In this document: positions 1-64,000 of the stretch, one piece after another
Layout of the letters: each line of letters starts with the position of its first letter
Position numbering within the stretch: position 1 is the stretch's first letter
NCBI RefSeq assembly: GCF_009753715.1
Contig: NZ_WQMS01000008.1
Span: 109,173-173,172, forward strand
Direction: 5' to 3'
DNA length: 64,000 nucleotides
Source of the DNA: Sphingomonas horti
Lineage (GTDB): Bacteria > Pseudomonadota > Alphaproteobacteria > Sphingomonadales > Sphingomonadaceae
The notes under the pieces: generated by a model
The model's input: only the letters and a program-made list of their open reading frames with translations
Told to the model about the DNA's origin: nothing
Database searches by the model: none
Translations under genes and position numbers: made by a program

Positions 1-1
1 G

Positions 2-481
2 AAAGCGTTCGGCGTGATGGGCGGCTATATCGCAGCCGATAAAGTGATCGTCGACGTGATCCGCAGCTATGCGCCGGGCTTCATCTTCACGACCTCACTG
101 TCGCCGGTGCTGGTCGCAGGCGTGCTCGCAAGCGTGCGGCACCTGAAGCAAAGCTCCGTCGAGCGCGAAGGGCAGCAGGCCGCCGCCGCGACGCTGAAGG
201 CGATGTTCCGCGATGCCGGGCTGCCTGTCATGCCCAGCACCACCCATATCGTGCCGCTGATGGTCGGCAATCCCGTCAAGGCCAAGCGGATCAGCGATAT
301 CCTGCTCGCCGAATACGGCGTCTATGTGCAGCCGATCAACTTCCCGACCGTGCCGCGCGGCACCGAGCGCCTGCGCTTCACGCCCGGCCCGACCCACAGC
401 CCCGAGATGATGCGCGAGCTCACCAACGCGCTGGTGGAGATCTGGGACCGGCTCGACGTCGACATCAACCTCGCCGCCTGA
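2..481 (+). CDS. hemA: 5-aminolevulinate synthase, C-terminal part (5' end outside window)
   Basis: PLP-dependent 5-aminolevulinate synthase condenses glycine with succinyl-CoA, the first step of the C4 tetrapyrrole pathway used by alphaproteobacteria. Only the last 159 residues are here. The frame is open from base 2 and begins [13 protein letters not shown]; the leading Lys matches the position of the family's PLP-binding lysine. FIFTTSLSP and the C-terminal [11 protein letters not shown] segment are typical of ALAS and not of the related KBL or BioF enzymes. The gene ends with TGA and is followed by a palindromic repeat and the convergent nnrS gene. Identity is seen in sequence; upstream context is unknown. 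Confidence 0.95.
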
Positions 482-515
482 TCTTCAACGTCCGCTACGG
501 GTGGTTCGCGGACCA

Positions 516-655
516 ATCACCTCTCCCATAGGGAGAGGTCGAGTCAGCGCTTGCGCTGACCGGGTGAGGGGTTGGACCTCGCCACGAAGTCGTGGTCCCC
601 TCACCCCGCTCGCGGCGGAGCCGCGAGTCGCCCTCTCCCCATGGGAGAGGGGCTG
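516..655. repeat. Dispersed palindromic repeat, family A, between convergent genes
   Basis: A run of nested inverted repeats between the convergent hemA and nnrS genes. CCTCTCCC-ATA-GGGAGAGG comes first (around 520-540), then GGGTGAGGGG pairs with CCCCTCACCC, and a CCCTCTCCCC-ATG-GGGAGAGGGG hairpin ends it. Related pieces occur at 35258-35284 and 55332-55396, so this is a dispersed family. It can fold on either strand and may serve as a bidirectional terminator, although there is no clear T-run. Confidence 0.75.
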
Positions 656-669
656 AAATCCGCTATCGC

Positions 670-1884
670 TTAGGGCCGCCCATCCGGCCGCGCCCCGAGC
701 AGCTTCGGTCCATAGGTTAACGCGAACAGCAGGAAGGCGCCGGCCCAGGCGGTGCCGGCGATCTCGATCGCGCGCATATAGTCGATCGGCAGCCAGTGGG
801 CCGTCACGCGCAGCGCGGCACCCAAGGTGACGAGCGCGTAGATCGCGGTCGTCCAGCCGTCGGCGCGGAGCGGACGGCCGGTGTGGCCGAGCGTGGCGCG
901 CGTCATCACCGCCAGCGTCATCGACGCCATTGCCCCGGCCGCGAGCGCGTGGATGGCGCTGCTCCGCGGCAGCTCGGGCATGAAGATGCTCGCGCCGAGC
1001 AGCAGCAGGCCGATCGGCAGCCAGGCATAGGCGACGTGCAGGATCAGGACCAGCGGATCGCGCACGGTGCGCAGCCCCGACCAGCGGGCGAGCCGCGCGA
1101 CGTGCAGCGCGCCGGCTGCCAGCAGCAGGATCGCCGTCGCCTGCGCGTCCGGGAACGCGGCCCAGGCGAGCAGCGCAAGCGCCATGGCGCCCAGCGACGC
1201 GAGATCGAAGCGGGTGGGCTGGCCGGGCAGGCCGGTCGTCGCCCCCTGCTTCATCAGCCAATTGCGCGTGAAGGACGGAATGATCCGGCCGCCGATCAGG
1301 CCGATCATCATCAGCACCAGGCCAAGGCCGAGCCGCCACCCCAGCCCGCCAAGATCGATGCAGCCGAGCGCTTCGCCATGGTCGATCGCGTTGGCGAGCG
1401 CGAACAGCAGGATCATCACGACGATCGGCAGGTTGCGGTTCTTCGCGGCGATCACTTCGCGCGCGGCGACGAGGCCCAGCACGACGAAGAAGCCGACATC
1501 GACGAAGAAGGCGAGGGTCGAACCGACCGTCGCCGAGAAGAGAAGGGCGAGCCGGGCCGCGAGCCACAATGCCCAGAGGCCCGCCAAGGGGCTGCCCGAG
1601 ATCGGCAGCCGGCCGGTCCAGTTCGGGATCGCCGTCAGCAGGAAGCCGCAGATCACCGCGCCCAGATAGCCGAACAGCATTTCATGCCGGTGCCAGGCGA
1701 GCGGGTCGAATCTGGTCGGCAGCATGATGGCCCCGGACAGGGCGCAGACCCAGAGGACGACGACCACGACGGCCCAGGCCGCGCCGCTGAAAAAGAACGG
1801 CCGGAAGCCGCCGCGCAGGACGGGCGGCAATGCCATCAGCCGGTCGTGACGCTCGCTTGCCGAAATACCCGCCATCGCTGTCAT
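670..1884 (-). CDS. nnrS: NnrS family membrane protein
   Basis: A 404-residue polytopic membrane protein of the NnrS family, haem- and copper-containing inner membrane proteins that accompany nitric oxide metabolism and help cells withstand nitrosative stress. The N-terminal region has RGGFRPFFFSGAAWAV and DPLAWHRHEMLFGYLGA, the family's conserved His-rich motif, followed by about eleven further hydrophobic helices through the C-terminus. It lies 66 bp downstream of the nitric oxide reductase gene on the same strand, so the two probably form an NO-detoxification operon. The family assignment is strong; the biochemical activity of NnrS is not well defined. Confidence 0.93.
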   Translation of the reverse strand: MTAMAGISASERHDRLMALPPVLRGGFRPFFFSGAAWAVVVVVLWVCALSGAIMLPTRFDPLAWHRHEMLFGYLGAVICGFLLTAIPNWTGRLPISGSPLAGLWALWLAARLALLFSATVGSTLAFFVDVGFFVVLGLVAAREVIAAKNRNLPIVVMILLFALANAIDHGEALGCIDLGGLGWRLGLGLVLMMIGLIGGRIIPSFTRNWLMKQGATTGLPGQPTRFDLASLGAMALALLAWAAFPDAQATAILLLAAGALHVARLARWSGLRTVRDPLVLILHVAYAWLPIGLLLLGASIFMPELPRSSAIHALAAGAMASMTLAVMTRATLGHTGRPLRADGWTTAIYALVTLGAALRVTAHWLPIDYMRAIEIAGTAWAGAFLLFALTYGPKLLGARPDGRP

Positions 1885-1950
1885 CCCATTCTTCTGTCTT
1901 CAAAAAGGCAAGGACCCGGCCCCGGCGGACCGGGACCGGGTCCTGCTCGC

Positions 1951-4227
1951 TTACTCGGCCGGAACCAGGCTCGGGTCCAGACCGATCTCCCGCCGTGCCT
2001 TGCGGCCGGTCAGCAGCTTCAGCATGAACACGGCCAACAACACCGGTCCGACGCTGAACACGATGTCCCCGGGAACGCGCATCCAAACCAGCGTTTCCAT
2101 CACCGGCCCGTGCACGATCTCAGGCGAGCGCGCGTACCAGAAGCTGTGGGTGATGCTCTGGTAGGACTGGTAGATGCCCGCCGGCACCAGGCTCAGGAAC
2201 ACCATCATCGCAAGCCCGATGTTCAGCGTCCAGAAGGCCGGCTTCAGGATCGCGTCCGACCAGACGGCCGAGCGATAGGCGGTGCGGAGGCAGAACAGCA
2301 TCAGCCCGACGCCGAGCATGCCATAGACCCCGAACAGCGCGGCATGGCCGTGGCTGGGCGTCATGTTCAGCCCCTGGATGTAATAGAGCGAGATCGGCGG
2401 ATTGATCGAGAAGCCGAGGATCCCCGCGCCGACCAGGTTCCAGAACGAGACCGCGACGAAGAACAGGATCGGCCATTTGTAGGTCTGCACCCACGGCGCC
2501 GCCTTCGTCATGCGGTAGTTGTGGAACGCCTCCACGCCCAGCAGCGCCAGCGGCACCACCTCGAGCGCCGAGAACATGGCGCCCCACGCGATCACCGGCG
2601 TCGTCGTGCCGGAGAAATAGAGGTGGTGCAGCGTGCCGAGGATGCCGCCGGTCAGGAACACCGCGGTCGAGAAGACCACCGCCGTGTTCGCCGCACGGGC
2701 GCGCACCAGGCCGAGCCCCGCGAAGATCAGCGCGATCACCGCGGTCGCGAAGACCTCGAAGAAGCCCTCGACCCACAGGTGGACGACCCACCAGCGGAAA
2801 TACTCGATCATCGACAGCGGGCTGTGCCGGCCCCAGGTGAGCGCGGCGCCGAAGAACAGGCCGATCGCGATCGTCGAGACGAACACCATGCCGATCAGGC
2901 CGCGCGTTTCGCTCGGCCGCTTCAGCGCCGGCCAGAGCGCCCGGCCGACCAGCGTCAGCCAGATCATCAGCCCGACGAACAGCAGGATCGCCCAGAAGCG
3001 GCCCAGATCGACGAACTCATAGCCCATATGGCCGAACCAGAAGTTCGCGCCATGGCCGAGCTTCTGCTGGATCGCCATCCATTCGCCCGCGAACGAGCCG
3101 ATCACGACGACGAGCAGCGCGACCCAGAGGACATTGACGCCGAGCCGCTGGAATTTCGGCTCATGGTTCGACAGCATCGGCGCGACGTAGAGGCCGGTCG
3201 CCAGCCACGCGGTCGCGATCCAGAAGATGCCGAGCTGCGTGTGCCAGGTGCGCGTCAGCGCATAGGGGATCAGCTCGGAAATCTGGAAACCGTAAAAGTC
3301 CTGGCCCTCGACCGCATAATGCGCGGTGATCGCGCCCAGCAGAACCTGCGCCAGGAACAGCCCCAGCACGGTCACGAAATATTTGGTCGTCGCCCGCATC
3401 GAGGGCGTCGGCTTCATCTGCAGGAACGGATCGCCCGCCGGCGCCTCGATATGGTCGTCCTCGCCGCGACGCGCCTGATACCAGAGCAGCCAGCCGATGC
3501 CGGCGATCAGGAACAGGACGCTTGCGATCGACCAGATGCCGAGCGAGGCCGACGGCGTGTTGCCGACCAGCGGCTCGTGCGGCCAGTTGTTGGTGTAGGT
3601 GATCGTGTCGTCGGGACGGTTCGTGACGCTCGTCCACGAGGTCCAGAAGAAGAAAGCGCCAAGCTGCTCGCGCTGCTTCGCGTCGACGATCGACTTTTCC
3701 GGAATGGCATACTGGACGCGCAGTTCCTTCAGCGCCGGATCGCTGCTGAACAGCGACGCGTAATGCCGGCCCACGGCGGCCATCGCTTGCGCACGCTCGT
3801 CGGACACGGTGATCGCGCCCGTGGACGCATCATAGCCATTGGTCCGAAGCTCCCGCTTCAGCCGGTCCTTCAGCGCGGCCTGGTCTTCCAGGTTCAGGGC
3901 AGCGAAATCCTTCGCCCCTTTTTCCCTCGCCCAGACGTCGAGCAGGGTTAGCGCCTCGCGGTGCAGCCAGTCGGCGCCCCAGTCGGGCGCGACATAGCCG
4001 CCATGCCCCCAGACCGAGCCCAGCTGCATCCCGCCCAGCGTCTGCCAGACTTCACGGCCCGTTTCGATATCGACGCGGGTGTAGATCGTCTGGCCGCTGG
4101 CCGACACGATCTTTTCCGGCACCGGCGGCGCCTTCACGTAAATCTCCCGGCCGATCAGGCCGAGCACGGCAAAGGAGAGGACGAAGATCGCCCCCAACCA
4201 AAGCCATAGCTTCTTTGAATATTCCAT
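1951..4227 (-). CDS. norZ: Quinol-dependent nitric oxide reductase (qNOR)
   Basis: A single-chain quinol:NO oxidoreductase that reduces two NO to N2O at a haem/non-haem-iron centre in the inner membrane. The 758-residue length fits qNOR, in which a NorC-like N-terminal part (TM at residues 6-27, then about 190 periplasmic residues) is fused to the 12-helix NorB-like core. Core motifs include YYIQGLNMTPSHGHAALFGV and WWVVHLWVEGFFEVFATA. The start at 4227 (MEYSKK) is preceded by a GAGGGGG ribosome-binding site; an 18-residue longer frame exists but would run over that site. With no denitrification genes nearby, a detoxification role is likelier than respiration. A CTACGTAG palindrome lies upstream. 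Confidence 0.93.
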   Translation of the reverse strand: MEYSKKLWLWLGAIFVLSFAVLGLIGREIYVKAPPVPEKIVSASGQTIYTRVDIETGREVWQTLGGMQLGSVWGHGGYVAPDWGADWLHREALTLLDVWAREKGAKDFAALNLEDQAALKDRLKRELRTNGYDASTGAITVSDERAQAMAAVGRHYASLFSSDPALKELRVQYAIPEKSIVDAKQREQLGAFFFWTSWTSVTNRPDDTITYTNNWPHEPLVGNTPSASLGIWSIASVLFLIAGIGWLLWYQARRGEDDHIEAPAGDPFLQMKPTPSMRATTKYFVTVLGLFLAQVLLGAITAHYAVEGQDFYGFQISELIPYALTRTWHTQLGIFWIATAWLATGLYVAPMLSNHEPKFQRLGVNVLWVALLVVVIGSFAGEWMAIQQKLGHGANFWFGHMGYEFVDLGRFWAILLFVGLMIWLTLVGRALWPALKRPSETRGLIGMVFVSTIAIGLFFGAALTWGRHSPLSMIEYFRWWVVHLWVEGFFEVFATAVIALIFAGLGLVRARAANTAVVFSTAVFLTGGILGTLHHLYFSGTTTPVIAWGAMFSALEVVPLALLGVEAFHNYRMTKAAPWVQTYKWPILFFVAVSFWNLVGAGILGFSINPPISLYYIQGLNMTPSHGHAALFGVYGMLGVGLMLFCLRTAYRSAVWSDAILKPAFWTLNIGLAMMVFLSLVPAGIYQSYQSITHSFWYARSPEIVHGPVMETLVWMRVPGDIVFSVGPVLLAVFMLKLLTGRKARREIGLDPSLVPAE

Positions 4228-4287
4228 CTCAGCCCCCTCAGGTCGGCAAATCGTGGAGGCTGCGGCATTAGAAACGCCCAAGGGGCT

Positions 4288-4320
4288 CGCCTATTCGGGA
4301 GTTCCCCCTACGTAGTGTTC
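4288..4320. promoter_or_regulatory. Possible operator upstream of norZ (CTACGTAG palindrome)
   Basis: The 105-bp gap between the sulfatase stop and the norZ start holds the perfect 8-bp palindrome CTACGTAG at 4308-4315. Next to it are CCTATTCGGGAG and GTTCCCCC elements, which make a looser inverted arrangement (GGGGGAACTCCC on the minus strand). Nothing resembling an FNR box is seen. The position before a nitrosative-stress gene suggests an operator, but no regulator can be assigned. Confidence 0.35.
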
Positions 4321-4332
4321 CGGAGGGGCGGC

Positions 4333-6555
4333 CTATTCGCGCGCGATCGCGACGGCCGCCGCACCTTCCGCGTCCGCCGGGGCTGGGCCGTCGAGCGTCA
4401 CCACGACCTTGCGCAACGCGCCTGTGAAGCGGAACGGCGCCGGATAGTGGGAAACGGGGCTCGCCCGGTCCTGGCCGATATCGAGGCCGGACCAGGAGAT
4501 GAAGTTGACGAAGCCGTAGCGGATCGGCCCGGTGCCGACCGGTTCGCCGTCGACCAGCAGTGTCGCCACGAGGCCGTTTTCCTGCTTTTCCGCCTTGAGG
4601 CTGAAGACGTGCTCGCCGGGCTCGTGCGGGCTGTCGGCGGTGACGACCTGATGCTCACCGACATTCTGGTCGTAAACGAGCCGCCCGTCCTTGATGTAGA
4701 GGCTGTAGCCGCAGGTCGCGTCGCCGTGCGCGATCAGCACGCCCTGGTCGCCGGGCTCGATCGTCGCATAGGCGTCAATGCGGAAGCTCCGGTCGCGCAG
4801 GTCGGGCGCGATGTCGGTGGGGATGTGCCCCATGCCGGCGTGGAACGTGAAGACGCGCCGGCCGCCCAGCCGCCGCGCCGCATTCTCCGCGAAGCGGGGG
4901 CCGAAGCGGTCGTCGAGCGGCAGCACCTGGTGCTTCTCGGCCTCCTGCCACCACAGATCGATCATCTCGGCGAGCTTGTCCGGCCGCTCGGCGGCAAGGT
5001 TGCGCGCCTCGGAAAAATCGTCGGGCAGGTAGAACAGCTCCCACTGATCGGCGTCATAGGACGTGCCTGGCGGGTGGAACGCGACCGCCTTCCAGCCGTC
5101 CGCGATCACGCCGCGATGACCGAACATCTCGAAATATTGCGGGCTCGTCTTGCCGGGCGCGGCGCGATCGAAGAGCGAGGCGGCGAAGCTTTCGCCCTCG
5201 ATCGGCATCTGTGCGACGCCCGCGACCGTCTCAGGCGGCGCGATGCCGACCAGCTCCAGCAGGGTCGGCGCGACGTCGACGGCATGGGCGAATTGATGCC
5301 TCAGCCCGCCCCGATCCGCGATCCGCCTAGGCCAGCTGACCACCAGCGGGTCGCGGATGCCGCCGCCATGCGTGTTCTGCTTATAGCGCCGCACCGGCGT
5401 GTTCGCTGCCATCGCCCAGCCGAGCGGGAAATTGCTGTGGCTCGCCGGCCCGCCGATATCGTCGATCCGCGCCAGCTTCTCCGCCGGGAATTCGGGGCGC
5501 TGGTTGTATGGCCCCATCGCGTTCACGAAACCATAGACCAGCCCTTCCTGGCTCGCGCCATTGTCGGAGAGGACGAGCACGAGCGTGTCGTCGGTCAGAC
5601 CGGCGGCATCGAGTGCGGCGATCACGCGCGCGATCTGCCGGTCGGCATGGTCCAGCATCGCCGCATAGGCGCCCTGCAGCCGGCACGCGACGCGCTTGAA
5701 ATCCGGATCGAGCGCGTCCCAAGGCTGCACGAAGTCGTTGCGCGGCGGCAGGACCGTGTCCGGCGGCACGATCCCCATCTTCTTCATCCGCGCGAGCCGC
5801 CGCTCCCGCTCCGCATCCCAGCCATGCTGGAACAACGCGTCGTAATGGAGGATCAGGTCGCGCGGCGCCTGATGCGGCGCGTGGCAGGCGCCGAACGCCA
5901 GCCAGAGCAGGAACGGCGCATCGGGCTTCGCCGCGACATGATCGGTCATGTAGCGGATCGCTTCGCCCGCCAGGTCTTCGCTCAGGTGGTAGCCGCTCTC
6001 GTAAGTGCCCGGGGCCGCGACCGGCGTGTTGTCGCGCACCAGCTCCGGCGCATACTGATCCGTCTCCGCGTCCATGAAGCCGTAGAAATGATCGAAACCA
6101 CGAGCGAGCGGCCAGCCGTCGAACGGTCCGATCGGGCCGGTTTCGCCCAGCGGCGTCACGTGCCATTTGCCGACCATGTAGCTGTTGTAGCCATGCGGGC
6201 GCAGCATCTCCGCGATCGTGCCCGCCTCGCGCGCGATCTTGCCGCGATAGCCGGGATAGCCGCTGTCGAAATTGGCCAGGCACCCCATGCCCACCGAATG
6301 ATGGTTGCGCCCGGTCAACAGCGCCGCCCGCGTGGTCGAGCACATCGCGGTGGTGTGGAAGCCGGTGTAGCGCAGGCCCCGGGCCGCGATCGCATCGATC
6401 GCAGGCGTCGCGATCGGGGAACCGTAGCAGCCGAAGTCCGACAGCCCGACATCGTCGAACAGGATGACGAAGATGTTCGGGGCCCCTTTCGGCGGCGTCG
6501 GCCCAGAGGGCCAGTGCGGCGGATGGGGGGCGGCAAGCGGGTCGCGGTTGTCCAT
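4333..6555 (-). CDS. Arylsulfatase (sulfatase family)
   Basis: A 740-residue type I sulfatase that would hydrolyse sulfate esters using a formylglycine residue and a divalent metal. The metal-binding N-terminus NIFVILFDDVGLSDFGCYG and the modification segment MCSTTRAALLTGRNHH (Cys about residue 72) are present, followed by GKWHVTP and the C-terminal sulfatase subdomain with a beta-rich tail. No signal peptide is evident, so it may be cytoplasmic or exported by an unrecognised route. The modification motif reads C-S-T-T-R, with Thr where Pro or Ala is usual. It is transcribed toward norZ but separated from it by 105 bp; no functional link is obvious. Confidence 0.9.
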   Translation of the reverse strand: MDNRDPLAAPHPPHWPSGPTPPKGAPNIFVILFDDVGLSDFGCYGSPIATPAIDAIAARGLRYTGFHTTAMCSTTRAALLTGRNHHSVGMGCLANFDSGYPGYRGKIAREAGTIAEMLRPHGYNSYMVGKWHVTPLGETGPIGPFDGWPLARGFDHFYGFMDAETDQYAPELVRDNTPVAAPGTYESGYHLSEDLAGEAIRYMTDHVAAKPDAPFLLWLAFGACHAPHQAPRDLILHYDALFQHGWDAERERRLARMKKMGIVPPDTVLPPRNDFVQPWDALDPDFKRVACRLQGAYAAMLDHADRQIARVIAALDAAGLTDDTLVLVLSDNGASQEGLVYGFVNAMGPYNQRPEFPAEKLARIDDIGGPASHSNFPLGWAMAANTPVRRYKQNTHGGGIRDPLVVSWPRRIADRGGLRHQFAHAVDVAPTLLELVGIAPPETVAGVAQMPIEGESFAASLFDRAAPGKTSPQYFEMFGHRGVIADGWKAVAFHPPGTSYDADQWELFYLPDDFSEARNLAAERPDKLAEMIDLWWQEAEKHQVLPLDDRFGPRFAENAARRLGGRRVFTFHAGMGHIPTDIAPDLRDRSFRIDAYATIEPGDQGVLIAHGDATCGYSLYIKDGRLVYDQNVGEHQVVTADSPHEPGEHVFSLKAEKQENGLVATLLVDGEPVGTGPIRYGFVNFISWSGLDIGQDRASPVSHYPAPFRFTGALRKVVVTLDGPAPADAEGAAAVAIARE

Positions 6556-6697
6556 CCTCGAAGGCTGCCCCTGGCTGCCGGCGCGCGCAAGCCGTTTCGC
6601 CCCTGGATCGACCTGCGGGCGGAATCGTGCCGAAGTTCTCGCGCCTGGCGGCGGCTGGATACCGTTTCTTCACCGGAATGGCGGTAACTGCGGCCTG

Positions 6698-7096
6698 ATG
6701 TCTGTCCCCAGACCGCCAGAGCCGTCAGTCGGGCCGTGCGGCGACCATGTCGCGCGCGGACTCAAATTGCTGCTTGAGGCGCATGGGCGCAAAGACGTGG
6801 ACGGCTTTCTCGACAGCTTCGCGGCGATGGCGGAATTGCAGGCGGCCGCGGCGCAACTCGCCGTCAGAATCGTCAATGCGGCATGGGACGAGCTGTCGTC
6901 ATTCCAGCTGCCGGTGCTCGCGCTGGGCGACGCAGAAGCCTTCCTGATTACCGGCATCAGCGGCAACGTCGCCCGCGTCCGCTATCCGCTGCTCGGGGAG
7001 TTCACGCTGCTGCGCCCCTGGGTCGAGGAACGCTGGTCGGGCCAGATCGCCTTCTTCGGCCCGGCGGCACTGCTCTGGACGAGGCACGTCGGGTGA
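6698..7096 (+). CDS. Hypothetical protein coupled to the CHASE2-EAL gene
   Basis: A 132-residue predicted soluble protein that I do not recognise. It has a helical N-terminal half (LKLLLEAHGRKDVDGFLDSFAAMAELQAA region) and a second half with alternating hydrophobic residues ending in WSGQIAFFGPAALLW. The start ATG at 6698 was chosen because upstream codons lie in the region between this gene and the divergent sulfatase. The stop TGA overlaps the GTG start of the CHASE2-EAL gene (GTGA), so the two are translationally coupled and the product probably works with c-di-GMP signalling. No catalytic motif is visible. Confidence 0.6.
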   Translation: MSVPRPPEPSVGPCGDHVARGLKLLLEAHGRKDVDGFLDSFAAMAELQAAAAQLAVRIVNAAWDELSSFQLPVLALGDAEAFLITGISGNVARVRYPLLGEFTLLRPWVEERWSGQIAFFGPAALLWTRHVG

Positions 7097-9414
7097 TCGC
7101 CGACCTCGTCTCGTTGCGCGACGCCCCGCGATCGAAGCCGCGGCTGCGCATCCTGCTCTGGGCGCTGGCGATCTGCATCGTGCTGGGCGCGATCGAATTC
7201 GGCGAGCCGCTGGACGACACGTTCAAGGCCGCACGCGATATACTGCGCAGTCGGCCGGCGAGCGGCGAGATCGTCGTCATCGGCATCGATGATCGAACCG
7301 GGGCACGATATGGCGGCTTCTCCTTTTCGCGGCGCATCGACGCGAAGCTGGTCGACAAGCTTTTCGCCGCGGGCGCCGAGCGCGTGTTCTTCGATCGGGT
7401 TTATGCCGACGAGACCAATCCGGCGGATGATGCCGCGTTCGCGGCGGCGCTGGCGCGCCATCCCGGCCGTGTATTCCTGGGCGCGATCAGTCCGCCCGGC
7501 GAATCCCAGGAGCGAGTCGAGACCTTGCCGCGCCCGCAATTCCGCAAGGTCGCTCCCTATCGATCGCTGAACGGCGGCAACACGCCTTTCATGCTGTCGG
7601 CAAAGCTGGCGTTCGCCGATCGTTTCGAGGGAAAGCTGGTGCCGTCGCTCTCCAGCGAGATTGCCGGCTGGCCCGTTTCCGCGAAAGGTTATTACCGGCC
7701 CGACTGGTCGATCCGGATGGCGACCGTGCCGACCTACAGCTTTGTGGACGTGATCGACGGCAGGGTCCCGAAACTGGCATTGGCGGGCAAGGACGTGATC
7801 GTCGGCCCGACATCGCCAACGCTTCGAGACGTCTATCCGATCCTGTTCCAAGGCCGGTTTGCAGGGGTCTATTTCCACGTCATCGGTGCAGAGACGCTGC
7901 GCGCCGGCACGCCCCGCGACTGGGGCTGGCTGCCGCCGTTCGGCTCCGCCGTGCTGCTGTCGTGCCTGTTCCTGCTCGCGCAGCGGCGCCTGACGCGATT
8001 GCTGACGATCGCGGTCGCGCTGGCGACCTTTGCCGCGCTGCCCGTGTTCCTGGCGTCGCGGCTGATCGAGGTCGATGTCTTCCCCGCGCTGCTGCTGGTC
8101 GCGATCGTCGCCTATCGCGGCTTCAGCCTGGCCCGGGTCGAGGCGACGCGCCGCACCAACCCGGCTTCGGACTTGCCCAACCTGGTCGCGTTGATCGAGA
8201 GCGAGGCGGGCGACGCACCGACCGTGATCGCATTGAAGCTGCGCAACCAGGCGGAGATCGTCGCCAGCTTTCCCAACGATGTAGCCCGCGCGCTGATCGG
8301 GGAAGTCGAGCGGCGGCTGCGCGTCGCCGGCGGGAGCGACCAGCTCTACCATGGCGAGGACGGGCTGTTCTGGACCTCCCGCCAGCCGGTTTCCGACGAA
8401 CTGCTGCAGCACCTGCGCGGGCTTCACAAGCTGCTGGCCCAACCGATCCAGCTCGGTGACCGCAGCGTCGATCTGCTGACCGCGTTCGGGATCGACGGCA
8501 GCACCGACCGGCCGCTGACGAGCCGGATCGCCAGCGCCACGCTGAGCGCCGAGGAAGCCGCGCGTGCGAACGAGATCTGGAAGCTCTATGACCCGCAGCG
8601 CAATCACGCCGCCGCGTGGCAGCTGTCTCTGATGGGTCGGCTCGATTTCGCGATCGAAAGCGGCGAGCTCTGGGTCGCGTACCAGCCCAAGGTGTCGCTG
8701 CCGACGCGGCAAATCGTCGGGATGGAAGCGCTGGTGCGTTGGAATCATCCGACCGCGGGGCCGCTCAACCCGGTCCAGTTCATCGCCGCGGCCGAAGCGC
8801 ACAACAAGATCGCTGCGCTGACCTATTTCGTGCTCGACCGCGCGCTTGCGGACCTCGCCGCGCTGCACGCGGCCGGGCACATGATGGGCGTCTCGGTCAA
8901 TCTTTCGCCCAAGCTTCTAGAGGAATCCGACCTGGTCGAGCGGCTGTCGGAGGCGCTCGCCAGGCACCGCGTGCTGCCGTCGGACGTGACGCTCGAGATC
9001 ACCGAGACCGGTGACCTGCTGAGCGTTCCGGGCAGCATCGAGACAATGCAGCGGCTGGTCGCGACCGGGGTCAAGCTGTCGATCGACGACTATGGGACCG
9101 GCAACGCGACGCTCGAATATCTCGCGCGGCTGCCGTCGCACGAAGTGAAGATCGACCGGACGTTCATCACCGATCTCGACCAGAATCGCGACAATCTGAT
9201 CCTGGTGCGCGCGACGCTGGAAATGGCACACCGCCTCGGCCGCCACGTGGTGGCGGAAGGGGTCGAGAACGAGGAAGTGCTGCGGCTGCTGCAGAAGCTC
9301 GGCTGCGACATCGCCCAGGGCTATCTGCTCAGCCGACCGATTCCCTTTGCCGACCTGCTCGCGCTGCTGGACGCCGATTCCGCCCCGGATCGGGTCCGCC
9401 TTGTCATATCGTAA
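7093..9414 (+). CDS. CHASE2 domain, degenerate GGDEF and EAL cyclic-di-GMP phosphodiesterase
   Basis: A 773-residue membrane sensor. The order is one N-terminal TM (residues 18-36), an extracytoplasmic CHASE2 region, three closely spaced TMs (about 278-350), a degenerate GGDEF-like domain and a C-terminal EAL domain (about 512-760). The EAL domain keeps the residues expected of an active c-di-GMP phosphodiesterase: MEALVRW, SVNLSP, LEITETG, SIDDYGTG, VKIDRTF, VAEGVEN and QGYLLSRP. The GGDEF signature is replaced by YHGEDGLFW, so cyclase activity is unlikely. The GTG start at 7093 is in the GTGA overlap with the upstream gene. Its role is likely control of the motile-sessile switch by an unknown external signal. 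Confidence 0.9.
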   Translation: MIADLVSLRDAPRSKPRLRILLWALAICIVLGAIEFGEPLDDTFKAARDILRSRPASGEIVVIGIDDRTGARYGGFSFSRRIDAKLVDKLFAAGAERVFFDRVYADETNPADDAAFAAALARHPGRVFLGAISPPGESQERVETLPRPQFRKVAPYRSLNGGNTPFMLSAKLAFADRFEGKLVPSLSSEIAGWPVSAKGYYRPDWSIRMATVPTYSFVDVIDGRVPKLALAGKDVIVGPTSPTLRDVYPILFQGRFAGVYFHVIGAETLRAGTPRDWGWLPPFGSAVLLSCLFLLAQRRLTRLLTIAVALATFAALPVFLASRLIEVDVFPALLLVAIVAYRGFSLARVEATRRTNPASDLPNLVALIESEAGDAPTVIALKLRNQAEIVASFPNDVARALIGEVERRLRVAGGSDQLYHGEDGLFWTSRQPVSDELLQHLRGLHKLLAQPIQLGDRSVDLLTAFGIDGSTDRPLTSRIASATLSAEEAARANEIWKLYDPQRNHAAAWQLSLMGRLDFAIESGELWVAYQPKVSLPTRQIVGMEALVRWNHPTAGPLNPVQFIAAAEAHNKIAALTYFVLDRALADLAALHAAGHMMGVSVNLSPKLLEESDLVERLSEALARHRVLPSDVTLEITETGDLLSVPGSIETMQRLVATGVKLSIDDYGTGNATLEYLARLPSHEVKIDRTFITDLDQNRDNLILVRATLEMAHRLGRHVVAEGVENEEVLRLLQKLGCDIAQGYLLSRPIPFADLLALLDADSAPDRVRLVIS

Positions 9415-9477
9415 ACGCAACGTTAACCTTAACATAGGGCACACCGAGTCGCGTGCCCCGTGTGCAAGGGAGACGTT

Positions 9478-9564
9478 ATGGCGAAGAAAACCGTGAAACG
9501 GCCTCAGCCGAACGGCAAGGGGTTCTGGGGTGACTTGATCGGCGGCTTTTTCGGCTGGCGCTAA
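9478..9564 (+). CDS. 28-residue basic amphipathic microprotein
   Basis: A short ORF with an ATG at 9478 and an AGGGAGA ribosome-binding site 5-6 nt upstream. It encodes MAKKTVKRPQPNGK followed by GFWGDLIGGFFGWR and then TAA. The N-terminal half is strongly basic; the C-terminal half is hydrophobic, Gly/Trp/Phe-rich and could bind a membrane. A strong intrinsic terminator begins 22 bp after the stop, so it is probably a separate small transcript or the end of the upstream one. I know of no function; it could also be a leader peptide or a structured small RNA. Translation is inferred from the ribosome-binding site and start spacing. Confidence 0.6.
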   Translation: MAKKTVKRPQPNGKGFWGDLIGGFFGWR

Positions 9565-9585
9565 GTCCTCATAGGGATTCAGACG

Positions 9586-9614
9586 AGGGCTCCGCTGCTG
9601 CGGGGCCCTTTTTC
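9586..9614 (+). terminator. Strong intrinsic terminator after the 28-aa ORF
   Basis: AGGGCTCCGC-TGCT-GCGGGGCCCT forms a 10-bp stem with one G-U pair and a 4-nt loop. It is followed directly by TTTTTCTTTG. This is one of the clearest rho-independent terminators in the window. Confidence 0.9.
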
Positions 9615-9681
9615 TTTGCCCGGCCCACGGCGCGGCCTAGGGGCGTTGCTCCTCCCGTGACCCTCTGCTAGCCCCGGCACC

Positions 9682-9819
9682 ATGTCGCGTTCGGCTGTCA
9701 TCATCATCCTGATCATCGTGCTCGTCGGCGGCGGGCTCTGGTACCTCTCCGGCGTCGATGCCGAGAAACCGCTGACTCGCGTCGAGAAGACGATCCCAAA
9801 TGAGAAATTGGGCAAGTAG
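9682..9819 (+). CDS. Small single-pass membrane protein (45 aa)
   Basis: A 45-residue ORF, MSRSAVIIILIIVLVGGGLW then YLSGVDAEKPLTRVEKTIPNEKLGK. It has one strong N-terminal hydrophobic segment (residues 5-22) and a short charged tail that would face the periplasm. Its 3' end overlaps the start of the next gene by 20 bp in another frame, which supports co-expression with the secreted protein that follows. The function is unknown; the operon arrangement, not homology, is the main evidence. Confidence 0.6.
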   Translation: MSRSAVIIILIIVLVGGGLWYLSGVDAEKPLTRVEKTIPNEKLGK

Positions 9820-11611
9820 GCGGCTGCTCGGCGGGGCGGCGCTGGCCGCCGCGCTCGCCGCCGTCGCGATCCCCGCGCTGGGGCAGGACCAGGCGCCCGA
9901 ATCGCTGCTGCCGCCCGGTTTTGGCGACACGCCGGTCACGCCCACGCCGCCCCCGGCGGGACAGCCGGCGCCGCAGCCCGGCGCGACTCCGGCCGCGCCC
10001 GGTGCCGAGCTGCCGCTGACCGCCGAGGACCAGCAGGCGACCGGCGAGGAAGAGCTTCCGGCCGATGAAACGGAGACGGCCGAGGCGAGCCCCTTCGACC
10101 TGCCCGAGGCGGCGCGGCGGGATCCAAACCTGGTCGGCGTGCTGACCCCCGACAATGGCGGCTATGATGCCGACCAGTGGGGCAATGTCGACGGCCGTTT
10201 CGCTTCGACCCTGATGCGCGACATCAAGGCGCCGGTCGCTTCGCGCTGGGCGCAGATCCTGCTGCGCCGCGTGCTGTTGACGCGCGCGCCGGCGCCGGCC
10301 GGGATCGACGGCGCCGACTGGGTGGCGGAGCGCGCCTGGCTGCTGCTCCGGATGGGCGAGGCGGATCCGGCGCGGATGCTGGTCGCCGGCGTCGATGTCG
10401 ATCGCTTCACGCCCAAGATGTTCGACGTCGCCCAGCAGACGGCGCTCGCGACCGCGGACCCCGCGGCGATGTGCCCGCTGACCGACCATGTGCCGGCTAG
10501 CGCCGACCAGACCAGCTGGGACCTGGTCCGCGCGATGTGCGCGGCGCTGTCCGGCGATAACGGTACCGCCGGCGCGATCGTCGACGCCGCGCGCCACCGC
10601 GGCCGCGCGCGCGGCATCGACCTGCTGCTGGCCGAGAAGGTCGTGGGTGTGGGCGGCGCCCGGCGCGCGATCAACATCGAATGGACCGGCGTCGACAACC
10701 TGACCGCCTGGCGGTTCGGCCTGGCCAACGCGGTCAACGTGCCGATTCCAGCCGCGCTGTTCGATACGGTGGGGCCGCATGTCGAGGCATGGCAATATCG
10801 CGCGCCGATGATCTCGAGCGACCAGCGGCTGGTGCCGGCCAGCTGGGCGGCCAGCCTGGGCGTGCTGTCCAACGCGGCCTATGTCGACCTGATCGGCCGC
10901 GCCTATGAGGATGCGGACCCCGACACGATCGAGGACACGGCCGGCTTCCGCCTGCGCAACGCCTATTCGGCCGACGATCCAGCCGACCGGATCGAGGCGC
11001 TGAGAACGCTCTGGTCCCAGCCGAAGACCGACATGGAGAAATACGCGCGGCTGGTGCTGACCGCGCGCGCGGCGGCGCGGGTTGCGCCCGGGGAAGACTA
11101 TGCAGACGATGCGCGTAACCTGATCGCGTCGCTGTTCACCGCCGGGCTGGACGACGCCGCCTCGAAATGGGGCGCGGTGGCCGACCAGCTCGACGACGGG
11201 GACGATGGCTGGGCGCTGCTTGCCGTCGGCGCACCGAAGCGCGTGGTGACGATCAGCGCGGGCCGCGCGGGCGACTATGTCGACCAGCAGAACGAAGGCA
11301 GCCGCAAGGGCGCGTTCCTGGTCGCGGCGCTCGCCGGGCTGGGCCGGATCACGCCGCAGGAAGCGCAGACGCTGGCGACCGATCACCAGCTGCCCTTGGG
11401 CCTGCAGAACAGCTGGACGCGGGCGATCGACCGGGCGGCCGCCCGGAACCAGCCTGCCACCGTCGCGCTGCTCGCCGCCGCCGGCATGCAGACGCTGTCG
11501 TGGAAAGCGGTGCATCCCGCCTATCTGATGCACATCGTCTCGGCGCTGCGCCGCGTCGGGCATGAGCCGGAAGCGCGGATGATCGCCGCCGAAGCCATCA
11601 CCCGCGCGTGA
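9800..11611 (+). CDS. Secreted alpha-helical protein of unknown function
   Basis: A 603-residue protein with an N-terminal signal peptide (basic MRNWASRRLLGG, hydrophobic AALAAALAAVAIPALGQ, likely cleavage after ALG). A Pro/Ala/Glu-rich linker (about 30-105) follows, then a long region that appears almost entirely helical, with Ala/Leu/Asp repeats resembling TPR-like or other helical solenoid proteins. No enzyme motif is visible. It overlaps the small membrane protein upstream and, through a GTGA overlap, xerD downstream. It probably acts in the periplasm as a scaffold; a role in envelope or division processes would be speculation from the xerD linkage. Confidence 0.7.
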   Translation: MRNWASRRLLGGAALAAALAAVAIPALGQDQAPESLLPPGFGDTPVTPTPPPAGQPAPQPGATPAAPGAELPLTAEDQQATGEEELPADETETAEASPFDLPEAARRDPNLVGVLTPDNGGYDADQWGNVDGRFASTLMRDIKAPVASRWAQILLRRVLLTRAPAPAGIDGADWVAERAWLLLRMGEADPARMLVAGVDVDRFTPKMFDVAQQTALATADPAAMCPLTDHVPASADQTSWDLVRAMCAALSGDNGTAGAIVDAARHRGRARGIDLLLAEKVVGVGGARRAINIEWTGVDNLTAWRFGLANAVNVPIPAALFDTVGPHVEAWQYRAPMISSDQRLVPASWAASLGVLSNAAYVDLIGRAYEDADPDTIEDTAGFRLRNAYSADDPADRIEALRTLWSQPKTDMEKYARLVLTARAAARVAPGEDYADDARNLIASLFTAGLDDAASKWGAVADQLDDGDDGWALLAVGAPKRVVTISAGRAGDYVDQQNEGSRKGAFLVAALAGLGRITPQEAQTLATDHQLPLGLQNSWTRAIDRAAARNQPATVALLAAAGMQTLSWKAVHPAYLMHIVSALRRVGHEPEARMIAAEAITRA

Positions 11612-12507
11612 GCGGCGACCGGGAGCTGATCGAACGGTTCCTGGAGATGCTGACGGCTGAGGCCGGGGCTGCGCGCAACACGATCCTCGCCTATCGGACG
11701 GACCTGGAGCAGGCATCGGCGCTGCTGGCGGACGGGCTGACGGCGGCGGACCAGGCGGCGATCGCACGGGTGGCGGAAGAGTGGATGCCGCTCGCCCGAT
11801 CGACGGTGGCGCGGAAATCGGCGGCGCTGAGGCGCTTCTTCGCTTTCCTGCAGGAGGAAGGGTTTCGCGCCGACGATCCGGGCAAGGCCTTGCCGCGTCC
11901 CGGTGGCGCGCGACCGCTGCCGAAAGTGCTCGACCGCGGCGACGTCGACCGGCTGTTCACCGAGATCGACCGGCGGCTGGCGGCCGAGCATCCGCCGCTG
12001 GCCGATATCCGCCTGTCCGCTTTGATCGAATTGCTCTACGGCTCCGGCCTGCGCGCGACGGAGCTGGTCTCGCTGCCGCGCGGCGCGATCGCCAGCGACC
12101 GGCCATTCATCATCCTGAAGGGCAAGGGCGGCCGCGAGCGGCTGGTGCCAATCTCCGACCGCGCCCGCGCCGCCGTCGCGCGCTGGCGGGCGCTGGTGCC
12201 GTCCAGCCAGCCCTGGCTGTTCCCGTCCGGCAAGAAGCATTTGAGCCGCGTGCGGCTGTTCCAGATCGTGAAGGCGCTCGCCGCCGCGGCGGGCGTGCCG
12301 CCGGACCGCGTCGGCCCGCATGGGCTCCGCCACGCCTTCGCCACCCATCTGCTGGAGGGCGGCGCCGACCTGCGCGCGCTGCAGGCGATGCTGGGCCACG
12401 CCGACATCGCGACGACGCAAATCTACACGCATGTGGATTCGCGCCGGCTGGTGGAGCTGGTCAACGCCCGCCACCCGTTGGCGGATGAAACTCCCGGGCG
12501 TCGCTGA
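11608..12507 (+). CDS. xerD: Site-specific tyrosine recombinase XerD
   Basis: A 299-residue tyrosine recombinase, the length expected for XerD, which resolves chromosome dimers at dif with XerC. An N-terminal SAM-like core-binding domain (EMLTAEAGAARNTILAYRTD) precedes the catalytic domain with all key residues: Arg in LYGSGLRATELV, Lys in LKGKGGRERLVP, HGLRHAFATH, LGHADIATTQIYTH with the nucleophilic Tyr. The start is the GTG at 11608, overlapping the upstream stop. The complete catalytic set and lack of phage neighbours favour a housekeeping recombinase over an integrase. Confidence 0.93.
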   Translation: MSGDRELIERFLEMLTAEAGAARNTILAYRTDLEQASALLADGLTAADQAAIARVAEEWMPLARSTVARKSAALRRFFAFLQEEGFRADDPGKALPRPGGARPLPKVLDRGDVDRLFTEIDRRLAAEHPPLADIRLSALIELLYGSGLRATELVSLPRGAIASDRPFIILKGKGGRERLVPISDRARAAVARWRALVPSSQPWLFPSGKKHLSRVRLFQIVKALAAAAGVPPDRVGPHGLRHAFATHLLEGGADLRALQAMLGHADIATTQIYTHVDSRRLVELVNARHPLADETPGRR

Positions 12508-12573
12508 GAAGGCTTTCGGCTAAGGCTGGAAACGACGCATTGCGGACGAAAATCTCTTCGGTAGCTTTCTCCA

Positions 12574-12909
12574 ATGGTCGATCGCTTCTGGACTTTTGCC
12601 ATCGCGCTTGCTTTGCTGTCGGGCTGTTCGGATCAGCAAAGGATAGGTGAGGCGCAATCGCGCATCGCGAAATTGGAGGGGCCGTCTCCAGAGTTTCGGG
12701 ATGTGCGCATATCGCGCGATGGTTCGGCCGTCTGCGGCGAAGTTCGCTCGATAGCGCCGTCCGGCAGTCTGGGAAGCTTCCGTCGTTTCCACGTTGGCGA
12801 ACAAATCGCCGAGGTTGAGCCATATCCGCCATTTGCACCCCGGGAATCTGGCCGACCGCTAACTCCCTTCGACTACTTTCAAATGCGGGATGAGGTCTGT
12901 CGCGATTGA
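12574..12909 (+). CDS. Small putative lipoprotein
   Basis: A 111-residue protein with an N-terminal signal MVDRFWTFAIALALLSGC that ends in an LSGC lipobox, so Cys18 would be lipidated. The mature part begins with a short helix (QQRIGEAQSRIAKLEG) and continues with about 70 mixed residues including VCGEVRS. The gene lies alone between xerD and accA and is less GC-rich than its neighbours. I do not recognise a family. Membrane anchoring is predicted; function is unknown. Confidence 0.6.
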   Translation: MVDRFWTFAIALALLSGCSDQQRIGEAQSRIAKLEGPSPEFRDVRISRDGSAVCGEVRSIAPSGSLGSFRRFHVGEQIAEVEPYPPFAPRESGRPLTPFDYFQMRDEVCRD

Positions 12910-13042
12910 TGCGAGGGTTCGGTCCTATGTCCGAAAACCACCCCTTTTGGATATAGGCTTCGCCTATCTCCGCGGCACAAGCCGAAGGGATAGCCCGCCC
13001 GACATTGCGTTGGGGCGCGCAAGCGCTTAACCGCCGCCCCCG

Positions 13043-13990
13043 ATGATCAGCTTTCTCGATTTCGAAAAACCGATCGCCGAACTCGAGGCGCGGGTGGCGG
13101 AACTGCGCGAGACGGCGGCGGGGGGCGCGGTCGATATCGATGCGGAGATCGGCCGCCTCCAGGGCAAGGCCGACAAATTGCTGCGCGACACCTATGCGCG
13201 GCTCACGCCGTGGCAGAAGACGCAAGTCGCGCGGCATCCGGCGCGGCCGCATTTCAAGGATTATGTCGCGCGGCTGGTCGATGATTTCATGCCGCTGGCT
13301 GGCGACCGCGCCTTTGCCGACGACCAGGCCATCATCGGCGGGTTCGGGCGGATGGGCCGCCGCAAGGTGATGGTGATCGGCCATGAGAAAGGCGACGACA
13401 CCGCCAGCCGGCTGAAGCACAATTTCGGCATGGGCAAGCCGGAGGGCTATCGCAAGGCCATACGGCTGATGCAGATGGCCGACCGTTTCGGGCTGCCGGT
13501 GGTGACGCTGGTCGACACGTCGGGCGCCTTTCCGGGCGTGCAGGCGGAGGAGCGCGGCCAAGCCGAAGCGATCGCGCGATCGACCGAGCAGTGCCTCGCG
13601 CTGGGGGTGCCGATGGTCGCGGCGGTGGTGGGCGAGGGCGGCTCCGGCGGCGCGATCGCGCTGGCGGCGGCCAATCGCGTGCTGATGTTCGAGCACGCCG
13701 TCTATTCGGTGATTTCGCCCGAAGGCTGCGCCTCGATCCTGTGGCGCACCGCCGATCAGGCGCCAGCCGCGGCGGAGGCGATGAAGATCACTGCACAGGA
13801 CCTGCAGGCGCTCGGCATCATCGACCGGATCGTGGCGGAGCCGGTGGGCGGCGCGCACCGCGATGCCGACGCGGCGATCGACGCGCTGGGGAAGGCGATG
13901 GGCGAGGCGCTTGACGAGTTGGCGCCGCTCGACCGCGATGCGCTGCGCGCGGACCGTCGCGCGAAGTTCCTGAAGATGGGCACGCTTTAG
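13043..13990 (+). CDS. accA: Acetyl-CoA carboxylase carboxyltransferase subunit alpha
   Basis: A 315-residue alpha subunit of the carboxyltransferase, which with AccD transfers the carboxyl group from biotin to acetyl-CoA to give malonyl-CoA, the committed step of fatty acid synthesis. The N-terminal helix [49 protein letters not shown] and [19 protein letters not shown] are diagnostic. Full length for the family. It appears monocistronic, preceded by a 133-bp gap with a small ATAGGC-TTC-GCCTAT hairpin at 12953-12967 and followed by a palindromic repeat. Confidence 0.97.
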
Positions 13991-14005
13991 AGCCGCAAAG
14001 AGCTA

Positions 14006-14093
14006 ATCGCTCGTCCCGAGCGAAGTCGAGGGGCGCTGCTCCGAGCCGGCGCCCCTCGACTTCGCGCTGCGCGCTCCGCTCGGGACGAGCGAT
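14006..14093. repeat. Dispersed palindromic repeat, family B
   Basis: A long imperfect palindrome between the convergent accA and pilin genes. The left arm carries ATCGCTCGTCCCGAGCG and AAGTCGAGGGGCGC; the right arm carries GCGCCCCTCGACTTCGC and CTCGGGACGAGCGAT. A half-copy of the same family (GCGCCTCTCGACTTCGCTC) appears inside the GTA portal gene near 53816. It may end transcription from both sides. Confidence 0.75.
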
Positions 14094-14181
14094 AAATGCG
14101 CTTTGAGGGCCGTGCGGGACATACGAAAACGGGCGGCGAGTCGCCTCGCCGCCCGTCGTTCGTTGGCAGTAAGCTTTGGGC

Positions 14182-14346
14182 TTACTGGACCATGCTGCCG
14201 GCGACGTTGTTGAACGTCTTGCCGACCTTCGAACCCAGGTTCGACATGGCGGTGATGGCGGCAACGGCGATCAGCGCGGCGATCAGGCCGTACTCGATCG
14301 CGGTCGCGCCCTTGTTGTTGCGGAAAATCTTGCGCAGAATCTGCAT
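14182..14346 (-). CDS. Flp family type IVb pilin (copy 1)
   Basis: A 54-residue Flp/Fap-type pilin precursor, MQILRKIFRNNKGATAIEYG followed by a hydrophobic helix LIAALIAVAAITAM and a short polar tail. The prepilin site is the GATAIEYGL segment, with cleavage expected after the Gly and Glu at +5 of the mature chain. The ATG at 14346 has a GGGAGA ribosome-binding site. Flp pilins are polymerised by Tad machinery into adhesive pili; no tad or cpa genes are in the window. It is separated by 134 bp from the two other pilin genes and probably has its own promoter there. Confidence 0.88.
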   Translation of the reverse strand: MQILRKIFRNNKGATAIEYGLIAALIAVAAITAMSNLGSKVGKTFNNVAGSMVQ

Positions 14347-14480
14347 GTTCGGTCTCCCTGGCCAGTAATTCCCCGTTGACCCGACTGGCCGGCCGAAGAT
14401 CAACGCATACTCTGCTAGTGCCGGCCGGGTTGCGAAAAACTAAATGGTCATAGCCTTACGCGCGTTAACCAAGCCGCCCG

Positions 14481-14666
14481 TCAGATTACCTTGCGATTCG
14501 TCGAGCTGTTGTGGAACGCGGCGCCGAGATCGACGCCGAGGCCGGTCATCGCAGTGAGAGCCGCAACCGCGGCCAGCGCCGCGATCAGCCCGAGCTCGAC
14601 TGCCGATGCGCCATGGCTTGACCGCCCCAGCCTGTTCACGAACAAGGCCAGGCGGCGCGGGCGCAT
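14481..14666 (-). CDS. Divergent Flp-like pilin (copy 2)
   Basis: A 61-residue pilin-like protein with a basic leader MRPRRLALFVNRLGRSS, the processing segment HGASAVELGL and a hydrophobic helix IAALAAVAALTAM, ending in a polar AAFHNSSTNRKVI tail. It lacks the Tyr of the usual EYG motif (EL instead). Its ATG shares one base with the stop of copy 3 (TGATG), so the two are translationally coupled. It may be a minor pilin or pseudopilin of the Tad system. Confidence 0.72.
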   Translation of the reverse strand: MRPRRLALFVNRLGRSSHGASAVELGLIAALAAVAALTAMTGLGVDLGAAFHNSSTNRKVI

Positions 14667-14839
14667 CAGTGTGCCAGCACGTTTTCGGAAATGCCGTTCC
14701 ACATGCTGATCGTGGTATCGGCGAGCGCACCCATCGCGCCCAGGCAGGCGATGCAGATCAGGGCCAGGATCAGCCCGTATTCGATCGCAGTCGCGCCGTC
14801 GGTCTTGCGGAGCAATTTGCGGAGGAATTGGATGATCAC
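14666..14839 (-). CDS. Flp-like pilin (copy 3)
   Basis: A 57-residue pilin precursor starting at GTG 14839 (VIIQFLRKLLRKTDG), with processing motif GATAIEYGL, a hydrophobic helix containing two Cys residues (ALICIACLGAM) and a tail ADTTISMWNGISENVLAH. A longer ATG start at 14860 (MHPPGTG) is possible but would add residues ahead of a typical basic leader. It is the first gene of the copy 3-copy 2 pair and lies 61 bp from the divergent mutT. The Cys residues in the helix are unusual for Flp. Confidence 0.75.
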   Translation of the reverse strand: MIIQFLRKLLRKTDGATAIEYGLILALICIACLGAMGALADTTISMWNGISENVLAH

Positions 14840-14900
14840 GCCGGTCCCCGGTGGGTGCAAAGTGGTCGAGAACCTGCACGACGGAGGTTAAGGAACGTTT

Positions 14901-15323
14901 ATGGCGCCCGATTACCCGATCCTCCTTGTCGTCGCGGCGGCACTGATCGATGGCGAGGGACGAGTGCTGCTGCAGCAGCGCGCGCCGCATCGCTCGATGC
15001 CCGGGCTTTGGGAGTTTCCGGGCGGCAAGGTCGAAAGCGGCGAGACGCCCGAGGCCGCGCTTGCCCGCGAGCTGGAGGAGGAACTGGGCGTCGGGGTCGC
15101 GCCCGGTGCGATGACGCCGGTCGCTTTCGCCAGCGACACGCTCGACGAGCGCCACCTGGTGCTGCTGCTCTACATGGCCCGCGAATGGGCGGGCGAGCCG
15201 CACCCGCTCGACGCCAGCGCGATCCGCTGGGTCGACATCGAGGACATGAAGGGGCTGCCGATGCCGCCTGCGGACGTGCCGCTGGTGGCGGCGTTGGAGT
15301 GGCTAATCCCGCTTCGGGCGTAG
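14901..15323 (+). CDS. mutT: MutT-type Nudix hydrolase (8-oxo-dGTP diphosphatase)
   Basis: A 140-residue Nudix hydrolase that would cleanse oxidised dGTP from the nucleotide pool. The Nudix box GGKVESGETPEAALARELEEELGV is complete (residues about 37-60), with an N-terminal LVVAAALIDGEGRVLLQQR strand and GLWEFPGGK typical of MutT itself. Length fits MutT. Its 3' end overlaps the convergent methyltransferase gene by 21 bp. MutT is the most likely assignment, though Nudix substrate choice cannot be read with certainty from sequence. Confidence 0.88.
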   Translation: MAPDYPILLVVAAALIDGEGRVLLQQRAPHRSMPGLWEFPGGKVESGETPEAALARELEEELGVGVAPGAMTPVAFASDTLDERHLVLLLYMAREWAGEPHPLDASAIRWVDIEDMKGLPMPPADVPLVAALEWLIPLRA

Positions 15324-16151
15324 TGCATCCGCCAGCGACGCGGTGCCGCTGCCGCGACGGGCCGGCCGAGGCTGGTCGGGTGCCGGGGCCCAGCCGAGCA
15401 GGTGGACGATCTCGATCGTCTCCGCGACCTTCCCGTCCGGATCGGCCGCCGCCTGGAACAGCCCAGCGGCGCGCGCGAGCGCCGAGCGGGTGAGCGGCGG
15501 CGCGGCGTCGGCGAGCAGGCTGGCCGAGGCTGACCCGCGCAGGTCCGCGAGCAGCGCGAACAGGGAGCCGTAGCGCACCGCCAACCGCTCCCCATCGGCG
15601 ACCGGCAAGGCGAAACCGGCGCGGGCGAGCAGGTCGCCGGCCGAGCGCACGTCGATCTGCGGATGGAGACGGGCGACGGCGCGGTCCTCGGCGCCGAGCA
15701 ATGCGGCGCGTAACCGCGGCAGGCTGCCGGCGCCCACGAAGGCGCCGAGGAACAGCCCGTCCGGCTTCAGCACGCGCCGGATCAGCGTAAGCGCGCCCGG
15801 CAAATCATTGACCTGGTCGAGTCCGCCGCAGGCGACGATCAGGTCGAAGCTGCCATCGGCGAAAGGCAGCTGGTCCTCGTCGCACTGCACGCCGGCGCCC
15901 GCGCGCGCGAAGCGGAAGCCGGCGTCCGCGGCGACTGACTCGATCCCGCGGGCGGCGAGCGCCCGTCCCACGCGCCCGTCCAGGCAGCCGAGATCGAGCG
16001 CGCGCGTGAACTGGCGCTGGACCGAGTCGAGCCGGTCGAGCAGCTCCGCAGCCATTCGCGCGTGGAGAAAATCATGCGAGGCGAAGCCGGTTGCGGCGCG
16101 GTCGCGGCGGAGCCGCCGGCGCCGGCGATCGAAGATCTGGGGAGCGCTCAT
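15303..16151 (-). CDS. SAM-dependent methyltransferase, BioC/NDUFAF5-like
   Basis: A 282-residue class I methyltransferase. The SAM-binding motif ALDLGCLDGRVGRALAARG (about 51-69), an acidic loop, DEDQLPFADGSFDLIVACGG and LKPDGLFLGAF are seen in order. The N-terminus QIFDRRRRRLRRDRAA, followed by FLHARMAAELLDRL, resembles the NDUFAF5/BioC-like family found in alphaproteobacteria. It is divergent from comF, with the two starts about 44 bp apart, and converges on mutT with a short overlap. The substrate is not determined; in relatives this gene is often annotated as a biotin or complex I assembly methyltransferase. Confidence 0.82.
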   Translation of the reverse strand: MSAPQIFDRRRRRLRRDRAATGFASHDFLHARMAAELLDRLDSVQRQFTRALDLGCLDGRVGRALAARGIESVAADAGFRFARAGAGVQCDEDQLPFADGSFDLIVACGGLDQVNDLPGALTLIRRVLKPDGLFLGAFVGAGSLPRLRAALLGAEDRAVARLHPQIDVRSAGDLLARAGFALPVADGERLAVRYGSLFALLADLRGSASASLLADAAPPLTRSALARAAGLFQAAADPDGKVAETIEIVHLLGWAPAPDQPRPARRGSGTASLADALRPKRD

Positions 16152-16194
16152 CGGGGGCGCTTGTGCAGAAGCGCGCGACGCGGAACAAGGGGAC

Positions 16195-16959
16195 GTGACC
16201 TCGATCGCCGCACCGATCCGCGCCGTTGTCGATTTCGCGCTGCCGCCGCGCTGCCCCGCCTGCGGCGCGATCGTGTCGGCCGACGGATCGTTCTGCGAGC
16301 CGTGCTGGTCGAAGCTCGACTTCCTCGCCGGACCCGCCTGCGCGGGTTGCGGCGTGCCGTTCGAGCTGGACCGGGGCGAGGAAGCGCTGTGCGCCGCCTG
16401 CCTGGCCGAGCCGCCGCCGCACGACGGCGTGCGGGCTGCCGTCGCTTACGGCCCCGCCGCCCGCGCAGTGGTGCTGAAGCTGAAACATGGCGGCCGGATC
16501 GGCATGGCGCGCGTGATCGGGCGCCATCTCGTGCGGTTGGCGCTCGCTGAGCCGGAAGCTTTGCTGGTGCCGGTGCCGCTCCATCGCTGGCGCATCTGGC
16601 GGCGCGGCTTCAACCAGTCGGCGCTGCTGGCGCGCGAAGTGGCGCGGCGAACGGGGCTTGAGCTGCGCACCGACCTTATCGAGCGGCGCAAGCGCACGCC
16701 GATGCTGGGCGGGCTGGGGCGGGCGGCACGCGCGCGCGCCTTGCGCGGCGCCTTCGCGATCCCATCTGAAAAGCGGCCGGTGCTCAAAAGCCGGACGGTG
16801 CTGCTGGTCGACGATGTCTATACCAGCGGCGCGACCGCGGGCGCCTGCGCCAAGGCCCTGAAGCGGGCCGGCGCCGCGCGAGTGGTGGTGCTGTGCTGGG
16901 CGCGCGTGCTGCAGGACGGTGTTGACGATCCGCCGGGCTTGGGCGACGGATCGGATTGA
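16195..16959 (+). CDS. comF: ComF family phosphoribosyltransferase-like protein
   Basis: A 254-residue ComF-family protein. An N-terminal double zinc ribbon (CPACG and CEPCW, then CAGC and CAAC) is followed by a PRTase fold with the PRPP-binding motif VLLVDDVYTSGAT near the C-terminus and the LVPVPLHRWRIWRRGFNQS segment. In naturally competent bacteria ComF takes part in handling incoming single-stranded DNA. The GTG start at 16195 follows an AACAAGGGGA ribosome-binding site. It is followed within 12 bp by grxC, suggesting one operon continuing to the DUF1178 gene. Competence is not proven for this organism. Confidence 0.9.
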   Translation: MTSIAAPIRAVVDFALPPRCPACGAIVSADGSFCEPCWSKLDFLAGPACAGCGVPFELDRGEEALCAACLAEPPPHDGVRAAVAYGPAARAVVLKLKHGGRIGMARVIGRHLVRLALAEPEALLVPVPLHRWRIWRRGFNQSALLAREVARRTGLELRTDLIERRKRTPMLGGLGRAARARALRGAFAIPSEKRPVLKSRTVLLVDDVYTSGATAGACAKALKRAGAARVVVLCWARVLQDGVDDPPGLGDGSD

Positions 16960-16971
16960 GGAGGCGAGGCG

Positions 16972-17232
16972 TTGGCCAAGGTCGAGATCTACACCAAATT
17001 CGGATGCCCCTATTGCGTGCGCGCGAAGCGGCTGCTGGACGGCAAGGGCGCCGCCTACGAGGAATATGACATCACCATGGGCGGCCCGAAGCGCGCCGAG
17101 ATGATCCAGCGCGCGAACGGCCGCATCACCGTGCCGCAGGTGTTCATCGACGGGCATCATGTCGGCGGCTCCGACGATCTCGCCGCGCTCGACGCCCGCG
17201 GCGGGCTCGATCCCTTGCTGAAGGCCGCCTGA
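16972..17232 (+). CDS. grxC: Glutaredoxin 3
   Basis: An 86-residue dithiol glutaredoxin that reduces disulfides and glutathione mixed disulfides. The KFGCPYCVRAKRLL active site (CPYC at about 12-15), TVPQVFIDG cis-Pro loop and HVGGSDDLAALDARG are all present. The start is a TTG at 16972 behind a GAGGAGGCGAG ribosome-binding site; there is no ATG at the proper position. It is the second gene of the comF-grxC-amidase-DUF1178 string. Confidence 0.95.
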   Translation: MAKVEIYTKFGCPYCVRAKRLLDGKGAAYEEYDITMGGPKRAEMIQRANGRITVPQVFIDGHHVGGSDDLAALDARGGLDPLLKAA

Positions 17233-17239
17233 GCGGACC

Positions 17240-18064
17240 ATGCGCGCTGCCATTCTCCAGATGCAGTCGGGCATCGACCCGGCCGCCAACACGCGCACCC
17301 TCGTCGACGCGATCGGCGCGGCGAAGGCGGGCGGGGCGGACATGCTGTTCACGCCCGAAATGTCGAACCTGCTGGACCGCGACCGCGCGCGCTCCGAAGC
17401 GCATCTGCACGCCGACGCCGAAGACCCGACGCTCGCCGCAGTGCGGGACGCCGCGCGCGAGGCAGGACTGTGGGTTCATCTCGGCTCGCTGGCGCTTCGC
17501 GGCGAAAGCGGGCAGCGGCTGAACCGCGGCTTCCTGATCGATGCCGAGGGTGCGATCCGCGCTACCTACGACAAGATTCACCTGTTCGACGTCGATCTCC
17601 CCACCGGCGAGAGCTGGCGCGAATCGGCGGTCTATGCGCGCGGAGACCGGGCGGTCGCGGCCGAGACGCCATGGGGCCGCCTTGGTCTCAGCATCTGCTA
17701 TGACCTGCGCTTTCCCGACCTGTACCGGGCACTGACCGGGGCGGGCGCCGCGATCCTGGCGGTTCCGGCCGCGTTCACCGTGCCGACCGGCCGCGCGCAC
17801 TGGCACGTGCTGCTGCGTGCCCGCGCGATCGAGGCCGGCGTGTTCGTCATCGCCGCGGCGCAGGCCGGCCGGCATCAGGATGGGCGCGAGACCTTCGGCC
17901 ATTCGCTGGTCATCGGGCCCTGGGGCGACGTGCTGCTCGACATGGGCGAAGCGCCGGGTCTTGGCTTTGCCGATCTCGATCTCGCGCAGGTGCAGGCGGT
18001 GCGGGCGCGGGTGCCGGCGATCGAGCATCGCCGCGATATCCCGCCGGTCGAGGTGGCGCCGTGA
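17240..18064 (+). CDS. Nitrilase-family carbon-nitrogen hydrolase (Nit1-like)
   Basis: A 274-residue nitrilase-superfamily amidase. The catalytic triad is visible as Glu in LFTPEMSN, Lys in YDKIHLFDVDLP and Cys in LSICYDLRFPDLYRAL. These motifs closely match the Nit1/NitFhit branch, which repairs deaminated glutathione; that would fit its position 7 bp after glutaredoxin. The stop overlaps the next gene by GTGA. The exact substrate is inferred from the subfamily, not shown. Confidence 0.88.
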   Translation: MRAAILQMQSGIDPAANTRTLVDAIGAAKAGGADMLFTPEMSNLLDRDRARSEAHLHADAEDPTLAAVRDAAREAGLWVHLGSLALRGESGQRLNRGFLIDAEGAIRATYDKIHLFDVDLPTGESWRESAVYARGDRAVAAETPWGRLGLSICYDLRFPDLYRALTGAGAAILAVPAAFTVPTGRAHWHVLLRARAIEAGVFVIAAAQAGRHQDGRETFGHSLVIGPWGDVLLDMGEAPGLGFADLDLAQVQAVRARVPAIEHRRDIPPVEVAP

Positions 18065-18510
18065 TCGTCTTCGACCTGAAATGCGGCCGCGAACACGTGT
18101 TCGAGGCGTGGTTCGGCTCCAGCGCCGATTATGAGGACCAGCGCGGGCGCGGCTTGATCCAATGCCCGATGTGCGGCGATGGCGATGTGGGCAAGGCTGT
18201 CATGGCGCCGCGACTGGGCGGGAAGGCGGCCGACGAGCCGGACACGCCGGTGCCGGTCGCCAACGCCCCCGCGCCCGAAATGAAGGCGCTGATGGCGAAG
18301 ATGGCTGAGGTGCAGTCGAAGATGCTGCAGGATTCGGAATGGGTCGGCCGCCGCTTCGCCGACGAGGCTCGCGCCATTCACCATGGCGAAACCGGATATC
18401 GTACCATCCATGGCCAGGCGACGCGCGCCGAAGCGGCGGCGTTGAAGGAGGAAGGCGTGGGGGTGATGCCGCTGCCCTTCCCGGTCGTGCCGCCCGACCA
18501 GACGCACTAG
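18061..18510 (+). CDS. DUF1178 family protein
   Basis: A 149-residue protein of the DUF1178 family, common in alphaproteobacteria. It has an N-terminal zinc-ribbon-like pattern (FDLKCGREHVFEAWFGSS then CPMCG), a low-complexity linker, and the conserved C-terminal segment WVGRRFADEARAIHHGE with TIHGQATRAEAAAL. Function is unknown; the zinc-ribbon start resembles small regulatory proteins. The GTG start is set by the four-base overlap with the upstream amidase. Confidence 0.88.
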   Translation: MIVFDLKCGREHVFEAWFGSSADYEDQRGRGLIQCPMCGDGDVGKAVMAPRLGGKAADEPDTPVPVANAPAPEMKALMAKMAEVQSKMLQDSEWVGRRFADEARAIHHGETGYRTIHGQATRAEAAALKEEGVGVMPLPFPVVPPDQTH

Positions 18511-18609
18511 CCGCACGCGCAACCCGATGGTGCGCCATGGGTTGAAATGCCCGGTTCAGCTACCGCACGGCAAAGGCTGCGGCGCGTAACGAAAAAAAGG
18601 ACAAAAATA

Positions 18610-21069
18610 ATGATCGGTCGCGTTGCCTTGCTGTCGGCCCTGCTGGCCGGTGCCGCGGTGCCGGCCCTGGCGCAGGAGATGGGCGCGCCGGCGCCGGCGC
18701 GGCAGGCGACGCAGGCTGCACCCGCCGCCTCCGCACCGGTGCCCGACGAGATGATGGGCGACGAGGAGGACATCGTCGTCACCGGCCAGCGCGAGCGCGG
18801 CGCGGTGATCGGCGACATCCCGGCCGAAGTGCAGCTGAGCCCGGCCGAAATCCGCTCCTACGGGGTCAATTCCGTCGCCGAGCTGCTGACCGAACTGGCG
18901 CCGCAGATCAGCACCAACCAGGGCCGCGACCGCGGCGCGTCCGTGGTGCTGCTCAACGGGCTGAAGATATCCGGCTTCAGCGAGATCCGCGACCTGCCGA
19001 CCGAAGCTATCCAGCGCGTCGATATCCTGCCCGAGGAAGTCGCGCTCAAATACGGCTACAAGGCCGAGCAGAAGGTTGTGAACATCGTGCTGCGGCGCCG
19101 CTTCCGCGCCACCACGGTGGAGCTGAGCGACCGGCTCGCGACCGGCGGCGGCGCGAACAACCCGGAGATCGAGGCCAATCTGCTGAGGATCACGCCCGAC
19201 GGGCGTTTCAGCCTCAACGGCGAATATGAGCGCAACAACCAGCTGCTCGAAAGCCGGCGTGACATCCTGGCCGGCACCGGCCTCGACCAGCGCCCGTTCC
19301 GGACGCTGATGCCATCATCGGACGAAGCATCGCTGAACGCCGTCTATGCGCGCGGCATCGCCGAAGGCGTGTCGGCCACGATCAACGGGCGCATCGAGCG
19401 CGACGACAGCCGCGCGCTGCTGGGGCTTTCGGCCGACGGCAACGGGCCGCTGATCACGCAGAACAATGATTCGCTGAACACCAGGCTGGCGACGACGATC
19501 AACGGCGCGATCTCCGGCTGGCAATGGACCTTCACCGGTGCCTTCGACCGCACGGAAACGGACACCAAGACCAGCGTCACCGCCGACACCGCACATTCGA
19601 CCGCGAGCATGGTGGGCGGCGACTTCACGATCAACGGCCAGCCGCTGACGCTGCCGGCGGGGCCGGTGTCGGCGACGCTGCGGCTCAACTCGTCGACCAG
19701 CGACTTTTCCAGCCGCAGCACGCGCGGCGGCACGTTCCGCAGCGGCGACGTGCACCGCGACATCGGCGGCGGCCAGGTCAATGTCGACCTTCCCGTCGCC
19801 AGCCGCAACCGCGATGTGCTCGGCTTTCTCGGCAAACTGTCGCTGAACGGCAATTTCGAGGCGGAGCGGCTGAGCGACTTCGGCACGCTCTATACCTATG
19901 GGTTCGGCACCACCTGGTCCCCGTTCAAGGCGCTCGACGTGGTTGCGTCCTGGTCGGACGAGGATGGCCCGCCCAGCGCGCAGCAACTCGGCAATCCGGT
20001 GATCGTGACGCCGGGCGTCCGGGTGTTCGACCTGGTGCGCGGCGAATCAGCGATCGTCACACAGATCACCGGCGGCAATCCCAACCTGCTGGCTGACAAC
20101 CGGCGGGTGATGAAGATCGGCATGACGCTGAGGCCGTTCGGCGAAACCGATCTGCGGCTGACCGCCAACTATACGCGCGCGCGGACGCGCAACGCGATCG
20201 AGTCGCTGTCCTCACCGACCGCGGCGATCGAGGCGGCGTTTCCCGACAGCTTCATGCGGAAAGACGGCAATCTGGTCGCGATCGACGCGCGACCGGTCAA
20301 TTTCTTCCGGGAGCGCAGCGACCAGCTGCGCTGGGGAGTCAATTTCTCGAAACGGATCAAGGACAGCACCGCCGAGCAATTCCGGGCGCTGGCGGCGGCA
20401 GGCCGGCTGCCATTTCCGGGGCGCGGGCAGGGCGGGCAGGGCGGGCAGGGCGCACAGGGAGGCGGGAGCGCCGGCCCGGGCGGGCAACAGCCGGGCGCCG
20501 GCGGCAGGCGCTTCGGCGGGGGCGGTGGCGGCTTCGGCGGCGGGCGGCTGCAGTTCGCGCTCTACCACACCTGGCATTTCAAGGATGACGTGCTGGTGCG
20601 GCCCGGCGGGCCGTTCATCGACCTGCTGGAGGGCGGCTCGACCGGCCGCGGCGGCGGCCAGCCGCGCCACGAGATCGAGGCGCAGGCCGGCATCACGCGC
20701 AACGGGCTCGGCGCGCGCCTGAGCGCCAACTGGCAGAGCGGGACCACCGTTCTGGGGGCGAGCGGATCGCCTGCCGACGATCTCCGCTTCGGATCGCTGG
20801 CGACGGTCAATTTCCGCCTGTTCGCGAATCTGGGCGGCATGCCGAAAGTGATCGCGGACCATCCGTGGCTGCGCGGTTCCCGTGTGACGGTGTCGATCAA
20901 CAACCTGTTCAACGAGCGGCAGCGGGTGCGCGACGCGACCGGCGCGACCCCGGTCAACTACCAGCCCGACCTGCTCGACCCGCTGGGCCGCACGATCCGG
21001 ATCAGCTTCCGCAAGCTCTTCTATTCGATCCCGCAGCGCGTGGCGCCCCGGCCGGGAGACGATGATTGA
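18610..21069 (+). CDS. TonB-dependent receptor with a glycine-rich insert
   Basis: An 819-residue outer-membrane receptor. A signal peptide (MIGRVALLSALLAGAAVPALAQ) is followed by DIVVTGQRERG, a plug-like region with LLNGLKISGFSEIRDLPTEAIQRVDILPEE, then beta-barrel sequence to the terminal LFYSIPQRVAPRP region. The plug is shorter and less canonical than usual, with ALKYGYKAEQKVVNIVLRRRF. Residues about 600-647 form a Gly/Gln-rich low-complexity stretch. The ATG at 18610 follows AAGGA with 8-nt spacing. The ligand is unknown; no regulator or periplasmic partner is adjacent. Confidence 0.87.
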   Translation: MIGRVALLSALLAGAAVPALAQEMGAPAPARQATQAAPAASAPVPDEMMGDEEDIVVTGQRERGAVIGDIPAEVQLSPAEIRSYGVNSVAELLTELAPQISTNQGRDRGASVVLLNGLKISGFSEIRDLPTEAIQRVDILPEEVALKYGYKAEQKVVNIVLRRRFRATTVELSDRLATGGGANNPEIEANLLRITPDGRFSLNGEYERNNQLLESRRDILAGTGLDQRPFRTLMPSSDEASLNAVYARGIAEGVSATINGRIERDDSRALLGLSADGNGPLITQNNDSLNTRLATTINGAISGWQWTFTGAFDRTETDTKTSVTADTAHSTASMVGGDFTINGQPLTLPAGPVSATLRLNSSTSDFSSRSTRGGTFRSGDVHRDIGGGQVNVDLPVASRNRDVLGFLGKLSLNGNFEAERLSDFGTLYTYGFGTTWSPFKALDVVASWSDEDGPPSAQQLGNPVIVTPGVRVFDLVRGESAIVTQITGGNPNLLADNRRVMKIGMTLRPFGETDLRLTANYTRARTRNAIESLSSPTAAIEAAFPDSFMRKDGNLVAIDARPVNFFRERSDQLRWGVNFSKRIKDSTAEQFRALAAAGRLPFPGRGQGGQGGQGAQGGGSAGPGGQQPGAGGRRFGGGGGGFGGGRLQFALYHTWHFKDDVLVRPGGPFIDLLEGGSTGRGGGQPRHEIEAQAGITRNGLGARLSANWQSGTTVLGASGSPADDLRFGSLATVNFRLFANLGGMPKVIADHPWLRGSRVTVSINNLFNERQRVRDATGATPVNYQPDLLDPLGRTIRISFRKLFYSIPQRVAPRPGDDD

Positions 21070-21105
21070 CCCGGCGAGCGGCGAAGGGCAGGAGTCGGCC
21101 CGCGT

Positions 21106-21182
21106 GCGCCCGTAGCTCAGCAGGATAGAGCATCAGATTCCTAATCTGAGGGCCGTGGGTTCGAATCCCGCCGGGCGCACCA
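21106..21182 (+). tRNA. tRNA-Arg (anticodon CCT)
   Basis: A complete cloverleaf. Acceptor GCGCCCG pairs with CGGGCGC, the anticodon stem TCAGA/TCTGA holds loop TTCCTAA (anticodon CCT), and the T-arm is GTGGG-TTCGAAT-CCCGC. An encoded CCA ends the gene at 21182. It reads AGG codons. Confidence 0.96.
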
Positions 21183-21217
21183 TCTTGCCCGCTCTTGGCA
21201 GAGGTCCGCAGTCGGCG

Positions 21218-21937
21218 ATGATCGATGAAGCTCTTCCGGTACAGCGGCAGCCAAAACGCTTATGGGTTGCCGCGCTGCTGGTCGCCGGTGCGCTGGCGTT
21301 CGTGGCGCTCGGCGTGTGGCAGATCGAGCGGAGGGGCGAGAAGCTGGCGCTGATCGCGGCGGTCGACGCGCGCGTCCATGCGGCGCCCGTTGCGGCGCCG
21401 GGACGGGCGGAATGGCCGCCGATCAGCTTCAAGGCGGACGCCTATCGCCATGTCCAGGCGCGCGGCGTGTTCCTCCATGACCGCGAGACGCTGGTGCAGG
21501 CGGCAACCGCACGCGGTCCCGGCTATTGGGTGATGACGCCGCTGCGGACGGTCGCCGGCTGGACGGTGCTGGTCAATCGCGGCTTCGTACCCGCCGACGA
21601 TCGCAACCATGCCGCGGACGAGCCGGGCGGCACGGTGACAGTGGCCGGCCTCCTGCGGATCAGCGAGCCCGGCGGCGCTTTCCTGCGGTCCAACGATCCC
21701 GCGCACGATCGCTGGTATTCGCGCGACGTGGCCGCCATCGGCCGGGCGCGGCAGCTTGCCGGGCTCGCGCCATACTTCATCGATGCGGAGGCGGGACCGA
21801 CGCGAGCGGGGCAGCCGGTCGGCGGGATGACGGTTGTGTCGTTCCCCAACAACCACCTGCAATATGCTTTCACCTGGTTGGCGCTGGCGGCGCTTGCCGG
21901 GTTGGGGGCCGTCCGGGCGTGGCGCGTCCGCCGCTAG
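21218..21937 (+). CDS. SURF1 family cytochrome oxidase assembly protein
   Basis: A 239-residue SURF1-family protein involved in haem-copper oxidase maturation. The family layout is present: one N-terminal TM (LWVAALLVAGALAFVALGVW), the QIERRGEKLALI motif, a periplasmic domain with YRHVQARGVF, TVLVNRGFVP and a C-terminal TM (FTWLALAALAGLGAVRAW) after SFPNNHLQYA. It lies tail-to-tail with cyoD, overlapping it by four bases, so its job is probably assembly of the neighbouring bo3-type oxidase. Confidence 0.92.
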   Translation: MIDEALPVQRQPKRLWVAALLVAGALAFVALGVWQIERRGEKLALIAAVDARVHAAPVAAPGRAEWPPISFKADAYRHVQARGVFLHDRETLVQAATARGPGYWVMTPLRTVAGWTVLVNRGFVPADDRNHAADEPGGTVTVAGLLRISEPGGAFLRSNDPAHDRWYSRDVAAIGRARQLAGLAPYFIDAEAGPTRAGQPVGGMTVVSFPNNHLQYAFTWLALAALAGLGAVRAWRVRR

Positions 21938-22347
21938 CGCTGCATCTCGATCATCTGGTCCATCGGCATCATGTTGGCGTTCAGATGGTTCATGATCCAG
22001 ACCGAGCCGGCCACGATCAGGAACACGACTAGGATGCCGAAGGCGAGCGCCAGCACGTTGTTGGTATTGTCCGGGCCCGTCGTGATGTGGAGGAAGAAGA
22101 CGAGGTGGACGCCCATCTGCGCCACCGCAAGCACGAGCAGGGCGATCGGAATCGACGGTCCGTAGATCAGGTTCGTGTTGGCGAGCACGAACGCCCCGGC
22201 CGTCAGGATTACCGAGAAGCCGAGGCCGAGGTTCGAGTTGGCAATCCAGTGGCCGGCATCCTCCGCCGGCTCGTCGCCGGGCGCGTGGTCTTCGCGATCA
22301 TCCAAAGCGCCGGTGTAGCGGTGGGGATCGAATTCGAGCTCGCTCAT
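21934..22347 (-). CDS. cyoD: Cytochrome o ubiquinol oxidase subunit IV
   Basis: A 137-residue subunit IV with an acidic N-terminus and three TMs: SVILTAGAFVLANT, ALLVLAVAQMGVHLVFFLHI and VLALAFGILVVFLIVAGSVWI. The AQMGVHLVFFLHI segment is typical of the CyoD/COX4 family. Its ATG overlaps the cyoC stop (ATGA). It helps assemble and stabilise the CuB site of the bo3 oxidase in the inner membrane. Last gene of the cyoABCD operon. Confidence 0.94.
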   Translation of the reverse strand: MSELEFDPHRYTGALDDREDHAPGDEPAEDAGHWIANSNLGLGFSVILTAGAFVLANTNLIYGPSIPIALLVLAVAQMGVHLVFFLHITTGPDNTNNVLALAFGILVVFLIVAGSVWIMNHLNANMMPMDQMIEMQR

Positions 22348-23039
22348 ATGACGGCTCCCATCAGATAGACGATCGTGAAGATGCCGATCCAGACGATGTC
22401 CAGCGCGTGCCAGAACAGGTTGAAGCAGATCAGCCGGTGCACGATTTCGGGGCGGAAGCCCTTTACCTGGACCTGGGCCATCATCGTCAGCAGCCACAGG
22501 CCAGCGATGGTGACGTGCAGGCCGTGCAGGCCGACCAGGCCGTAGAAGGAGGTCAGGAAGCCGCTGCGCTGCGGAATCATGCCATGGCTCGCGAGCTCGA
22601 TGAATTCCTGCAGCTCCATGCCGACAAAGGCGAGGCCCAGCAGCCCGGTGATCAGCAGGAAGGTCTGGGTCCAGAACAGGTTGCGGGCGTTGGTCGCGGC
22701 GAACGAGAGGCCGCAGGTATAGCTGGACAGCAGCAGCGCGCCGGTTTCGAGCGCGACGCGCGGCATCTCGACCAAGTCGCGCATGCCCGGACCGCCGGCC
22801 GTCGCATTCCGCTGCACCGCGAACGCCGCGAAGAAGCAGGCGAACATCACGATGTCGCTGAGCAGGAAAATCCAGAAGCCGTAGCCGACGATGATCCGCT
22901 TGCTGGCCGGGCCGGTGGTGCCCTGGCCGGTCCCCTCGACCGGCTCGCCGGCGTGATGGTCACGGTGGCCGAGCCGGTAAGGGTCTTCGCGGACGCGCCG
23001 GATCGTTTCGCGCGTGGCGGGAAGGGAAGTGTCGGTCAC
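22344..23039 (-). CDS. cyoC: Cytochrome o ubiquinol oxidase subunit III
   Basis: A 231-residue subunit III with a hydrophilic N-terminus and five TMs. Key segments are WIFLLSDIVMFACFFAAFAV, SSYTCGLSFAA, SFYGLVGLHGLHVTIAGLWL and LICFNLFWHALDIVWIGIFT, all typical of haem-copper oxidase subunit III. The start is GTG 23039 in a GTGA overlap with cyoB; the 57 codons upstream of it lie inside cyoB and are not used. Confidence 0.95.
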   Translation of the reverse strand: MTDTSLPATRETIRRVREDPYRLGHRDHHAGEPVEGTGQGTTGPASKRIIVGYGFWIFLLSDIVMFACFFAAFAVQRNATAGGPGMRDLVEMPRVALETGALLLSSYTCGLSFAATNARNLFWTQTFLLITGLLGLAFVGMELQEFIELASHGMIPQRSGFLTSFYGLVGLHGLHVTIAGLWLLTMMAQVQVKGFRPEIVHRLICFNLFWHALDIVWIGIFTIVYLMGAVI

Positions 23040-25051
23040 GCCAGCGCCCCCTGGTCGGCAATGCGTTCCATCAACGCCTGGCGCGCGGCACGGCGGGCGC
23101 GGTCGACCCGCGCGACTTCCTCGGCCGGCACATGGAATTCGTGCACGTCGCGCCACGCGAAGACGACGAAGCCGATAAAGGCGCCGAGCAGGCCAAGGCC
23201 CGCCAGCCACCAGATGTGCCAGATCAGCGCGAAGCCGGTCACGCTGGCGAAGACCGCGGTGTAGAAGCCCACCGGGCTGCTCAGCGGCATCTCGATCGGC
23301 TCATATCTGGGTTCGGGCCCGAGGCGCTGGGATTCGATCGCGCGCACCTTGATCCCCCAATAGGCCTCCTCGCCCTCGACGTTCGGCATCGTGGCGAAAT
23401 TGAAGAAGGGCGCGGGCGACGGGGTCGCCCATTCCAGCGAACGCCCGTCCCACGGATCGCCGGTCACGTCGCGCAGCTTCTCGCGGTCGCGGATAGAGAC
23501 CACCAGCATGACCACCTGCGAAATGACGCCCAGGATCAGCACGCCGATGCCGACGACGGACAGGTCGAGCATCGGCTTCCATTCGTCGATATTCACGTGC
23601 TGGAGCCGCCGGGTCATGCCCTGAAGACCGAGCACGTAGAGCGGCGCGAAGGTGATCCAGAAGCCGAAAAAGGCGAACCAGAAGGCGGCCTTGCCCCAGC
23701 CTTCGTGCAGGCGGAAGCCGAACGCCTTGGGGAACCAGAAGTCGAGGCCGGCGAACAGCGCGAACACCACGCCGCCCACGATCACGTTGTGGAAATGGGC
23801 GACCAGGAACATCGAGTTGTGGACCAGGAAGTCCGCTGGCGGCACCGCCAGCAGCACGCCGGTGAGGCCGCCCATGATAAAGGTGAAGATGAAGCCCATC
23901 GACCAGAGCATCGGCACGGCGAACCGGACGCGGCCACCGTACATGGTGAAGATCCAGTTGTAGATCTTCACGCCGGTGCCGACCGCGATCACGCTGCTGG
24001 CGATGCCGAAGAAGGTGTTGACCGCAGGCCCCGCGCCCATCGTGAAGAAATGGTGCAGCCACACCATCATGGACACGACGCAGATGAACAGGGTGGCCGC
24101 GACCATCGATCGGTAGCCGAACAGCGGCTTGCCGGAAAAGGTCGAGAAGATTTCCGAGAAGATGCCGAAGGCGGGCAGCACCAGGATATAGACCTCGGGA
24201 TGGCCCCAGGCCCAGATCAGGTTCATGAACATCATCGGGTTACCGCCCGCGTCGTTCGTGAAATAGTGCCAGCCGAACACCCGGTCGAGGCTCAGCATCG
24301 CGAGCGTCGCGGTCAGGATCGGGAACACCGCGACGATCAGCAGGCTGGACGACAAAGTGGTCCAGCAGAACATCGGCATGCGCAGCAGGCTCATGCCCGG
24401 GCAGCGCATCTTCAGCACCGTGGTGACGAAGTTAATGCCCGTCATCAGCGTGCCTATGCCGGCGATCTGCACTGCCCAGAGGTAATAGTCGACGCCGACG
24501 CCCGGCGAGTACGTCGCTTCGCTGAGCGGCGGATAAGGGAGCCAGCCGGTGCGCGCGAACTCGCCGATGAACAGCGAGACGTTGACCAGCAGCGCGCCCG
24601 ATGCGGTCAGCCAGAAGCTGACCGAGTTCAGCGTCGGAAAGGCGACGTCGCGCACGCCCAGCTGAAGCGGCGTCAGGAAGTTCATGAAGCCGATCACCAG
24701 CGGCATCGCGCCGAAGAAGATCATGATCGTGCCGTGGGCGGAGAAGATCTGGTTGTAGTGCTCGGGGTTGAGATAGCCCTGAGCGCCTCCGACCGCGGCG
24801 GCCTGCTGCGTGCGCATCATGATCGCGTCGGCAAAGCCGCGGATCAGCATCACGACGCCGAGAATGCAGTACATGATCCCGATCCGTTTGTGATCGACGC
24901 TGGTGATCCATTCGGTCCAGAGATATGGCCACCAGCCCTTCACGGTGATCAGGGCCAGGATGCCCAGCATGACGAGGATCACCACGATCGAGGTGATCAG
25001 CGCGATCGGTTCGTGAACCGGAATCGCCGACCAGCTGAGCTTACCGAACAT
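23036..25051 (-). CDS. cyoB: Cytochrome o ubiquinol oxidase subunit I
   Basis: A 671-residue haem-copper oxidase subunit I, carrying the low-spin haem, the high-spin haem o and CuB, and the proton channels. Diagnostic segments are SAHGTIMIFFGAMPLVIGFMN, WAWGHPEVYILVLPAFG with the cross-linked His-Tyr pair, WLHHFFTMG with the CuB His pair, and VAHFHNVIVGG with the haem ligands. It is the expected length for CyoB. The operon is A-B-C-D with overlaps or very short gaps; no cyoE is present here. Confidence 0.97.
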   Translation of the reverse strand: MFGKLSWSAIPVHEPIALITSIVVILVMLGILALITVKGWWPYLWTEWITSVDHKRIGIMYCILGVVMLIRGFADAIMMRTQQAAAVGGAQGYLNPEHYNQIFSAHGTIMIFFGAMPLVIGFMNFLTPLQLGVRDVAFPTLNSVSFWLTASGALLVNVSLFIGEFARTGWLPYPPLSEATYSPGVGVDYYLWAVQIAGIGTLMTGINFVTTVLKMRCPGMSLLRMPMFCWTTLSSSLLIVAVFPILTATLAMLSLDRVFGWHYFTNDAGGNPMMFMNLIWAWGHPEVYILVLPAFGIFSEIFSTFSGKPLFGYRSMVAATLFICVVSMMVWLHHFFTMGAGPAVNTFFGIASSVIAVGTGVKIYNWIFTMYGGRVRFAVPMLWSMGFIFTFIMGGLTGVLLAVPPADFLVHNSMFLVAHFHNVIVGGVVFALFAGLDFWFPKAFGFRLHEGWGKAAFWFAFFGFWITFAPLYVLGLQGMTRRLQHVNIDEWKPMLDLSVVGIGVLILGVISQVVMLVVSIRDREKLRDVTGDPWDGRSLEWATPSPAPFFNFATMPNVEGEEAYWGIKVRAIESQRLGPEPRYEPIEMPLSSPVGFYTAVFASVTGFALIWHIWWLAGLGLLGAFIGFVVFAWRDVHEFHVPAEEVARVDRARRAARQALMERIADQGALA

Positions 25052-25054
25052 CGA

Positions 25055-25990
25055 TCAGTGCCTCCCTCCGGTCGAGACTTCCCGGCCCGCATGCTCCGGC
25101 GTCGGCGGCTCGGGGCCGGGCCCCGGCGCGATCTTCTGGCTCGAAATGGCGTCGAACAGTCGCGGATCGACCGCGCGGAACGTGAGGGCGCGCACATTCT
25201 CGCTCTGCTGCGCCAGCTGCGTGTAAGTCGCGAGGTTCAGGACCGGGCCGGCGCTGCGAACGCCCTGGAGCCAGGCCGCGAATTGCGCCGGCGGCACGCT
25301 CTTCACCTCGAACTGCATGTCGGAAAAGCCGTCGCCGCTGAAATGGGCGGAGATGCCGAACAGGTCGGCTGGCCGGTCCGCCTGCAGGTGAAGCTGGGAA
25401 ACCATCCCGGGCATCGCATAAATCATCGAGCCGAGCCGCGGCACGAAGAAGACGTTGAACACGCTTGCCGAGGTGATCGAGAAATGGACCGGCACGCCGG
25501 CCGGGACCACGAACTCATTGACGGTGGCGATGCCTTGCTGCGGATAGATGAACAGCCATTTCCAGTCGAGGGAGACCACCTGCACCTCGAGCGGCGGCAC
25601 CGTGGTCGACAGCGGCCGGAACGGATCGAGCCGGTACGATCCGATCCAGATCACCCCGCCCAGGAACATGATCGTCAGGATCGGGATCGACCAGACGACG
25701 GCCTCGATGCGGCCGGAATAAGACCAATAGGGGAGATATTCCGCCTTCGGGTTGGATGCGCGGTATCGCCAGGCGACCCAGAAGGCGAGCACGATCGTCG
25801 GGATCACGATCGCGAGCATGATAATCGTCGCGTCGATCAGAATCTTGCTGGCGTCGGCGCCCACCGGGCCCACCGGGTCCAGAATCCCTCCGGAACAGGC
25901 CGAAGTGGCAAGCGCAAGGCCGGCACCCAGGAACAACCTTCGCGAAAGTCGCGCCCTGGCCTGCAAGTTCGGGGAAGGACACATGCGCAT
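25055..25990 (-). CDS. cyoA: Cytochrome o ubiquinol oxidase subunit II (lipoprotein)
   Basis: Subunit II of the bo3 oxidase, about 311 residues. It starts with a lipoprotein signal (LFLGAGLALATSAC, lipobox SAC), then two TMs and a periplasmic cupredoxin fold with EVQVVSLDWKWLFIYP and MYAMPGM-like IYAMPGMVSQLHLQA. It lacks the CuA ligand set, which marks quinol rather than cytochrome c oxidases. Two start codons are possible, 25990 and 25984; AGGGGGG upstream spaces better for 25984. It is the first gene of cyoABCD. Confidence 0.93.
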   Translation of the reverse strand: MRMCPSPNLQARARLSRRLFLGAGLALATSACSGGILDPVGPVGADASKILIDATIIMLAIVIPTIVLAFWVAWRYRASNPKAEYLPYWSYSGRIEAVVWSIPILTIMFLGGVIWIGSYRLDPFRPLSTTVPPLEVQVVSLDWKWLFIYPQQGIATVNEFVVPAGVPVHFSITSASVFNVFFVPRLGSMIYAMPGMVSQLHLQADRPADLFGISAHFSGDGFSDMQFEVKSVPPAQFAAWLQGVRSAGPVLNLATYTQLAQQSENVRALTFRAVDPRLFDAISSQKIAPGPGPEPPTPEHAGREVSTGGRH

Positions 25991-26068
25991 AGGCCCCCCT
26001 GCTTCCGGCAATCGCGTGCCTAACTCTGCGCGCAAAGCCAAAGTTCCGCACGCAGTTCGATTCCGGCG

Positions 26069-26533
26069 CTATGGCCGCGCAATCATCAGCCAAAACACGG
26101 CCGCCAAACCGAGAAAGGCTGGCCAGCCGAGCAGGAACCACAGGCGCATGGTACGATCATAATCGCGCCCGAGCCGCTCCTGCGCCGCGTGCGCCGCCTG
26201 GGCGAGGCGCTGCGCGCGAATCTGCAAGCCAACGACCGGGAACCAGCAAGCGAATGCCAGCGCATAAAGGCCGTAGGTCGCCAGCAGCCAGGGTTCGGCC
26301 AGCGAATAGCCTGTCAGGCGGGCAAGGATCAGTCCGCTGGCCGGCTGCACGACGCCGCTGGTACCCGTGAAAATCCAATCGGCCCTGACGACCATCCGGC
26401 CAATGGCCGCAATTGTCGCTGGGTCGCGGGTGCGATGCGCCGACCAAAAATACCAAGCCGTACCCGCGCCGAAGCCGAACAGCACGGTCGAGCTGATCAC
26501 ATGGACCCATTTGACGAGCAAATAGAGCTCCAT
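26069..26533 (-). CDS. DUF2269 family membrane protein
   Basis: A 154-residue integral membrane protein with four predicted TMs, starting MELYLLVKWVHVISSTVLFG, a pattern typical of DUF2269. WIFTGTSGVVQPASG and the Trp/Pro-rich C-terminal helix LWFLLGWPAFLGLAAVFWLM are characteristic. Its start overlaps the stop of the SDR-DoxX gene by one base, making it the last gene of the five-gene operon. The conserved His and the family's frequent pairing with DoxX-like redox proteins suggest a redox or haem-related role, but none is demonstrated. Confidence 0.8.
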   Translation of the reverse strand: MELYLLVKWVHVISSTVLFGFGAGTAWYFWSAHRTRDPATIAAIGRMVVRADWIFTGTSGVVQPASGLILARLTGYSLAEPWLLATYGLYALAFACWFPVVGLQIRAQRLAQAAHAAQERLGRDYDRTMRLWFLLGWPAFLGLAAVFWLMIARP

Positions 26534-27798
26534 CAGCGCTGCACCGCCACCGCGCCGCGCATGAGGATCAACACGATGATCGGCAGGTTCTTCAGCAGCG
26601 GCCCGAGAGGGTCGAACCACAGATGCGGCTGGGCCAGCCCGATCACGACAGTGTAACCGAGGACAACGACCAGTTGGACGGCCGTGGACCAGCGAGCGGT
26701 GCGATCGGCCGCCAGCAGGGCCGCGACGGACAGGTCGAGCAGGCTGCCGCCGAGCTGGAGCGGGCGCACACAGGTTTCGGGCAAACCCAAGCCCTGCACA
26801 ACGGCGCGCGTTTCGGCGTCCCCAAATGCCAAGCCCAGAACCGCCGATGCGATCCACATCGCCAGCAGCACCGCGGTGGCAAGCGGCGCGAGGAAGAAAA
26901 GGCGGGCGTGCCAGCGATCCTGCACGTGCGACGGCCGGTCGCGTAGCGCCTCGTTGATGCTGCGCGGGGTAAAGCCGATCGCGGCGGCGAAGGCGGCACC
27001 GTCTCCGCCGTTGCCCGCGATCATCTGACGGACGCTGTTGGTGGCGATCGGCCCGGCGCCGAAAAGATCTCCCAGCCTGCCGAAAAGCCGCATCGCGGCC
27101 ATCGGGATCGTCAGGATACGGGGGGTGCCGAAGCCGAGCCAGCGCCGATAGCGGACAAGCAGGTCGCGCAGGCTGAGCGTTTGGGGGCCGGCGGGCTCCA
27201 GCGTCTGCCCGGAAAAGCCGTTGTCTTCGCAGATTAACCGGACCGCGCGTGCGAGGTCGTCGGCGTGGATGGGCGAGAAGGCGAAGCTGCCGTCGCCGGG
27301 AACGGGAATGAACCAGGGGAGGCCCGCCATGCCGCGTATCAGCGAGGTGCCGCCATAGCTGCCATCGCCATAGACGAGCGACGGCCGCAGGATCGTCCAA
27401 TCCAGGCCGGAACGCATCAGCTCCGCTTCGCCGCGCAGCTTCGTGCGGGAATAGTCGGTGTCCACCTCCGACCGTGCGCTGATCGCGGAAATCAGCACCA
27501 CGCGTTTCACGCCCGCATCCGCACATGCGGAATAGAGGGCGCGGGGCGCGTCGACATGCACGGTTTCCATTTCCGGTCCGCGCAGCACGCCCGCGGCGTT
27601 GATCACGACGTCCACTCCGGCCAGATGTGGATGCCACGAGGCGGGGTCGGTCGCCTCGGCGAGATTAATCGCGACGCGCCGATCACCGGAGCCGTCCGGC
27701 CGCCGAACGACGGCCACCACATCATGGCCGCGGCGCAGCAGCTCCGCCCTGATGGTGCGGCCGATGAATCCACCGGCGCCTAGCAGCAGGATGCGCAT
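26533..27798 (-). CDS. NAD(P)-binding SDR-like protein fused to a DoxX-like membrane domain
   Basis: A 421-residue two-part protein. Residues 1-290 form an atypical/extended SDR or NmrA-like Rossmann domain: MRILLLGAGGFIGRTI, VVINAAGVLRGPEME, YSRTKLRGEAELMRSGLDWT and ILRPSLVYG. Residues about 300-421 contain four TMs of DoxX-like type (LFFLAPLATAVLLAMWIASAVLGL onward). The YxxxK pair (YSRTK) is present, so oxidoreductase or isomerase activity is possible. It abuts the ornithine cyclodeaminase-like gene with no gap and overlaps the DUF2269 gene. The substrate is unknown. Confidence 0.85.
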   Translation of the reverse strand: MRILLLGAGGFIGRTIRAELLRRGHDVVAVVRRPDGSGDRRVAINLAEATDPASWHPHLAGVDVVINAAGVLRGPEMETVHVDAPRALYSACADAGVKRVVLISAISARSEVDTDYSRTKLRGEAELMRSGLDWTILRPSLVYGDGSYGGTSLIRGMAGLPWFIPVPGDGSFAFSPIHADDLARAVRLICEDNGFSGQTLEPAGPQTLSLRDLLVRYRRWLGFGTPRILTIPMAAMRLFGRLGDLFGAGPIATNSVRQMIAGNGGDGAAFAAAIGFTPRSINEALRDRPSHVQDRWHARLFFLAPLATAVLLAMWIASAVLGLAFGDAETRAVVQGLGLPETCVRPLQLGGSLLDLSVAALLAADRTARWSTAVQLVVVLGYTVVIGLAQPHLWFDPLGPLLKNLPIIVLILMRGAVAVQR

Positions 27799-28731
27799 TC
27801 AGCCGCCGAAGCCATCGAGAAGGAAGCTCGCGCAGGCGAGGTCCTGGACGATCGAGCCCAGCGACTTGTAGATCGTCACGTCGGCCGGGCCGAGGCGGCC
27901 GGCACTGGCACCGGCGAAGACGGTGCCGATTTCGGAAAGCACATGCGCGTCGGTGACGAGACCGGCCGCGCGGGCGCGGAGGAACTCGGCGCCCTGGGCG
28001 AGCACGCCCTCGCGGTGATCGGGGATGAAGCGGGCGCGGGCGACGAGCGCGCTGTCGATCTCGACCGGACCGGCGCGGCTGGAGCCGACCAGGTTGATGT
28101 GGGTCCCGTCGGCAACGTCGCTGGAGTGGAGCACCGGTTCGGCCGCGGCCGTGGTCGTGCAGACGATCGCGGCGTCGGCGACGGCTTTCGCGGCCGAGGC
28201 GGCGACCGTGGTAGCGATGCCGAGCCCGCCTTCAATCCTGCGGGCGAGCGCCTGAGCCTTGTCCGGCGCGCGGCCCCAGAGGCGGACCGTGTCGATCGGA
28301 CGGACCAGCGGCACGGCGAGGGCGTGTTGCCAGGCCTGCTCGCCGGTGCCGAGGATCGCGAGCGTGTGGGCGTCGGGCAGCGCCAGCGCGTCGGTCGCGG
28401 CGGCGGAGGCGCAGGCGGTGCGAATCGCGGTGACTTCGCCGGCGTCGATCACCGCGGCAGGGGCGCCACTGGCTTCGTCGAACAGCACGATCACGCCTTG
28501 ATGCGAATGCTCCTCGAGCGGGAAGACGCTGACCAGCTTGGCGCCGAAGCCGGCGCCCTCGAGCGCGCCCGGCATCACTCCGAAGGCGTTGCCGCCGTCG
28601 AGGTCGATGATGCCACGGAGGAGCTGCTTCGACTTGCCGGTCGCGAGCGCGATCATCGCTTCGCGCATCAAGGCGATGCAGGTGAGATGATCGAGGCGGC
28701 GGCGGACCTCCGCCCGGTCGAGGACGATCAT
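27799..28731 (-). CDS. Ornithine cyclodeaminase/mu-crystallin family protein
   Basis: A 310-residue NAD(P)-dependent enzyme of the OCD/mu-crystallin family, which includes ornithine cyclodeaminase, ketimine reductases and pyrroline-2-carboxylate reductase. The pattern is KQLLRGIIDLDGGNAFGVMPG, VIDAGEVTAIRTACASAAATDALA and the Rossmann motif LAILGTGEQAWQHALA, then INLVGSSRAGPVEIDSALVARA with the conserved acid. Its start overlaps the dipeptidase-like gene by ATGA. Next to two peptide-type hydrolases, a role in converting a released amino acid (for example a cyclic imino acid) is plausible but not shown. Confidence 0.87.
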   Translation of the reverse strand: MIVLDRAEVRRRLDHLTCIALMREAMIALATGKSKQLLRGIIDLDGGNAFGVMPGALEGAGFGAKLVSVFPLEEHSHQGVIVLFDEASGAPAAVIDAGEVTAIRTACASAAATDALALPDAHTLAILGTGEQAWQHALAVPLVRPIDTVRLWGRAPDKAQALARRIEGGLGIATTVAASAAKAVADAAIVCTTTAAAEPVLHSSDVADGTHINLVGSSRAGPVEIDSALVARARFIPDHREGVLAQGAEFLRARAAGLVTDAHVLSEIGTVFAGASAGRLGPADVTIYKSLGSIVQDLACASFLLDGFGG

Positions 28732-29840
28732 GCGCCCCAGATCTCGGTCGCGAAGCGCAGGAAATTGAGGCCGAGAATCTTGTCGATCTGGCGCGGGCTG
28801 TAGCCGCGCGCGCCCAGCAGAGCAGCGAGCTTGCGGAACTGGTCGGGCCCGCGCAGGTCGACGAGGAAGGGATAGGTGTTCGGCCCTTCGCCTGGCGCCG
28901 CGACGCCGGCCGCGCGCCGCTCCGCGTTCTCCTTCGCAAGCGCGGCGGCGTATTTCTGCAGGTCGTCGATCTGGGTGACCGAGCCGTCGGTGCCGATGCC
29001 GACATGATCCTCGCCGCAGACCTGCACCGCATGATCGATGTGCCGGACCACGTCGGCGGCGTGGGCGTGGCCGGCGGGATCAAGGAAGGGCATGAAGTAG
29101 ATGCCGACAAACCCGCCGCGCGAGGCGACCAGCCGCAGCTCCTCGTCGGTCTTATTGCGCGGCAGGTCGACGAGCGCGCGGCAGCCGGTGTGGTTGATCG
29201 AGATCGGCGCCTTCGACGCGCGGGCGGCGTCGAGGCAGGTCCGGGTGCCGCTGTGCGACAGATCGACCATCAGATGCTTTTCATTTAGGCGGGCGACGAC
29301 TTCGCGGCCGAAGGGCGTCAGGCCGGGATTGCCCGGCGCCATCGATCCGCCGCCGAGCTGGTTCAGGGGATTGTAGGTGAGCTGGAAGATGCGCACCCCC
29401 ATGTCCGCGAACAGATCGACGCGAGTGGCGTCGCTGCCCATCATCGCGCCGTTCTGGAAGCCGTAGATGATGCCGATCCTGCCTTGATCCTTCGCGCGGC
29501 GGATGTCGCCCGCGGTGAAGACCTTCAGCAGATCGTTCGGATGGGCGCGGAGGAAGGCGTCGTATTCGGCGACGCTGCGCACGCTCTGTTCGAACGGATC
29601 GCCGGGGCCGGCGACATAGCCGAGCGTGGTGTTGACCGCGGTCAGGCCGGAGGCGTGCGCTTCGGCAAGCACGCGCGGCGTGAAGGGATCGCCATCGCCG
29701 TCGGTGTTAGGGTCGCCGAGGCCGCCCAGCGCATTGACGACGATCTTGCCGGCGAGCGGATCGGCCGGGGCGAGCTCCGCGAGAGCCGGCGCGGCCGCGG
29801 CGACCGCCGCCAGCGCGAGGAAGCTGCGGCGATTGTGCAT
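28728..29840 (-). CDS. Membrane dipeptidase-like protein (peptidase family M19), variant metal site
   Basis: A 370-residue exported protein with a signal peptide (RRSFLALAAVAAAAPALAEL) and an M19 renal-dipeptidase-like barrel. MVDLSHSGTRT, ISINHTGCRALVDLPRN and HVGIGTDGS keep three of the expected metal or active-site positions. The usual N-terminal HxD motif is replaced by VVNALGGLGDPN, and the bridging Glu position reads YGFQNGAMMG. A full binuclear zinc centre therefore seems unlikely, and the reaction may differ. It is coupled by short overlaps to the amidohydrolase upstream and the OCD-like gene downstream. Confidence 0.85.
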   Translation of the reverse strand: MHNRRSFLALAAVAAAAPALAELAPADPLAGKIVVNALGGLGDPNTDGDGDPFTPRVLAEAHASGLTAVNTTLGYVAGPGDPFEQSVRSVAEYDAFLRAHPNDLLKVFTAGDIRRAKDQGRIGIIYGFQNGAMMGSDATRVDLFADMGVRIFQLTYNPLNQLGGGSMAPGNPGLTPFGREVVARLNEKHLMVDLSHSGTRTCLDAARASKAPISINHTGCRALVDLPRNKTDEELRLVASRGGFVGIYFMPFLDPAGHAHAADVVRHIDHAVQVCGEDHVGIGTDGSVTQIDDLQKYAAALAKENAERRAAGVAAPGEGPNTYPFLVDLRGPDQFRKLAALLGARGYSPRQIDKILGLNFLRFATEIWGA

Positions 29841-31165
29841 CAGTGCTCCTTCGGCCTGAAGTCGGCGCGCGGATATTCGCGACCGCGCTTCACGGTCATG
29901 GCGATGCTGCGGATATTCTCGATGGCGGACAGCGGGTCTTCGGTCAGCACGACGAAGTCGGCCAGCTTTCCGGCCTGGACGGTGCCGGTCTGCTGCGCGC
30001 GGCCCATCGCGAGAGCGCCGTTCAGCGTCGCCGCGCGGATCGCCTGGAGCGGCGGCATGCCGGCCTGGTGGACGAGGAAGAAAATCTCGTCATGCACGGC
30101 GGGCCAGGGAAAGTCCGGCGGACCGCCGTTATCGGTGCCGGCGGAAATGGTGACGCCGGCGCGATACGCCTGCGCGGTCAACCGCGCGGTCGTCTTGCCG
30201 GTGCAGCGAAGCGGCGCGCGCTCCGGATGCTTCGCCCGCTCTGATTCCATGCGGACGAACAGAGCTCCAGTCGCGTCGAGGACAATGCCGCGCCGCTGCA
30301 TCTCCGCGAACAGCTTGGCCATTGCCGGGTCCTCCCCCTTCGCGGCAAGCAGGTTTTCGTGGACCGGCGTGTGGTCTTCATAGTTCGCCAGCATCACCGG
30401 CTCGACTTGATATGCGAGATAGCACACATGGCTGATCGCGTCGGGGCCGGCGGCGAGCACGTCGGCGGGCCGGGTCGGGAAGATCGCGGAATGGGTCCAG
30501 ACCAGCAGCCCCTGCCGATGCGCCTCCGCCGCGATCGCGGCGACGAGGGCGGGGGGCAGGTCTGCATAGATCTTGATCGCGTCGGCGCCGGTGCCTTTGG
30601 CGCGAGAGACGGCGAGCGGCAGGTCGGTGCGCGAATCGATCGCCTGCATCCAGGGCGCGGTGCCCGGCGCAAAGCCGCGGCTGGCGGCGGCGACGCGCGG
30701 ATCGGCAAAGAAGGACGGGCCCGCCATCAGCGCCGCGAAGGCGATGTCGGGCGCCTCGATCTCGCCCTGCTCGGCCTCGCGCGCTAGATCCGCGATCGCG
30801 CGCAGGTCGTCAGCCATGTCGCGCACGCCGGTGACGCCGCCGTAGAGGTTGCGGCGCAGCTCGGCGAGCGCCGCGGCGCGGTCGGGCGGCGTCGCGAGAT
30901 GAACATGGCTGTCGATCAGGCCCGGGATCATGTAGTGGCCGGCAAGGTCGACCGTGCGCGCGCCTTCCGCCTTCACTCGGCCGTGAGGCCCGATCGACGC
31001 GATCCAGTCGCCGCGGACCAGCACGTCGATGTGGGCACGCGGCGGGGCGCCGGTGCCGTCGATCAGCGTCACGTCACTGTAGAGGACGGGCGTGGGCGGC
31101 TGGGCGACGCACGGTGCCGCCGGCAGCAAGAGGGCGAGCGCGGCGGCAAGAATGGAACGGGGCAT
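29840..31165 (-). CDS. Exported amidohydrolase family protein (prolidase/imidazolonepropionase-like)
   Basis: A 441-residue metal-dependent amidohydrolase with a signal peptide (MPRSILAAALALLLPAAPCVAQ). The binuclear metal set is intact: HVH in GLIDSHVHLATP, Lys in DAIKIYADLP, His in VWTHSAIF and SHVCYLAYQ, and Asp in SAGTDNGGPPDFPW. Exported members of this branch are usually Xaa-Pro or peptide-like hydrolases. It is the first gene of a five-gene operon ending with the DUF2269 gene, and its stop shares one base with the next start. The likely role is periplasmic scavenging of a peptide-like compound; the substrate is not known. Confidence 0.88.
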   Translation of the reverse strand: MPRSILAAALALLLPAAPCVAQPPTPVLYSDVTLIDGTGAPPRAHIDVLVRGDWIASIGPHGRVKAEGARTVDLAGHYMIPGLIDSHVHLATPPDRAAALAELRRNLYGGVTGVRDMADDLRAIADLAREAEQGEIEAPDIAFAALMAGPSFFADPRVAAASRGFAPGTAPWMQAIDSRTDLPLAVSRAKGTGADAIKIYADLPPALVAAIAAEAHRQGLLVWTHSAIFPTRPADVLAAGPDAISHVCYLAYQVEPVMLANYEDHTPVHENLLAAKGEDPAMAKLFAEMQRRGIVLDATGALFVRMESERAKHPERAPLRCTGKTTARLTAQAYRAGVTISAGTDNGGPPDFPWPAVHDEIFFLVHQAGMPPLQAIRAATLNGALAMGRAQQTGTVQAGKLADFVVLTEDPLSAIENIRSIAMTVKRGREYPRADFRPKEH

Positions 31166-31221
31166 GCCCCCTTGCTAACCGGCGCGCGGATTTTCGCAAA
31201 CCTCGCCCGTATCGACACCGG

Positions 31222-31250
31222 TTGACACCCCCCGTGTCCTTGCCTAATCG
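31222..31250 (+). promoter_or_regulatory. Sigma-70-type promoter of the atp operon
   Basis: A perfect TTGACA at 31222-31227, a 17-bp spacer, then TAATCG at 31245-31250. It lies about 90 bp upstream of the first ATP synthase gene, in the gap after the divergent amidohydrolase. The -35 box is consensus; the -10 box is moderate. Confidence 0.6.
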
Positions 31251-31282
31251 GGCGCCGCGCTGGCGGGGACGCCGGCTTGAGC

Positions 31283-31319
31283 CGTCGCCGCGACCCCGAG
31301 TCGGGCGACGTTTTCTTAT
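31283..31319 (+). terminator. Terminator-like hairpin in the atp leader
   Basis: CGTCGCC at 31283-31289 pairs with GGCGACG at 31304-31310, followed at once by TTTTCTTATTT. It sits inside the leader, downstream of the predicted promoter and about 17 bp before the atpI start, so it could attenuate the operon or protect or tune its transcript. No anti-terminator partner was identified by eye. Confidence 0.55.
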
Positions 31320-31335
31320 TTCTCAAGGTGCTTGC

Positions 31336-31635
31336 TTGGCGGACGATCGCAACAACGACGAGCTTGACCGGCGCATCGCCAAGGCGAAGGCGACGGCCCA
31401 TCGCGGCGTGACCGACGCCGAGGGCCGCGCCGAAAGCCGCGGCTGGGCGATCGGCATCGAATTCGTCGGATCGGTGCTGGTCGGCGCCTTTGCCGGCTAT
31501 CTGCTGGACCGCTGGCTGGACACGACTCCCTGGCTGATGATCGTGCTCCTGATCCTGGGCTTCGCGGCCGGCCTGAGGCGGGCGATCAAGACGTCGAACC
31601 AGTTCGACGCCGATCCGACCAACGATCAGAAGTAG
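31336..31635 (+). CDS. atpI: AtpI / ATP synthase gene 1 family protein
   Basis: A 99-residue AtpI-family membrane protein that assists ATP synthase assembly. A charged N-terminus (DDRNNDELDRRIAKAKA) is followed by two TMs, WAIGIEFVGSVLVGAFAGYLL and WLMIVLLILGFAAGLRRA. The start is TTG 31336 (L-A-D-D-R-N-N), preceded by AAGGTG; no better in-frame ATG is nearby. It leads the Fo operon atpI-atpB-atpE-atpF'-atpF. Confidence 0.88.
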   Translation: MADDRNNDELDRRIAKAKATAHRGVTDAEGRAESRGWAIGIEFVGSVLVGAFAGYLLDRWLDTTPWLMIVLLILGFAAGLRRAIKTSNQFDADPTNDQK

Positions 31636-31647
31636 GACGACGAAGAC

Positions 31648-32406
31648 GTGGCCGCTGGCAACAACCCGATGGAGCAGTTCGCGATCCGCGTGATCCACCC
31701 GTTCGAAGCGGGCGGATACGACGTATCGTTCACCAACTCATCGCTGTGGATGCTGATCGCGCTGGGCGTGATCGCCGCTTTCCTGTTCGTCGGCACCGCC
31801 CGCCCGCAGCTGGTGCCGGGCCGGATGCAGGCGGCTGTCGAATATATGTACGATTTCGTCCGCGGCATGATCGACGACAACGTCGGTCCCGAGGGCAAGC
31901 GGTTCACGCCGCTGATCTTTTCCGTCTTCATCTTCGTTCTGATCCTGAACCTGCTGGGCCTAGTCCCGTGGGTGCACGCATTCACGCCGACCAGCCATGT
32001 CGCGGTGACGCTGGCGCTGGCGTCGATCGTGTTCCTGATCGTGTGCATCGTCGGGTTCCTGCGCCACGGGCTGCATTTCCTGACGCTATTCTGGCCCAAG
32101 GGCGTGAACCCGTTCCTGGCCCTGTTCATCATGCCGATCGAAGTGATCAGCTTCCTGGTGCGGCCGTTCACGCTGGCGATCCGGCTGTTCGCGAACATGA
32201 CCGCGGGCCATGTGCTGCTGAACGTGTTCGGCACCTTCGTCGTGGCGCTCGGCTCGTTCGGGGCGCTGCCCTATGTGTTCGGCGTGGTGCCGCTGGCAGT
32301 CAACGTGGCGCTGACCGCGCTCGAGCTGCTGATCGCGGTGATCCAGGCCTATGTGTTCGCTCTCCTCGCGTCGATCTACCTGAACGACGCGGTCAATCTC
32401 CACTAA
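31648..32406 (+). CDS. atpB: ATP synthase Fo subunit a
   Basis: A 252-residue subunit a of the proton-translocating Fo sector. The essential Arg lies in TLAIRLFANMTAGHVLLNVF, and the C-terminal helix ELLIAVIQAYVFALLASIYL is typical. About five to six TMs. The start is GTG 31648 (VAAGNNPMEQF), consistent with alphaproteobacterial subunit a. It provides the half-channels for protons against the c ring. Confidence 0.97.
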   Translation: MAAGNNPMEQFAIRVIHPFEAGGYDVSFTNSSLWMLIALGVIAAFLFVGTARPQLVPGRMQAAVEYMYDFVRGMIDDNVGPEGKRFTPLIFSVFIFVLILNLLGLVPWVHAFTPTSHVAVTLALASIVFLIVCIVGFLRHGLHFLTLFWPKGVNPFLALFIMPIEVISFLVRPFTLAIRLFANMTAGHVLLNVFGTFVVALGSFGALPYVFGVVPLAVNVALTALELLIAVIQAYVFALLASIYLNDAVNLH

Positions 32407-32431
32407 AGTCAGACAGGAAAAGGAAATCATC

Positions 32432-32659
32432 ATGGATCCAGCAGCAGCGAAGCTGATCGGCGCCGGCCTTGCGGCGATGGGTGCGGGCCTTGCCGCCATC
32501 GGCGTGGGCTTCATCTTCGGCAGCTATGTGCAGGGTGCGTTCCGCAACCCCGAGGCCGACGGACGCGTTTCCGGTCGTCTGTTCCTCGGCTTCGCGGTGG
32601 TCGAGGCGCTCGGCCTGATCGCGGCCGTCGTCTCGCTCTACCTCGCGTTCGCGGGCTGA
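32432..32659 (+). CDS. atpE: ATP synthase Fo subunit c
   Basis: A 75-residue c-ring subunit with two TMs joined by a polar loop (FRNPEADGRVSG). The first helix is GAGLAAIGVGFIFGSYVQGA and the second contains the proton-carrying Glu in FLGFAVVEALGLIAAVVSLY. Length and loop fit H+-type c subunits; no Na+ site signature is seen. A GGAAAAGGAA ribosome-binding site precedes the ATG. Confidence 0.98.
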   Translation: MDPAAAKLIGAGLAAMGAGLAAIGVGFIFGSYVQGAFRNPEADGRVSGRLFLGFAVVEALGLIAAVVSLYLAFAG

Positions 32660-32684
32660 CACCGACTCTCAAGCGAGCCGCCCG

Positions 32685-33176
32685 ATGCCTCAATTCGAAG
32701 TCGTCAATTTCGCGCCCCAGTTCGTCTGGCTCGTGATCACGTTCGCGATCCTGTACTTCGGGATCGTGCAGCTCACCGTGCCCAAGATCGGGCGGGTGAT
32801 CGGCGAACGCGAGCAGACGATGTCGGGTGACATCGAGTCCGCCGAAGCCGCCAAGGCCGAAGCGGACAGGATCGAAGGCGACTACGCAGCGAGCGTCGCA
32901 GCGGCGCGCGAGCAGGCGCGCGAGGCCCTGAACGCCGCGCGCGGCCGTGCGACCAAGGCGATGGAGCAGCGGCTTGCCGCGGCCAATGCCGAGGTCGAGA
33001 GCAAGCAGAGCGCAGCCCAGGCCCAGCTCGACGCCGCCCGCACCAAAGCGCTCGCCGAGATCGAGGCCGTCGCTGCCGAAGCCGCCGCCGATATCGTCGA
33101 GCGGCTGACCGGGGCACGGCCTGATTCCGGCAAGGCGGTGCAAGCCGTCCAGTCGGTCGCGCTGGCGGCGGAGTGA
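32685..33176 (+). CDS. atpF': ATP synthase Fo subunit b'
   Basis: A 163-residue b-type stator subunit. One N-terminal TM (FVWLVITFAILYFGIVQL) precedes a long charged coiled coil rich in Ala, Glu, Lys and Arg. Two different b subunits in tandem are usual in alphaproteobacteria; the first is called b'. The stop overlaps the start region of the following gene. Confidence 0.93.
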   Translation: MPQFEVVNFAPQFVWLVITFAILYFGIVQLTVPKIGRVIGEREQTMSGDIESAEAAKAEADRIEGDYAASVAAAREQAREALNAARGRATKAMEQRLAAANAEVESKQSAAQAQLDAARTKALAEIEAVAAEAAADIVERLTGARPDSGKAVQAVQSVALAAE

Positions 33177-33721
33177 CGACGATGGCGGAAAACACTGTCG
33201 CCCTGACCGAGGTCCAGCACCACGAGCCGATCCTGCTCGGCTTTACGGCTGAAGGTTGGGTTTATTGGGGCCTGACCATCTTCCTGTTGCTGGCGATCTT
33301 CGTCGGCAAGGCGCCGAAGCGGATCGCGGAAGCGCTCGATGCCCGCATCGCGGAGACGCGGCGCCAGCTGGATGAAGCAAAGGCGATCCGTGCCGAGGCG
33401 GAAGCGCTGCTCGCCAAGGCCAAGGCGCAGCAGGCGGCCAGCGCCGGCGATGCCGAAGCCATTCTCGCGCACGCCAGGCAGGAAGCGGACGACCTGATCG
33501 CAGAGGCCGAAAAGACCGCGACCGAGCTGACCGCCCGCCGCGCCCGGATGGCCGAGGACAAGATCGCTGCCGCCGAGCGCAGCGCGATCGCGGAGGTGCG
33601 CGCCCGCGCTGCCGAGGCGGCAACCGGGGCCGCCGCGCGGCTGATTGCCGAGCAGCACGACGTCAAGGCCGACAAGGCGCTTGTCGACCGCACGATCGCC
33701 GGGCTGAACCGGGTCCATTAA
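33173..33721 (+). CDS. atpF: ATP synthase Fo subunit b
   Basis: A 182-residue second b-type subunit with an N-terminal TM (GWVYWGLTIFLLLAIFVG) and a long Ala/Glu/Arg coiled coil. It completes the Fo operon; the F1 genes (atpHAGDC) are not in the window, as expected for the split alphaproteobacterial arrangement. The start may be GTG 33173, in the overlap, or ATG 33182 (MAENTVALTE). Confidence 0.93.
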   Translation: MTTMAENTVALTEVQHHEPILLGFTAEGWVYWGLTIFLLLAIFVGKAPKRIAEALDARIAETRRQLDEAKAIRAEAEALLAKAKAQQAASAGDAEAILAHARQEADDLIAEAEKTATELTARRARMAEDKIAAAERSAIAEVRARAAEAATGAAARLIAEQHDVKADKALVDRTIAGLNRVH

Positions 33722-33760
33722 GTCGGGTGTGCTGAGCCAGGCTGGGCATCGATGCGTTTC

Positions 33761-33843
33761 CGTCACTCCGGCCTTAAACTGGGTTCCCGCTGCCTTTGCG
33801 CGGAAAGAAGAAACGGGATCCCGGCTCAAGGCTGGGATGACGA
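33761..33843. repeat. Dispersed palindromic repeat, family C
   Basis: CGTCACTCCGGCC and GGGTTCCCGC pair with GGGATCCCGG and GGCTGGGATGACG around a variable centre. It is located between the convergent atpF and phosphomannomutase genes. Copies at 40593-40661 and 60923-61012 share the arm AGGTAGGCCCCGGCTCAAG. Confidence 0.75.
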
Positions 33844-33857
33844 TGGGATATTCGTCA

Positions 33858-35219
33858 TCAGCATGAGCTTCTGGGCTCTAGCCCAGCCTTTGCGAGCCGG
33901 CCGAACAGGTCGGCTCGTAGCGTTTCCAGCCTGCTCTTATCCCACGCCTCGATCCGCGCGGTGAGCTTCGGCTCGGTGCCCGAGGCGCGGAGCAGCCACC
34001 AGCCTTCCGGGCGTGTGACGCGCAGGCCGTCGGTGCGGTCGATCGGCCCGTCGATCCCCGCTGCCACCGCGGCCAGTATCTCCTGCTTCCGAGCATCGGG
34101 ACAAGGCAGGCGCAGTTCCGGCGTCGCGACGGTGCGCGGCAGGGTCGCGCGAAAACCCGGGAGGTCGATCCTGCCGAGCGCGGCGAGCAGCCGCATCGCG
34201 ACGTGGAGTGCGTCATCGGTGCCGGTCCATTGGTCGGCGAAGAAGATATGGCCGCTCATCTCGCCGGCCATCGGCGCACCTTCGCGCAGCATCGCCTGGC
34301 GGATCAGCACATAGCCGGAGGGCGCCATCACCGGCCGGCCGCCGGCCGCCGCGATGCCGTCGAACAGCACGCGCGAGGACTTCACATCGGCGACGATCGA
34401 CGCGCCGGGCTGGGAGCGCAGCAGATCCTGGCCAAGCAGCAGGACCAACTGGTCGGGCCAGAGGATTTCGCCCTGGGCGTCGACCACGCCGATGCGGTCG
34501 CCGTCGCCATCGAAGGCGATGCCGAGATCGAGCCGCTTCTCGCAGACCAGCGCCTGCAATTGGGCGAGATTTCCGGGGACGGACGGGTCCGGATGGTGGG
34601 CCGGGAAATGGCCGTCGATCGCGCCGTTGATGATCCGGTGCTCGCCTGGAAGCCGCTCTACCAATCGGGCGAGAACGTCGCCGGCGGCCCCATTGCCCGG
34701 GTCCCAGCCGATGCGGAGCGCCGGCGCGGCGTCGCTCGCCGCCACCAGGCGTTCGACATAGTCGTGGAAGACGGGAGCGTTTCGGACGATGCCGCCCGCC
34801 CTTTCCTCGCCGCGCCGCCTGACCAGGTCGGCGAGCGCCTCGCCGAACACCGGTTCCTTGCCCAGCAGCAGCTTGAAGCCGTTCTGATCGGGCGGGTTGT
34901 GCGACCCCGTGATCATGATGCCCCCGTCCAGGTCACGGCTGTGCACCGCGTGGTAGAGCATGCCGGTCGGGCCGAGGCCGATCCGTTCGACCTGCGCGCC
35001 GCCCGCGACGAGGCGGTCGACCAGCGCCGATTCCAGCGCGGCGGACGAAAGGCGGCCGTCATAGCCGACCGCGACGCGGCGTCGGCCCTGCAGCGCGGCG
35101 GCGTAGGAGAGGCCGAGCGCGCGGGCATCGGCGTCGGTAAGATCGGTGCCGACCTCGCCCCTCAGGTCGTAGCTGCGGACCAACCGCGGGTTGACGAGAG
35201 GGGCGTCGCGGGCGCTCAC
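33858..35219 (-). CDS. Phosphomannomutase/phosphoglucomutase
   Basis: A 453-residue alpha-D-phosphohexomutase that interconverts hexose 1- and 6-phosphates for surface polysaccharide synthesis. All four loops are seen: the phosphoserine loop IMITGSHNPPDQNG, the metal loop FDGDGDRIG, the sugar loop GEMSGHIFF and the phosphate loop RASGTEPKL. YDLRGEVGTDLTDADARALG at the N-terminus is typical of PMM/PGM (AlgC-type). It appears monocistronic or co-transcribed with the M28 peptidase upstream on the same strand. Confidence 0.93.
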   Translation of the reverse strand: MSARDAPLVNPRLVRSYDLRGEVGTDLTDADARALGLSYAAALQGRRRVAVGYDGRLSSAALESALVDRLVAGGAQVERIGLGPTGMLYHAVHSRDLDGGIMITGSHNPPDQNGFKLLLGKEPVFGEALADLVRRRGEERAGGIVRNAPVFHDYVERLVAASDAAPALRIGWDPGNGAAGDVLARLVERLPGEHRIINGAIDGHFPAHHPDPSVPGNLAQLQALVCEKRLDLGIAFDGDGDRIGVVDAQGEILWPDQLVLLLGQDLLRSQPGASIVADVKSSRVLFDGIAAAGGRPVMAPSGYVLIRQAMLREGAPMAGEMSGHIFFADQWTGTDDALHVAMRLLAALGRIDLPGFRATLPRTVATPELRLPCPDARKQEILAAVAAGIDGPIDRTDGLRVTRPEGWWLLRASGTEPKLTARIEAWDKSRLETLRADLFGRLAKAGLEPRSSC

Positions 35220-35257
35220 TCGGCGGGAACGCGAGCTGGGCGCAGAGGTTGCGATCT

Positions 35258-35284
35258 TGCCCTCTCCCCCGAAGGGGAGAGGGT
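35258..35284. repeat. Partial copy of repeat family A
   Basis: CCCTCTCCC-CCGAAG-GGGAGAGGG hairpin in the gap between the phosphomannomutase and M28 peptidase genes. It matches the end hairpin of the family A repeat near 516-655. Confidence 0.6.
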
Positions 35285-35290
35285 TGTTCG

Positions 35291-36934
35291 TTACTTCCGC
35301 TCCGCTGCGGTCTTGTCGCGGGCGGCGCGGAATTCACTGTCCATGCTCCAGTTCGGCCATTCGCGGCTATTCGCGAGGTTCTGCCCGAGCGTGTAGAGCA
35401 AGCCGAGATCGTTCTGCATGCCGGTCAGGTCCCAATCCGGGCTCCATTCGTCGGCCGGCTGATGGTAGCGATCCTTGACATATGCTTTACCCAGCGCCTC
35501 GCCGCGCGCGATGCCGCCGTTGACGAGGTCATTGCCGCCGTCGAACGAGATCGCCGGCACGCCGCGCTTCGCGAACGGGAAATGGTCCGAGCGGTAGAAG
35601 CCGCCGGCTTCCGGATGCGGGTCCGGCGCGTAGGAGCGGTCTTCCGCGGCGGCCAATTTGGTCAGGTCGTCGAGCAGACCGAGCTTCGCGCTGCCGGAGA
35701 TGGTGAAGTTCTTCGTCGCGCCCGCGATCGAACCGCCGTCCATGTTGATCACGCCGACCGTCTTGCCGAGCGGGAAGAGCGGGTTGGCCGCGTAATATTC
35801 CGAGCCGAGCAGGCCCTTTTCCTCGGCGGTGACGGCCAGGAACAGCACCGAGCGCTCCGACTTCGGCCCCTTGGCGAAAGCGCGCGCAAGCTCCAACAGC
35901 TGGGCGGTGCCGGTCGCGTTGTCGACGGCGCCGTTGTAGATGCGGTCACCCTTCGCGTCGGGCTCGCCAACGCCCAGATGGTCCCAATGGGCGCTGTACA
36001 CGACAGCCTCGTCGGGGTGGGACGAGCCCTTCACCATGCCGGCGACGTTGTGCGAGGTGATCACTTCGGAATTCACGTCGTAATCGGCCGAGAAGCTGGC
36101 CTTCAGCGGCACCGGCCTGAAGCCGCGGCTCTGCGCCTTCTTCTTCTCCGCCTCGAAATCGAGCCCGGACGCCTTGAAGATCGCGATCGCCTCGTCGCGC
36201 TGGATCCAGGCCTCGGCCGGCGTGTGCTCCGCCTTCGGGCCCTTGCGGACGACGTCGAACATCGCGTTGGTGTTGGAGTTCTTGACCGTGTTCCAGCCAT
36301 AGGAGGCGGGATCCGTCTCGTGGACGATCAGGACGCCGGCGGCGCCGCGGCGCGCGGCTTCCTCGTACTTGTATGTCCAGCGGCCGTAATAGGTCATCGC
36401 CTTGCCGCCGAAATCGCCCTGGCCGGTCTCGAAGTCCGGATCGTTGACGAGCACGACGAGCATCTTGCCCTTGACGTCCACGCCCTTGAAATCGTCCCAT
36501 TTCCGCTCGGGCGCGTCGACGCCGTAGCCGACGAAGACGAGCGGGGCGTTGTCGATCGTCACGTGTGCCTGGCCGGTCAGCGGCGCGCGCATCGCGATCT
36601 GCTCGCCCTGGGTCAACGGCATGGCCTTGCCGTCGAGCGTGAGCACCATCCTGGGCGCGGAATCCTTGATCGAGGCGCGCAGCAGCGGGACCTTCTGGTA
36701 CCAGGTCCGCTTGCCGGCCTCGGTGTCGCCGGCCGGCTGCAGCCCCGCCGCCTGCATCTGCCGGGCGAGATAGGCGATCGTCTTGTCCTCGCCGGGGGTG
36801 GCGGGGCCGCGGCCTTCGAACGCGTCGGAGGAAAGCGTGCGGATGTCCTGCGTCAGCCGATCGGTGCTGAACTGGGGCGCCTGGGCGATCGCGGCAGTGG
36901 ACAGGAGAGCGAGGACAAGCAGCGTCTTTTTCAC
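35291..36934 (-). CDS. M28 family zinc metallopeptidase (secreted)
   Basis: A 547-residue exported aminopeptidase-type enzyme with a signal peptide (VKKTLLVLALLSTAAIAQ), a protease-associated (PA) domain insert (about 130-240) and the M28 catalytic domain. Zinc and catalytic motifs are YSAHWDHLG, GAVDNATGTAQLLELA, VTAEEKGLLGSEYYA, VINMDGG and the late FYRSDHFPFAKRG His. The GTG start at 36934 is placed by AAGGA 8 nt upstream; an in-frame extension to 37132 has no signal sequence. It likely releases amino acids from peptides in the periplasm or outside. Confidence 0.93.
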   Translation of the reverse strand: MKKTLLVLALLSTAAIAQAPQFSTDRLTQDIRTLSSDAFEGRGPATPGEDKTIAYLARQMQAAGLQPAGDTEAGKRTWYQKVPLLRASIKDSAPRMVLTLDGKAMPLTQGEQIAMRAPLTGQAHVTIDNAPLVFVGYGVDAPERKWDDFKGVDVKGKMLVVLVNDPDFETGQGDFGGKAMTYYGRWTYKYEEAARRGAAGVLIVHETDPASYGWNTVKNSNTNAMFDVVRKGPKAEHTPAEAWIQRDEAIAIFKASGLDFEAEKKKAQSRGFRPVPLKASFSADYDVNSEVITSHNVAGMVKGSSHPDEAVVYSAHWDHLGVGEPDAKGDRIYNGAVDNATGTAQLLELARAFAKGPKSERSVLFLAVTAEEKGLLGSEYYAANPLFPLGKTVGVINMDGGSIAGATKNFTISGSAKLGLLDDLTKLAAAEDRSYAPDPHPEAGGFYRSDHFPFAKRGVPAISFDGGNDLVNGGIARGEALGKAYVKDRYHQPADEWSPDWDLTGMQNDLGLLYTLGQNLANSREWPNWSMDSEFRAARDKTAAERK

Positions 36935-37140
36935 TTGGCTTCCTTGGACTGGAGGGGAGGACGTCATGCCGTGCGAAACCCTGCAGTTCAACTCGCGTGC
37001 TGAACCAGGCGTGAAGCCATGCGAATCCAGAATGTTACGCTTGCGTTCCTTATCGATGCGGGAACCCCGGCACGACTGGGCCGTTCTGGCAGCGGAGCTT
37101 GCCTTCCCCCCTTCGCAGGCTCCGTGTTCCAAAGTTGGAC

Positions 37141-37175
37141 GCCCCGCTGCTTACCCCCCTGCAGCGGGGCGCTTT
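37141..37175. terminator. GC-rich hairpin in the divergent M28/DUF1275 gap
   Basis: GCCCCGCTGC and GCAGCGGGGC make a perfect 10-bp stem with a 10-nt C-rich loop, followed by GCTTTGT on the plus strand. As both flanking genes diverge from this gap, it is not a plain terminator and may act in a leader. Confidence 0.45.
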
Positions 37176-37200
37176 GTATCCGCTCGACATCGCGGTCGAT

Positions 37201-37217
37201 TGCAGGAATGTCCTGCA
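37201..37217 (+). promoter_or_regulatory. Small hairpin masking the DUF1275 ribosome-binding site
   Basis: TGCAGGA-ATG-TCCTGCA is a perfect 7-bp inverted repeat that ends 3 nt before the start codon. The AGGA in the left arm is the only purine-rich ribosome-binding-site candidate nearby, so folding would hide it. It could equally be a protein-binding site. Confidence 0.4.
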
Positions 37218-37220
37218 GCC

Positions 37221-37865
37221 ATGACCCGCCTGGAAGCCCGCGCCCGCCTTTTCGCCGTCTGCCTGTCAGCCGTCGCCGGCTTCGTCGACGGCGTCGGCTA
37301 TATGCAGTCCGGCGGCTTCTTCGTGTCTTTCATGAGCGGCAACTCGACCCGGCTGGGGGTCGGGATCGTCGAGCGGGCCAGCCATGCCGTGCTGGCCGCC
37401 GCGCTGATCGCCGCCTTCGTTCTGGGTGTGGCCGGCGGCACGCTCGCCGGCCGCGGCCGGGCCGCGCGCAAGCCGTTCGTGCTCGGACTGGTCGCGGCGG
37501 CGCTGGCCCTGGCGGCGCTTTGCGGGTCACTCGGAGCTGGCATCGCGGCGCTGCTGCTTGCCGCCTTTGCAATGGGCGCGGAGAACGCGACATTCGAGGA
37601 AAGGGGCGAGGTGCGGATCGGCCTGACCTATATGACCGGTACGCTCGTCAAGATCGGCCAGCGGCTGGCGGCGGCATTGACGGGCCGGGAAGGCGGCGCG
37701 TGGTTTCCCTATTTTCAGCTCTGGCTGGGACTGGTCGGCGGGGCCGTGCTGGGCGCGTTCGCGCAAACGCGCCTGCAGTCCGACGCCTTGTGGATCGCCG
37801 CTGCGCTGACGGCGGGACTGGCCTTGGTCGCGGCGGCGCGACAGCCGCACGGGCAGGAACGCTAG
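37221..37865 (+). CDS. DUF1275 (YoaK) family membrane protein
   Basis: A 214-residue inner-membrane protein with six predicted TMs. The pattern [27 protein letters not shown] at the N-terminus and [32 protein letters not shown] are the signature of the DUF1275/YoaK family. The family's function is not established; transport has been suggested from topology. The ATG at 37221 sits right after a small inverted repeat. It ends in a four-base overlap with the convergent chemotaxis gene. Confidence 0.88.
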
Positions 37866-39490
37866 GCCGCTCTCAACCGGCTAAGGAAATCGCCGGCCGC
37901 CCGGGTGAGGGCGCGGCTTTGAGCATCGAGATCGCCGGCGAGCGCCCGCATCGTATCGGTCAGCGCGTCCGTCTCGCGGGCACGCTCGGCGAGCTGCGCG
38001 ACGTTGCCGCGGACATTCTCGGCGTCCTCGGCGGCATCGAGGGCGTTGCGGCCGATATGGTCGGAGGCCTCGCGCTGCTGGGTCACGGCCTCGGCGATCG
38101 CGCTGGCGCCATCGTTGACCGACTCCATCTGGACCACCGTCCTTTCGACCGCAGCGACGGCATCAGCGACGCGCGCCTGGATTGCGGCCGTGGTCGCGCC
38201 GATCCGGCCGATCGCGGCCCCCGTCTGCGTCGCGAGATTCTTCACCTCGTTGGCGACCACCGCGAATCCGCGGCCCGCCTCTCCGGCGCGAGCTGCCTCG
38301 ATTGTCGCATTGAGGGCGAGCAGGTTGGTGCTGGCGGCGATATCCTGAATGAAGGTCGCTACGCTGGCGATGTCCTCGGCGCTGGTGGCGAGCTCCTCGA
38401 GGGTGCGGCGAGTCTCGTCCGCCGAGGCGCGGGCGGTGGCGCTGGCGCGGACCTGCTGCGACACCCGTGCCGAGACGTGCTCAACCGCGGCGACCATCTG
38501 CTTGGAGGCTTCGGCGACGCCGGCCACGGCGCGCGTGGCGCCGGTCGCGCGCTCGGATGCCGCGGAGGCTCGGGCGTTGGCGTCGCGCCCGATCTCCTGA
38601 AGGCTGGCCGACGAGCCCTGCAGGTCCCCGACCGCCGCAGCGAGGCCACGGGCGACGGCGAGTACATTGGCCTCGAATTGCTCGGCCAGGCGCAGCAACT
38701 CGTCGTGATGGCGCTGCTGCTCCTGCGCCCGTGCGTGTTCGCGCTCCTGCTCGGCAGCGAGATGGTCCGCGGCGCGGCGCTCGATCTGCAGCCGCTGCTC
38801 CTCGCGCTTGGCGCGCTCTGCGGCGCTCAGCTGCTCGGCCGACTGAAGCTGGCCGACGAGGAGGTTGGCGAGGTCGAAATAGACGCGGCCAAGCATCAGC
38901 ACGAACAGCAGGTCGGCGATGTACATGCCGAGCGGCACCGGCGTCGGTTGCAGCCAGAGCGTCAGCGCCAGCGTCGCGCCCATGATCGTCGTGTAGAGAA
39001 GCGCGGCGAGCGGCAGCATGGCGAGGACGAGGCCGCCCACGCTCATCGCAGCCACAAGCGTGCAGAACAGGTAGAGGCGGTCGCTTTCGGCCGTGGTCAG
39101 CAGCGGAACGCCCATGATGGCGCCCCAGACGAGACCGGTCACAGCCGCATAGACATGGACCGCTCGCCATTCGGTGGAGGCGCTGCCGTAGCGCAGGCGC
39201 GAATAGCGGGTGCGCGGCAGGGCGAGCAGGCCGCCGATGCTCGTCGCCAGCAGGGCCGCGCAACAGGCGAGCAGCACCGCACCGCCGGCGCCGCCGTAGA
39301 GATAGGCGACCACAAAGGCCGCGACGCAGTTGACGGGGGCGGTTTGCTCGATCTGGCGAACCACTTCGTCGACCTGGGCGCGCACAATCTCGGGGCTGGC
39401 GCGCAGATGACGCATCACGCGGCGGCGCTCGGCACGCATCGCGAGCCGAAGCCGTGTCACCAGCCGAGCCAGAGCGGTCCGTCGAGCCAT
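37862..39490 (-). CDS. Methyl-accepting chemotaxis protein with a polytopic N-terminus
   Basis: A 542-residue chemoreceptor-type protein. The N-terminal 190 residues carry about six TMs rather than the usual periplasmic sensor. A coiled-coil linker without a clear HAMP follows, then a methyl-accepting signalling domain with the hairpin tip [35 protein letters not shown]. The membrane part probably senses a condition within the membrane. No other che or flagellar gene is nearby. The minus-strand stop overlaps the DUF1275 stop. Confidence 0.9.
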
Positions 39491-39610
39491 TCCGGTATCC
39501 GTTCTGAAGGCGAAGTGGTTAACAACGCCTCAACCATGAGGTGAAGAGCGGCGAATTGCGCGGCGCGGGCGGCGGCCCTATCTGGACCGGCGAAGGGATT
39601 CTCGCACGCC

Positions 39611-40576
39611 ATGACCATCCACAAGACACGCATGCTCATCCTCGGCTCGGGACCGGCCGGCCTGAGCGCCGCCATCTACGGTGCGCGCGCCGGCCTGAAG
39701 CCGATCGTAGTGCAGGGCATCCAGCCGGGCGGGCAGCTGATGACCACCACCGACGTCGAGAATTATCCCGGCTTCGCGGACGTGATCCAGGGCCCGTGGC
39801 TGATGGAGCAGATGCAGAAACAGGCCGAGCATGTCGGCACGACCTTCCACTATGACATCATCACCGACGTCGACCTGTCGCGGCGGCCGTTCCGGCTGAC
39901 CGGCGACGGCGGCGACGTTTACGAGGCGGACACGCTGATCATCGCGACCGGTGCCCAGGCGAAATGGCTGGGCCTGGACAGCGAGCGGGAGCTTGCCGGC
40001 AAGGGCGTATCGGCCTGCGCGACCTGCGACGGCTTCTTCTATCGCGGTAGGAAAGTGGTGGTGATCGGCGGCGGCAACACCGCGGTCGAGGAAGCGCTGT
40101 ACATGACAAACCACTCGCCCGACGTGACGCTGATCCACAGGCGGGATTCGCTGCGCGCCGAGAAGATCCTGCAGGAGCGGCTGTTCGCGAACGAGCGAAT
40201 CTCGGTCCTGTGGAACAAGACGGTCGAGAAGTTCGTGGCCGGGGGATCGCCGGAAGGGCTGGTCGGGCTGGACCTGAAGGACACGCGCACCGGCGAGCAC
40301 AGCTACGTCGCCTGCGACGGCGCCTTCGTCGCGATCGGCCATTCGCCGGCGACCGAGCTGTTCCAGGGACAGCTGGCGCTGGACGAGGGCTATATCACCG
40401 TCGTGCCGGGCACGAGCCGGACCGCGATCCCGGGCGTGTTCGCGTGCGGCGACGTGATGGACAAGCATTACCGCCAGGCGGTGACCGCAGCGGGTACCGG
40501 CTGCATGGCGGCGCTGGACGCGGAGCGGTTCCTGGCGGCGGCCGAGTTCGCGGCGAAGCGGGCCGAAGCGGCGTAA
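39611..40576 (+). CDS. trxB: Thioredoxin-disulfide reductase
   Basis: A 321-residue FAD-dependent NADPH:thioredoxin reductase. The FAD motif LGSGPAGLSAAIYGARAG, active-site CATC in VSACATCDGFFYRG, NADPH motif VVIGGGNTAVEEALYMTN and C-terminal GVFACGDVMDKHYRQAVTAAGTG are all present. Length fits the low-molecular-weight TrxB. It recycles thioredoxin in the cytoplasm. A repeat of family C follows the gene. Confidence 0.96.
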   Translation: MTIHKTRMLILGSGPAGLSAAIYGARAGLKPIVVQGIQPGGQLMTTTDVENYPGFADVIQGPWLMEQMQKQAEHVGTTFHYDIITDVDLSRRPFRLTGDGGDVYEADTLIIATGAQAKWLGLDSERELAGKGVSACATCDGFFYRGRKVVVIGGGNTAVEEALYMTNHSPDVTLIHRRDSLRAEKILQERLFANERISVLWNKTVEKFVAGGSPEGLVGLDLKDTRTGEHSYVACDGAFVAIGHSPATELFQGQLALDEGYITVVPGTSRTAIPGVFACGDVMDKHYRQAVTAAGTGCMAALDAERFLAAAEFAAKRAEAA

Positions 40577-40592
40577 GCTGAGTTCGCCATTC

Positions 40593-40661
40593 GGGGTTGG
40601 CCCCGGGACCTATCCAGCTTTGTGAGGAAGGTAGGCCCCGGCTCAAGACCGGGGCGACGAT
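40593..40661. repeat. Dispersed palindromic repeat, family C
   Basis: GGTTGGCCCCGGGACC and GGAAGGTAGGCCCCGGCTC followed by AAGACCGGGGCGACGA form the arms of the family C element, between the convergent trxB and acyl carrier protein genes. Its right arm is almost identical to that embedded in the GTA gene at 60980-61010. Confidence 0.72.
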
Positions 40662-40664
40662 GTC

Positions 40665-40934
40665 CTACTGAACCTTGCCGTCCAGGAACGTGACCAGGGC
40701 GCCGAAGGTGGCGAGCATGTCGCCGTCGACCTCGTCGTCCTCGATGACGACACCGAGCCGGTCCTCGATCTCGGTCAGCAGGCCGGCCACGGCCATCGAA
40801 TCGAGCTCGGGAAGGGCGCCGAACAGGGCGGTCTCGGCATGGAACGCGGCGGCGCGGTCCGGGGCGATGCCGAGCACGTCGACGAGCACCGCGCGAACGG
40901 TCTGCTCGACCGTCTCGTGATATTCCGGGATCAT
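40665..40934 (-). CDS. Acyl carrier protein (exosortase-A-associated locus)
   Basis: An 89-residue acyl carrier protein. The phosphopantetheine Ser lies in LPELDSMAVAGLLTEIE, and the protein has the short four-helix pattern of ACPs. It is not the housekeeping AcpP (the usual DSLD is DSMA). It is probably charged by the neighbouring AMP ligase. Downstream partner of the GNAT-like gene, separated by 11 bp. Confidence 0.87.
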   Translation of the reverse strand: MIPEYHETVEQTVRAVLVDVLGIAPDRAAAFHAETALFGALPELDSMAVAGLLTEIEDRLGVVIEDDEVDGDMLATFGALVTFLDGKVQ

Positions 40935-40945
40935 GGCCGCGCGCG

Positions 40946-41947
40946 CTAATCCAGCGGCGAACGCCGGACAAGCCCCGCTGCGGATGCGCCGATCGCGGGC
41001 AGCCAGGCGGACGGCGCGCGCGGATCGAACAGGTCGAGCCGGCGAAGTACGCGGCGGTCGTCGGCCCAATCGGCCACGTCGGCTTCCTTGCCATTGCCGA
41101 GATCGATCCGCTGCGCATGGTCGACGTTCATCAGATAACGAAGCATCGAGGCGGTGAGCTCGGCCGAGGGATAGACCTGGCGCGCCTCGCGGTCCTCGAC
41201 TCGCCAGTGCGCGAGGGCAAGGCCGTCCTCGAACGTCCAGAGCTGCGCCGCGACGGGCGCGTCGCCGACCCGCGCGATGCCGAGCCGGAGCGTTCGGTCG
41301 ACGCTCGCATCCTGCGCAAGTGCGCGCAGGAACGGGTCGGGCCCGCCGACCAGCTCTACTTCTTCCCAAAGGGCCGGGGTGATCAGGTCGGTGATCTCGA
41401 CGTGCAGATGGCGGCTGCCGGCGGCGACCTGCTCGTGCAACTGGGCTGGGCAGGAGTCCCAATAATCCTCGAAATGGCGGCCGCCGACGTCCAGCGTGAA
41501 ATTGGCCGGGCCGGCGCGGTCCCGCACGACCCAGCCGCCGCTGCGGAAAGCCTGGGCTAGCAACGCCGCATCCTCGGGCAGCAGCGGCCCGAGGGTCAGG
41601 CGCGCCATGCCGAACAGGCGGAGGCGCCGCGCCATTGCCCGCAGCAGCGCCCGTTTCGTCGCGTCGTCCGGATCGCCGGCGAAAGCGGGGGCGAAATGGA
41701 TGCTGTGCTCGCCGACCAAAGCGACCGCCCGATGGGGACGCGTGCGGGCGAGGAACAGCCATGCCTCGGCCGTCCCGGCGCGGGCGCGGGCGATCAGCAG
41801 GCGCGCGTCGCGGTGGGCGTGCTCCCAGGTCCTGCCAAACCACTCGAGGCGCAGCAACGGATCGGCCTGCGCGGGCGCGTCGAGCCGGCCGCGCGCGGCG
41901 AGCTGTGCCGCGCGGAAGGAGTCAAAATATTCCCCGGTGACCCACAA
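40946..41947 (-). CDS. GNAT/FemAB-like acyltransferase (exosortase-A-associated locus)
   Basis: A roughly 333-residue protein of the FemAB/BioF2-like acetyltransferase type. The region ANFTLDVGGRHFEDYWDSCPAQLHEQ and GDAPVAAQLWTFEDGLALAHWRVEDREARQVYPSAEL match the GNAT-like fold of polysaccharide-associated acyltransferases, with DLGNGKEADVADWADDRR near the end. The start is uncertain: TTG 41947 is proposed; ORF extension to 42070 enters the divergent gene. It probably transfers an acyl or aminoacyl group delivered by the adjacent ACP. Confidence 0.75.
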   Translation of the reverse strand: MWVTGEYFDSFRAAQLAARGRLDAPAQADPLLRLEWFGRTWEHAHRDARLLIARARAGTAEAWLFLARTRPHRAVALVGEHSIHFAPAFAGDPDDATKRALLRAMARRLRLFGMARLTLGPLLPEDAALLAQAFRSGGWVVRDRAGPANFTLDVGGRHFEDYWDSCPAQLHEQVAAGSRHLHVEITDLITPALWEEVELVGGPDPFLRALAQDASVDRTLRLGIARVGDAPVAAQLWTFEDGLALAHWRVEDREARQVYPSAELTASMLRYLMNVDHAQRIDLGNGKEADVADWADDRRVLRRLDLFDPRAPSAWLPAIGASAAGLVRRSPLD

Positions 41948-41997
41948 GACGCTAATCCCCGTTGCCGGCGCGACGTTTGGACGGGGAAGGGCGGCAG

Positions 41998-43497
41998 TTG
42001 CAAGAGCTTGATCCCGTTCCTCGGCCGATCGATCACCTGACGCTGTGTGGAAAGCCCGCCGCGCCGGCACTGATCGTCGGGGGCGAGACGCTGACGTTCG
42101 CCGAGCTGGAGCGGCGCGTTGGGCTCGTGGCCGGGTGGCTGCGCGGACAGGGAATCGCTCCCGGCGACAGGGTGGCGAGCTGGCTGCCGAAGACGTTGAC
42201 CGTCTGCCTTTTACCGCTTGCCTGCCCGCGGATCGGCGCAGTGCACGTGCCGATCAACCCGGTGCTGAAGCGGGGACAAGCCGCGTACATCCTGGCCGAT
42301 AGCGGCGCGCGGCTGCTGGTGACACAGGAGGCGCGGGCGGCGACGTTCGAGGCGGGGGATGTGCCCGGGGGGTGTGGTGTTGTTTTTGAGGACAAAAGTA
42401 AGGGAGGGCCTTCCAGCTATGTGCAGCCTGCCGAGATTGACCCCAGTTCTCTCGCCGCGCTCCTCTATACCTCAGGGTCCACGGGGCGGCCGAAAGGCGT
42501 GATGGCTTCGCACGCGAACCTCTGGCTGGGCGCGATCTCAGTGGCATCTTACCTGAAGCTGGCGCCGGAGGACCGGACATTGTGCGTGCTGCCGTTTGCG
42601 TTCGACTATGGACAGAACCAGCTGCTTTCGACCTGGGCGGCAGGGGCGTGTGCGGTGCCGCTCGACTATCTGGCGCCCCGCGACGTGGTGAAGGCGGTAA
42701 AGCGGCACGGGATCACGACGCTGGCCGGCGTACCCCCGCTCTGGGTGCAGCTGGCGGAGGCGAGCTGGCCCAAGGACACGACGCTCAGGCGGCTGACCAA
42801 CAGCGGCGGCGCGCTGACCGAAGCGCTGGTGCGGAAGCTTCGGGCGCTGTTCCCGGAGGCGGACCTGTACGCGATGTACGGGCTGACCGAGGCGTTCCGA
42901 TCCACCTATCTCGACCCTAAGCTGATCGATGCGCATCCGACCGCGATCGGATCCGCAATCCCGTTCGCCGAAGTGCTGGTGGTGCGGCCGGACAACAGCC
43001 TTGCCGCAGACAATGAACCCGGCGAGCTGGTCCATTGCGGGCCGCTGGTCGCGCAAGGCTATTGGCGCGATCCCGAGCGCACGGCGGAGCGGTTCCGGGC
43101 GGCGCCTGCCGCCTCGCGCCACGGCGGAACGGCGGTCTGGTCCGGCGATACGGTGGTGCGGGGCACGGACGGGCTGCTGCGCTTCGTCGGGCGCGCCGAC
43201 GAGATGATCAAGTCGGCAGGCAACCGGATCAGCCCGACCGAGATCGAGGAGGCGGTGGGCGCGACCGGGCTTGCGAGCGAGGCGGTGGCGCTGGGCGTGC
43301 CGGATGCGCGCCTGGGGCAGGCGATCCTGGTGATTGCGCGCGGCGACGGAAGCGCGGAAGAGGCGCTTCGCATGGCATTGAAGCGCGATCTTCCCAATTT
43401 CATGCAGCCGGCGCGGTTCGTCTGGCTGGACGAACTGCCGCGCAGCCCGAACGGGAAACTGGATCGCGCAAAGCTGAAGGCAGAGCTTGGATCGTGA
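41998..43497 (+). CDS. AMP-dependent acyl-CoA/ACP ligase, exosortase-A-system type
   Basis: A roughly 499-residue adenylate-forming enzyme. The P-loop-like motif LYTSGSTGRPKGVM, the AMP-binding YAMYGLTEAF and GDTVVRGTDGLLRFVGRADEMIKSAGNRISPTEIEE hinge, and the catalytic Lys in RSPNGKLDRAKL are present. It resembles the family found beside exosortase A loci. The start is not certain: TTG 41998 follows GGGAAGGG; 41962 is an alternative. Its stop overlaps the decarboxylase start (GTGA). It likely activates a carboxylic acid for loading onto the ACP. Confidence 0.87.
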   Translation: MQELDPVPRPIDHLTLCGKPAAPALIVGGETLTFAELERRVGLVAGWLRGQGIAPGDRVASWLPKTLTVCLLPLACPRIGAVHVPINPVLKRGQAAYILADSGARLLVTQEARAATFEAGDVPGGCGVVFEDKSKGGPSSYVQPAEIDPSSLAALLYTSGSTGRPKGVMASHANLWLGAISVASYLKLAPEDRTLCVLPFAFDYGQNQLLSTWAAGACAVPLDYLAPRDVVKAVKRHGITTLAGVPPLWVQLAEASWPKDTTLRRLTNSGGALTEALVRKLRALFPEADLYAMYGLTEAFRSTYLDPKLIDAHPTAIGSAIPFAEVLVVRPDNSLAADNEPGELVHCGPLVAQGYWRDPERTAERFRAAPAASRHGGTAVWSGDTVVRGTDGLLRFVGRADEMIKSAGNRISPTEIEEAVGATGLASEAVALGVPDARLGQAILVIARGDGSAEEALRMALKRDLPNFMQPARFVWLDELPRSPNGKLDRAKLKAELGS

Positions 43498-44717
43498 AGC
43501 CAATGGGTCCGATCCCCGCCGATTTCCGGGCGAGGGGCGGCGCGCTGCTGATCGGCGGGCAGAAAGCGAGCGCGCTGGCCGAGCGTGCCGGTGAAACGCC
43601 GCTGTTCGTCTATGATATCGCGATGGTCGAGGCGCGGATCGCGCGGTTTCGGACGGCCTTTCCGTCGATCGACCTGCATTATGCGCTGAAGGCGAATCCC
43701 TTCGCGGCCTTGGTCCATCGGATCGTGCCACTGGTGGACGGCATCGACGTCGCGTCCGGCGGCGAAGCCCGCGCGGCGACCGAGGCGGGTATGGCCGGCT
43801 TCTGCGTGTCCTTCGCCGGGCCCGGCAAGCGCGATGCGGAGCTGGAGTTCGCGATCCACCAAGGGATCACGATAAACCTGGAATCCGAGAACGAAGCGGC
43901 CCGGGCCCTTGCTGTCGGTGCCCGGATCGGGGTGCGGCCGCGGCTGGCGGTGCGCGTCAATCCGGAGTTCGAGCTGCGCGGGTCCGGCATGCGGATGGGC
44001 GGCGGCGCAAAGCCGTTCGGCGTCGATGCGGCGCGCGTGCCGGCGCTGGCCAGACGGATCGTCGCCGAAGGGGCCGAGTTTCGCGGCTTCCATATCTTCG
44101 CGGGGTCGCAGTCGCTCGACGCGGATGCGATCGTCGAGGCCCAGACAGCGACGGTCGCGCTGGCGGCACGGCTGGCGGAGGAGGCGGGCGCAGCGCCGCC
44201 GCGGCTGAACCTTGGCGGGGGATTCGGCATCCCCTATTTCGCCGGCGATTCGCCGCTCGATATCGAGCGGATCGGGGCGGCGCTGGAGGCGCGGTATCGC
44301 GATCGGCCGGCGGCGCTGGCGGACACGCGCTTTTGCCTGGAGCTCGGCCGCTGGCTGGTCGGCGAGGCGGGCGTGTACCTGACGCGGGTGGTCGACCGGA
44401 AGGAAAGCGGCGGCCAAATCTTCCTGATCGTCGACGGCGGCCTGCACCACCAGCTGGCGGCATCGGGCAATTTCGGAGCCGTGGTGCGCCGCAATTATCC
44501 GATCGCGGTGGCCGACCGGTTCGGAGCGGAGTCCGAGGAGGTCGCCAATGTCTGCGGCTGCCTGTGCACGCCGCTCGACCGGCTGGGCGACCAGGTGGCG
44601 GTGCCGCGCGCGCAGGTGGGCGACCTGATCGCGATCTTCCTGGCCGGCGCCTATGGCGCGAGCGCGAGCCCGTCCGCCTTTCTCGGGCACGGGCCGGCGC
44701 AGGAAGTCCTCGTTTAG
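43494..44717 (+). CDS. PLP-dependent decarboxylase, exosortase-A-system type
   Basis: A roughly 407-residue fold-III PLP decarboxylase of the diaminopimelate/ornithine decarboxylase family. The PLP Lys is in LHYALKANPFAALV; RLNLGGGFGIPYF, FCLELGRWLVGEAG and the active-site Cys in NVCGCLCTPLDRLGD follow. This subfamily is typically next to an AMP ligase in exosortase A loci, as here. It probably makes an amine that is joined to the acyl-ACP product. The start is GTG 43494 or ATG 43503. Confidence 0.87.
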   Translation: MKPMGPIPADFRARGGALLIGGQKASALAERAGETPLFVYDIAMVEARIARFRTAFPSIDLHYALKANPFAALVHRIVPLVDGIDVASGGEARAATEAGMAGFCVSFAGPGKRDAELEFAIHQGITINLESENEAARALAVGARIGVRPRLAVRVNPEFELRGSGMRMGGGAKPFGVDAARVPALARRIVAEGAEFRGFHIFAGSQSLDADAIVEAQTATVALAARLAEEAGAAPPRLNLGGGFGIPYFAGDSPLDIERIGAALEARYRDRPAALADTRFCLELGRWLVGEAGVYLTRVVDRKESGGQIFLIVDGGLHHQLAASGNFGAVVRRNYPIAVADRFGAESEEVANVCGCLCTPLDRLGDQVAVPRAQVGDLIAIFLAGAYGASASPSAFLGHGPAQEVLV

Positions 44718-44869
44718 TCGGGCGGGGAATCGGGGTGGGTGCCGGGATCCGACGGGTTGGGATCGGGAATGTCGACGTCCGGGCCGATCGGCGGGATTTC
44801 GCCGGGAATGCCGTTCGGCGTCGAAGGCGGCGTTTCGGGGACGCTGTCGGGTGGGGGGACGGTGGCCAT
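44714..44869 (-). CDS. Small proline-rich protein
   Basis: A 51-residue protein, almost entirely Pro, Asp, Gly, Ser and Thr (MATVPPPDSVPETPPSTPNG onward, ending PDSPPD). It has no signal or membrane segment and would be disordered. AGGAG sits 7 nt upstream of the ATG. Its stop overlaps the convergent decarboxylase stop by four bases. I know no function. The good ribosome-binding site supports it as a real gene. Confidence 0.55.
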   Translation of the reverse strand: MATVPPPDSVPETPPSTPNGIPGEIPPIGPDVDIPDPNPSDPGTHPDSPPD

Positions 44870-44968
44870 GCTCACGCTCCTGAGGCTGAAAAGCTGGAAC
44901 GCAGAGCCGTGTTGCGGGTTGCCCAACAGGAGCCGCTGGTATAGACGCCCGCGACCGGCGGTCCTGCC

Positions 44969-45053
<85 letters not shown>

Positions 45054-45108
45054 ATTCCGAAGCTCCCGCGACGGTAAGGACCCTTCCAAGGATTTGCAAA
45101 GGCGAGAC

Positions 45109-46713
45109 ATGCAGACTGTCGAGACGTTGAACGAGGGCCTGAAGCGGGCGTACACGCTGAAGATTGCCGCCAAGGACATCGAAGCCCGCGTCCATGGCGA
45201 GCTGAAGAAAGTGGCGCCGCAAATCCGGATGCCCGGCTTCCGTCCCGGCAAGGTCCCCGCCAATCTGGTTCGCAAGATGCACGGCCCGGCGCTGGAGCAG
45301 CAGGCGCTGGAGACCGCCGTGCAGGAGGGCGTGCAGCAGCTGCTCGCAGAGAAGAACCTGCGCCCGGCGATGCAGCCCTCGGTCGAGCTCGACGAAGGCT
45401 TCGCGCCCGGCAAGGACGCCGAGGTGAAGGTCTCGCTGGAAGTGCTGCCCGACGTGCCGGTGGCCGAGATCGACGGGCTGAAGCTGGAACGGCTGACCGT
45501 GCCGGTCGAGGACAGCGAGATCGACGAGACGCTGAAGCGGATCGCGGCCGGCAACAAGCAGTTCGAGGCGGCCGAGAAGACGACCTACAAGGCGAAGACC
45601 GGCGACCTGGTCGTGATCGATTTCGTCGGCAAGGTCGACGGCGTCGAGTTCGAGGGCGGCAAGGGCGAGGGCGTCTCGCTGGAGCTCGGCTCGGGCCAGT
45701 TCATCCCGGGCTTCGAAGACCAGCTGGGCGGCGTGAAAGCGAATGACCAGAAGACCGTCAACGTGACCTTCCCGGAGGATTACGGCGCCGCGCACCTGGC
45801 CGGCAAGGCAGCCTCGTTCGACGTCACGGTGAACGAAGTCCGCACGCCCAAGGAAACGGCGCTGGACGACGAATTCGCGAAGCAGCTGGGGCTGGAAGGG
45901 ATCGACAAGCTCCGTGAGCTGATCAAGGGTCAGCTGGAGCAGGAGCATAACGGCCTCACCCGCACGCACATGAAGCGCAAGCTGCTCGACCAGCTTGCCG
46001 CCGCGCACGACTTCGACGTGCCGCCGTCGATGGTCGACGCCGAGTTCAACCAGATCTGGGCGCAGCTGGAGCATGAGGCGAGCCACGAGCCGGATCCGGC
46101 CAAGGCGCGGGGGGAGATGGAGGCGGACCGGGATGACTACCGTCGTATCGCCGAGCGGCGGGTGCGGCTGGGCCTGCTGCTGTCGGACATCGGCACCAGG
46201 AACAATGTCGAGATCACGCCGGCCGAGATGAACCGGCTGATCGCCCAGGCCGCGCAGCAATATCGCCCCGAGGACCGCGACCGCTTCGTCCAGTATATCC
46301 GCCAGGAGCCGATGGCGGCCGCGCAGCTCCGCGCCCCGCTGTTCGAGGACAAGGTCGTCGATTTCATCTTCTCCAAGGCCGATATCACCGACCGCAGCGT
46401 GACGCGGGCGGAGATCGAGGCCGAGATCGAGGCGGACGAGGACGGCCATGTCCACGGGCCGGGCTGTGGCCACGACCATCACGATCACGACCATGAGGCC
46501 GCCAAACCCAAGGCGAAGAAGGCGGCGGCCAAGAAGCCGGCGGCCAAGAGCGAAGCCGATGCGGGCGCGGTCGAGGCCGAAGCTCCCGCCAAGCCGAAAA
46601 AGGCCGCGGCCAAGAAGGCTGCCCCGGCTCCGGAAGCGGCGGTGAGCGAGGAAGCGGCGGCTGAAGCTGCTGCCGCGAAGCCGAAGCGCGCCAAGAAGGC
46701 GGCCGCCAAGTAA
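45109..46713 (+). CDS. tig: Trigger factor with an extended His- and Lys/Ala-rich tail
   Basis: A 534-residue ribosome-associated peptidyl-prolyl isomerase and chaperone. The ribosome-binding signature GFRPGKVPANLV is at residues about 44-55. The FKBP-type domain (GDLVVIDFVGKVDG, LELGSGQFIPGFEDQLGG) and the long helical C-terminal arms follow. From about residue 442 there is a tail not found in the E. coli protein (432 aa): GHVHGPGCGHDHHDHDHE, then Lys/Ala runs such as KAKKAAAKKPAAK. The tail may bind metal and nucleic acid. A 9-bp hairpin follows the stop. Confidence 0.96.
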   Translation: MQTVETLNEGLKRAYTLKIAAKDIEARVHGELKKVAPQIRMPGFRPGKVPANLVRKMHGPALEQQALETAVQEGVQQLLAEKNLRPAMQPSVELDEGFAPGKDAEVKVSLEVLPDVPVAEIDGLKLERLTVPVEDSEIDETLKRIAAGNKQFEAAEKTTYKAKTGDLVVIDFVGKVDGVEFEGGKGEGVSLELGSGQFIPGFEDQLGGVKANDQKTVNVTFPEDYGAAHLAGKAASFDVTVNEVRTPKETALDDEFAKQLGLEGIDKLRELIKGQLEQEHNGLTRTHMKRKLLDQLAAAHDFDVPPSMVDAEFNQIWAQLEHEASHEPDPAKARGEMEADRDDYRRIAERRVRLGLLLSDIGTRNNVEITPAEMNRLIAQAAQQYRPEDRDRFVQYIRQEPMAAAQLRAPLFEDKVVDFIFSKADITDRSVTRAEIEAEIEADEDGHVHGPGCGHDHHDHDHEAAKPKAKKAAAKKPAAKSEADAGAVEAEAPAKPKKAAAKKAAPAPEAAVSEEAAAEAAAAKPKRAKKAAAK

Positions 46714-46725
46714 CCACTGCGCGAC

Positions 46726-46746
46726 GGCGCTCCCGCCGGGAGCGCC
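46726..46746 (+). terminator. GC hairpin after trigger factor
   Basis: GGCGCTCCC-GCC-GGGAGCGCC, a perfect 9-bp stem with a 3-nt loop, 13 bp after the tig stop. It lacks a T-run, so termination here would be weak or rho-assisted. Confidence 0.55.
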
Positions 46747-46764
46747 GCTCCGTGTGTTACCGCC

Positions 46765-46783
46765 CTGCAACAGTGTTGCGGGA
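46765..46783. promoter_or_regulatory. Possible operator upstream of the second TonB-dependent receptor
   Basis: CCTGCAAC-AGT-GTTGCGGG is an 8+8 near-perfect palindrome with one wobble, about 100 bp before the receptor start. The GCAAC/GTTGC half-sites resemble LacI-family operators seen before sugar-receptor genes. No regulator gene is adjacent. Confidence 0.4.
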
Positions 46784-46884
46784 ATCGATCAGCCGCCGCA
46801 GGCGTCCGCTTCCGCGCCGTTCGCGTCAGGTTTATGTCCCGTCCCGGGACTCCGCGTCGTCACGAAGCGGAGGTGGGAGGATAT

Positions 46885-49743
46885 ATGAATCGACCGGCCA
46901 CTCTGCTTGGCGGGACGGCGCTTGCCGTCCTGTCGATTGTCACCGCGACTCCGTCGCTCGCGCAAACCCCGGTTAACACGACGGCTGACGCCGGATCGCA
47001 GGAGACGATCGTCGTCACCGGATCGCGCATCCGCCGCAACCCGCTCGACCAGAGCTCGCCGGTCGTCACGCTCGACCAGTCGTCGCTGGCGCAGACGGGC
47101 CTGACCTCGGTCGCGGACATCCTGCAGCGGCTGCCGAGCGCGTCGGGCGGCCTCAACTCCAAGGTCAACAACAGCGGCAACCTCGGCAACCCGCCGGACG
47201 GCGGCGGCGTCGGCGCCGGATCGGCCGAGATCGACCTGCGCTATCTGTCGGCCAAGCGGACGCTGGTTCTGGTCGACGGGCTGCGGTTCGTGAACGGCAC
47301 CAGCGCGAGCGGTATTCCGGCGACGGTCGACATCAACGCGATCCCGGCCAGCATGATCGACCGGGTCGAAGTGCTGCAGGCGGGCGCGTCGCCGCTCTAC
47401 GGCTCCGACGCGATCGCCGGCGTCGTCAACATCATCACCGTCGCGCAGCAGGAAGGCCTGCGCGCATCCGCCCAATATGGCGCGTTCCGCCAGGGCGACG
47501 GCGATACGTTCAACGCCGACATCAGCTATGGCGTGAAAGGCGAGACCACGAACCTGGTGTTCGGTGCGAGTTATGTGAAGCAGAGCCCGGTGCGGTCGGC
47601 CAATCGATCCATATCGCTGTTCCCGAACCCGGGGCAGACGAGCTGCACCGATCCGGTCGGCGGCTGCTCCAGCGCCGCGGTCAACGGCCGCTTCCTGACC
47701 GATTTCGGCAATCAGACGATCTCGAACCCGCCGGACAGCACGCCGACCCTGGCCGAGCTTCGCCCGTTCACATCGGCCGACCGCTTCAACTTCGCGCCGT
47801 TCAACTATCTGCTGACGCCCAGCGAGCGCTACGGCGCCTGGCTGAGCTTTCGCCAGGAGCTGACCGACAAGATCAACCTGCGGCTCAAGGCGCAGTATAA
47901 TCGCCGCAATTCGCAGAACCAGGCAGCATTCGAGCCGCTGTTCATCGGCCCCGACGCGGGCAACGGCGCGGGCAGCCTGTTCGACACGCTGTCGTTCGAC
48001 GCAACCAACCCGTTCAACCCGTTCGGCGTGACGCTGTCGGCCGGGCGTCCGGGCCAGCCGGCGCAGAATTACTCGTTCATCGCGAGGCGCCTGGTCGAGG
48101 CCGGGCAGCGCACGTTCGACCAGACCGTCGACACGCTCTCCGCCACCGCGACGCTCGACGGCTCGTTCATGGTCGGCGGGCACGAATGGTATTGGGATGC
48201 GAACGCGCTGTTCGGCATCAACGACGCGCACCAGAGCTTCACCGGCAACGTGCGTGCCGACCGCGTCGCCCAGGCGATCGGCCCGATCGCGAACTGCACC
48301 GCGCCGTGCGTGCCGCTGAACCTGTTCGGCGGCCTCGGCTCGATCACGCCGGCGATGCTCGACTGGATCGCATTCACCGAGCACGATCGGAGCAAGCAGG
48401 AGCTGTACGATTACACGCTGAACCTGAGCGGCAATCTGTTCGACCTGCCGGCGGGCCCGGTGGGCTTTGCCGTCGGTTATGAGCACCGCATCCAGATCGC
48501 GAACTTCATCCCGGACCCGATCGTGTCGGCCGGCCTGGGCGCCGACATTCCCGCGCAGCCGGCCGCCGGGCGCTACAATGTCGACGAGGTCTATGGCGAG
48601 GTCCGTATCCCGCTGCTGAAGGACACGCCGTTCTTCTATTCGCTCGAGGTCGACGGCGCGATCCGCCATTCGAGCTATTCGATCAGCGGACAGAGCACGA
48701 CCTACACCGCAACGGGCCTGTGGAAGCCGGTCGAGGACCTGCTGCTGCGCGGCGCCTATACGACCGGCTTCCGCGCACCGAGCCTGGGCGAGCTGTTCGG
48801 CGGCCGCTCACGCTTCGACCTGCCGGTCGTCGATCCGTGCACGAGCGACCCGTCCGGCCTGTTCCAGACCAACGCCACGGTGCGCGCCAATTGCATCGCG
48901 GACGGTGTGCCCGCCGACGGCAGCTATGCCGAGCCGCCGGGCCAGCTGCCGGTCATCACCCGGGGCAACATCAACCTGAAACCGGAGACGTCGCGCAACA
49001 TCACTTTCGGCGCGGTCTATGCGCCGGCCTGGGCGCGCAACAGCGGCTTCGCCTCCACCTTCAGCCTGGAAGCCAATTACTACGACATCCGGGTGAAGAA
49101 GGCGATCGGCGCAGTCGATCCCAACCTGACGCTGAGGAACTGCGCGCTGCTGGGCGACGCGGCGAGCTGCGCGCTGACGGTGCGGACCAACAACGGCTTC
49201 GTCAACGAGATCGACGGCACGCTGCAGAACCTGGACAGCATCCGCACCCGCGGCATCGACCTCACCGGCCTCTATCGCACGCCCGAGACCGGGATCGGTT
49301 CGTTCGGGCTGGCGGTCAACGCGACCTGGTTGCTGAAATATGTGCTGTCCGCCTCGAACGGCTTCGTCGTGATCGACCGCAAGGGGACCGAGCGCGGCAG
49401 CCCCGACCAGGCGTTCCCGAAGTTCAAGGGCAATGCGACGGTCGACTGGTCGCTGAACGACACGATCGCGGCGTCGTTCACCGGCCGCTACATCTCTGGC
49501 GTCACCGAGATCAACCCGAATGACGGGCTGCCGAACCGGATGCACAGCCGCTTCTACGGCGACGTGCAGCTGACCTTCACGCCGGGCTTTGCCCAGCACC
49601 GGTTCGCGTTCACGATCGGCGTGAACAATGTGTTCGACACCGATCCGCCGCCCTGCTTCTCGTGCAGCCTGAACAATTTCGACCCGACCACGTACGACGT
49701 GCCCGGGCAGTTCGGCTATGCGCGGATCAGCTACAAGATGTGA
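46885..49743 (+). CDS. TonB-dependent receptor
   Basis: A 952-residue outer-membrane receptor. A signal peptide ([27 protein letters not shown]) precedes a TonB-box-like [12 protein letters not shown], a complete plug domain ([54 protein letters not shown]) and a 22-strand-type barrel with C-terminal [10 protein letters not shown]. The Ala-Gln border suggests signal peptidase I cleavage. The ATG 46885 follows GGTGGGAGGAT. The ligand is unknown; a palindromic candidate operator lies upstream. Confidence 0.93.
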
Positions 49744-49751
49744 TCAGGTGC

Positions 49752-49960
49752 GTTCCTCCCCTCAGCGCAGCTGAGGGGAGGGGGACCGCGCGAAGCGCGG
49801 TGGAGGGGCCGGAGCGGAGCGGAGCGTCGCCAGTCCTCCCCCCGCTCGACGCCGGGGTGCGGCCCCTCCACCACGCGCTGCGCGAGTGGTCCCCCTCGCC
49901 GAGCGAGCTCGGGGAGGAGCTTGCAGGGGGGTTGAACGCCTCCGGCTTCCGTCCGATGTA
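49752..49960. repeat. Dispersed repeat, family D, between receptor and clpP
   Basis: A long low-complexity element with GAGGGGAGGGGGACC, CGCGAAGCGCGGTGGAGGGG and GGAGCGGAGCGGAGCG on one side and CCCCTCCACCACGCGCTGCG and CGCGAGTGGTCCCCCTC on the other, so it is an imperfect inverted repeat of over 200 bp. It fills most of the 252-bp gap before clpP and may contain or block the clpP promoter. Confidence 0.65.
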
Positions 49961-49995
49961 GGGGGCCTGAACACCTACGAAGGACGCATTTCCCC

Positions 49996-50646
49996 ATGAA
50001 CAATCCGTTCGAGAACGGCCAAATCCACGACGCGCTCGTCCCCATCGTCATCGAGCAGTCGAACCGGGGCGAGCGCAGCTTCGACATCTATTCGCGCCTG
50101 CTGCGCGAGCGGATCGTGTTCGTGACCGGCCAGGTCGAGGACCATATGGCCTCGCTGATCACCGCCCAGCTGCTCTTCCTCGAGTCCGAGAACCCGAAGA
50201 AGGATATCTACATGTACATCAACTCGCCGGGCGGCGTGGTCACGGCCGGCATGGCGATCCACGACACGATGCAATATATCCGGCCGCGGATCGGCACGGT
50301 CTGCATCGGCCAGGCCGCGTCGATGGGCAGCTTCCTGCTGTCGGCGGGCGAGCCGGGCATGCGCGTGGCGCTGACCAACAGCCGGATCATGATCCACCAG
50401 CCCTCCGGCGGCGCACAGGGCATGGCCGCAGACATCGAGATCCAGGCACGCGAGATCCTGCGCATGCGCCACGATCTCAACCAGCTTTACGCCAAATATA
50501 CCGGCAAGCCGCTGGAGGAGATCGAGCGCGCGATGGATCGCGACAAATTCATGTCGGCGACCGAGGCGAAGGAATTCGGTTTGATCGACGAAGTGTTCGA
50601 CAAGCGCCCGACGCCCGCCGAGGAGCCGACCGCGGCGGCCGCGTGA
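49996..50646 (+). CDS. clpP: ATP-dependent Clp protease proteolytic subunit
   Basis: A 216-residue ClpP serine protease. The catalytic Ser is in [11 protein letters not shown] (about residue 109), the His in [13 protein letters not shown] and the Asp in [33 protein letters not shown] forms the oxyanion part. It forms a double heptamer with ClpX or ClpA for protein turnover. clpX is not in the window; after the gene comes a terminator and then a mobile element. Confidence 0.97.
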
Positions 50647-50689
50647 GCCGGCGATTCTTCCCTGCCCGGATGAATCGTTCGTAGATCAG

Positions 50690-50724
50690 AGCCGCGCCCG
50701 GTGGAGACCAGGGTGCGGCTTTTC
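50690..50724 (+). terminator. Intrinsic terminator after clpP
   Basis: AGCCGCGCCCGG-TGGAGA-CCAGGGTGCGGCT, an 11-12-bp stem with two mismatches, followed by TTTTCTCTT. It lies about 45 bp after the clpP stop. Confidence 0.8.
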
Positions 50725-50858
50725 TCTTGGGCGGCTCGCCAGGCGCGCATGGTCGGGGCGGGCTCCCTGCTTGCAATTACTGCGCTGACAGGCTGCTCCA
50801 TTCCTGAACGTGTGAACCAAATGGGTGAAAATGTCTTGACATCGTGACGATGATCTGG

Positions 50859-50867
50859 CACTAGATC
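50859..50867. repeat. Target-site duplication, left copy
   Basis: CACTAGATC directly before the left end of the IS1595-type element. An identical 9-mer is at 53119-53127, beside the right end. IS1595-family elements duplicate about 8 bp, so the pair fits a single transposition of the whole unit. Confidence 0.8.
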
Positions 50868-50935
50868 CGCGATTATGTAGTTTACAAACCCAGCGGTTGA
50901 GGATATAAGAGGCCCATCAACTAAGGGTTCTCACC

Positions 50936-51889
50936 ATGTCGGTTCTTTCCTCTCCCCACTTCCACGACGAAGCTAAGGCTTTCGCATTTCTGGAGAGCAT
51001 CGTTTGGGCCGATGGGGTTGTTTGCCCGCATTGCGGTGTTGTCGGTGGCCGCGTGTATGACCTGTCCGGCGTTCGCTCCAAGCCGAGCCTGAAGAACCCG
51101 GAAGGCGTCGTTCGCCACGGCCTGAAAAAGTGTGGCGAGTGCCGCAAGCAGTTCACGGTCAAGGTTGGCACCGTGTTCGAGCATGCCCGCATGCCGCTCC
51201 ATAAGATGCTCCAAGCCGTGCACCTGATCGTGTCCAGCAAGAAGGGCATCAGCGCCCATCAACTCAGCCGCGTGCTGGAGGTTCAGTACAAGTCGGCCTG
51301 GTTCCTGGCGCACCGCATCCGCGAAGCCATGCGTTCCGGTGATCTTGCTCCGTTCGGTTCGGGCGGCGGCGCTGTCGAGGTGGACGAGACCTATTTCGGT
51401 GTGAAGCAGGGCCGCACGCGCAACACTGGCGGCGGCCATGCTCACAAGTTCGGCGTGCTGGCGCTGGTCGATCGCGACACCCGCACGATGCGCACCTTCA
51501 CCTTTGACCGCTTCAAGGCGGAAGAGGTTCACCCGATCGTCCGCGCCAACATCAGCCGCGAAGCCCGCCTGATGACGGACGAAGCCCGCATGTATTCCAA
51601 GATCGGCAAGGAGTTTGCCGAGCATGGCACGACGCTTCACGGCATCAAGCAGTTCGTGGATTATGGCGATCGCACCATTCACACGAACACGGTCGAGGGC
51701 GCGTTCTCGATCTTCAAGCGCGGCATGAAGGGCGTCTATCAGCACTGTGGCGAGCAGCACCTGCACCGCTACCTCGCCGAGTTCGAGTTCCGCTACAACA
51801 ACCGGGTTGCGAACGGGGTTGATGACCGCCAGCGTGCCCGCAATGCCGTAAGGGGCATCATTGGCAAGCGCCTAACCTACGCGGCTTAG
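50936..51889 (+). CDS. IS1595 family (ISXO2-like) transposase
   Basis: A 317-residue transposase. An N-terminal zinc ribbon (CPHCG at about 30-34, CGEC at about 66-69) precedes the ISXO2-like DDE domain with VEVDETYFGVKQG, LMTDEARMYSKIG and NTVEGAFSIFKRGMKGVYQH, which carry the expected catalytic acids. It is complete with no frameshift, so the element could be active. The upstream TTGACA at about 50835 lies outside the element; the true promoter is unclear. Codon use is less GC-biased than the surrounding chromosome. Confidence 0.93.
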   Translation: MSVLSSPHFHDEAKAFAFLESIVWADGVVCPHCGVVGGRVYDLSGVRSKPSLKNPEGVVRHGLKKCGECRKQFTVKVGTVFEHARMPLHKMLQAVHLIVSSKKGISAHQLSRVLEVQYKSAWFLAHRIREAMRSGDLAPFGSGGGAVEVDETYFGVKQGRTRNTGGGHAHKFGVLALVDRDTRTMRTFTFDRFKAEEVHPIVRANISREARLMTDEARMYSKIGKEFAEHGTTLHGIKQFVDYGDRTIHTNTVEGAFSIFKRGMKGVYQHCGEQHLHRYLAEFEFRYNNRVANGVDDRQRARNAVRGIIGKRLTYAA

Positions 51890-52008
51890 TAAGGGCGGAA
51901 TTGCGTCAGGCGCGCAAAGCGTCAGTTTTGATTAGGAATTGCGGGTCTACTATGCTTTTCCTTCGTTGGAAGCGAAGGAAACGCCCCGGGAAGGCTCCAG
52001 CGATTCCG

Positions 52009-52036
52009 AGCCCCAGACGCCAAGCGTCTGGGGCTT
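52009..52036. terminator. Bidirectional terminator between transposase and winged-helix gene
   Basis: AGCCCCAGACGC-CAA-GCGTCTGGGGCT, a perfect 12-bp stem with a 3-nt loop followed by TTCT. It separates two convergent genes inside the mobile element. A second hairpin, TTCCTTCG/CGAAGGAA, is at 51958-51980. Confidence 0.85.
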
Positions 52037-52037
52037 T

Positions 52038-52451
52038 CTAGTTCACCCGCAGACTGCTCGCTACCTCTGTCACACGCTGCTCGACCCGATCCTTGGCATA
52101 TCGAATGTCATAGTATCGGTCACCATCGCGAAGTAGTGCGCCGTCTGCTTTTAGCCTCGATAGTAGCGAAGTAACTGTGGCCGGTGCCACGTTAGGAGAC
52201 TCCACTTTGGCCAGTGCCACTACTTCGGCGGCCGTGGCGCCAAGGAAGCCAGCGCGCTGCATGATATCAAGAACAAGTGGCTTAACGTTTGTAAGACGCT
52301 TCTTAGCGCTGGGCTCCTCCATCTTCTCCCCAGAGAAAGCGGCCTGAATCCTAACAAGGGCCGCCTCCTCTACGCGGAGTCGCTCGATTTCCGTTCGGAT
52401 ACGAGCGAGCTCCTGTGCTAATGTTTCTAGCATGTCGCTCGCTTTCGCCAT
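52038..52451 (-). CDS. Coiled-coil and winged-helix DNA-binding-type protein (mobile-element passenger)
   Basis: A 137-residue protein with an N-terminal coiled coil (MAKASDMLETLAQELARIRT, then EIERLRVEEAALVRIQAAF) and a C-terminal winged helix (LGATAAEVVALAKVESPNVA followed by PATVTSLLSRLKADGALLRD and GDRYYDI). It has no catalytic motif. AGAGG lies 7 nt upstream of the ATG. It begins 32 bp after the 3' end of the odd tRNA on the same strand and may be co-transcribed with it. It is probably a DNA-binding regulator for the element or the tRNA. Confidence 0.72.
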   Translation of the reverse strand: MAKASDMLETLAQELARIRTEIERLRVEEAALVRIQAAFSGEKMEEPSAKKRLTNVKPLVLDIMQRAGFLGATAAEVVALAKVESPNVAPATVTSLLSRLKADGALLRDGDRYYDIRYAKDRVEQRVTEVASSLRVN

Positions 52452-52482
52452 GTCTGATCCTCTTGGTTGCGAAGGAAAGCCG

Positions 52483-52567
52483 TACCCCCGACAGGACTCG
52501 AACCTGCACGCCCCGGGAAGGACTTCGGTTTTAAAGACCGCTGCGTCTACCATTCCGCCACGGGGGC
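52483..52567 (-). tRNA. Class II (Leu-like) tRNA with anticodon TTA, no encoded CCA
   Basis: Read on the minus strand it starts GCCCCCG and ends CGGGGGT with discriminator A. The D-arm GTGGCGGAATGGTAGACGC is leucine-like, the T-arm is GCAGG-TTCGAGT-CCTGT and there is a long variable arm. The anticodon arm reads GCGGT-CTTTAAA-ACCGA, so positions 34-36 are TTA, complementary to the stop codon UAA. Pair 27-43 is a G-A mismatch and pair 1-72 is G-U. After the discriminator come C-G-G instead of CCA. It could be an ochre-suppressor-type tRNA, a decaying tRNA-Leu(TAA), or a tRNA-like regulatory RNA. Confidence 0.75.
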
Positions 52568-52634
52568 ACAGGCAGGGTGTGACTCGTTTTGCGCCGGTTT
52601 GCGAGTCGGGAATGGCGCAACGTACGCAAAATGA

Positions 52635-52643
52635 TGTGGATAA
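52635..52643 (-). promoter_or_regulatory. DnaA box 1 in the mobile element
   Basis: TGTGGATAA, the exact complement of the consensus DnaA box TTATCCACA. A second perfect copy is 28 bp away. Confidence 0.5.
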
Positions 52644-52662
52644 CCCTGTGCGGGAGATTCTG

Positions 52663-52671
52663 TGTGGATAA
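52663..52671 (-). promoter_or_regulatory. DnaA box 2 in the mobile element
   Basis: A second TGTGGATAA in the same orientation, overlapping the start codon of the 47-aa ORF at 52664. Two perfect boxes in 37 bp are unlikely to be pure chance, though the ORF itself fixes part of the second. Confidence 0.45.
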
Positions 52672-52807
52672 GGCTGTGAATAGCGGGGGTCAGCTCGACA
52701 AGTTCAAGGAAGCCGCTCGCCAGCTAGAGACGGACGACGATCCGGAGCGCTTCAAGGACAGGCTCAAGAAGCTGGTGAAGCATAAGCCGGTGGAGAAGCC
52801 GGAGTGA
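52664..52807 (+). CDS. 47-aa charged small protein (passenger)
   Basis: GTG start at 52664, product VDKAVNSGGQLDKFKEAARQ then LETDDDPERFKDRLKKLVKHKPVEKPE. It is a highly charged helical protein with no membrane segment. It resembles small Lys/Glu-rich hypothetical proteins found in phages and mobile elements of this group, as far as I can recall. Its TGA overlaps the GTG of the next ORF (GTGA), which supports both being translated. No ribosome-binding site is obvious. Confidence 0.6.
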   Translation: MDKAVNSGGQLDKFKEAARQLETDDDPERFKDRLKKLVKHKPVEKPE

Positions 52808-52938
52808 GCACGTTCGAGCTTCTGATTGCCGGATCGCTTGTCACCATTGCGGCTAGTCACCTGGCTATCGCCGGCAGGCTTGCCGCGCTCCAGCGTGATA
52901 TTGCTGAAATCTGGAAGCGCATGCCACGCATAGATTAG
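52804..52938 (+). CDS. 44-aa single-pass membrane protein (passenger)
   Basis: GTG start at 52804 in a four-base overlap with the upstream ORF. The product has a hydrophobic segment MSTFELLIAGSLVTIAASHL then AIAGRLAALQRDIAEIWKRM and ends PRID. One N-terminal TM and an amphipathic C-terminal helix, a layout seen in small phage or element membrane proteins. Function unknown. Confidence 0.5.
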   Translation: MSTFELLIAGSLVTIAASHLAIAGRLAALQRDIAEIWKRMPRID

Positions 52939-52979
52939 TGGGCTGTCCTACATACCCGCCGCTGTGCTTACGGTCGCGC

Positions 52980-53105
52980 ATGGATCGAGAGCCGGATTGG
53001 AAAGCGCGCGCGGTTGCGCTGGAGTGGTGGACGGCCACGGCGATCGTCGCGGGAGCGTTGATCTATGGGGTCGTTTCAGCAGCCATCGCGCTGTTGGGTG
53101 TGTAA
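52980..53105 (+). CDS. 41-aa single-pass membrane protein, ending inside the right terminal repeat
   Basis: ATG at 52980, product MDREPDWKARAVALEWWTAT then AIVAGALIYGVVSAAIALLGV. One TM near the C-terminus. The stop codon TAA lies inside the right inverted end of the element, so the ORF belongs to it. No clear ribosome-binding site. Function unknown; it might be a toxin-like or stabilising peptide, but nothing shows this. Confidence 0.45.
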   Translation: MDREPDWKARAVALEWWTATAIVAGALIYGVVSAAIALLGV

Positions 53106-53118
53106 ACTACATAAACGC

Positions 53119-53127
53119 CACTAGATC
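53119..53127. repeat. Target-site duplication, right copy
   Basis: CACTAGATC, identical to 50859-50867, directly after the right end of the IS1595-type element. Confidence 0.8.
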
Positions 53128-53172
53128 AGCACGCTCGGAAACTGTGATTCGACGGGGCGGCGGAGCCTCCCA

Positions 53173-53436
53173 TCAGAGCAGGCGGTGGATCGGCGTCCAA
53201 AGCAGGAGCACGCACCCGATCGCCGCAAAGGTGACGAGCGCCCAGAACTCCCTGGGCTCGTCGTGCCGCGCGAATGCCAGCGGGCTGCCGTCGCCGAAGC
53301 CGGAAGGCCACAGCGTCGCGGTGGACGTCCGCAGCGTGCGGACGAGCCAGGCGAACAGGGCGATCGCGAAGCCGACCGGCATGATCAAGGGTTCGGCCCA
53401 CCGCAGGGTCTGGAGAAGCTGTTCGACCGCGCCCAC
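53173..53436 (-). CDS. Small two-TM membrane protein upstream of the GTA cluster
   Basis: An 87-residue protein from GTG 53436. Two hydrophobic segments, PLIMPVGFAIALFAWLV and ALVTFAAIGCVLLLW, flank a polar stretch. It lies divergent from the portal gene, with about 50 bp between their starts, and next to the mobile element. The length and hydrophobic pattern suggest a real gene, but I recognise no family and it is not a known GTA component. Confidence 0.5.
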   Translation of the reverse strand: MGAVEQLLQTLRWAEPLIMPVGFAIALFAWLVRTLRTSTATLWPSGFGDGSPLAFARHDEPREFWALVTFAAIGCVLLLWTPIHRLL

Positions 53437-53486
53437 GCCGCGAGACTAGCGGCCTCGCGAAGCAACGCAAGAACCGGGGAGACGGC

Positions 53487-54614
53487 ATGAAATGGTTCGG
53501 GAAGAAGGCCGCGCGCGGCAGTGCGCGGCCGGCGCTGGCGCGCGGGTTCGGGATGGCGTTCGGGAGCGGCGAATGGCCGCGATCCTATGAAGCGCAGGTG
53601 CGCGATGCCTATGCCCTGAACCCGGTGGCGCAACGGGCGGTGCGGCTGGTGGCGGAAAGCGTCGGTTCGGCGCCGATCGCCTGTTCCGAACCCGAGGTGG
53701 CGCGGCTGATCGCGGCGCAGTCGGGCGGCCAAGGACTGGTCGAGACGGTCGCATCGCACCTGCTGCTGCAAGGAAATGCCTATGTGGAGGTGCTGACGGG
53801 CCGGTCCCTGGATACGCGCCTCTCGACTTCGCTCGCAGCGAACGGAGAAGAAGTAGCCGAACTCTTTGCCTTGCGGCCAGATCGGGTCTCGATCGAGGCG
53901 GACGTGCGCGGGTGGCCAGGCGCCTATCTGTACCGCGTCGGCGAGGTGACGCAGCGAGTCGAGCCGGAGCGGCTGGTGCATGTGCGGACGTTTCACCCGA
54001 CCGACGATCATTACGGGCTCGGCTGCCTCGGCGCCGCGGCGGGCGCCGTGGCGATCCACAACGCGGCGACGCGGTGGAACAAGGGATTGCTGGACAATGC
54101 GGCGCGGCCGAGCGGGGCGCTGGTGTACGAGCCGCAGGACGGGTCCAATCTCTCGCCGGAGCAGTTCGAGCGGCTGAAGGCGGAGCTGGAAGCGAGCTTC
54201 CAGGGCGCGGGCAATGCGGGCCGGCCATTGCTGCTGGACGGCGGTCTTCGATGGCAGGCGCTGAGCCTGACGCCCGCGGACATGGATTTCGTGTCGCTCA
54301 AAGCGGCCGCCGCGCGCGAGATCGCGCTGGCATTCGGCGTGCCGCCGATGCTGCTCGGCCTGCCCGGCGACAACACATACGCGAATTATCGCGAGGCGAA
54401 CCGGTCGCTGTGGCGGCTGACGATCCTGCCGCTCGCCGCCAAGATTTACGGCGCGCTGGCGCAGGGACTGGCGCCGTGGTGGCCGGGCGTGACGGTCGCC
54501 GTCGATGTCGACCGGGTCCCCGAGCTGAGCGAGGATCGGGAGCGGCTGTGGGCGATGGTGTCGGGCGCGGATTTCCTGTCGCCCGAGGAAAAGCGGACGA
54601 CGGTGGGATTGTAG
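53487..54614 (+). CDS. GTA/HK97-type portal protein
   Basis: A 375-residue portal protein of HK97 type, equivalent to RcGTA g3, forming the dodecameric DNA channel at the capsid vertex. AYALNPVAQRAVRLVAESVG, HLLLQGNAYVEV, LRPDRVSIEADV and FGVPPMLLGLPGDNTYANYREAN are typical. It is shorter than tailed-phage portals, as in GTAs. Residues about 109-123 (RSLDTRLSTSLAANG) seem to be encoded by a dispersed repeat inserted in frame. It is the first gene of the cluster, with no terminase upstream. Confidence 0.92.
   Translation: MKWFGKKAARGSARPALARGFGMAFGSGEWPRSYEAQVRDAYALNPVAQRAVRLVAESVGSAPIACSEPEVARLIAAQSGGQGLVETVASHLLLQGNAYVEVLTGRSLDTRLSTSLAANGEEVAELFALRPDRVSIEADVRGWPGAYLYRVGEVTQRVEPERLVHVRTFHPTDDHYGLGCLGAAAGAVAIHNAATRWNKGLLDNAARPSGALVYEPQDGSNLSPEQFERLKAELEASFQGAGNAGRPLLLDGGLRWQALSLTPADMDFVSLKAAAAREIALAFGVPPMLLGLPGDNTYANYREANRSLWRLTILPLAAKIYGALAQGLAPWWPGVTVAVDVDRVPELSEDRERLWAMVSGADFLSPEEKRTTVGL
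53816..53850. repeat. Half-copy of repeat family B inside the portal gene
   Basis: GCGCCTCTCGACTTCGCTC followed by GCAGCGAACGGAG. The first 19 bases match the right arm of the family B element (GCGCCCCTCGACTTCGC-) at 14050-14066. It is in frame and contributes RLSTSLAANG to the protein. Confidence 0.6.
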
Positions 54615-54670
54615 TTCGCGCGAAGACGCGAAGAGTGATCGGTTCGCGCGAACCAGATGGAGACAGGCTG

Positions 54671-54979
54671 ATGTCTCAGGACACGATGCTCGCTGCGCTG
54701 CTGGCGCAGGCGGAGAGCGAAGGCGCCTTGCGCGCGACGCTGCGCGGGCTGGTCGAGGAGGCGTCGGAGCTCGGGGCGCGGCGGGCGCTCGCGTCGCTGG
54801 GGCTGGAGGATGCCGCCGCGGGCAAGGACATGCGCGAGCTGCGCGACCTGCTGGGCGCCTGGCGTGACGCCAAGAAGTCGGCGGTGCAGGCGGTCGCGGG
54901 CTGGTTCGTGCGGCTGCTGCTGGCGCTGATGGTGGTCGGGATCTCGGTGAAGACCGGCCTGTGGGCGCGGCTTTCGTGA
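54671..54979 (+). CDS. DUF6127-like GTA small membrane protein
   Basis: A 102-residue protein with a helical N-terminus (AALLAQAESEGALRATLRGLVEEASELGARRALASLGLE), RDLLGAWRDAKKSA and one C-terminal TM (WFVRLLLALMVVGISVKTGLW). This matches the small gene found between portal and protease in sphingomonad GTA clusters (DUF6127 type, equivalent in position to RcGTA g3.5). The stop overlaps the protease start (TGATG). Its role is unknown, perhaps head assembly at the membrane. Confidence 0.8.
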   Translation: MSQDTMLAALLAQAESEGALRATLRGLVEEASELGARRALASLGLEDAAAGKDMRELRDLLGAWRDAKKSAVQAVAGWFVRLLLALMVVGISVKTGLWARLS

Positions 54980-55332
54980 TGCGGTTCGCGGGCTATGCGG
55001 CCGTGTTCGACCGGCCCGATCGCGGCGGCGACGTGATCCGGGCGGGAGCATTCGCTTCCGCGCGCGGCGCGGTGCCGCTGCTGTGGGAGCATGGCGGGCC
55101 GGCGGGCTCGGTCGAGCGGATCGAGGAGGATGCGCGCGGGCTGCGCGTGATCGGGGCCGCCGAACGCGAGCTTCGGCCCGGCATGGGCTTGTCGATCGGG
55201 TACCGGGTCCGGGCTGCACGCGACCTGCCGCGCGGACGCGAGCTGCTCGACCTGGAGCTGCTGGAAGTGAGCCTGGTGCGGTTCCCGATGCAGCCGCTGG
55301 CGCGGGTGCTTGCGGTGGAGGCGCGGCGCTGA
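54979..55332 (+). CDS. HK97 family prohead protease (GTA g4)
   Basis: A 117-residue prohead protease, small for the family but complete. RFAGYAAVFDRPDRGGDVIRAGAF opens it; the catalytic His is in PLLWEHGGPAGS (about residue 38) and the Ser in GLSIGYRV (about 73). It would process the scaffold and capsid N-terminus. The ATG at 54979 overlaps the preceding stop by one base. Confidence 0.9.
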   Translation: MRFAGYAAVFDRPDRGGDVIRAGAFASARGAVPLLWEHGGPAGSVERIEEDARGLRVIGAAERELRPGMGLSIGYRVRAARDLPRGRELLDLELLEVSLVRFPMQPLARVLAVEARR

Positions 55333-55396
55333 CGCGCCGCACCCCTCACCCCGCTCAGCTTCGCTGAGTCGCCCTCTCCCGCAAAGGGAGAGGGGC
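55332..55396. repeat. Family A repeat between GTA protease and capsid
   Basis: CCCCTCACCCCGCTCAG with CTTCGCTGAG and CCCTCTCCC-GCAAA-GGGAGAGGGG. It is almost identical to the right part of the 516-655 element and lies just upstream of the capsid ribosome-binding site, so it may affect capsid expression. Confidence 0.75.
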
Positions 55397-55418
55397 ATTT
55401 TTGAAGCAGGAGAAAGCG

Positions 55419-56477
55419 ATGGAACAGGTGACGGGCTCGCTGGAGGCGAGTTTCGAGACGGTGACGCATGCGCCGGCTATGGAGCGGCCGGCCTTGTCGG
55501 GGGCGCGCGTGAGCGGCTCTCGGGAAGCGTTCGTCGACGGGTATCTGCGGCGCGGCTCCGAAATCGAGCTGAAGAGCTTTACCGGCGCGGTCGCCGGCGA
55601 CGGCGGCTATGCGGTGCCGAAGGAGATCGACGCGGTCATCGACCGGACACTGACGGCGATCTCGCCGATCCGCCGGATCGCTAATGTGGTTCGTGTCGGC
55701 TCCGCCGGCTATCGCAAACTGGTGACGACCGGCGGCACGCCTTCGGGCTGGGCGTCGGAGACCGGGACGCGGGCGGAGACGGCGACGCCGAGCTTCAAGG
55801 AAATCGCGCCGCCGATGGGCGAGTTGTTCGCCAACCCGGCCGCGAGCCAGGCGATGCTGGACGATGCGGCGTTCGACGTCGAGGGCTGGCTGGCGGGCGA
55901 GATCGCGACCGAGTTCGCGCGCGCCGAGGGGGCGGCGTTTGTCTCCGGCGATGGCGTGAACAAGCCCATGGGTTTCCTGACCGGCACGCCGACCGATGAG
56001 CCGGACGACGAGCGGGCGTTCGGGACGCTTCAGTATCTGGCGACCGGCGCTGCCGGTGCGTTCCCGGCGTCGAGCCCGCAGGACAAATTGATCGACCTGA
56101 TCCAGTCGCTACGCACGCCTTATCGGCAGGGCGCCGCGTTCGTGATGAACTCGGCGACGCTGGCGCGCATCCGCAAGTTCAAGACCGCGGACGGCGCCTT
56201 TCTGTGGCAGCCGGCGATGGCGAGCGGCCAGCCGGACACGCTGCTCGGCTATCCGGTCGTGGAGGCCGAGGACATGCCGGACATCGCCGCCGACAGCTTC
56301 TCGATCGCGTTCGGCAATTTCCGTGCCGGCTATCTGATCGCGGAGCGGAGCGAGACGAGCATCCTGCGCGATCCGTTCACCCACAAGCCGTTCGTCCATT
56401 TCTACGCGGTCAAGCGGATCGGCGGCGCGGTGACCAACGCCGAAGCGATCAAGCTGCTGAAGTTCGCCGCGAGCTGA
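55419..56477 (+). CDS. HK97-fold major capsid protein (GTA g5)
   Basis: A 352-residue major capsid protein. GAVAGDGGYAVPKEIDAVID is the classic start of the mature HK97-type coat, followed by RKLVTTGGTPSGWASETG, LFANPAASQAMLDDAAFD and the C-terminal HFYAVKRIGGAVTNAEAIKLL. The ATG 55419 has an AGGAGA ribosome-binding site; an in-frame TTG at 55401 lies in the repeat-adjacent region and is less likely. It builds the small GTA head that packages random host DNA. Confidence 0.94.
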   Translation: MEQVTGSLEASFETVTHAPAMERPALSGARVSGSREAFVDGYLRRGSEIELKSFTGAVAGDGGYAVPKEIDAVIDRTLTAISPIRRIANVVRVGSAGYRKLVTTGGTPSGWASETGTRAETATPSFKEIAPPMGELFANPAASQAMLDDAAFDVEGWLAGEIATEFARAEGAAFVSGDGVNKPMGFLTGTPTDEPDDERAFGTLQYLATGAAGAFPASSPQDKLIDLIQSLRTPYRQGAAFVMNSATLARIRKFKTADGAFLWQPAMASGQPDTLLGYPVVEAEDMPDIAADSFSIAFGNFRAGYLIAERSETSILRDPFTHKPFVHFYAVKRIGGAVTNAEAIKLLKFAAS

Positions 56478-56498
56478 CAAGCCCCACCTCCGGCCCCT

Positions 56499-56541
56499 GC
56501 TCCTTCGACCTGGCTCAGCACAGGCCTGAAGGGGAGGGGCT
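56499..56541. repeat. Dispersed repeat, family E, after the capsid gene
   Basis: CCTGCTCCTTCGACCTGGCT and CAGCACAGGCCTGAAGGGGA form an imperfect inverted repeat in the 87-bp gap between the capsid and spike genes. The CTTCGACCTGGCTCAGCACAGG unit resembles widespread sphingomonad intergenic repeats; I base this on recall, not on a second copy here. Confidence 0.45.
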
Positions 56542-56564
56542 TTGCACCTGTCGAGGAGATCATC

Positions 56565-56831
56565 ATGTCCGATCCGTTTTCCGGGCTGGTCGACGGCGTG
56601 TCGGCGCCGGCGACGCGCGGTGTCGCGGTCAGCCCGCACGACAGCAATCCGCTTGCCGAGATGCCGAAGGCATTGTTCATCGGCACGGCCGGCGACCTGG
56701 TCGCGCGAGGCATCAACGACGGCGCCGACGTGACATTCAGGAACCTGGCGGCGGGGTCGGTGCTGCCGTTCCGCGCGCGTTTCGTGCGGGCGACCGGCAC
56801 CACGGCCGCCGACATCGTGGCGCTGTACTGA
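56565..56831 (+). CDS. GTA head-spike base protein (Rcc01079-like)
   Basis: An 88-residue protein, MSDPFSGLVDGVSAPATRGV then AVSPHDSNPLAEMPKALFIG, followed by TAGDLVARGINDGADVTFRNLAAGSVLPFRARFVRATGTTAADIVALY. The LPFR-V-ATGTTA-IVALY ending closely fits the Rcc01079 (GhsA) spike base family of the Rhodobacter GTA. In R. capsulatus the spike genes lie outside the main cluster; here they sit between capsid and connector. Its stop overlaps the next start (TGATG). Confidence 0.8.
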   Translation: MSDPFSGLVDGVSAPATRGVAVSPHDSNPLAEMPKALFIGTAGDLVARGINDGADVTFRNLAAGSVLPFRARFVRATGTTAADIVALY

Positions 56832-59146
56832 TGGGGATCTTCGGTTTCGCGACGGACCTCGCGGTGCGGCAGCGACGGGTGAGCGCACCTGCCGCGCCGG
56901 CCGCGGCGATCACGTCGCTGGAGGTTCTGGGCGCGGCCGTCCTGCCCGATGGGGCGGACGCCGCGATCCCGAACGGCTGGGTCGCGAAAGCGACGTTGCC
57001 GGATGACGGCGTATCAGCCTTCGACCCGAAGAAGATCAGCCTGACGGTCACCGATCCGGGCTTCGACACGGCGGGCAATGCGACGGTCGTGACGCGCACG
57101 ATCACCGGCACCGAGATCGTCCGCAAGCAGTATCCGAACCAGGGGCAGCGGCTGAACTCGGCACCTGGCGGTATCGGCACGCCGCGCACCGTCTATTTCG
57201 CGCTGTCGGAAGAAGTGTTCGCTGGATCGACGATCACCGCCGCCAATGCCGCCGCCGGCTATTATGGCGGCGCGGCGGCCGGATCGATTGCGGGGATCGT
57301 CAACTCGTCGTCGCTCGCCTATCCGGTGCCGCTGTTCGCCTGGCTGCAGCCGCAGCACGAGCGGGCGACGGGGGCAAGCTTTGCCGTCGAGGCGGCCTGT
57401 TATCACCGCCACGCGATGAACGGGCAGCAGGTCGCCTGCATCGAGTTCTACGGCCGCGATGCGGCGGGCGGCAACCTGACCGCGGTGCAGCGCGCGTCGC
57501 TGCCGGCGCTCTCCGCCTTCCAGACGGCGGGCCCGATCGTCGAGGCATGGAAGGCGACGATCCCGCTGGCGACGCTGCCGCAGGGCGATCTGTGCCAGGC
57601 GATCGCGGTGGTGAAGCCGTGGATCGGCCCGGCCTTCGACCTGTCGGTGGCGGGAACCGGCGTCTATGGCACGCTCACCGCCGGCACGCCCGTCGACACG
57701 GCCCAGCCGGAGACGCCGCTGCGCTTCCTGTGCGACAAGACGGGCGGCTATGGCGGGCTGCAGGCATGGGTGAAGGCCGGGGCGTCGGGTGGCGCGGTCG
57801 GCTCAAGCGCGACGCCGTTTGCGACCGTGCAGGCGGCGCTTGCCGCGCTCGCCACCGCCAACGGCAGCGGCAAGGGCCATGCCGACCATAGCGGCTCGAC
57901 GATCTTCCTGATGGACAATGGGGGAGCCGCCGTCGATCACGCGATCGGCGCCACCAGCGCGACGGCGGCGGGCAAATGCTGGACCGATATCAAGGTCGAT
58001 CCGGCCGCCACCGGGCAGGTGCGCGCGACCGTCGCCGGGCTGGTCGCGACCGCCGACCTGCTGCGCTTCTTCGTGCCGTTCTTCGTTAACGCCACCGGCA
58101 ACAACACGCTGGACGGCGGCAGCAGCGCGAACGTCAAGCGGATCGCGTTCGAGGGCGCGGCGCTCAGCTATGGCGCGAGCCTGCCCGCCCAGGGCCTGAC
58201 CTTCCGCTTCGGCATGGGCTATTGGCGCAACTGCACGCTTACCAATGCCTTTACCCCCTTCGGCACTTTCAGCGGCCACCGCAACGCGGCGGCGCTGGTG
58301 CTCGGCTGCACCGGCAACCTGGTCTCGACCGGTGCCGGCGCCACGCCTTACGCCTTTATCGGCAACGCGATCGACGGGCTGCGGATCGACGACGTGGCGG
58401 CGGCCGATGCCAATGCCTTCCCGCAGGACGGGATGATCATCGCCAATAATGTGCTGACGCGCATGGCCGGCGTATTCAAGATCGCGACCCAGCGGTCGAT
58501 CGCCGGCGCGGCGCGCGTGCAGAACGTGCTGGAGACGGCGGCCGGCTATCCGGCGGGCGGCGAGGCGGCGAACATCGCCGCCGGCGGCACCGCCGCCGTT
58601 TCCAACATCGTCTCGATGCACAACACCGTGCCCGGCGTCGGCGTCGGCAGCTCCAACCAGGCGCGGCAGCTCGGCGTCTATGCCGATACGGCAGGCACCG
58701 TCGGCGTGCAGCGGCAGATGGTCGAGCGGTTCGAGCTGCTGCACCAGCGCAACTGCAAGGTCGACACCTTCACGGTCAACACGACCGCGACCGGGCGGAC
58801 CGGCCCCTGGCGCTATCGCTATGGCGTCGGGCTGCTCGGCAACGTCGTCGTCACCGGCGATGCCTCCAGCGGCCTCGCGACCGTGGCCGACCCGAGCGGC
58901 AACAACTGGTCGGGCGAGTATCTGGAGCCGGGCAGCAGCTGGACCGCGGGCGAGGCGAACGTGGTGTTCGTCGACAACAAGTCAGGGTCGGCGGGTGCCG
59001 GCGGGGGGAATTACGCGCTGAGCGGGGCGGCGAACGCTGCCTATGGGCGCGTGCCGGCAGGGCAAAGTGCGCTGCGGTACGACCTGGCCGGCAGAGCGAG
59101 GCTGAACGACGGCACGGGCGCAGCCGGTGCCTATGAGCGGGACTGA
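56831..59146 (+). CDS. Large putative GTA head-spike fibre
   Basis: A 771-residue protein coupled to the spike-base gene by a one-base overlap. The first 330 residues are mostly beta and contain FDPKKISLTVTDPGFDTAGN. From about 340 the sequence looks like a parallel beta-helix or other tail-spike fold, rich in Gly, Ala, Asn and Thr, with NTLDGGSSANVKRIAFEGAAL and GHRNAAALVLGC. By position and coupling it is likely the counterpart of GhsB, which binds cell-surface polysaccharide. No hydrolase active site is evident. The homology claim rests on context more than on sequence. Confidence 0.7.
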   Translation: MGIFGFATDLAVRQRRVSAPAAPAAAITSLEVLGAAVLPDGADAAIPNGWVAKATLPDDGVSAFDPKKISLTVTDPGFDTAGNATVVTRTITGTEIVRKQYPNQGQRLNSAPGGIGTPRTVYFALSEEVFAGSTITAANAAAGYYGGAAAGSIAGIVNSSSLAYPVPLFAWLQPQHERATGASFAVEAACYHRHAMNGQQVACIEFYGRDAAGGNLTAVQRASLPALSAFQTAGPIVEAWKATIPLATLPQGDLCQAIAVVKPWIGPAFDLSVAGTGVYGTLTAGTPVDTAQPETPLRFLCDKTGGYGGLQAWVKAGASGGAVGSSATPFATVQAALAALATANGSGKGHADHSGSTIFLMDNGGAAVDHAIGATSATAAGKCWTDIKVDPAATGQVRATVAGLVATADLLRFFVPFFVNATGNNTLDGGSSANVKRIAFEGAALSYGASLPAQGLTFRFGMGYWRNCTLTNAFTPFGTFSGHRNAAALVLGCTGNLVSTGAGATPYAFIGNAIDGLRIDDVAAADANAFPQDGMIIANNVLTRMAGVFKIATQRSIAGAARVQNVLETAAGYPAGGEAANIAAGGTAAVSNIVSMHNTVPGVGVGSSNQARQLGVYADTAGTVGVQRQMVERFELLHQRNCKVDTFTVNTTATGRTGPWRYRYGVGLLGNVVVTGDASSGLATVADPSGNNWSGEYLEPGSSWTAGEANVVFVDNKSGSAGAGGGNYALSGAANAAYGRVPAGQSALRYDLAGRARLNDGTGAAGAYERD

Positions 59147-59229
59147 GTGCGGACGATCCGCGGCTCAAGGGGAGACAGGCAGATGATCGAGATGGAACCG
59201 GCCTTCGCGGGCAGGGCGGGGAGGCGCGC

Positions 59230-59808
59230 GTGCTGACGATGGTTGGCTTTGCCGATGCCGACCTCGCCGCCGCGCGAGAGGCAGCGAAGCGTTACGCTCG
59301 GGTCGAGCAGGCCGGCGAGGATGCCCTGATCGGCGATCTCGCCGCCACCTGCCTGTTGCTGTGCGAGGCATTTTGCGGCCGCATCGGCCTCGCGCGCGAG
59401 GCGGTGGAGATTCTGCCTGCCTCAGCCGAATGGAGTCGGCTGGCAGCAGGACCGGTGCGGTCGATCACAGCGGTCGAGGGTATTCCCGCCGAGGGAGCGG
59501 CGTTCACGCTGCCAGTCGAATCCTACGCGATCGACATTGACGCGGAGGGGAGCGGGTGGGTTCGCGTGACGACGCCCGGCGCGGCAGGAAGAGTCCGCGT
59601 GACCTATCTCGCCGGGCTAGCGGACGACTGGGACCGCCTGCCGGAGCCGCTGCGCCAGGGCGTGGTGCGGCTGACCACGCACCTCTTCGCCCACCGCGAC
59701 GACGCCCGCGAAGGCGCGCCACCGGCCGCCGTGGCGGCGCTGTGGCGGCCCTGGCGCCGGGTGAGCCTGGGCGAGCCGACAGGGCGGAGCGGAGGGCCTT
59801 TCAGATGA
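59230..59808 (+). CDS. Head-tail connector protein (GTA g6-like)
   Basis: A 192-residue connector of the phiE125 gp8/HK97 gp6 type. EQAGEDALIGDLAATCLLLCEAFCGR, RSITAVEGIPAEG and a C-terminal VRLTTHLFAHRDDAREGAPPAAVAALWRPWRRV match the family. It would form the ring below the portal. The start is GTG 59230; the four-base overlap (ATGA) with the DUF3168 gene supports its end. No head-closure (g7) gene lies between them. Confidence 0.87.
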   Translation: MLTMVGFADADLAAAREAAKRYARVEQAGEDALIGDLAATCLLLCEAFCGRIGLAREAVEILPASAEWSRLAAGPVRSITAVEGIPAEGAAFTLPVESYAIDIDAEGSGWVRVTTPGAAGRVRVTYLAGLADDWDRLPEPLRQGVVRLTTHLFAHRDDAREGAPPAAVAALWRPWRRVSLGEPTGRSGGPFR

Positions 59809-60200
59809 GCTTCGAAGCAGAGCTGCAAGCAGCGGTGCTGAGCGCGCTCGCGGCCGAGCCGGCGATCGCCGCGCAGGCGAACGGCGTGTTCCTGGAACGG
59901 CCGGCCCGGGCGACGCCCCCTTATCTGGTGCTTGGCCCAATGCTGAGCAGCGACTGGGGCGCGAAGGGCATTGCCGGCCGCGAAGTGCGGCTGACGGTGC
60001 GTGTCCACGACGCGGGCGAGAGCTGGTCGCGTGCTGTGTCGCTGCAGGGCGCGGCGAGCTCTGCGATCGATGCCCTGCCGCGCCAGCTGAGCGGATGGCG
60101 ACTGGGCTCGGTCGTGCTGCTGCGCGCGCGGACCGGCCGCGATGGGCCGAACGGCTGGCTCGGCACCGTCGAATATCGAGTGCGAGCAATGGAGGGCTGA
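59805..60200 (+). CDS. DUF3168 tail terminator-type protein (GTA g8)
   Basis: A 131-residue DUF3168 protein, MSFEAELQAAVLSALAAEPA followed by PYLVLGPMLSSDWGAKGIAGREVRLTVRVHDAG. The fold is that of tail-terminator proteins that cap the tail tube at the head junction. It overlaps the connector gene and is followed by the tail-tube gene. Length and order match GTA g8. Confidence 0.9.
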   Translation: MSFEAELQAAVLSALAAEPAIAAQANGVFLERPARATPPYLVLGPMLSSDWGAKGIAGREVRLTVRVHDAGESWSRAVSLQGAASSAIDALPRQLSGWRLGSVVLLRARTGRDGPNGWLGTVEYRVRAMEG

Positions 60201-60201
60201 C

Positions 60202-60609
60202 ATGCCGATCGAACGGGGAAGCGCGTTTCTGCTGAAGGTGGGAGACGGCGCCGCGCCGCCGGCTTACGCAACCGTTGCGGGCCTGCGGACAACGCAGCTG
60301 AGCGTCAATGGCGAGACGGTAGTCGTCACAAACAAGGATTCGGGTGGCTGGCGCGAACTGCTTTCCGGCGCGGGCGTGCGATCGGTCTCGGTATCCGGGG
60401 CCGGCGTGTTCACGGGATCGACCGCGGAGGCGCGGTTGAAGGCCAATGCGCTGTCCGGCGTGCTCGACGATTACGAGCTCAGCTTCGAAAGCGGCGAGCG
60501 CATGCGCGGCCAATTCCTGGTCTCGCGTCTCGATTATGCCGGAGATTTCAATGGCGAGCGAAGCTACACGCTGAGCCTCGAGAGCTCGGGCGAGGTGGTG
60601 TCGCTGTGA
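60202..60609 (+). CDS. Major tail tube protein (GTA g9)
   Basis: A 135-residue tail-tube protein of the TP901-1 type. PIERGSAFLLKVGDG, ETVVVTNKDSGGWRELL, GVRSVSVSGAGVFTGS and DYELSFESGERMRGQFLVSRLDYAGDFNGERSYTLSLESSG are hallmarks of the GTA major tail protein. It polymerises into the short tail tube. Its TGA overlaps the GTG of the next gene (GTGA). Confidence 0.93.
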   Translation: MPIERGSAFLLKVGDGAAPPAYATVAGLRTTQLSVNGETVVVTNKDSGGWRELLSGAGVRSVSVSGAGVFTGSTAEARLKANALSGVLDDYELSFESGERMRGQFLVSRLDYAGDFNGERSYTLSLESSGEVVSL

Positions 60610-60917
60610 GCGCGGCCAACTCTGCGCGCGGCGAGGCAAGTATGCGGATCGGGGGAACCGACCTCGTCTTGCGCCCGAGCTTTGCGGCGCTGGTGGCGGC
60701 GGAGGAGGAGCTTGGGCCGTTGTTCGCGCTGGTCGAGCGTGCGGCAGCGGGCGGGCTGAAGCTGTCGGAAATGACGGCGCTGTTCTGGCATTGCCTGCGC
60801 GATCGGCCGGAGAACCTGAGCCGCGCGGCGTTCGGTGAAGCCTTGGTGGCCGGCGGGCTGGTTGCGGCGACGCCGGCGCTGAAGCTGTTGCTGCGCCAGG
60901 TGCTGCAGGGGCGGTGA
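60606..60917 (+). CDS. GTA family tail assembly chaperone (g10-like, TAC_11 type)
   Basis: A 103-residue protein with LRPSFAALVAAEEELGPLFALVERAAAG and LSEMTALFWHCLRD, typical of the gene-transfer-agent family/TAC_11 proteins that chaperone the tape measure protein. It begins at GTG 60606 in a four-base overlap and ends in a GTGA overlap with the next gene. Confidence 0.88.
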   Translation: MSAANSARGEASMRIGGTDLVLRPSFAALVAAEEELGPLFALVERAAAGGLKLSEMTALFWHCLRDRPENLSRAAFGEALVAGGLVAATPALKLLLRQVLQGR

Positions 60918-61198
60918 TCATGGGTCGTCATCCCGGGCTTGACCCGGGACCCACCTGCCCTTCGTCAATGGCCGTGGAAGGTAGGCCCCGGCTCAAGGCC
61001 GGGGTGACGGAGTTTGCAATTGCTGCCAGCAGGCTCGCCGGCCTGGCGGGCGCTTTGCTCGGCTGGCGGCCGGCTGAGTTCTGGACAGCGACGCCGGCCG
61101 AGCTGGCGACGATCCTCGCGGCCTTGGCGCCGCGCCACGAGGCCCCCGCCGGGAGCGATGTGCTCGCCGAATTGCAGGAGCGGTTTCCCGATGGATGA
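60914..61198 (+). CDS. Second tail assembly chaperone (TAC_6 type) with a repeat-encoded N-terminus
   Basis: A 94-residue protein from GTG 60914. Residues 34-94 (FAIAASRLAGLAGALLGWRPAEFWTATPAELATILAALA) are a typical small GTA tail chaperone, normally about 60-70 residues. Residues 4-33 (GRHPGLDPGPT, then RPRLKAGVTE) are the translation of a family C palindromic repeat that inserted after the third codon with exact 30-codon length, keeping the frame. An internal ATG at 60968 could restore a shorter product. It overlaps the tape measure gene by 8 bp. Confidence 0.85.
   Translation: MIMGRHPGLDPGPTCPSSMAVEGRPRLKAGVTEFAIAASRLAGLAGALLGWRPAEFWTATPAELATILAALAPRHEAPAGSDVLAELQERFPDG
60923..61012. repeat. 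Family C repeat embedded in the tail chaperone gene
   Basis: GTCGTCATCCCGGGCTTGAC, then CCGGGACC, a spacer, then GGAAGGTAGGCCCCGGCTCA and AGGCCGGGGTGACGGAG. The right arm repeats that of the 40593-40661 copy. Its length of 90 bp equals 30 codons. Confidence 0.8.
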
Positions 61199-61718
61199 AG
61201 AGATCGAACGCCTGGTCGTGTCGGTGCGGGCGGATACCCAGGACTTTGCCCGCGACGTGGCGGCAATGCGCGCCGAGCTGGAGGGGCCGTTCGGCATCGG
61301 AATCGACCGCGCCGGGCGGGCGCTCGAAACCGGGCTGGCCCGCGCGATCCGGAGCGGCAAATTGGGCTTCGAGGATCTGGGACGCGTCGCGCAATCGGTG
61401 CTCGCCTCAATCGCGGCGAGTGCAGTGCGATCCGGCGTGTCGTCGATTCTCTCCGGCGTGGGCGCGGTGCTCGACCTGCCGGGACGCGCGACCGGCGGGC
61501 CGGTGGCGCCCGGCCGAGCCTATATGGTCGGCGAGCGCGGGCCCGAACTGTTCGTGCCGTCGAGCGCGGGGCAGGTAATGGCCTCGGCCCCGGCCGCCGC
61601 GCGGGAAGTGCGGGTGACGGTGAACGTCAATGCGCCTGCCGGGGCGGATGGCGCGAAGGCGCTGGTGCGATCGTCACGACAGGTGGCGCGAGCGGTCAGG
61701 CGGGCGATGGAGGGGTAG
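61191..61718 (+). CDS. Tail tape measure protein (GTA g11), short form
   Basis: A 175-residue protein starting MDEEIERLVVSVRADTQDFA, with FGIGIDRAGRALETGLARAIRSGKLGFEDLG, a hydrophobic ISAS segment, and the C-terminal ATGGPVAPGRAYMVGERGPELFVPSSAG that ends many tape measure proteins. It is very short, consistent with the short GTA tail. The ATG 61191 lies in an 8-bp overlap with the upstream chaperone. Confidence 0.88.
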   Translation: MDEEIERLVVSVRADTQDFARDVAAMRAELEGPFGIGIDRAGRALETGLARAIRSGKLGFEDLGRVAQSVLASIAASAVRSGVSSILSGVGAVLDLPGRATGGPVAPGRAYMVGERGPELFVPSSAGQVMASAPAAAREVRVTVNVNAPAGADGAKALVRSSRQVARAVRRAMEG

Positions 61719-61811
61719 ATCGTCGAGAGATCCAATCGGGATGATCTCTATCAACCCTTTGCGACATTTATCTTTTGTGACATCTGATGGCAGGTCGAAC
61801 CAGGAGGTTTC

Positions 61812-62132
61812 ATGCCGATAGCTTCGTCCGGAAGCGATGCGCTCTTTTTGCTGGTCGCTGCGCTCGTCGTATTTGGCCTGACGGCGCTCGCCGCATACTT
61901 ATTTGGTCGCCGATTAGCCCGGCGGAGCCGCTTCCTCGCAGTCTTGGCCTGCGCTTCGACAGTGCCGGCGTTAATCACTGCCTCAGCAGTGGCTCTGCTC
62001 ATCACGGCTCCTGATGGACCGCCACCAAACGACGCGCCCGCCATGCTCTTCGTGGCTCTCACTACCTTGGCGATGCTTTCGTGCATAGTAAGCATCCCAG
62101 CAAGTGCATTGCTGATCCGAAAAGCCGACTAG
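61812..62132 (+). CDS. Four-TM small membrane protein inserted in the GTA tail region
   Basis: A 106-residue protein with four hydrophobic segments: LFLLVAALVVFGLTALAAYLF, LAVLACASTVPALITASAVALLI, AMLFVALTTLAMLSCIVSIPA and a short start. AGGAGG lies 6 nt upstream of the ATG. GC content of this stretch is visibly lower than in the flanking GTA genes. It is not a known GTA component and no family is recognised. It is probably a later insertion. Confidence 0.6.
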   Translation: MPIASSGSDALFLLVAALVVFGLTALAAYLFGRRLARRSRFLAVLACASTVPALITASAVALLITAPDGPPPNDAPAMLFVALTTLAMLSCIVSIPASALLIRKAD

Positions 62133-62151
62133 GCCAACCGCCACTTTCCAC

Positions 62152-62523
62152 TCATTGCCGACGTTGCCAATTCGACTCGCGACCTGGCGGACAGGCGGGG
62201 TCGTAGAGCGCGAGCCGGGATCCCCAGCGGACAAGCCTGACCGCGTCGCCGACCTTGCAGGCCCGGCCGCGGCCGTCATCCGGCCATGCCACGGAGATGG
62301 TGCCGCCGTCCGGCATTCGCACATCGACGTGAAGGCGGTTCGGCGAAAGCGTCGCCTTCCGAAAAGTCGACCAGAAACCGACGATCGTTCCCTGAACGCG
62401 TTCCGGCCGTCCGGGTGGCGGCTTCGAGATTGCCGCCAGCAGAAAGACGAACCCGGCCAGCATGGCGATGCCGATCAGGATTACGAGCGCTTCTCGCGCG
62501 CGGAATGACCAGATCGAGCGCAC
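62152..62523 (-). CDS. Single-TM protein on the opposite strand within the GTA cluster
   Basis: A 123-residue protein from GTG 62523 with one TM (ALVILIGIAMLAGFVFLLAA) and a soluble C-terminal part (VQGTIVGFWSTFRKATLSPN, VRMPDGGTISVAWPDDGRGR, CKVGDAVRLVRWGSRLALYD) that looks like a small beta barrel. An ATG at 62580 gives a longer form but overlaps the next GTA gene start. It runs against the transcription of the whole cluster. Function unknown. Confidence 0.55.
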   Translation of the reverse strand: MRSIWSFRAREALVILIGIAMLAGFVFLLAAISKPPPGRPERVQGTIVGFWSTFRKATLSPNRLHVDVRMPDGGTISVAWPDDGRGRACKVGDAVRLVRWGSRLALYDPACPPGRESNWQRRQ

Positions 62524-62571
62524 CGCGCGGCCCTGGCGTGGATTCGCAGGCGTAACAAGGAGGGTCCTGAC

Positions 62572-64000
62572 ATGGGTCATTGGCTCGCTCAGTCGCGGAC
62601 GTGCCAGGAAACGAGCTTCGTCAAAAGGTTCGATGCACGCTTCTGGACCGTGGACTTCCCGCGGCCGATGATGGCGTCGGTCGTGACCATCGAGGCCGAT
62701 GCGCTGCGGGTCGACGCGGTCTTCTACCGCAAGGACGATCTGGCGGGGCTGATCTGGTTGACGGAGGATCGTTACGATCATCCGCTGCTGGCGTACGAGA
62801 CCTCGCGAGACTTCCGGCGATGCAGGCTCAGCTTTCGATGGCGCTCGTCGGGGATCATTGCGCTGGACGCCGTGGACGGGCCGACCCTGACCATCGAGGG
62901 CCGCGACGAGGCGGGGGCCGCCCGATCCTGGTTCGTGCGATTGTGGAACTATGCGGAAGGGGCGCCGGAGGACGCCGTCGTCAGCCTGGACTTCGCGGCA
63001 TTGCAGTCCGGCTCTTCGCTTGCGGGCGAGGCGGTCTGGGCCGGCGATGTGGACCGGATGTTCATCTCCCTGGTGCCGCCGGGCTATGACGAAGCGGGTG
63101 GCGACCTGGCGGCGCCGGCGGAAGGCTGGGCGGAGCTGACCGATATCCGATGCGACGGCTCCGGCTCCGTCCTTGCGATCGGCGACGTGATGCTGCCGCC
63201 CCACCAGCTGCGCATCGCGACCGGCTATGACGACGCGTACAACCTGACGCCAGCGCGGCTGCTGCGCAACATGGTTCAGCTCGGCTATCGCGCGCTGATC
63301 AACCACTATGTCGGCATGAGCCATTATTTCCGGCTGGATGGCGGGCTGGCGACGCTTTCCGGCGGCGCGCTCAATGGACCTTGCGCCGCATGGCATCGCG
63401 ATCTGGCGGCGCGGGCGAAGTCGCTCGGATATGAGCTGATCGTTTCGCTCTCTTACGAATTGCTCGACGCGCATTGCCCGGAGGCGTGGAAACAGCGGGC
63501 CGCCGACGGCGCGCCGGCGCTGACGGGCTGGGATCCGCCCTCGACGCTGCTGTCTCCGGCGAACGCAGAAGCGATGGCCTATCTGCAGGCGGTCGCAGCC
63601 GCGTTCGTCGGGATCGTCGTCGATGCCGGCCTGCCCGTGCGCTTTCAGGTCGGCGAACCCTGGTGGTGGGTGGCGCCGGACGGGACGCTGTGCGTGCATG
63701 ACGATGCCGCGAAAGCAGCGGTGGGCGGGGGCATTCCCGCAGATGCCGAGGCAGGCGCGATGCTCGCCGTCTCGACCGCCGCGCTGACGGCGGCGGTAAA
63801 GGCGATCGCACCAACGGCCGAGACGCTGCTGCTCGTCTATCTGCCGACCGTGCGCGGCCGCGAGGAGGCACTGGTGCCCGCCGGCTGGGCCTCGCCCGCG
63901 TTCGACGTGCTGCAGCTCGAAGATTATGAATGGGTGACGGCCGGCGATGTCGGCGCGAGCAGCCGCGCTGCCGCCGGGATCGAGGCGCGCCTCGGCTATA
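62572..64000 (+). CDS. Large GTA tail protein (non-contractile tail sheath-like), cut by the window edge
   Basis: An open frame from ATG 62572 to the end of the window (476 residues visible), behind a strong AAGGAGGG ribosome-binding site. The start MGHWLAQSRTCQETSFVKRF then DARFWTVDFPRPMMASVV, and NLTPARLLRNMVQLGYRALINHYVGMSHYF, resemble large sphingomonad GTA tail proteins annotated as non-contractile tail sheath type. The protein continues with mixed alpha/beta sequence including RFQVGEPWWWVAPDG. The assignment is from memory of similar annotations and gene order; the distal tail genes are presumably beyond the window. Confidence 0.7.
   Translation, partial: MGHWLAQSRTCQETSFVKRFDARFWTVDFPRPMMASVVTIEADALRVDAVFYRKDDLAGLIWLTEDRYDHPLLAYETSRDFRRCRLSFRWRSSGIIALDAVDGPTLTIEGRDEAGAARSWFVRLWNYAEGAPEDAVVSLDFAALQSGSSLAGEAVWAGDVDRMFISLVPPGYDEAGGDLAAPAEGWAELTDIRCDGSGSVLAIGDVMLPPHQLRIATGYDDAYNLTPARLLRNMVQLGYRALINHYVGMSHYFRLDGGLATLSGGALNGPCAAWHRDLAARAKSLGYELIVSLSYELLDAHCPEAWKQRAADGAPALTGWDPPSTLLSPANAEAMAYLQAVAAAFVGIVVDAGLPVRFQVGEPWWWVAPDGTLCVHDDAAKAAVGGGIPADAEAGAMLAVSTAALTAAVKAIAPTAETLLLVYLPTVRGREEALVPAGWASPAFDVLQLEDYEWVTAGDVGASSRAAAGIEARLGY

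What the first reader, a model, noticed from the sequence alone, without database searches (positions are those of the whole stretch)
52483..52567. tRNA gene with a stop-codon-reading anticodon inside a transposable element
The minus-strand cloverleaf has leucine-type D and T arms and a long variable arm, but the only good anticodon-stem pairing (CGGT/ACCG) puts TTA at positions 34-36, complementary to UAA. A normal tRNA-Leu(TAA) loop would be CTTAAAA; here it is CTTTAAA with a 27-43 mismatch. It also lacks encoded CCA, unlike both other tRNAs in the window. If charged, it would suppress ochre codons; in a mobile element that could alter host or phage termination, or act as a tRNA mimic.
Basis: partly seen in the sequence, partly recalled or inferred. 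Interest (0 to 1): 0.85.

Follow-up and report, generated by a model that had tools for sequence, protein, structure and literature searches.

The report
Transposon tRNA leashed by antisense RNA
A bacterial jumping element carries a working-looking tRNA that should read stop codons as leucine, next to a regulator-like protein gene and a matching antisense stretch that could silence that tRNA; relatives in other mobile DNA use other wrong anticodons, which points to a new kind of RNA-controlled mistranslation module.

Summary
Window 52482-52567(-) is a full cloverleaf whose anticodon is UUA. It lies in a 2,252-bp IS1595-family element with inverted ends and an 8-bp target duplication. It is not decay: 12 distinct loci carry such a UUA tRNA 15-30 nt upstream of the same winged-helix ORF, with an invariant CUUUAAA loop and compensated anticodon stems. 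Six more loci pair this ORF family with Leu-type tRNAs bearing Pro, Gly or Ala anticodons. In 15 of 16 modules tested, 10-16 nt exactly antisense to that module's own tRNA variable arm lie on the opposite strand 0.48-0.74 kb away (own mean 12.6 nt, other pairings 6.6; 0 of 100,000 shuffles); the 16th has 11 nt further off. Transposases of UUA elements end in TAG in 9 of 10 intact cases plus one remnant, once in TAA, never in TGA. Best reading: a mobile, antisense-RNA-controlled mistranslating tRNA, probably an addiction-type module. Transposase UAG readthrough is the main rival or added role. Charging, toxicity and transcription are untested.

The parts
50868..53119 (.). IS1595-family element (2,252 bp)
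   Evidence: inverted repeat 50869-50892/53095-53118, 92%; 8-bp direct repeat ACTAGATC on both sides read
50860..50867 (.). left target-site duplication ACTAGATC
   Evidence: read
53120..53127 (.). right target-site duplication ACTAGATC
   Evidence: read
50936..51889 (+). IS1595 (ISXO2-like) transposase, 317 aa, ends GKRLTYAA-TAG
   Evidence: Pfam PF12762 E 1.6e-33 and PF12760 E 4.6e-11; stop codon
51890..51931 (+). possible readthrough tail of the transposase: second stop TAA, then GRNCVRRAKRQF, then TGA
   Evidence: frame read; inference, not shown to be translated
51928..51956 (+). promoter-like -35 TTGATT / 17 nt / -10 TATGCT before the antisense stretch
   Evidence: best-scoring hexamer pair in the 150 nt upstream (my own scoring); the standard scan found no promoter in the element
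51957..52042 (+). putative antisense small RNA as folded: 5' hairpin, antisense stretch, terminator-like hairpin (arms 52009-52020/52024-52035)
   Evidence: hairpins, fold; the standard terminator scan did not list this hairpin; a start near 51963, as the promoter-like pair implies, would cut the left arm of the 5' hairpin; transcription not shown
51981..51994 (+). 14-nt stretch (ACGCCCCGGGAAGG) exactly complementary to the tRNA variable arm (tRNA nt 47-60)
   Evidence: the only other copy in the window is the tRNA itself
52038..52451 (-). coiled-coil + winged-helix protein, 137 aa, begins 30 nt after the tRNA
   Evidence: alignments A1/A2; AlphaFold2 model pLDDT 79.7, pTM 0.48; weak Foldseek matches to winged-helix regulators, best E 0.0016; 4 of 11 members match PHROG 2440 'transcriptional regulator', best E 1.4e-4
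52482..52567 (-). Leu-type class II tRNA with anticodon UUA (reads UAA; UAG by wobble is recalled)
52508..52521 (-). tRNA variable-arm segment (nt 47-60) complementary to the antisense stretch
52676..52807 (+). small ORF, 43 aa (contains KFKEAARQLETDDDPERF), recurrent companion
   Evidence: tblastn hits in 10 of 13 UUA loci with a query taken from L059; ORF limits read

Best explanation
A mobile two-RNA module. Shown by sequence: a tRNA with a Leu-type body and an anticodon that does not belong to Leu (here UUA) lies just upstream of a winged-helix protein gene on the same strand, and a stretch on the opposite strand carries 10-16 nt exactly complementary to that same tRNA's variable arm. Inferred: the tRNA is charged with Leu, because LeuRS uses the variable arm and not the anticodon, so when free it mistranslates (Leu at UAA/UAG here; Leu at Pro, Gly or Ala codons in sister modules). 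The opposite-strand small RNA pairs with the variable arm, the part LeuRS needs, and keeps the tRNA inactive. The winged-helix protein regulates the tRNA operon. The element thus works like an addiction (toxin-antitoxin) or phage-triggered abortive module in which the toxin is a mistranslating tRNA and the antitoxin is a labile antisense RNA.
For: UUA tRNA + winged-helix ORF in 12 loci; Pro (UGG x2), Gly (UCC x2, ACC x1) and Ala (UGC) versions beside the same ORF family. Intact cloverleaves in 18 tRNAs: T stem 5/5 in 18, acceptor 7/7 in 17, N73 = A in 18 (of the two tandem tRNAs of L124 only the second was counted, the first has a 1-72 mismatch). Matched antisense in 15 of 16 modules, mean 12.6 nt against 6.6 for mismatched pairings, 0 of 100,000 shuffles; other tRNA parts and the sense orientation average 6.1-7.0 nt (the 430-900 nt search region was set after searches had shown where the matches lie, and was the same for all pairings; L013, L022 and L103 share nearly the same stretch, so their cross-pairings reach 12-14). 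The window stretch pairs at most 6 nt with the three own-genome tRNA-Leu recovered. Class II tRNAs with UUA or UCC anticodons but no such ORF (L102, L287, L174, and L202/L217 with identical tRNAs) have no antisense run of 10 nt over the variable arm within 3 kb. LeuRS/SerRS recognition sits in the variable arm, so the anticodon can be changed (PMC7373986, passages). Modules lie near a phage integrase (L328, L112), a terminase (L329), RhuM (L327) and a type ISP restriction domain (L110).
Against: No expression, charging or toxicity data. In the window the standard scan accepts neither the promoter nor the terminator hairpin of the small RNA. G-U pairs are not enriched around the complementary stretches (10 of 98 non-matching positions), so pairing at the RNA level rather than a shared DNA site is not proved. 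In thermodynamic duplex scoring without internal structure the own pair ranked first in only 3 of 16. L124 (Ala, tandem) has the ORF and tRNAs but no variable-arm antisense; five distant ORF homologues in the class search and a weak one in L010 have no tRNA. L174, without the ORF, has 12 nt antisense to its anticodon arm 386 nt away. The TAG bias of the transposase is not explained by this reading alone. L059 and L083 align better to tRNA-Met than to Leu over their whole length, and L051 and L115 prefer Leu only narrowly.
Confidence: 0.5

Rival explanations
1. Recoding switch for transposition: the tRNA exists to read the transposase's own UAG (or UAA), adding a basic C-terminal tail, and the antisense RNA limits how often that happens, as frameshifting does in other insertion sequences (recalled).
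For: Transposase stop is TAG in 9 of 9 tRNA-bearing elements used in the test against 12 of 73 related elements without it (Fisher 1e-6; 7.6e-6 when L115, found later with TAA, is added). On a tree where the tRNA changes 9 times (8 forced), 8 independent pairs: TAG goes the same way in 6.9 on average and never the other (median p 0.016, range 0.008-0.063). A remnant (L112) also has TAG. In the same modules the winged-helix ORF ends TGA 7, TAA 2, TAG 2 of 11, a difference of TAG use with p 0.002. The frame after the stop is rich in K+R (79/282 against 33-50/282 in the other five frames), while tails of 69 tRNA-less transposases have 13/305. L022/L043 differ mostly at third codon positions (2,2,7).
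Against: Other pairs show no coding signal (all six pairs together 19,32,35). The DNA after TAG overlaps the promoter-like sites of the small RNA. Absence of TGA alone is not significant (0 of 11 against 20 of 73, p 0.059). Modules with Pro/Gly/Ala anticodons have no stop to recode. A UUA anticodon is an odd choice for a UAG codon. The cassette and its TAG may travel together, and rows are related. Two of the 73 (L054, L068) are truncated or disrupted transposases.
Confidence: 0.27
2. The repeated 10-16 nt stretch is a DNA operator of the winged-helix protein, one copy within the tRNA gene and one near a second promoter, and not an antisense RNA.
For: The protein is a predicted winged-helix regulator; variable arms are partly palindromic; G-U pairs are not enriched; small-RNA promoters are weak.
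Against: Orientation is antisense in all 16; the sense orientation gives chance-level runs. In L051 a further exact 12-nt run pairs with the D arm and anticodon stem, and by eye L059, L083, L110 and L112 show the same with the anticodon arm replaced by a short hairpin. Hairpins followed by T runs lie after the stretch, e.g. in L017, L043, L111, L113, L114 (read by eye).
Confidence: 0.12
3. An ordinary passenger: a tRNA-Leu copy picked up by the element and mutated in its anticodon, without a dedicated role.
For: Elements and phages often carry tRNA genes (recalled); the window copy lacks CCA.
Against: Invariant CUUUAAA loop with compensated stems in 12 loci, recurrent partner ORF and matched antisense.
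Confidence: 0.04

Closest known systems
Allo-tRNAs (Mukai 2017, known here through the review PMC7609411, passages only)
   Same: tRNAs with a Ser-type body and mostly non-Ser anticodons (35 of 64 codons; UAA among the 9/3 type), charged by identity elements and not by anticodon; [quoted passage not shown]
   Different: Allo-tRNAs have 8/4 or 9/3 acceptor branches and Ser identity; these are 7/5, Leu-type with A73, and have a partner winged-helix ORF and a matched antisense stretch
RNA-RNA toxin-antitoxin modules (type VIII; SdsR/RyeA and CreTA, recalled)
   Same: both partners would be RNAs, the antitoxin acting by base pairing
   Different: the toxin would be a whole tRNA acting by mistranslation; a DNA-binding protein is part of the unit; toxicity untested
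Antisense control of insertion sequences (IS10 RNA-OUT, recalled)
   Same: a short opposite-strand RNA encoded in the element
   Different: it would pair with a tRNA, not with the transposase mRNA start
IS1595 family, ISXO2-like
   Same: transposase domains, inverted ends, 8-bp target duplication
   Different: cargo of tRNA, winged-helix ORF and antisense stretch; 7 of the 80 closest transposase loci returned (of 497 found) carry the tRNA

Membership tests
tRNA (RF00005) | cloverleaf above the family's gathering score | tested here: met
   55.8 bits against 29
tRNA-Leu isotype | Leu D arm, long variable arm, A73 | tested here: met
   Leu-type D arm read directly; A73 in 18 of 18; closest isotype among 32 tRNAs of the window's genome (44 found) is Leu in 15 of 17, Met above Leu in L059 and L083 (the other modules' own hosts were not compared)
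Nonsense suppressor tRNA | anticodon complementary to a stop codon | tested here: met
   UUA
Nonsense suppressor tRNA | aminoacylated and reads stop codons in cells | not testable with these tools
   needs an experiment
Allo-tRNA | 8/4 or 9/3 acceptor branch and Ser identity | tested here: not met
   7-bp acceptor and 5-bp T stem, A73, Leu-type body
IS1595 family | IS1595 DDE domain and zinc ribbon | tested here: met
   PF12762 1.6e-33, PF12760 4.6e-11
IS1595 family | inverted ends and 8-bp target duplication | tested here: met
   repeats read; that 8 bp is typical is recalled
RNA-RNA toxin-antitoxin | complementarity between the two RNAs that is kept while sequences change | tested here: met
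   15 of 16 modules (sequence level; RNA pairing itself not shown)
RNA-RNA toxin-antitoxin | both RNAs transcribed; one toxic, the other neutralising it | not testable with these tools
   needs an experiment; promoter and terminator evidence in the window is weak
Programmed stop-codon readthrough of a transposase | conserved coding sequence beyond the stop | tested here: inconclusive
   basic tail bias, one pair with third-position bias, others not

The most novel reading that the evidence does not exclude
A class of mobile modules whose effector is a mistranslating tRNA: Leu-type bodies, re-aimed by anticodon at stop, Pro, Gly or Ala codons, nearly all with a private antisense RNA fitted to the variable arm that keeps them silent, and in IS1595 elements also wired to UAG readthrough of the transposase.
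Probability: 0.4. Interest if true: 0.95.

Novelty: categorically new. Interest (0 to 1): 0.87.

Why it matters
The listings of ten open-access searches showed no tRNA with its own fitted antisense regulator (subscription journals not covered). If it works as inferred, mobile elements use codon misreading itself as a weapon or as a switch, which bears directly on how nonsense and missense suppressor tRNAs arise and persist. It also gives small, testable parts: a suppressor tRNA and an RNA that would switch off that tRNA and not the host's tRNA-Leu.

Tried and rejected
Decayed or chance tRNA: rejected. Anticodon really UAA: rejected by the covariance model. In-frame stop inside the winged-helix ORF as the target of the tRNA: not seen in the 12 ORFs read; the final stops vary. 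Named records: two winged-helix queries (L022, L051) had no match in plasmids and one (L051) none in phages; the L013 tRNA found only tRNA-Leu annotations in phages (3 records) and one unannotated place in a Streptomyces plasmid. The 35 plasmid records with a related transposase were not opened. A defence family for the ORF: only marginal PADLOC matches (best E 0.021). Duplex scoring without internal structure: uninformative. G-U enrichment: not found. Structure comparison: no match with E of 0.001 or less. Pattern scans of viral contigs for Leu-type D arm plus UCC or UUA loop: 100 and 96 stretches, nearly all chance; all 191 new loci were scanned (176, the 15 overlooked ones): six class II tRNAs with such anticodons, two of them modules already known (L222 = L113, L139 = L114).

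Full report
Observation. ARAGORN and Rfam both find a complete tRNA at 52482-52567(-) with anticodon UUA. The element around it is an IS1595-family insertion: transposase at 50936-51889, inverted ends, and the 8-bp repeat ACTAGATC on both sides (read). The own genome has one copy of this tRNA among 44 tRNA matches.

Homologues. Of 497 confirmed transposase relatives in genome contigs the 80 best were returned. ARAGORN finds a UUA tRNA, on the strand opposite the transposase and about 0.6-0.8 kb beyond it, in 7 of the 80: L013, L017, L022, L043, L051, L059, L083. A DNA pattern scan of viral contigs added L102-L106, four of which (L103-L106) have the same neighbour ORF. The same pattern hit 2 of 396 genomes of the order and 1 of 385 of the class, the window's genome included in both, so the tRNA is rare.

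The partner ORF. In 12 of 13 UUA loci (not L102) an ORF of about 130-140 aa, where complete, begins 15-30 nt after the tRNA on the same strand. It is predicted as a coiled coil plus winged helix (weak structural matches). No Pfam family fits at its cut-off in the window's member, PADLOC matches are marginal, and 4 of 11 members match a PHROG 'transcriptional regulator' with best E 1.4e-4. In the order search this ORF occurs in the same 2 of 396 genomes as the tRNA pattern. Searching with it found modules whose tRNA has the same Leu-type body but another anticodon: UGG (L110, L111), UCC (L113, L114), ACC (L117) and, with a distant ORF upstream of two tandem tRNAs, UGC (L124). In the class search 8 places in 7 of 385 genomes matched; besides the window only L117 and L121/L124 have such tRNAs, and L118, L119, L120, L122 and L123 have none. 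One tRNA-less IS1595 relative (L010) has a weak ORF match (E 1.8e-6).

tRNA integrity. Of 18 tRNAs compared, T stems are 5/5 in 18, acceptors 7/7 in 17, N73 is A in 18, and CCA is encoded in 14 (not in the window, L113, L114, L115). The UUA loop CUUUAAA is invariant in 12 while the stem changes with compensation (CGGU/ACCG, CCGU/ACGG, CAGU/ACUG, UGGU/ACCA). The 27-43 mismatch is kept in 10 of 12. The closest isotype among 32 tRNAs of the window's genome is Leu in 15 of 17; L059 and L083 score higher with Met over their whole length.

Antisense. In the modules a stretch on the other strand matches the complement of the own tRNA variable arm. With one fixed search region, own pairs average 12.6 nt and mismatched pairs 6.6; none of 100,000 shuffles reaches the observed sum; other parts of the tRNA and the sense orientation average 6.1-7.0 nt. 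The region was chosen after the first look; three modules share nearly one stretch. This counts 16 modules, of which L113 fails in the fixed region but has 11 nt at 1.5 kb, followed by a hairpin and T run. L105 could not be tested (contig end) and L124 has none. UUA or UCC class II tRNAs without the partner ORF (L102, L287, L174, L202/L217) have none over the variable arm, though L174 has 12 nt against its anticodon arm. In the window the stretch (51981-51994) lies between two hairpins, after a promoter-like pair TTGATT-17-TATGCT; the standard scan lists neither that promoter nor the second hairpin as a terminator, and a start near 51963 would cut into the first hairpin (and reading). L013 and L103 differ in the variable arm and in the stretch in a matching way. 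G-U pairs are not enriched, and duplex scoring favoured the own pair in only 3 of 16.

Transposase stop. The 9 transposases tested in tRNA-bearing elements all end in LTYxx-TAG, against 12 of 73 without the tRNA (TAA 41, TGA 20, TAG 12). The 9 are scattered over the transposase tree (9 changes, at least 8 forced). In tree-controlled pairs TAG goes with the tRNA in 6.9 of 8 on average and never the other way (median p 0.016). Found later, a remnant in L112 has TAG, and the divergent L115 has TAA, then TAA, then TGA; with L115 the contrast is 9 of 10 against 12 of 73 (p 7.6e-6). Absence of TGA alone gives p 0.059. The frame beyond is basic (79 K+R in 282 codons; other frames 33-50), but codon-position evidence is mixed. 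The rows are related, so these are suggestive.

Mechanism. Shown: anatomy, conservation, matched complementarity, anticodon variety. Inferred: Leu charging (from PMC7373986, passages), mistranslation, antisense silencing, regulation by the winged-helix protein. The variety of anticodons is best explained if misreading as such is the effect, which favours a toxin-antitoxin-like role; several modules sit beside phage or island genes. The transposase TAG favours an additional or alternative recoding role in IS1595 elements.

Novelty. [quoted passage not shown] The defining allo-tRNA features were tested and not met. The listings of ten literature searches in an open-access library showed no tRNA with a dedicated antisense RNA and no IS-borne suppressor tRNA of this kind; apart from the two papers named, no paper was opened, and subscription papers were not searched.

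Noticed in passing
L013:5193-5267(-), L022:1223-1297(-), L103:1602-1676(-), L117:676-751(-), L115:3435-3508(+): A second, class I tRNA-like gene (D arm like the window's tRNA-Arg) with odd anticodons (Thr, Ser or Gly by ARAGORN) lies close beyond the antisense stretch in five modules; some anticodon stems look weak by eye.
   Followed up: partly
L009:3934-7587: A relative with a 95% identical transposase and near-identical ends, in the same clpP neighbourhood but with a different 8-bp repeat, carries other cargo (ORFs of 248 and 322 aa, no confident Pfam match) and a TAA stop: IS1595 elements may exchange cargo behind GKRLTY.
   Followed up: partly
L124:5044-5380: Two tandem Leu-type tRNAs with Ala anticodon UGC just after a distant winged-helix ORF, no variable-arm antisense.
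   Followed up: partly
L102:3569-3655 and L287:5619-5708: Leu-type UUA tRNAs in viral contigs without the partner ORF; possibly phage suppressor tRNAs.
   Followed up: no
window 52676-52807: Small ORF (KFKEAARQLETDDDPERF) beside the tRNA in 10 of 13 UUA loci; with a query from L059 the best non-self match is 91% (L051) and the window 75%.
   Followed up: partly
L129:2015-2866(-): The Gly(ACC) module lies near a second, disrupted IS1595-type transposase whose frame shifts near its end.
   Followed up: no
window 53487-56477: Phage portal and capsid genes next to the element.
   Followed up: no
window 50836-50867 and L013:3902-3929: Similar left flanks (TTGACATCGTxACGxTGATxTGGCAC) in two genera suggest that this IS picks a promoter-like target.
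   Followed up: no
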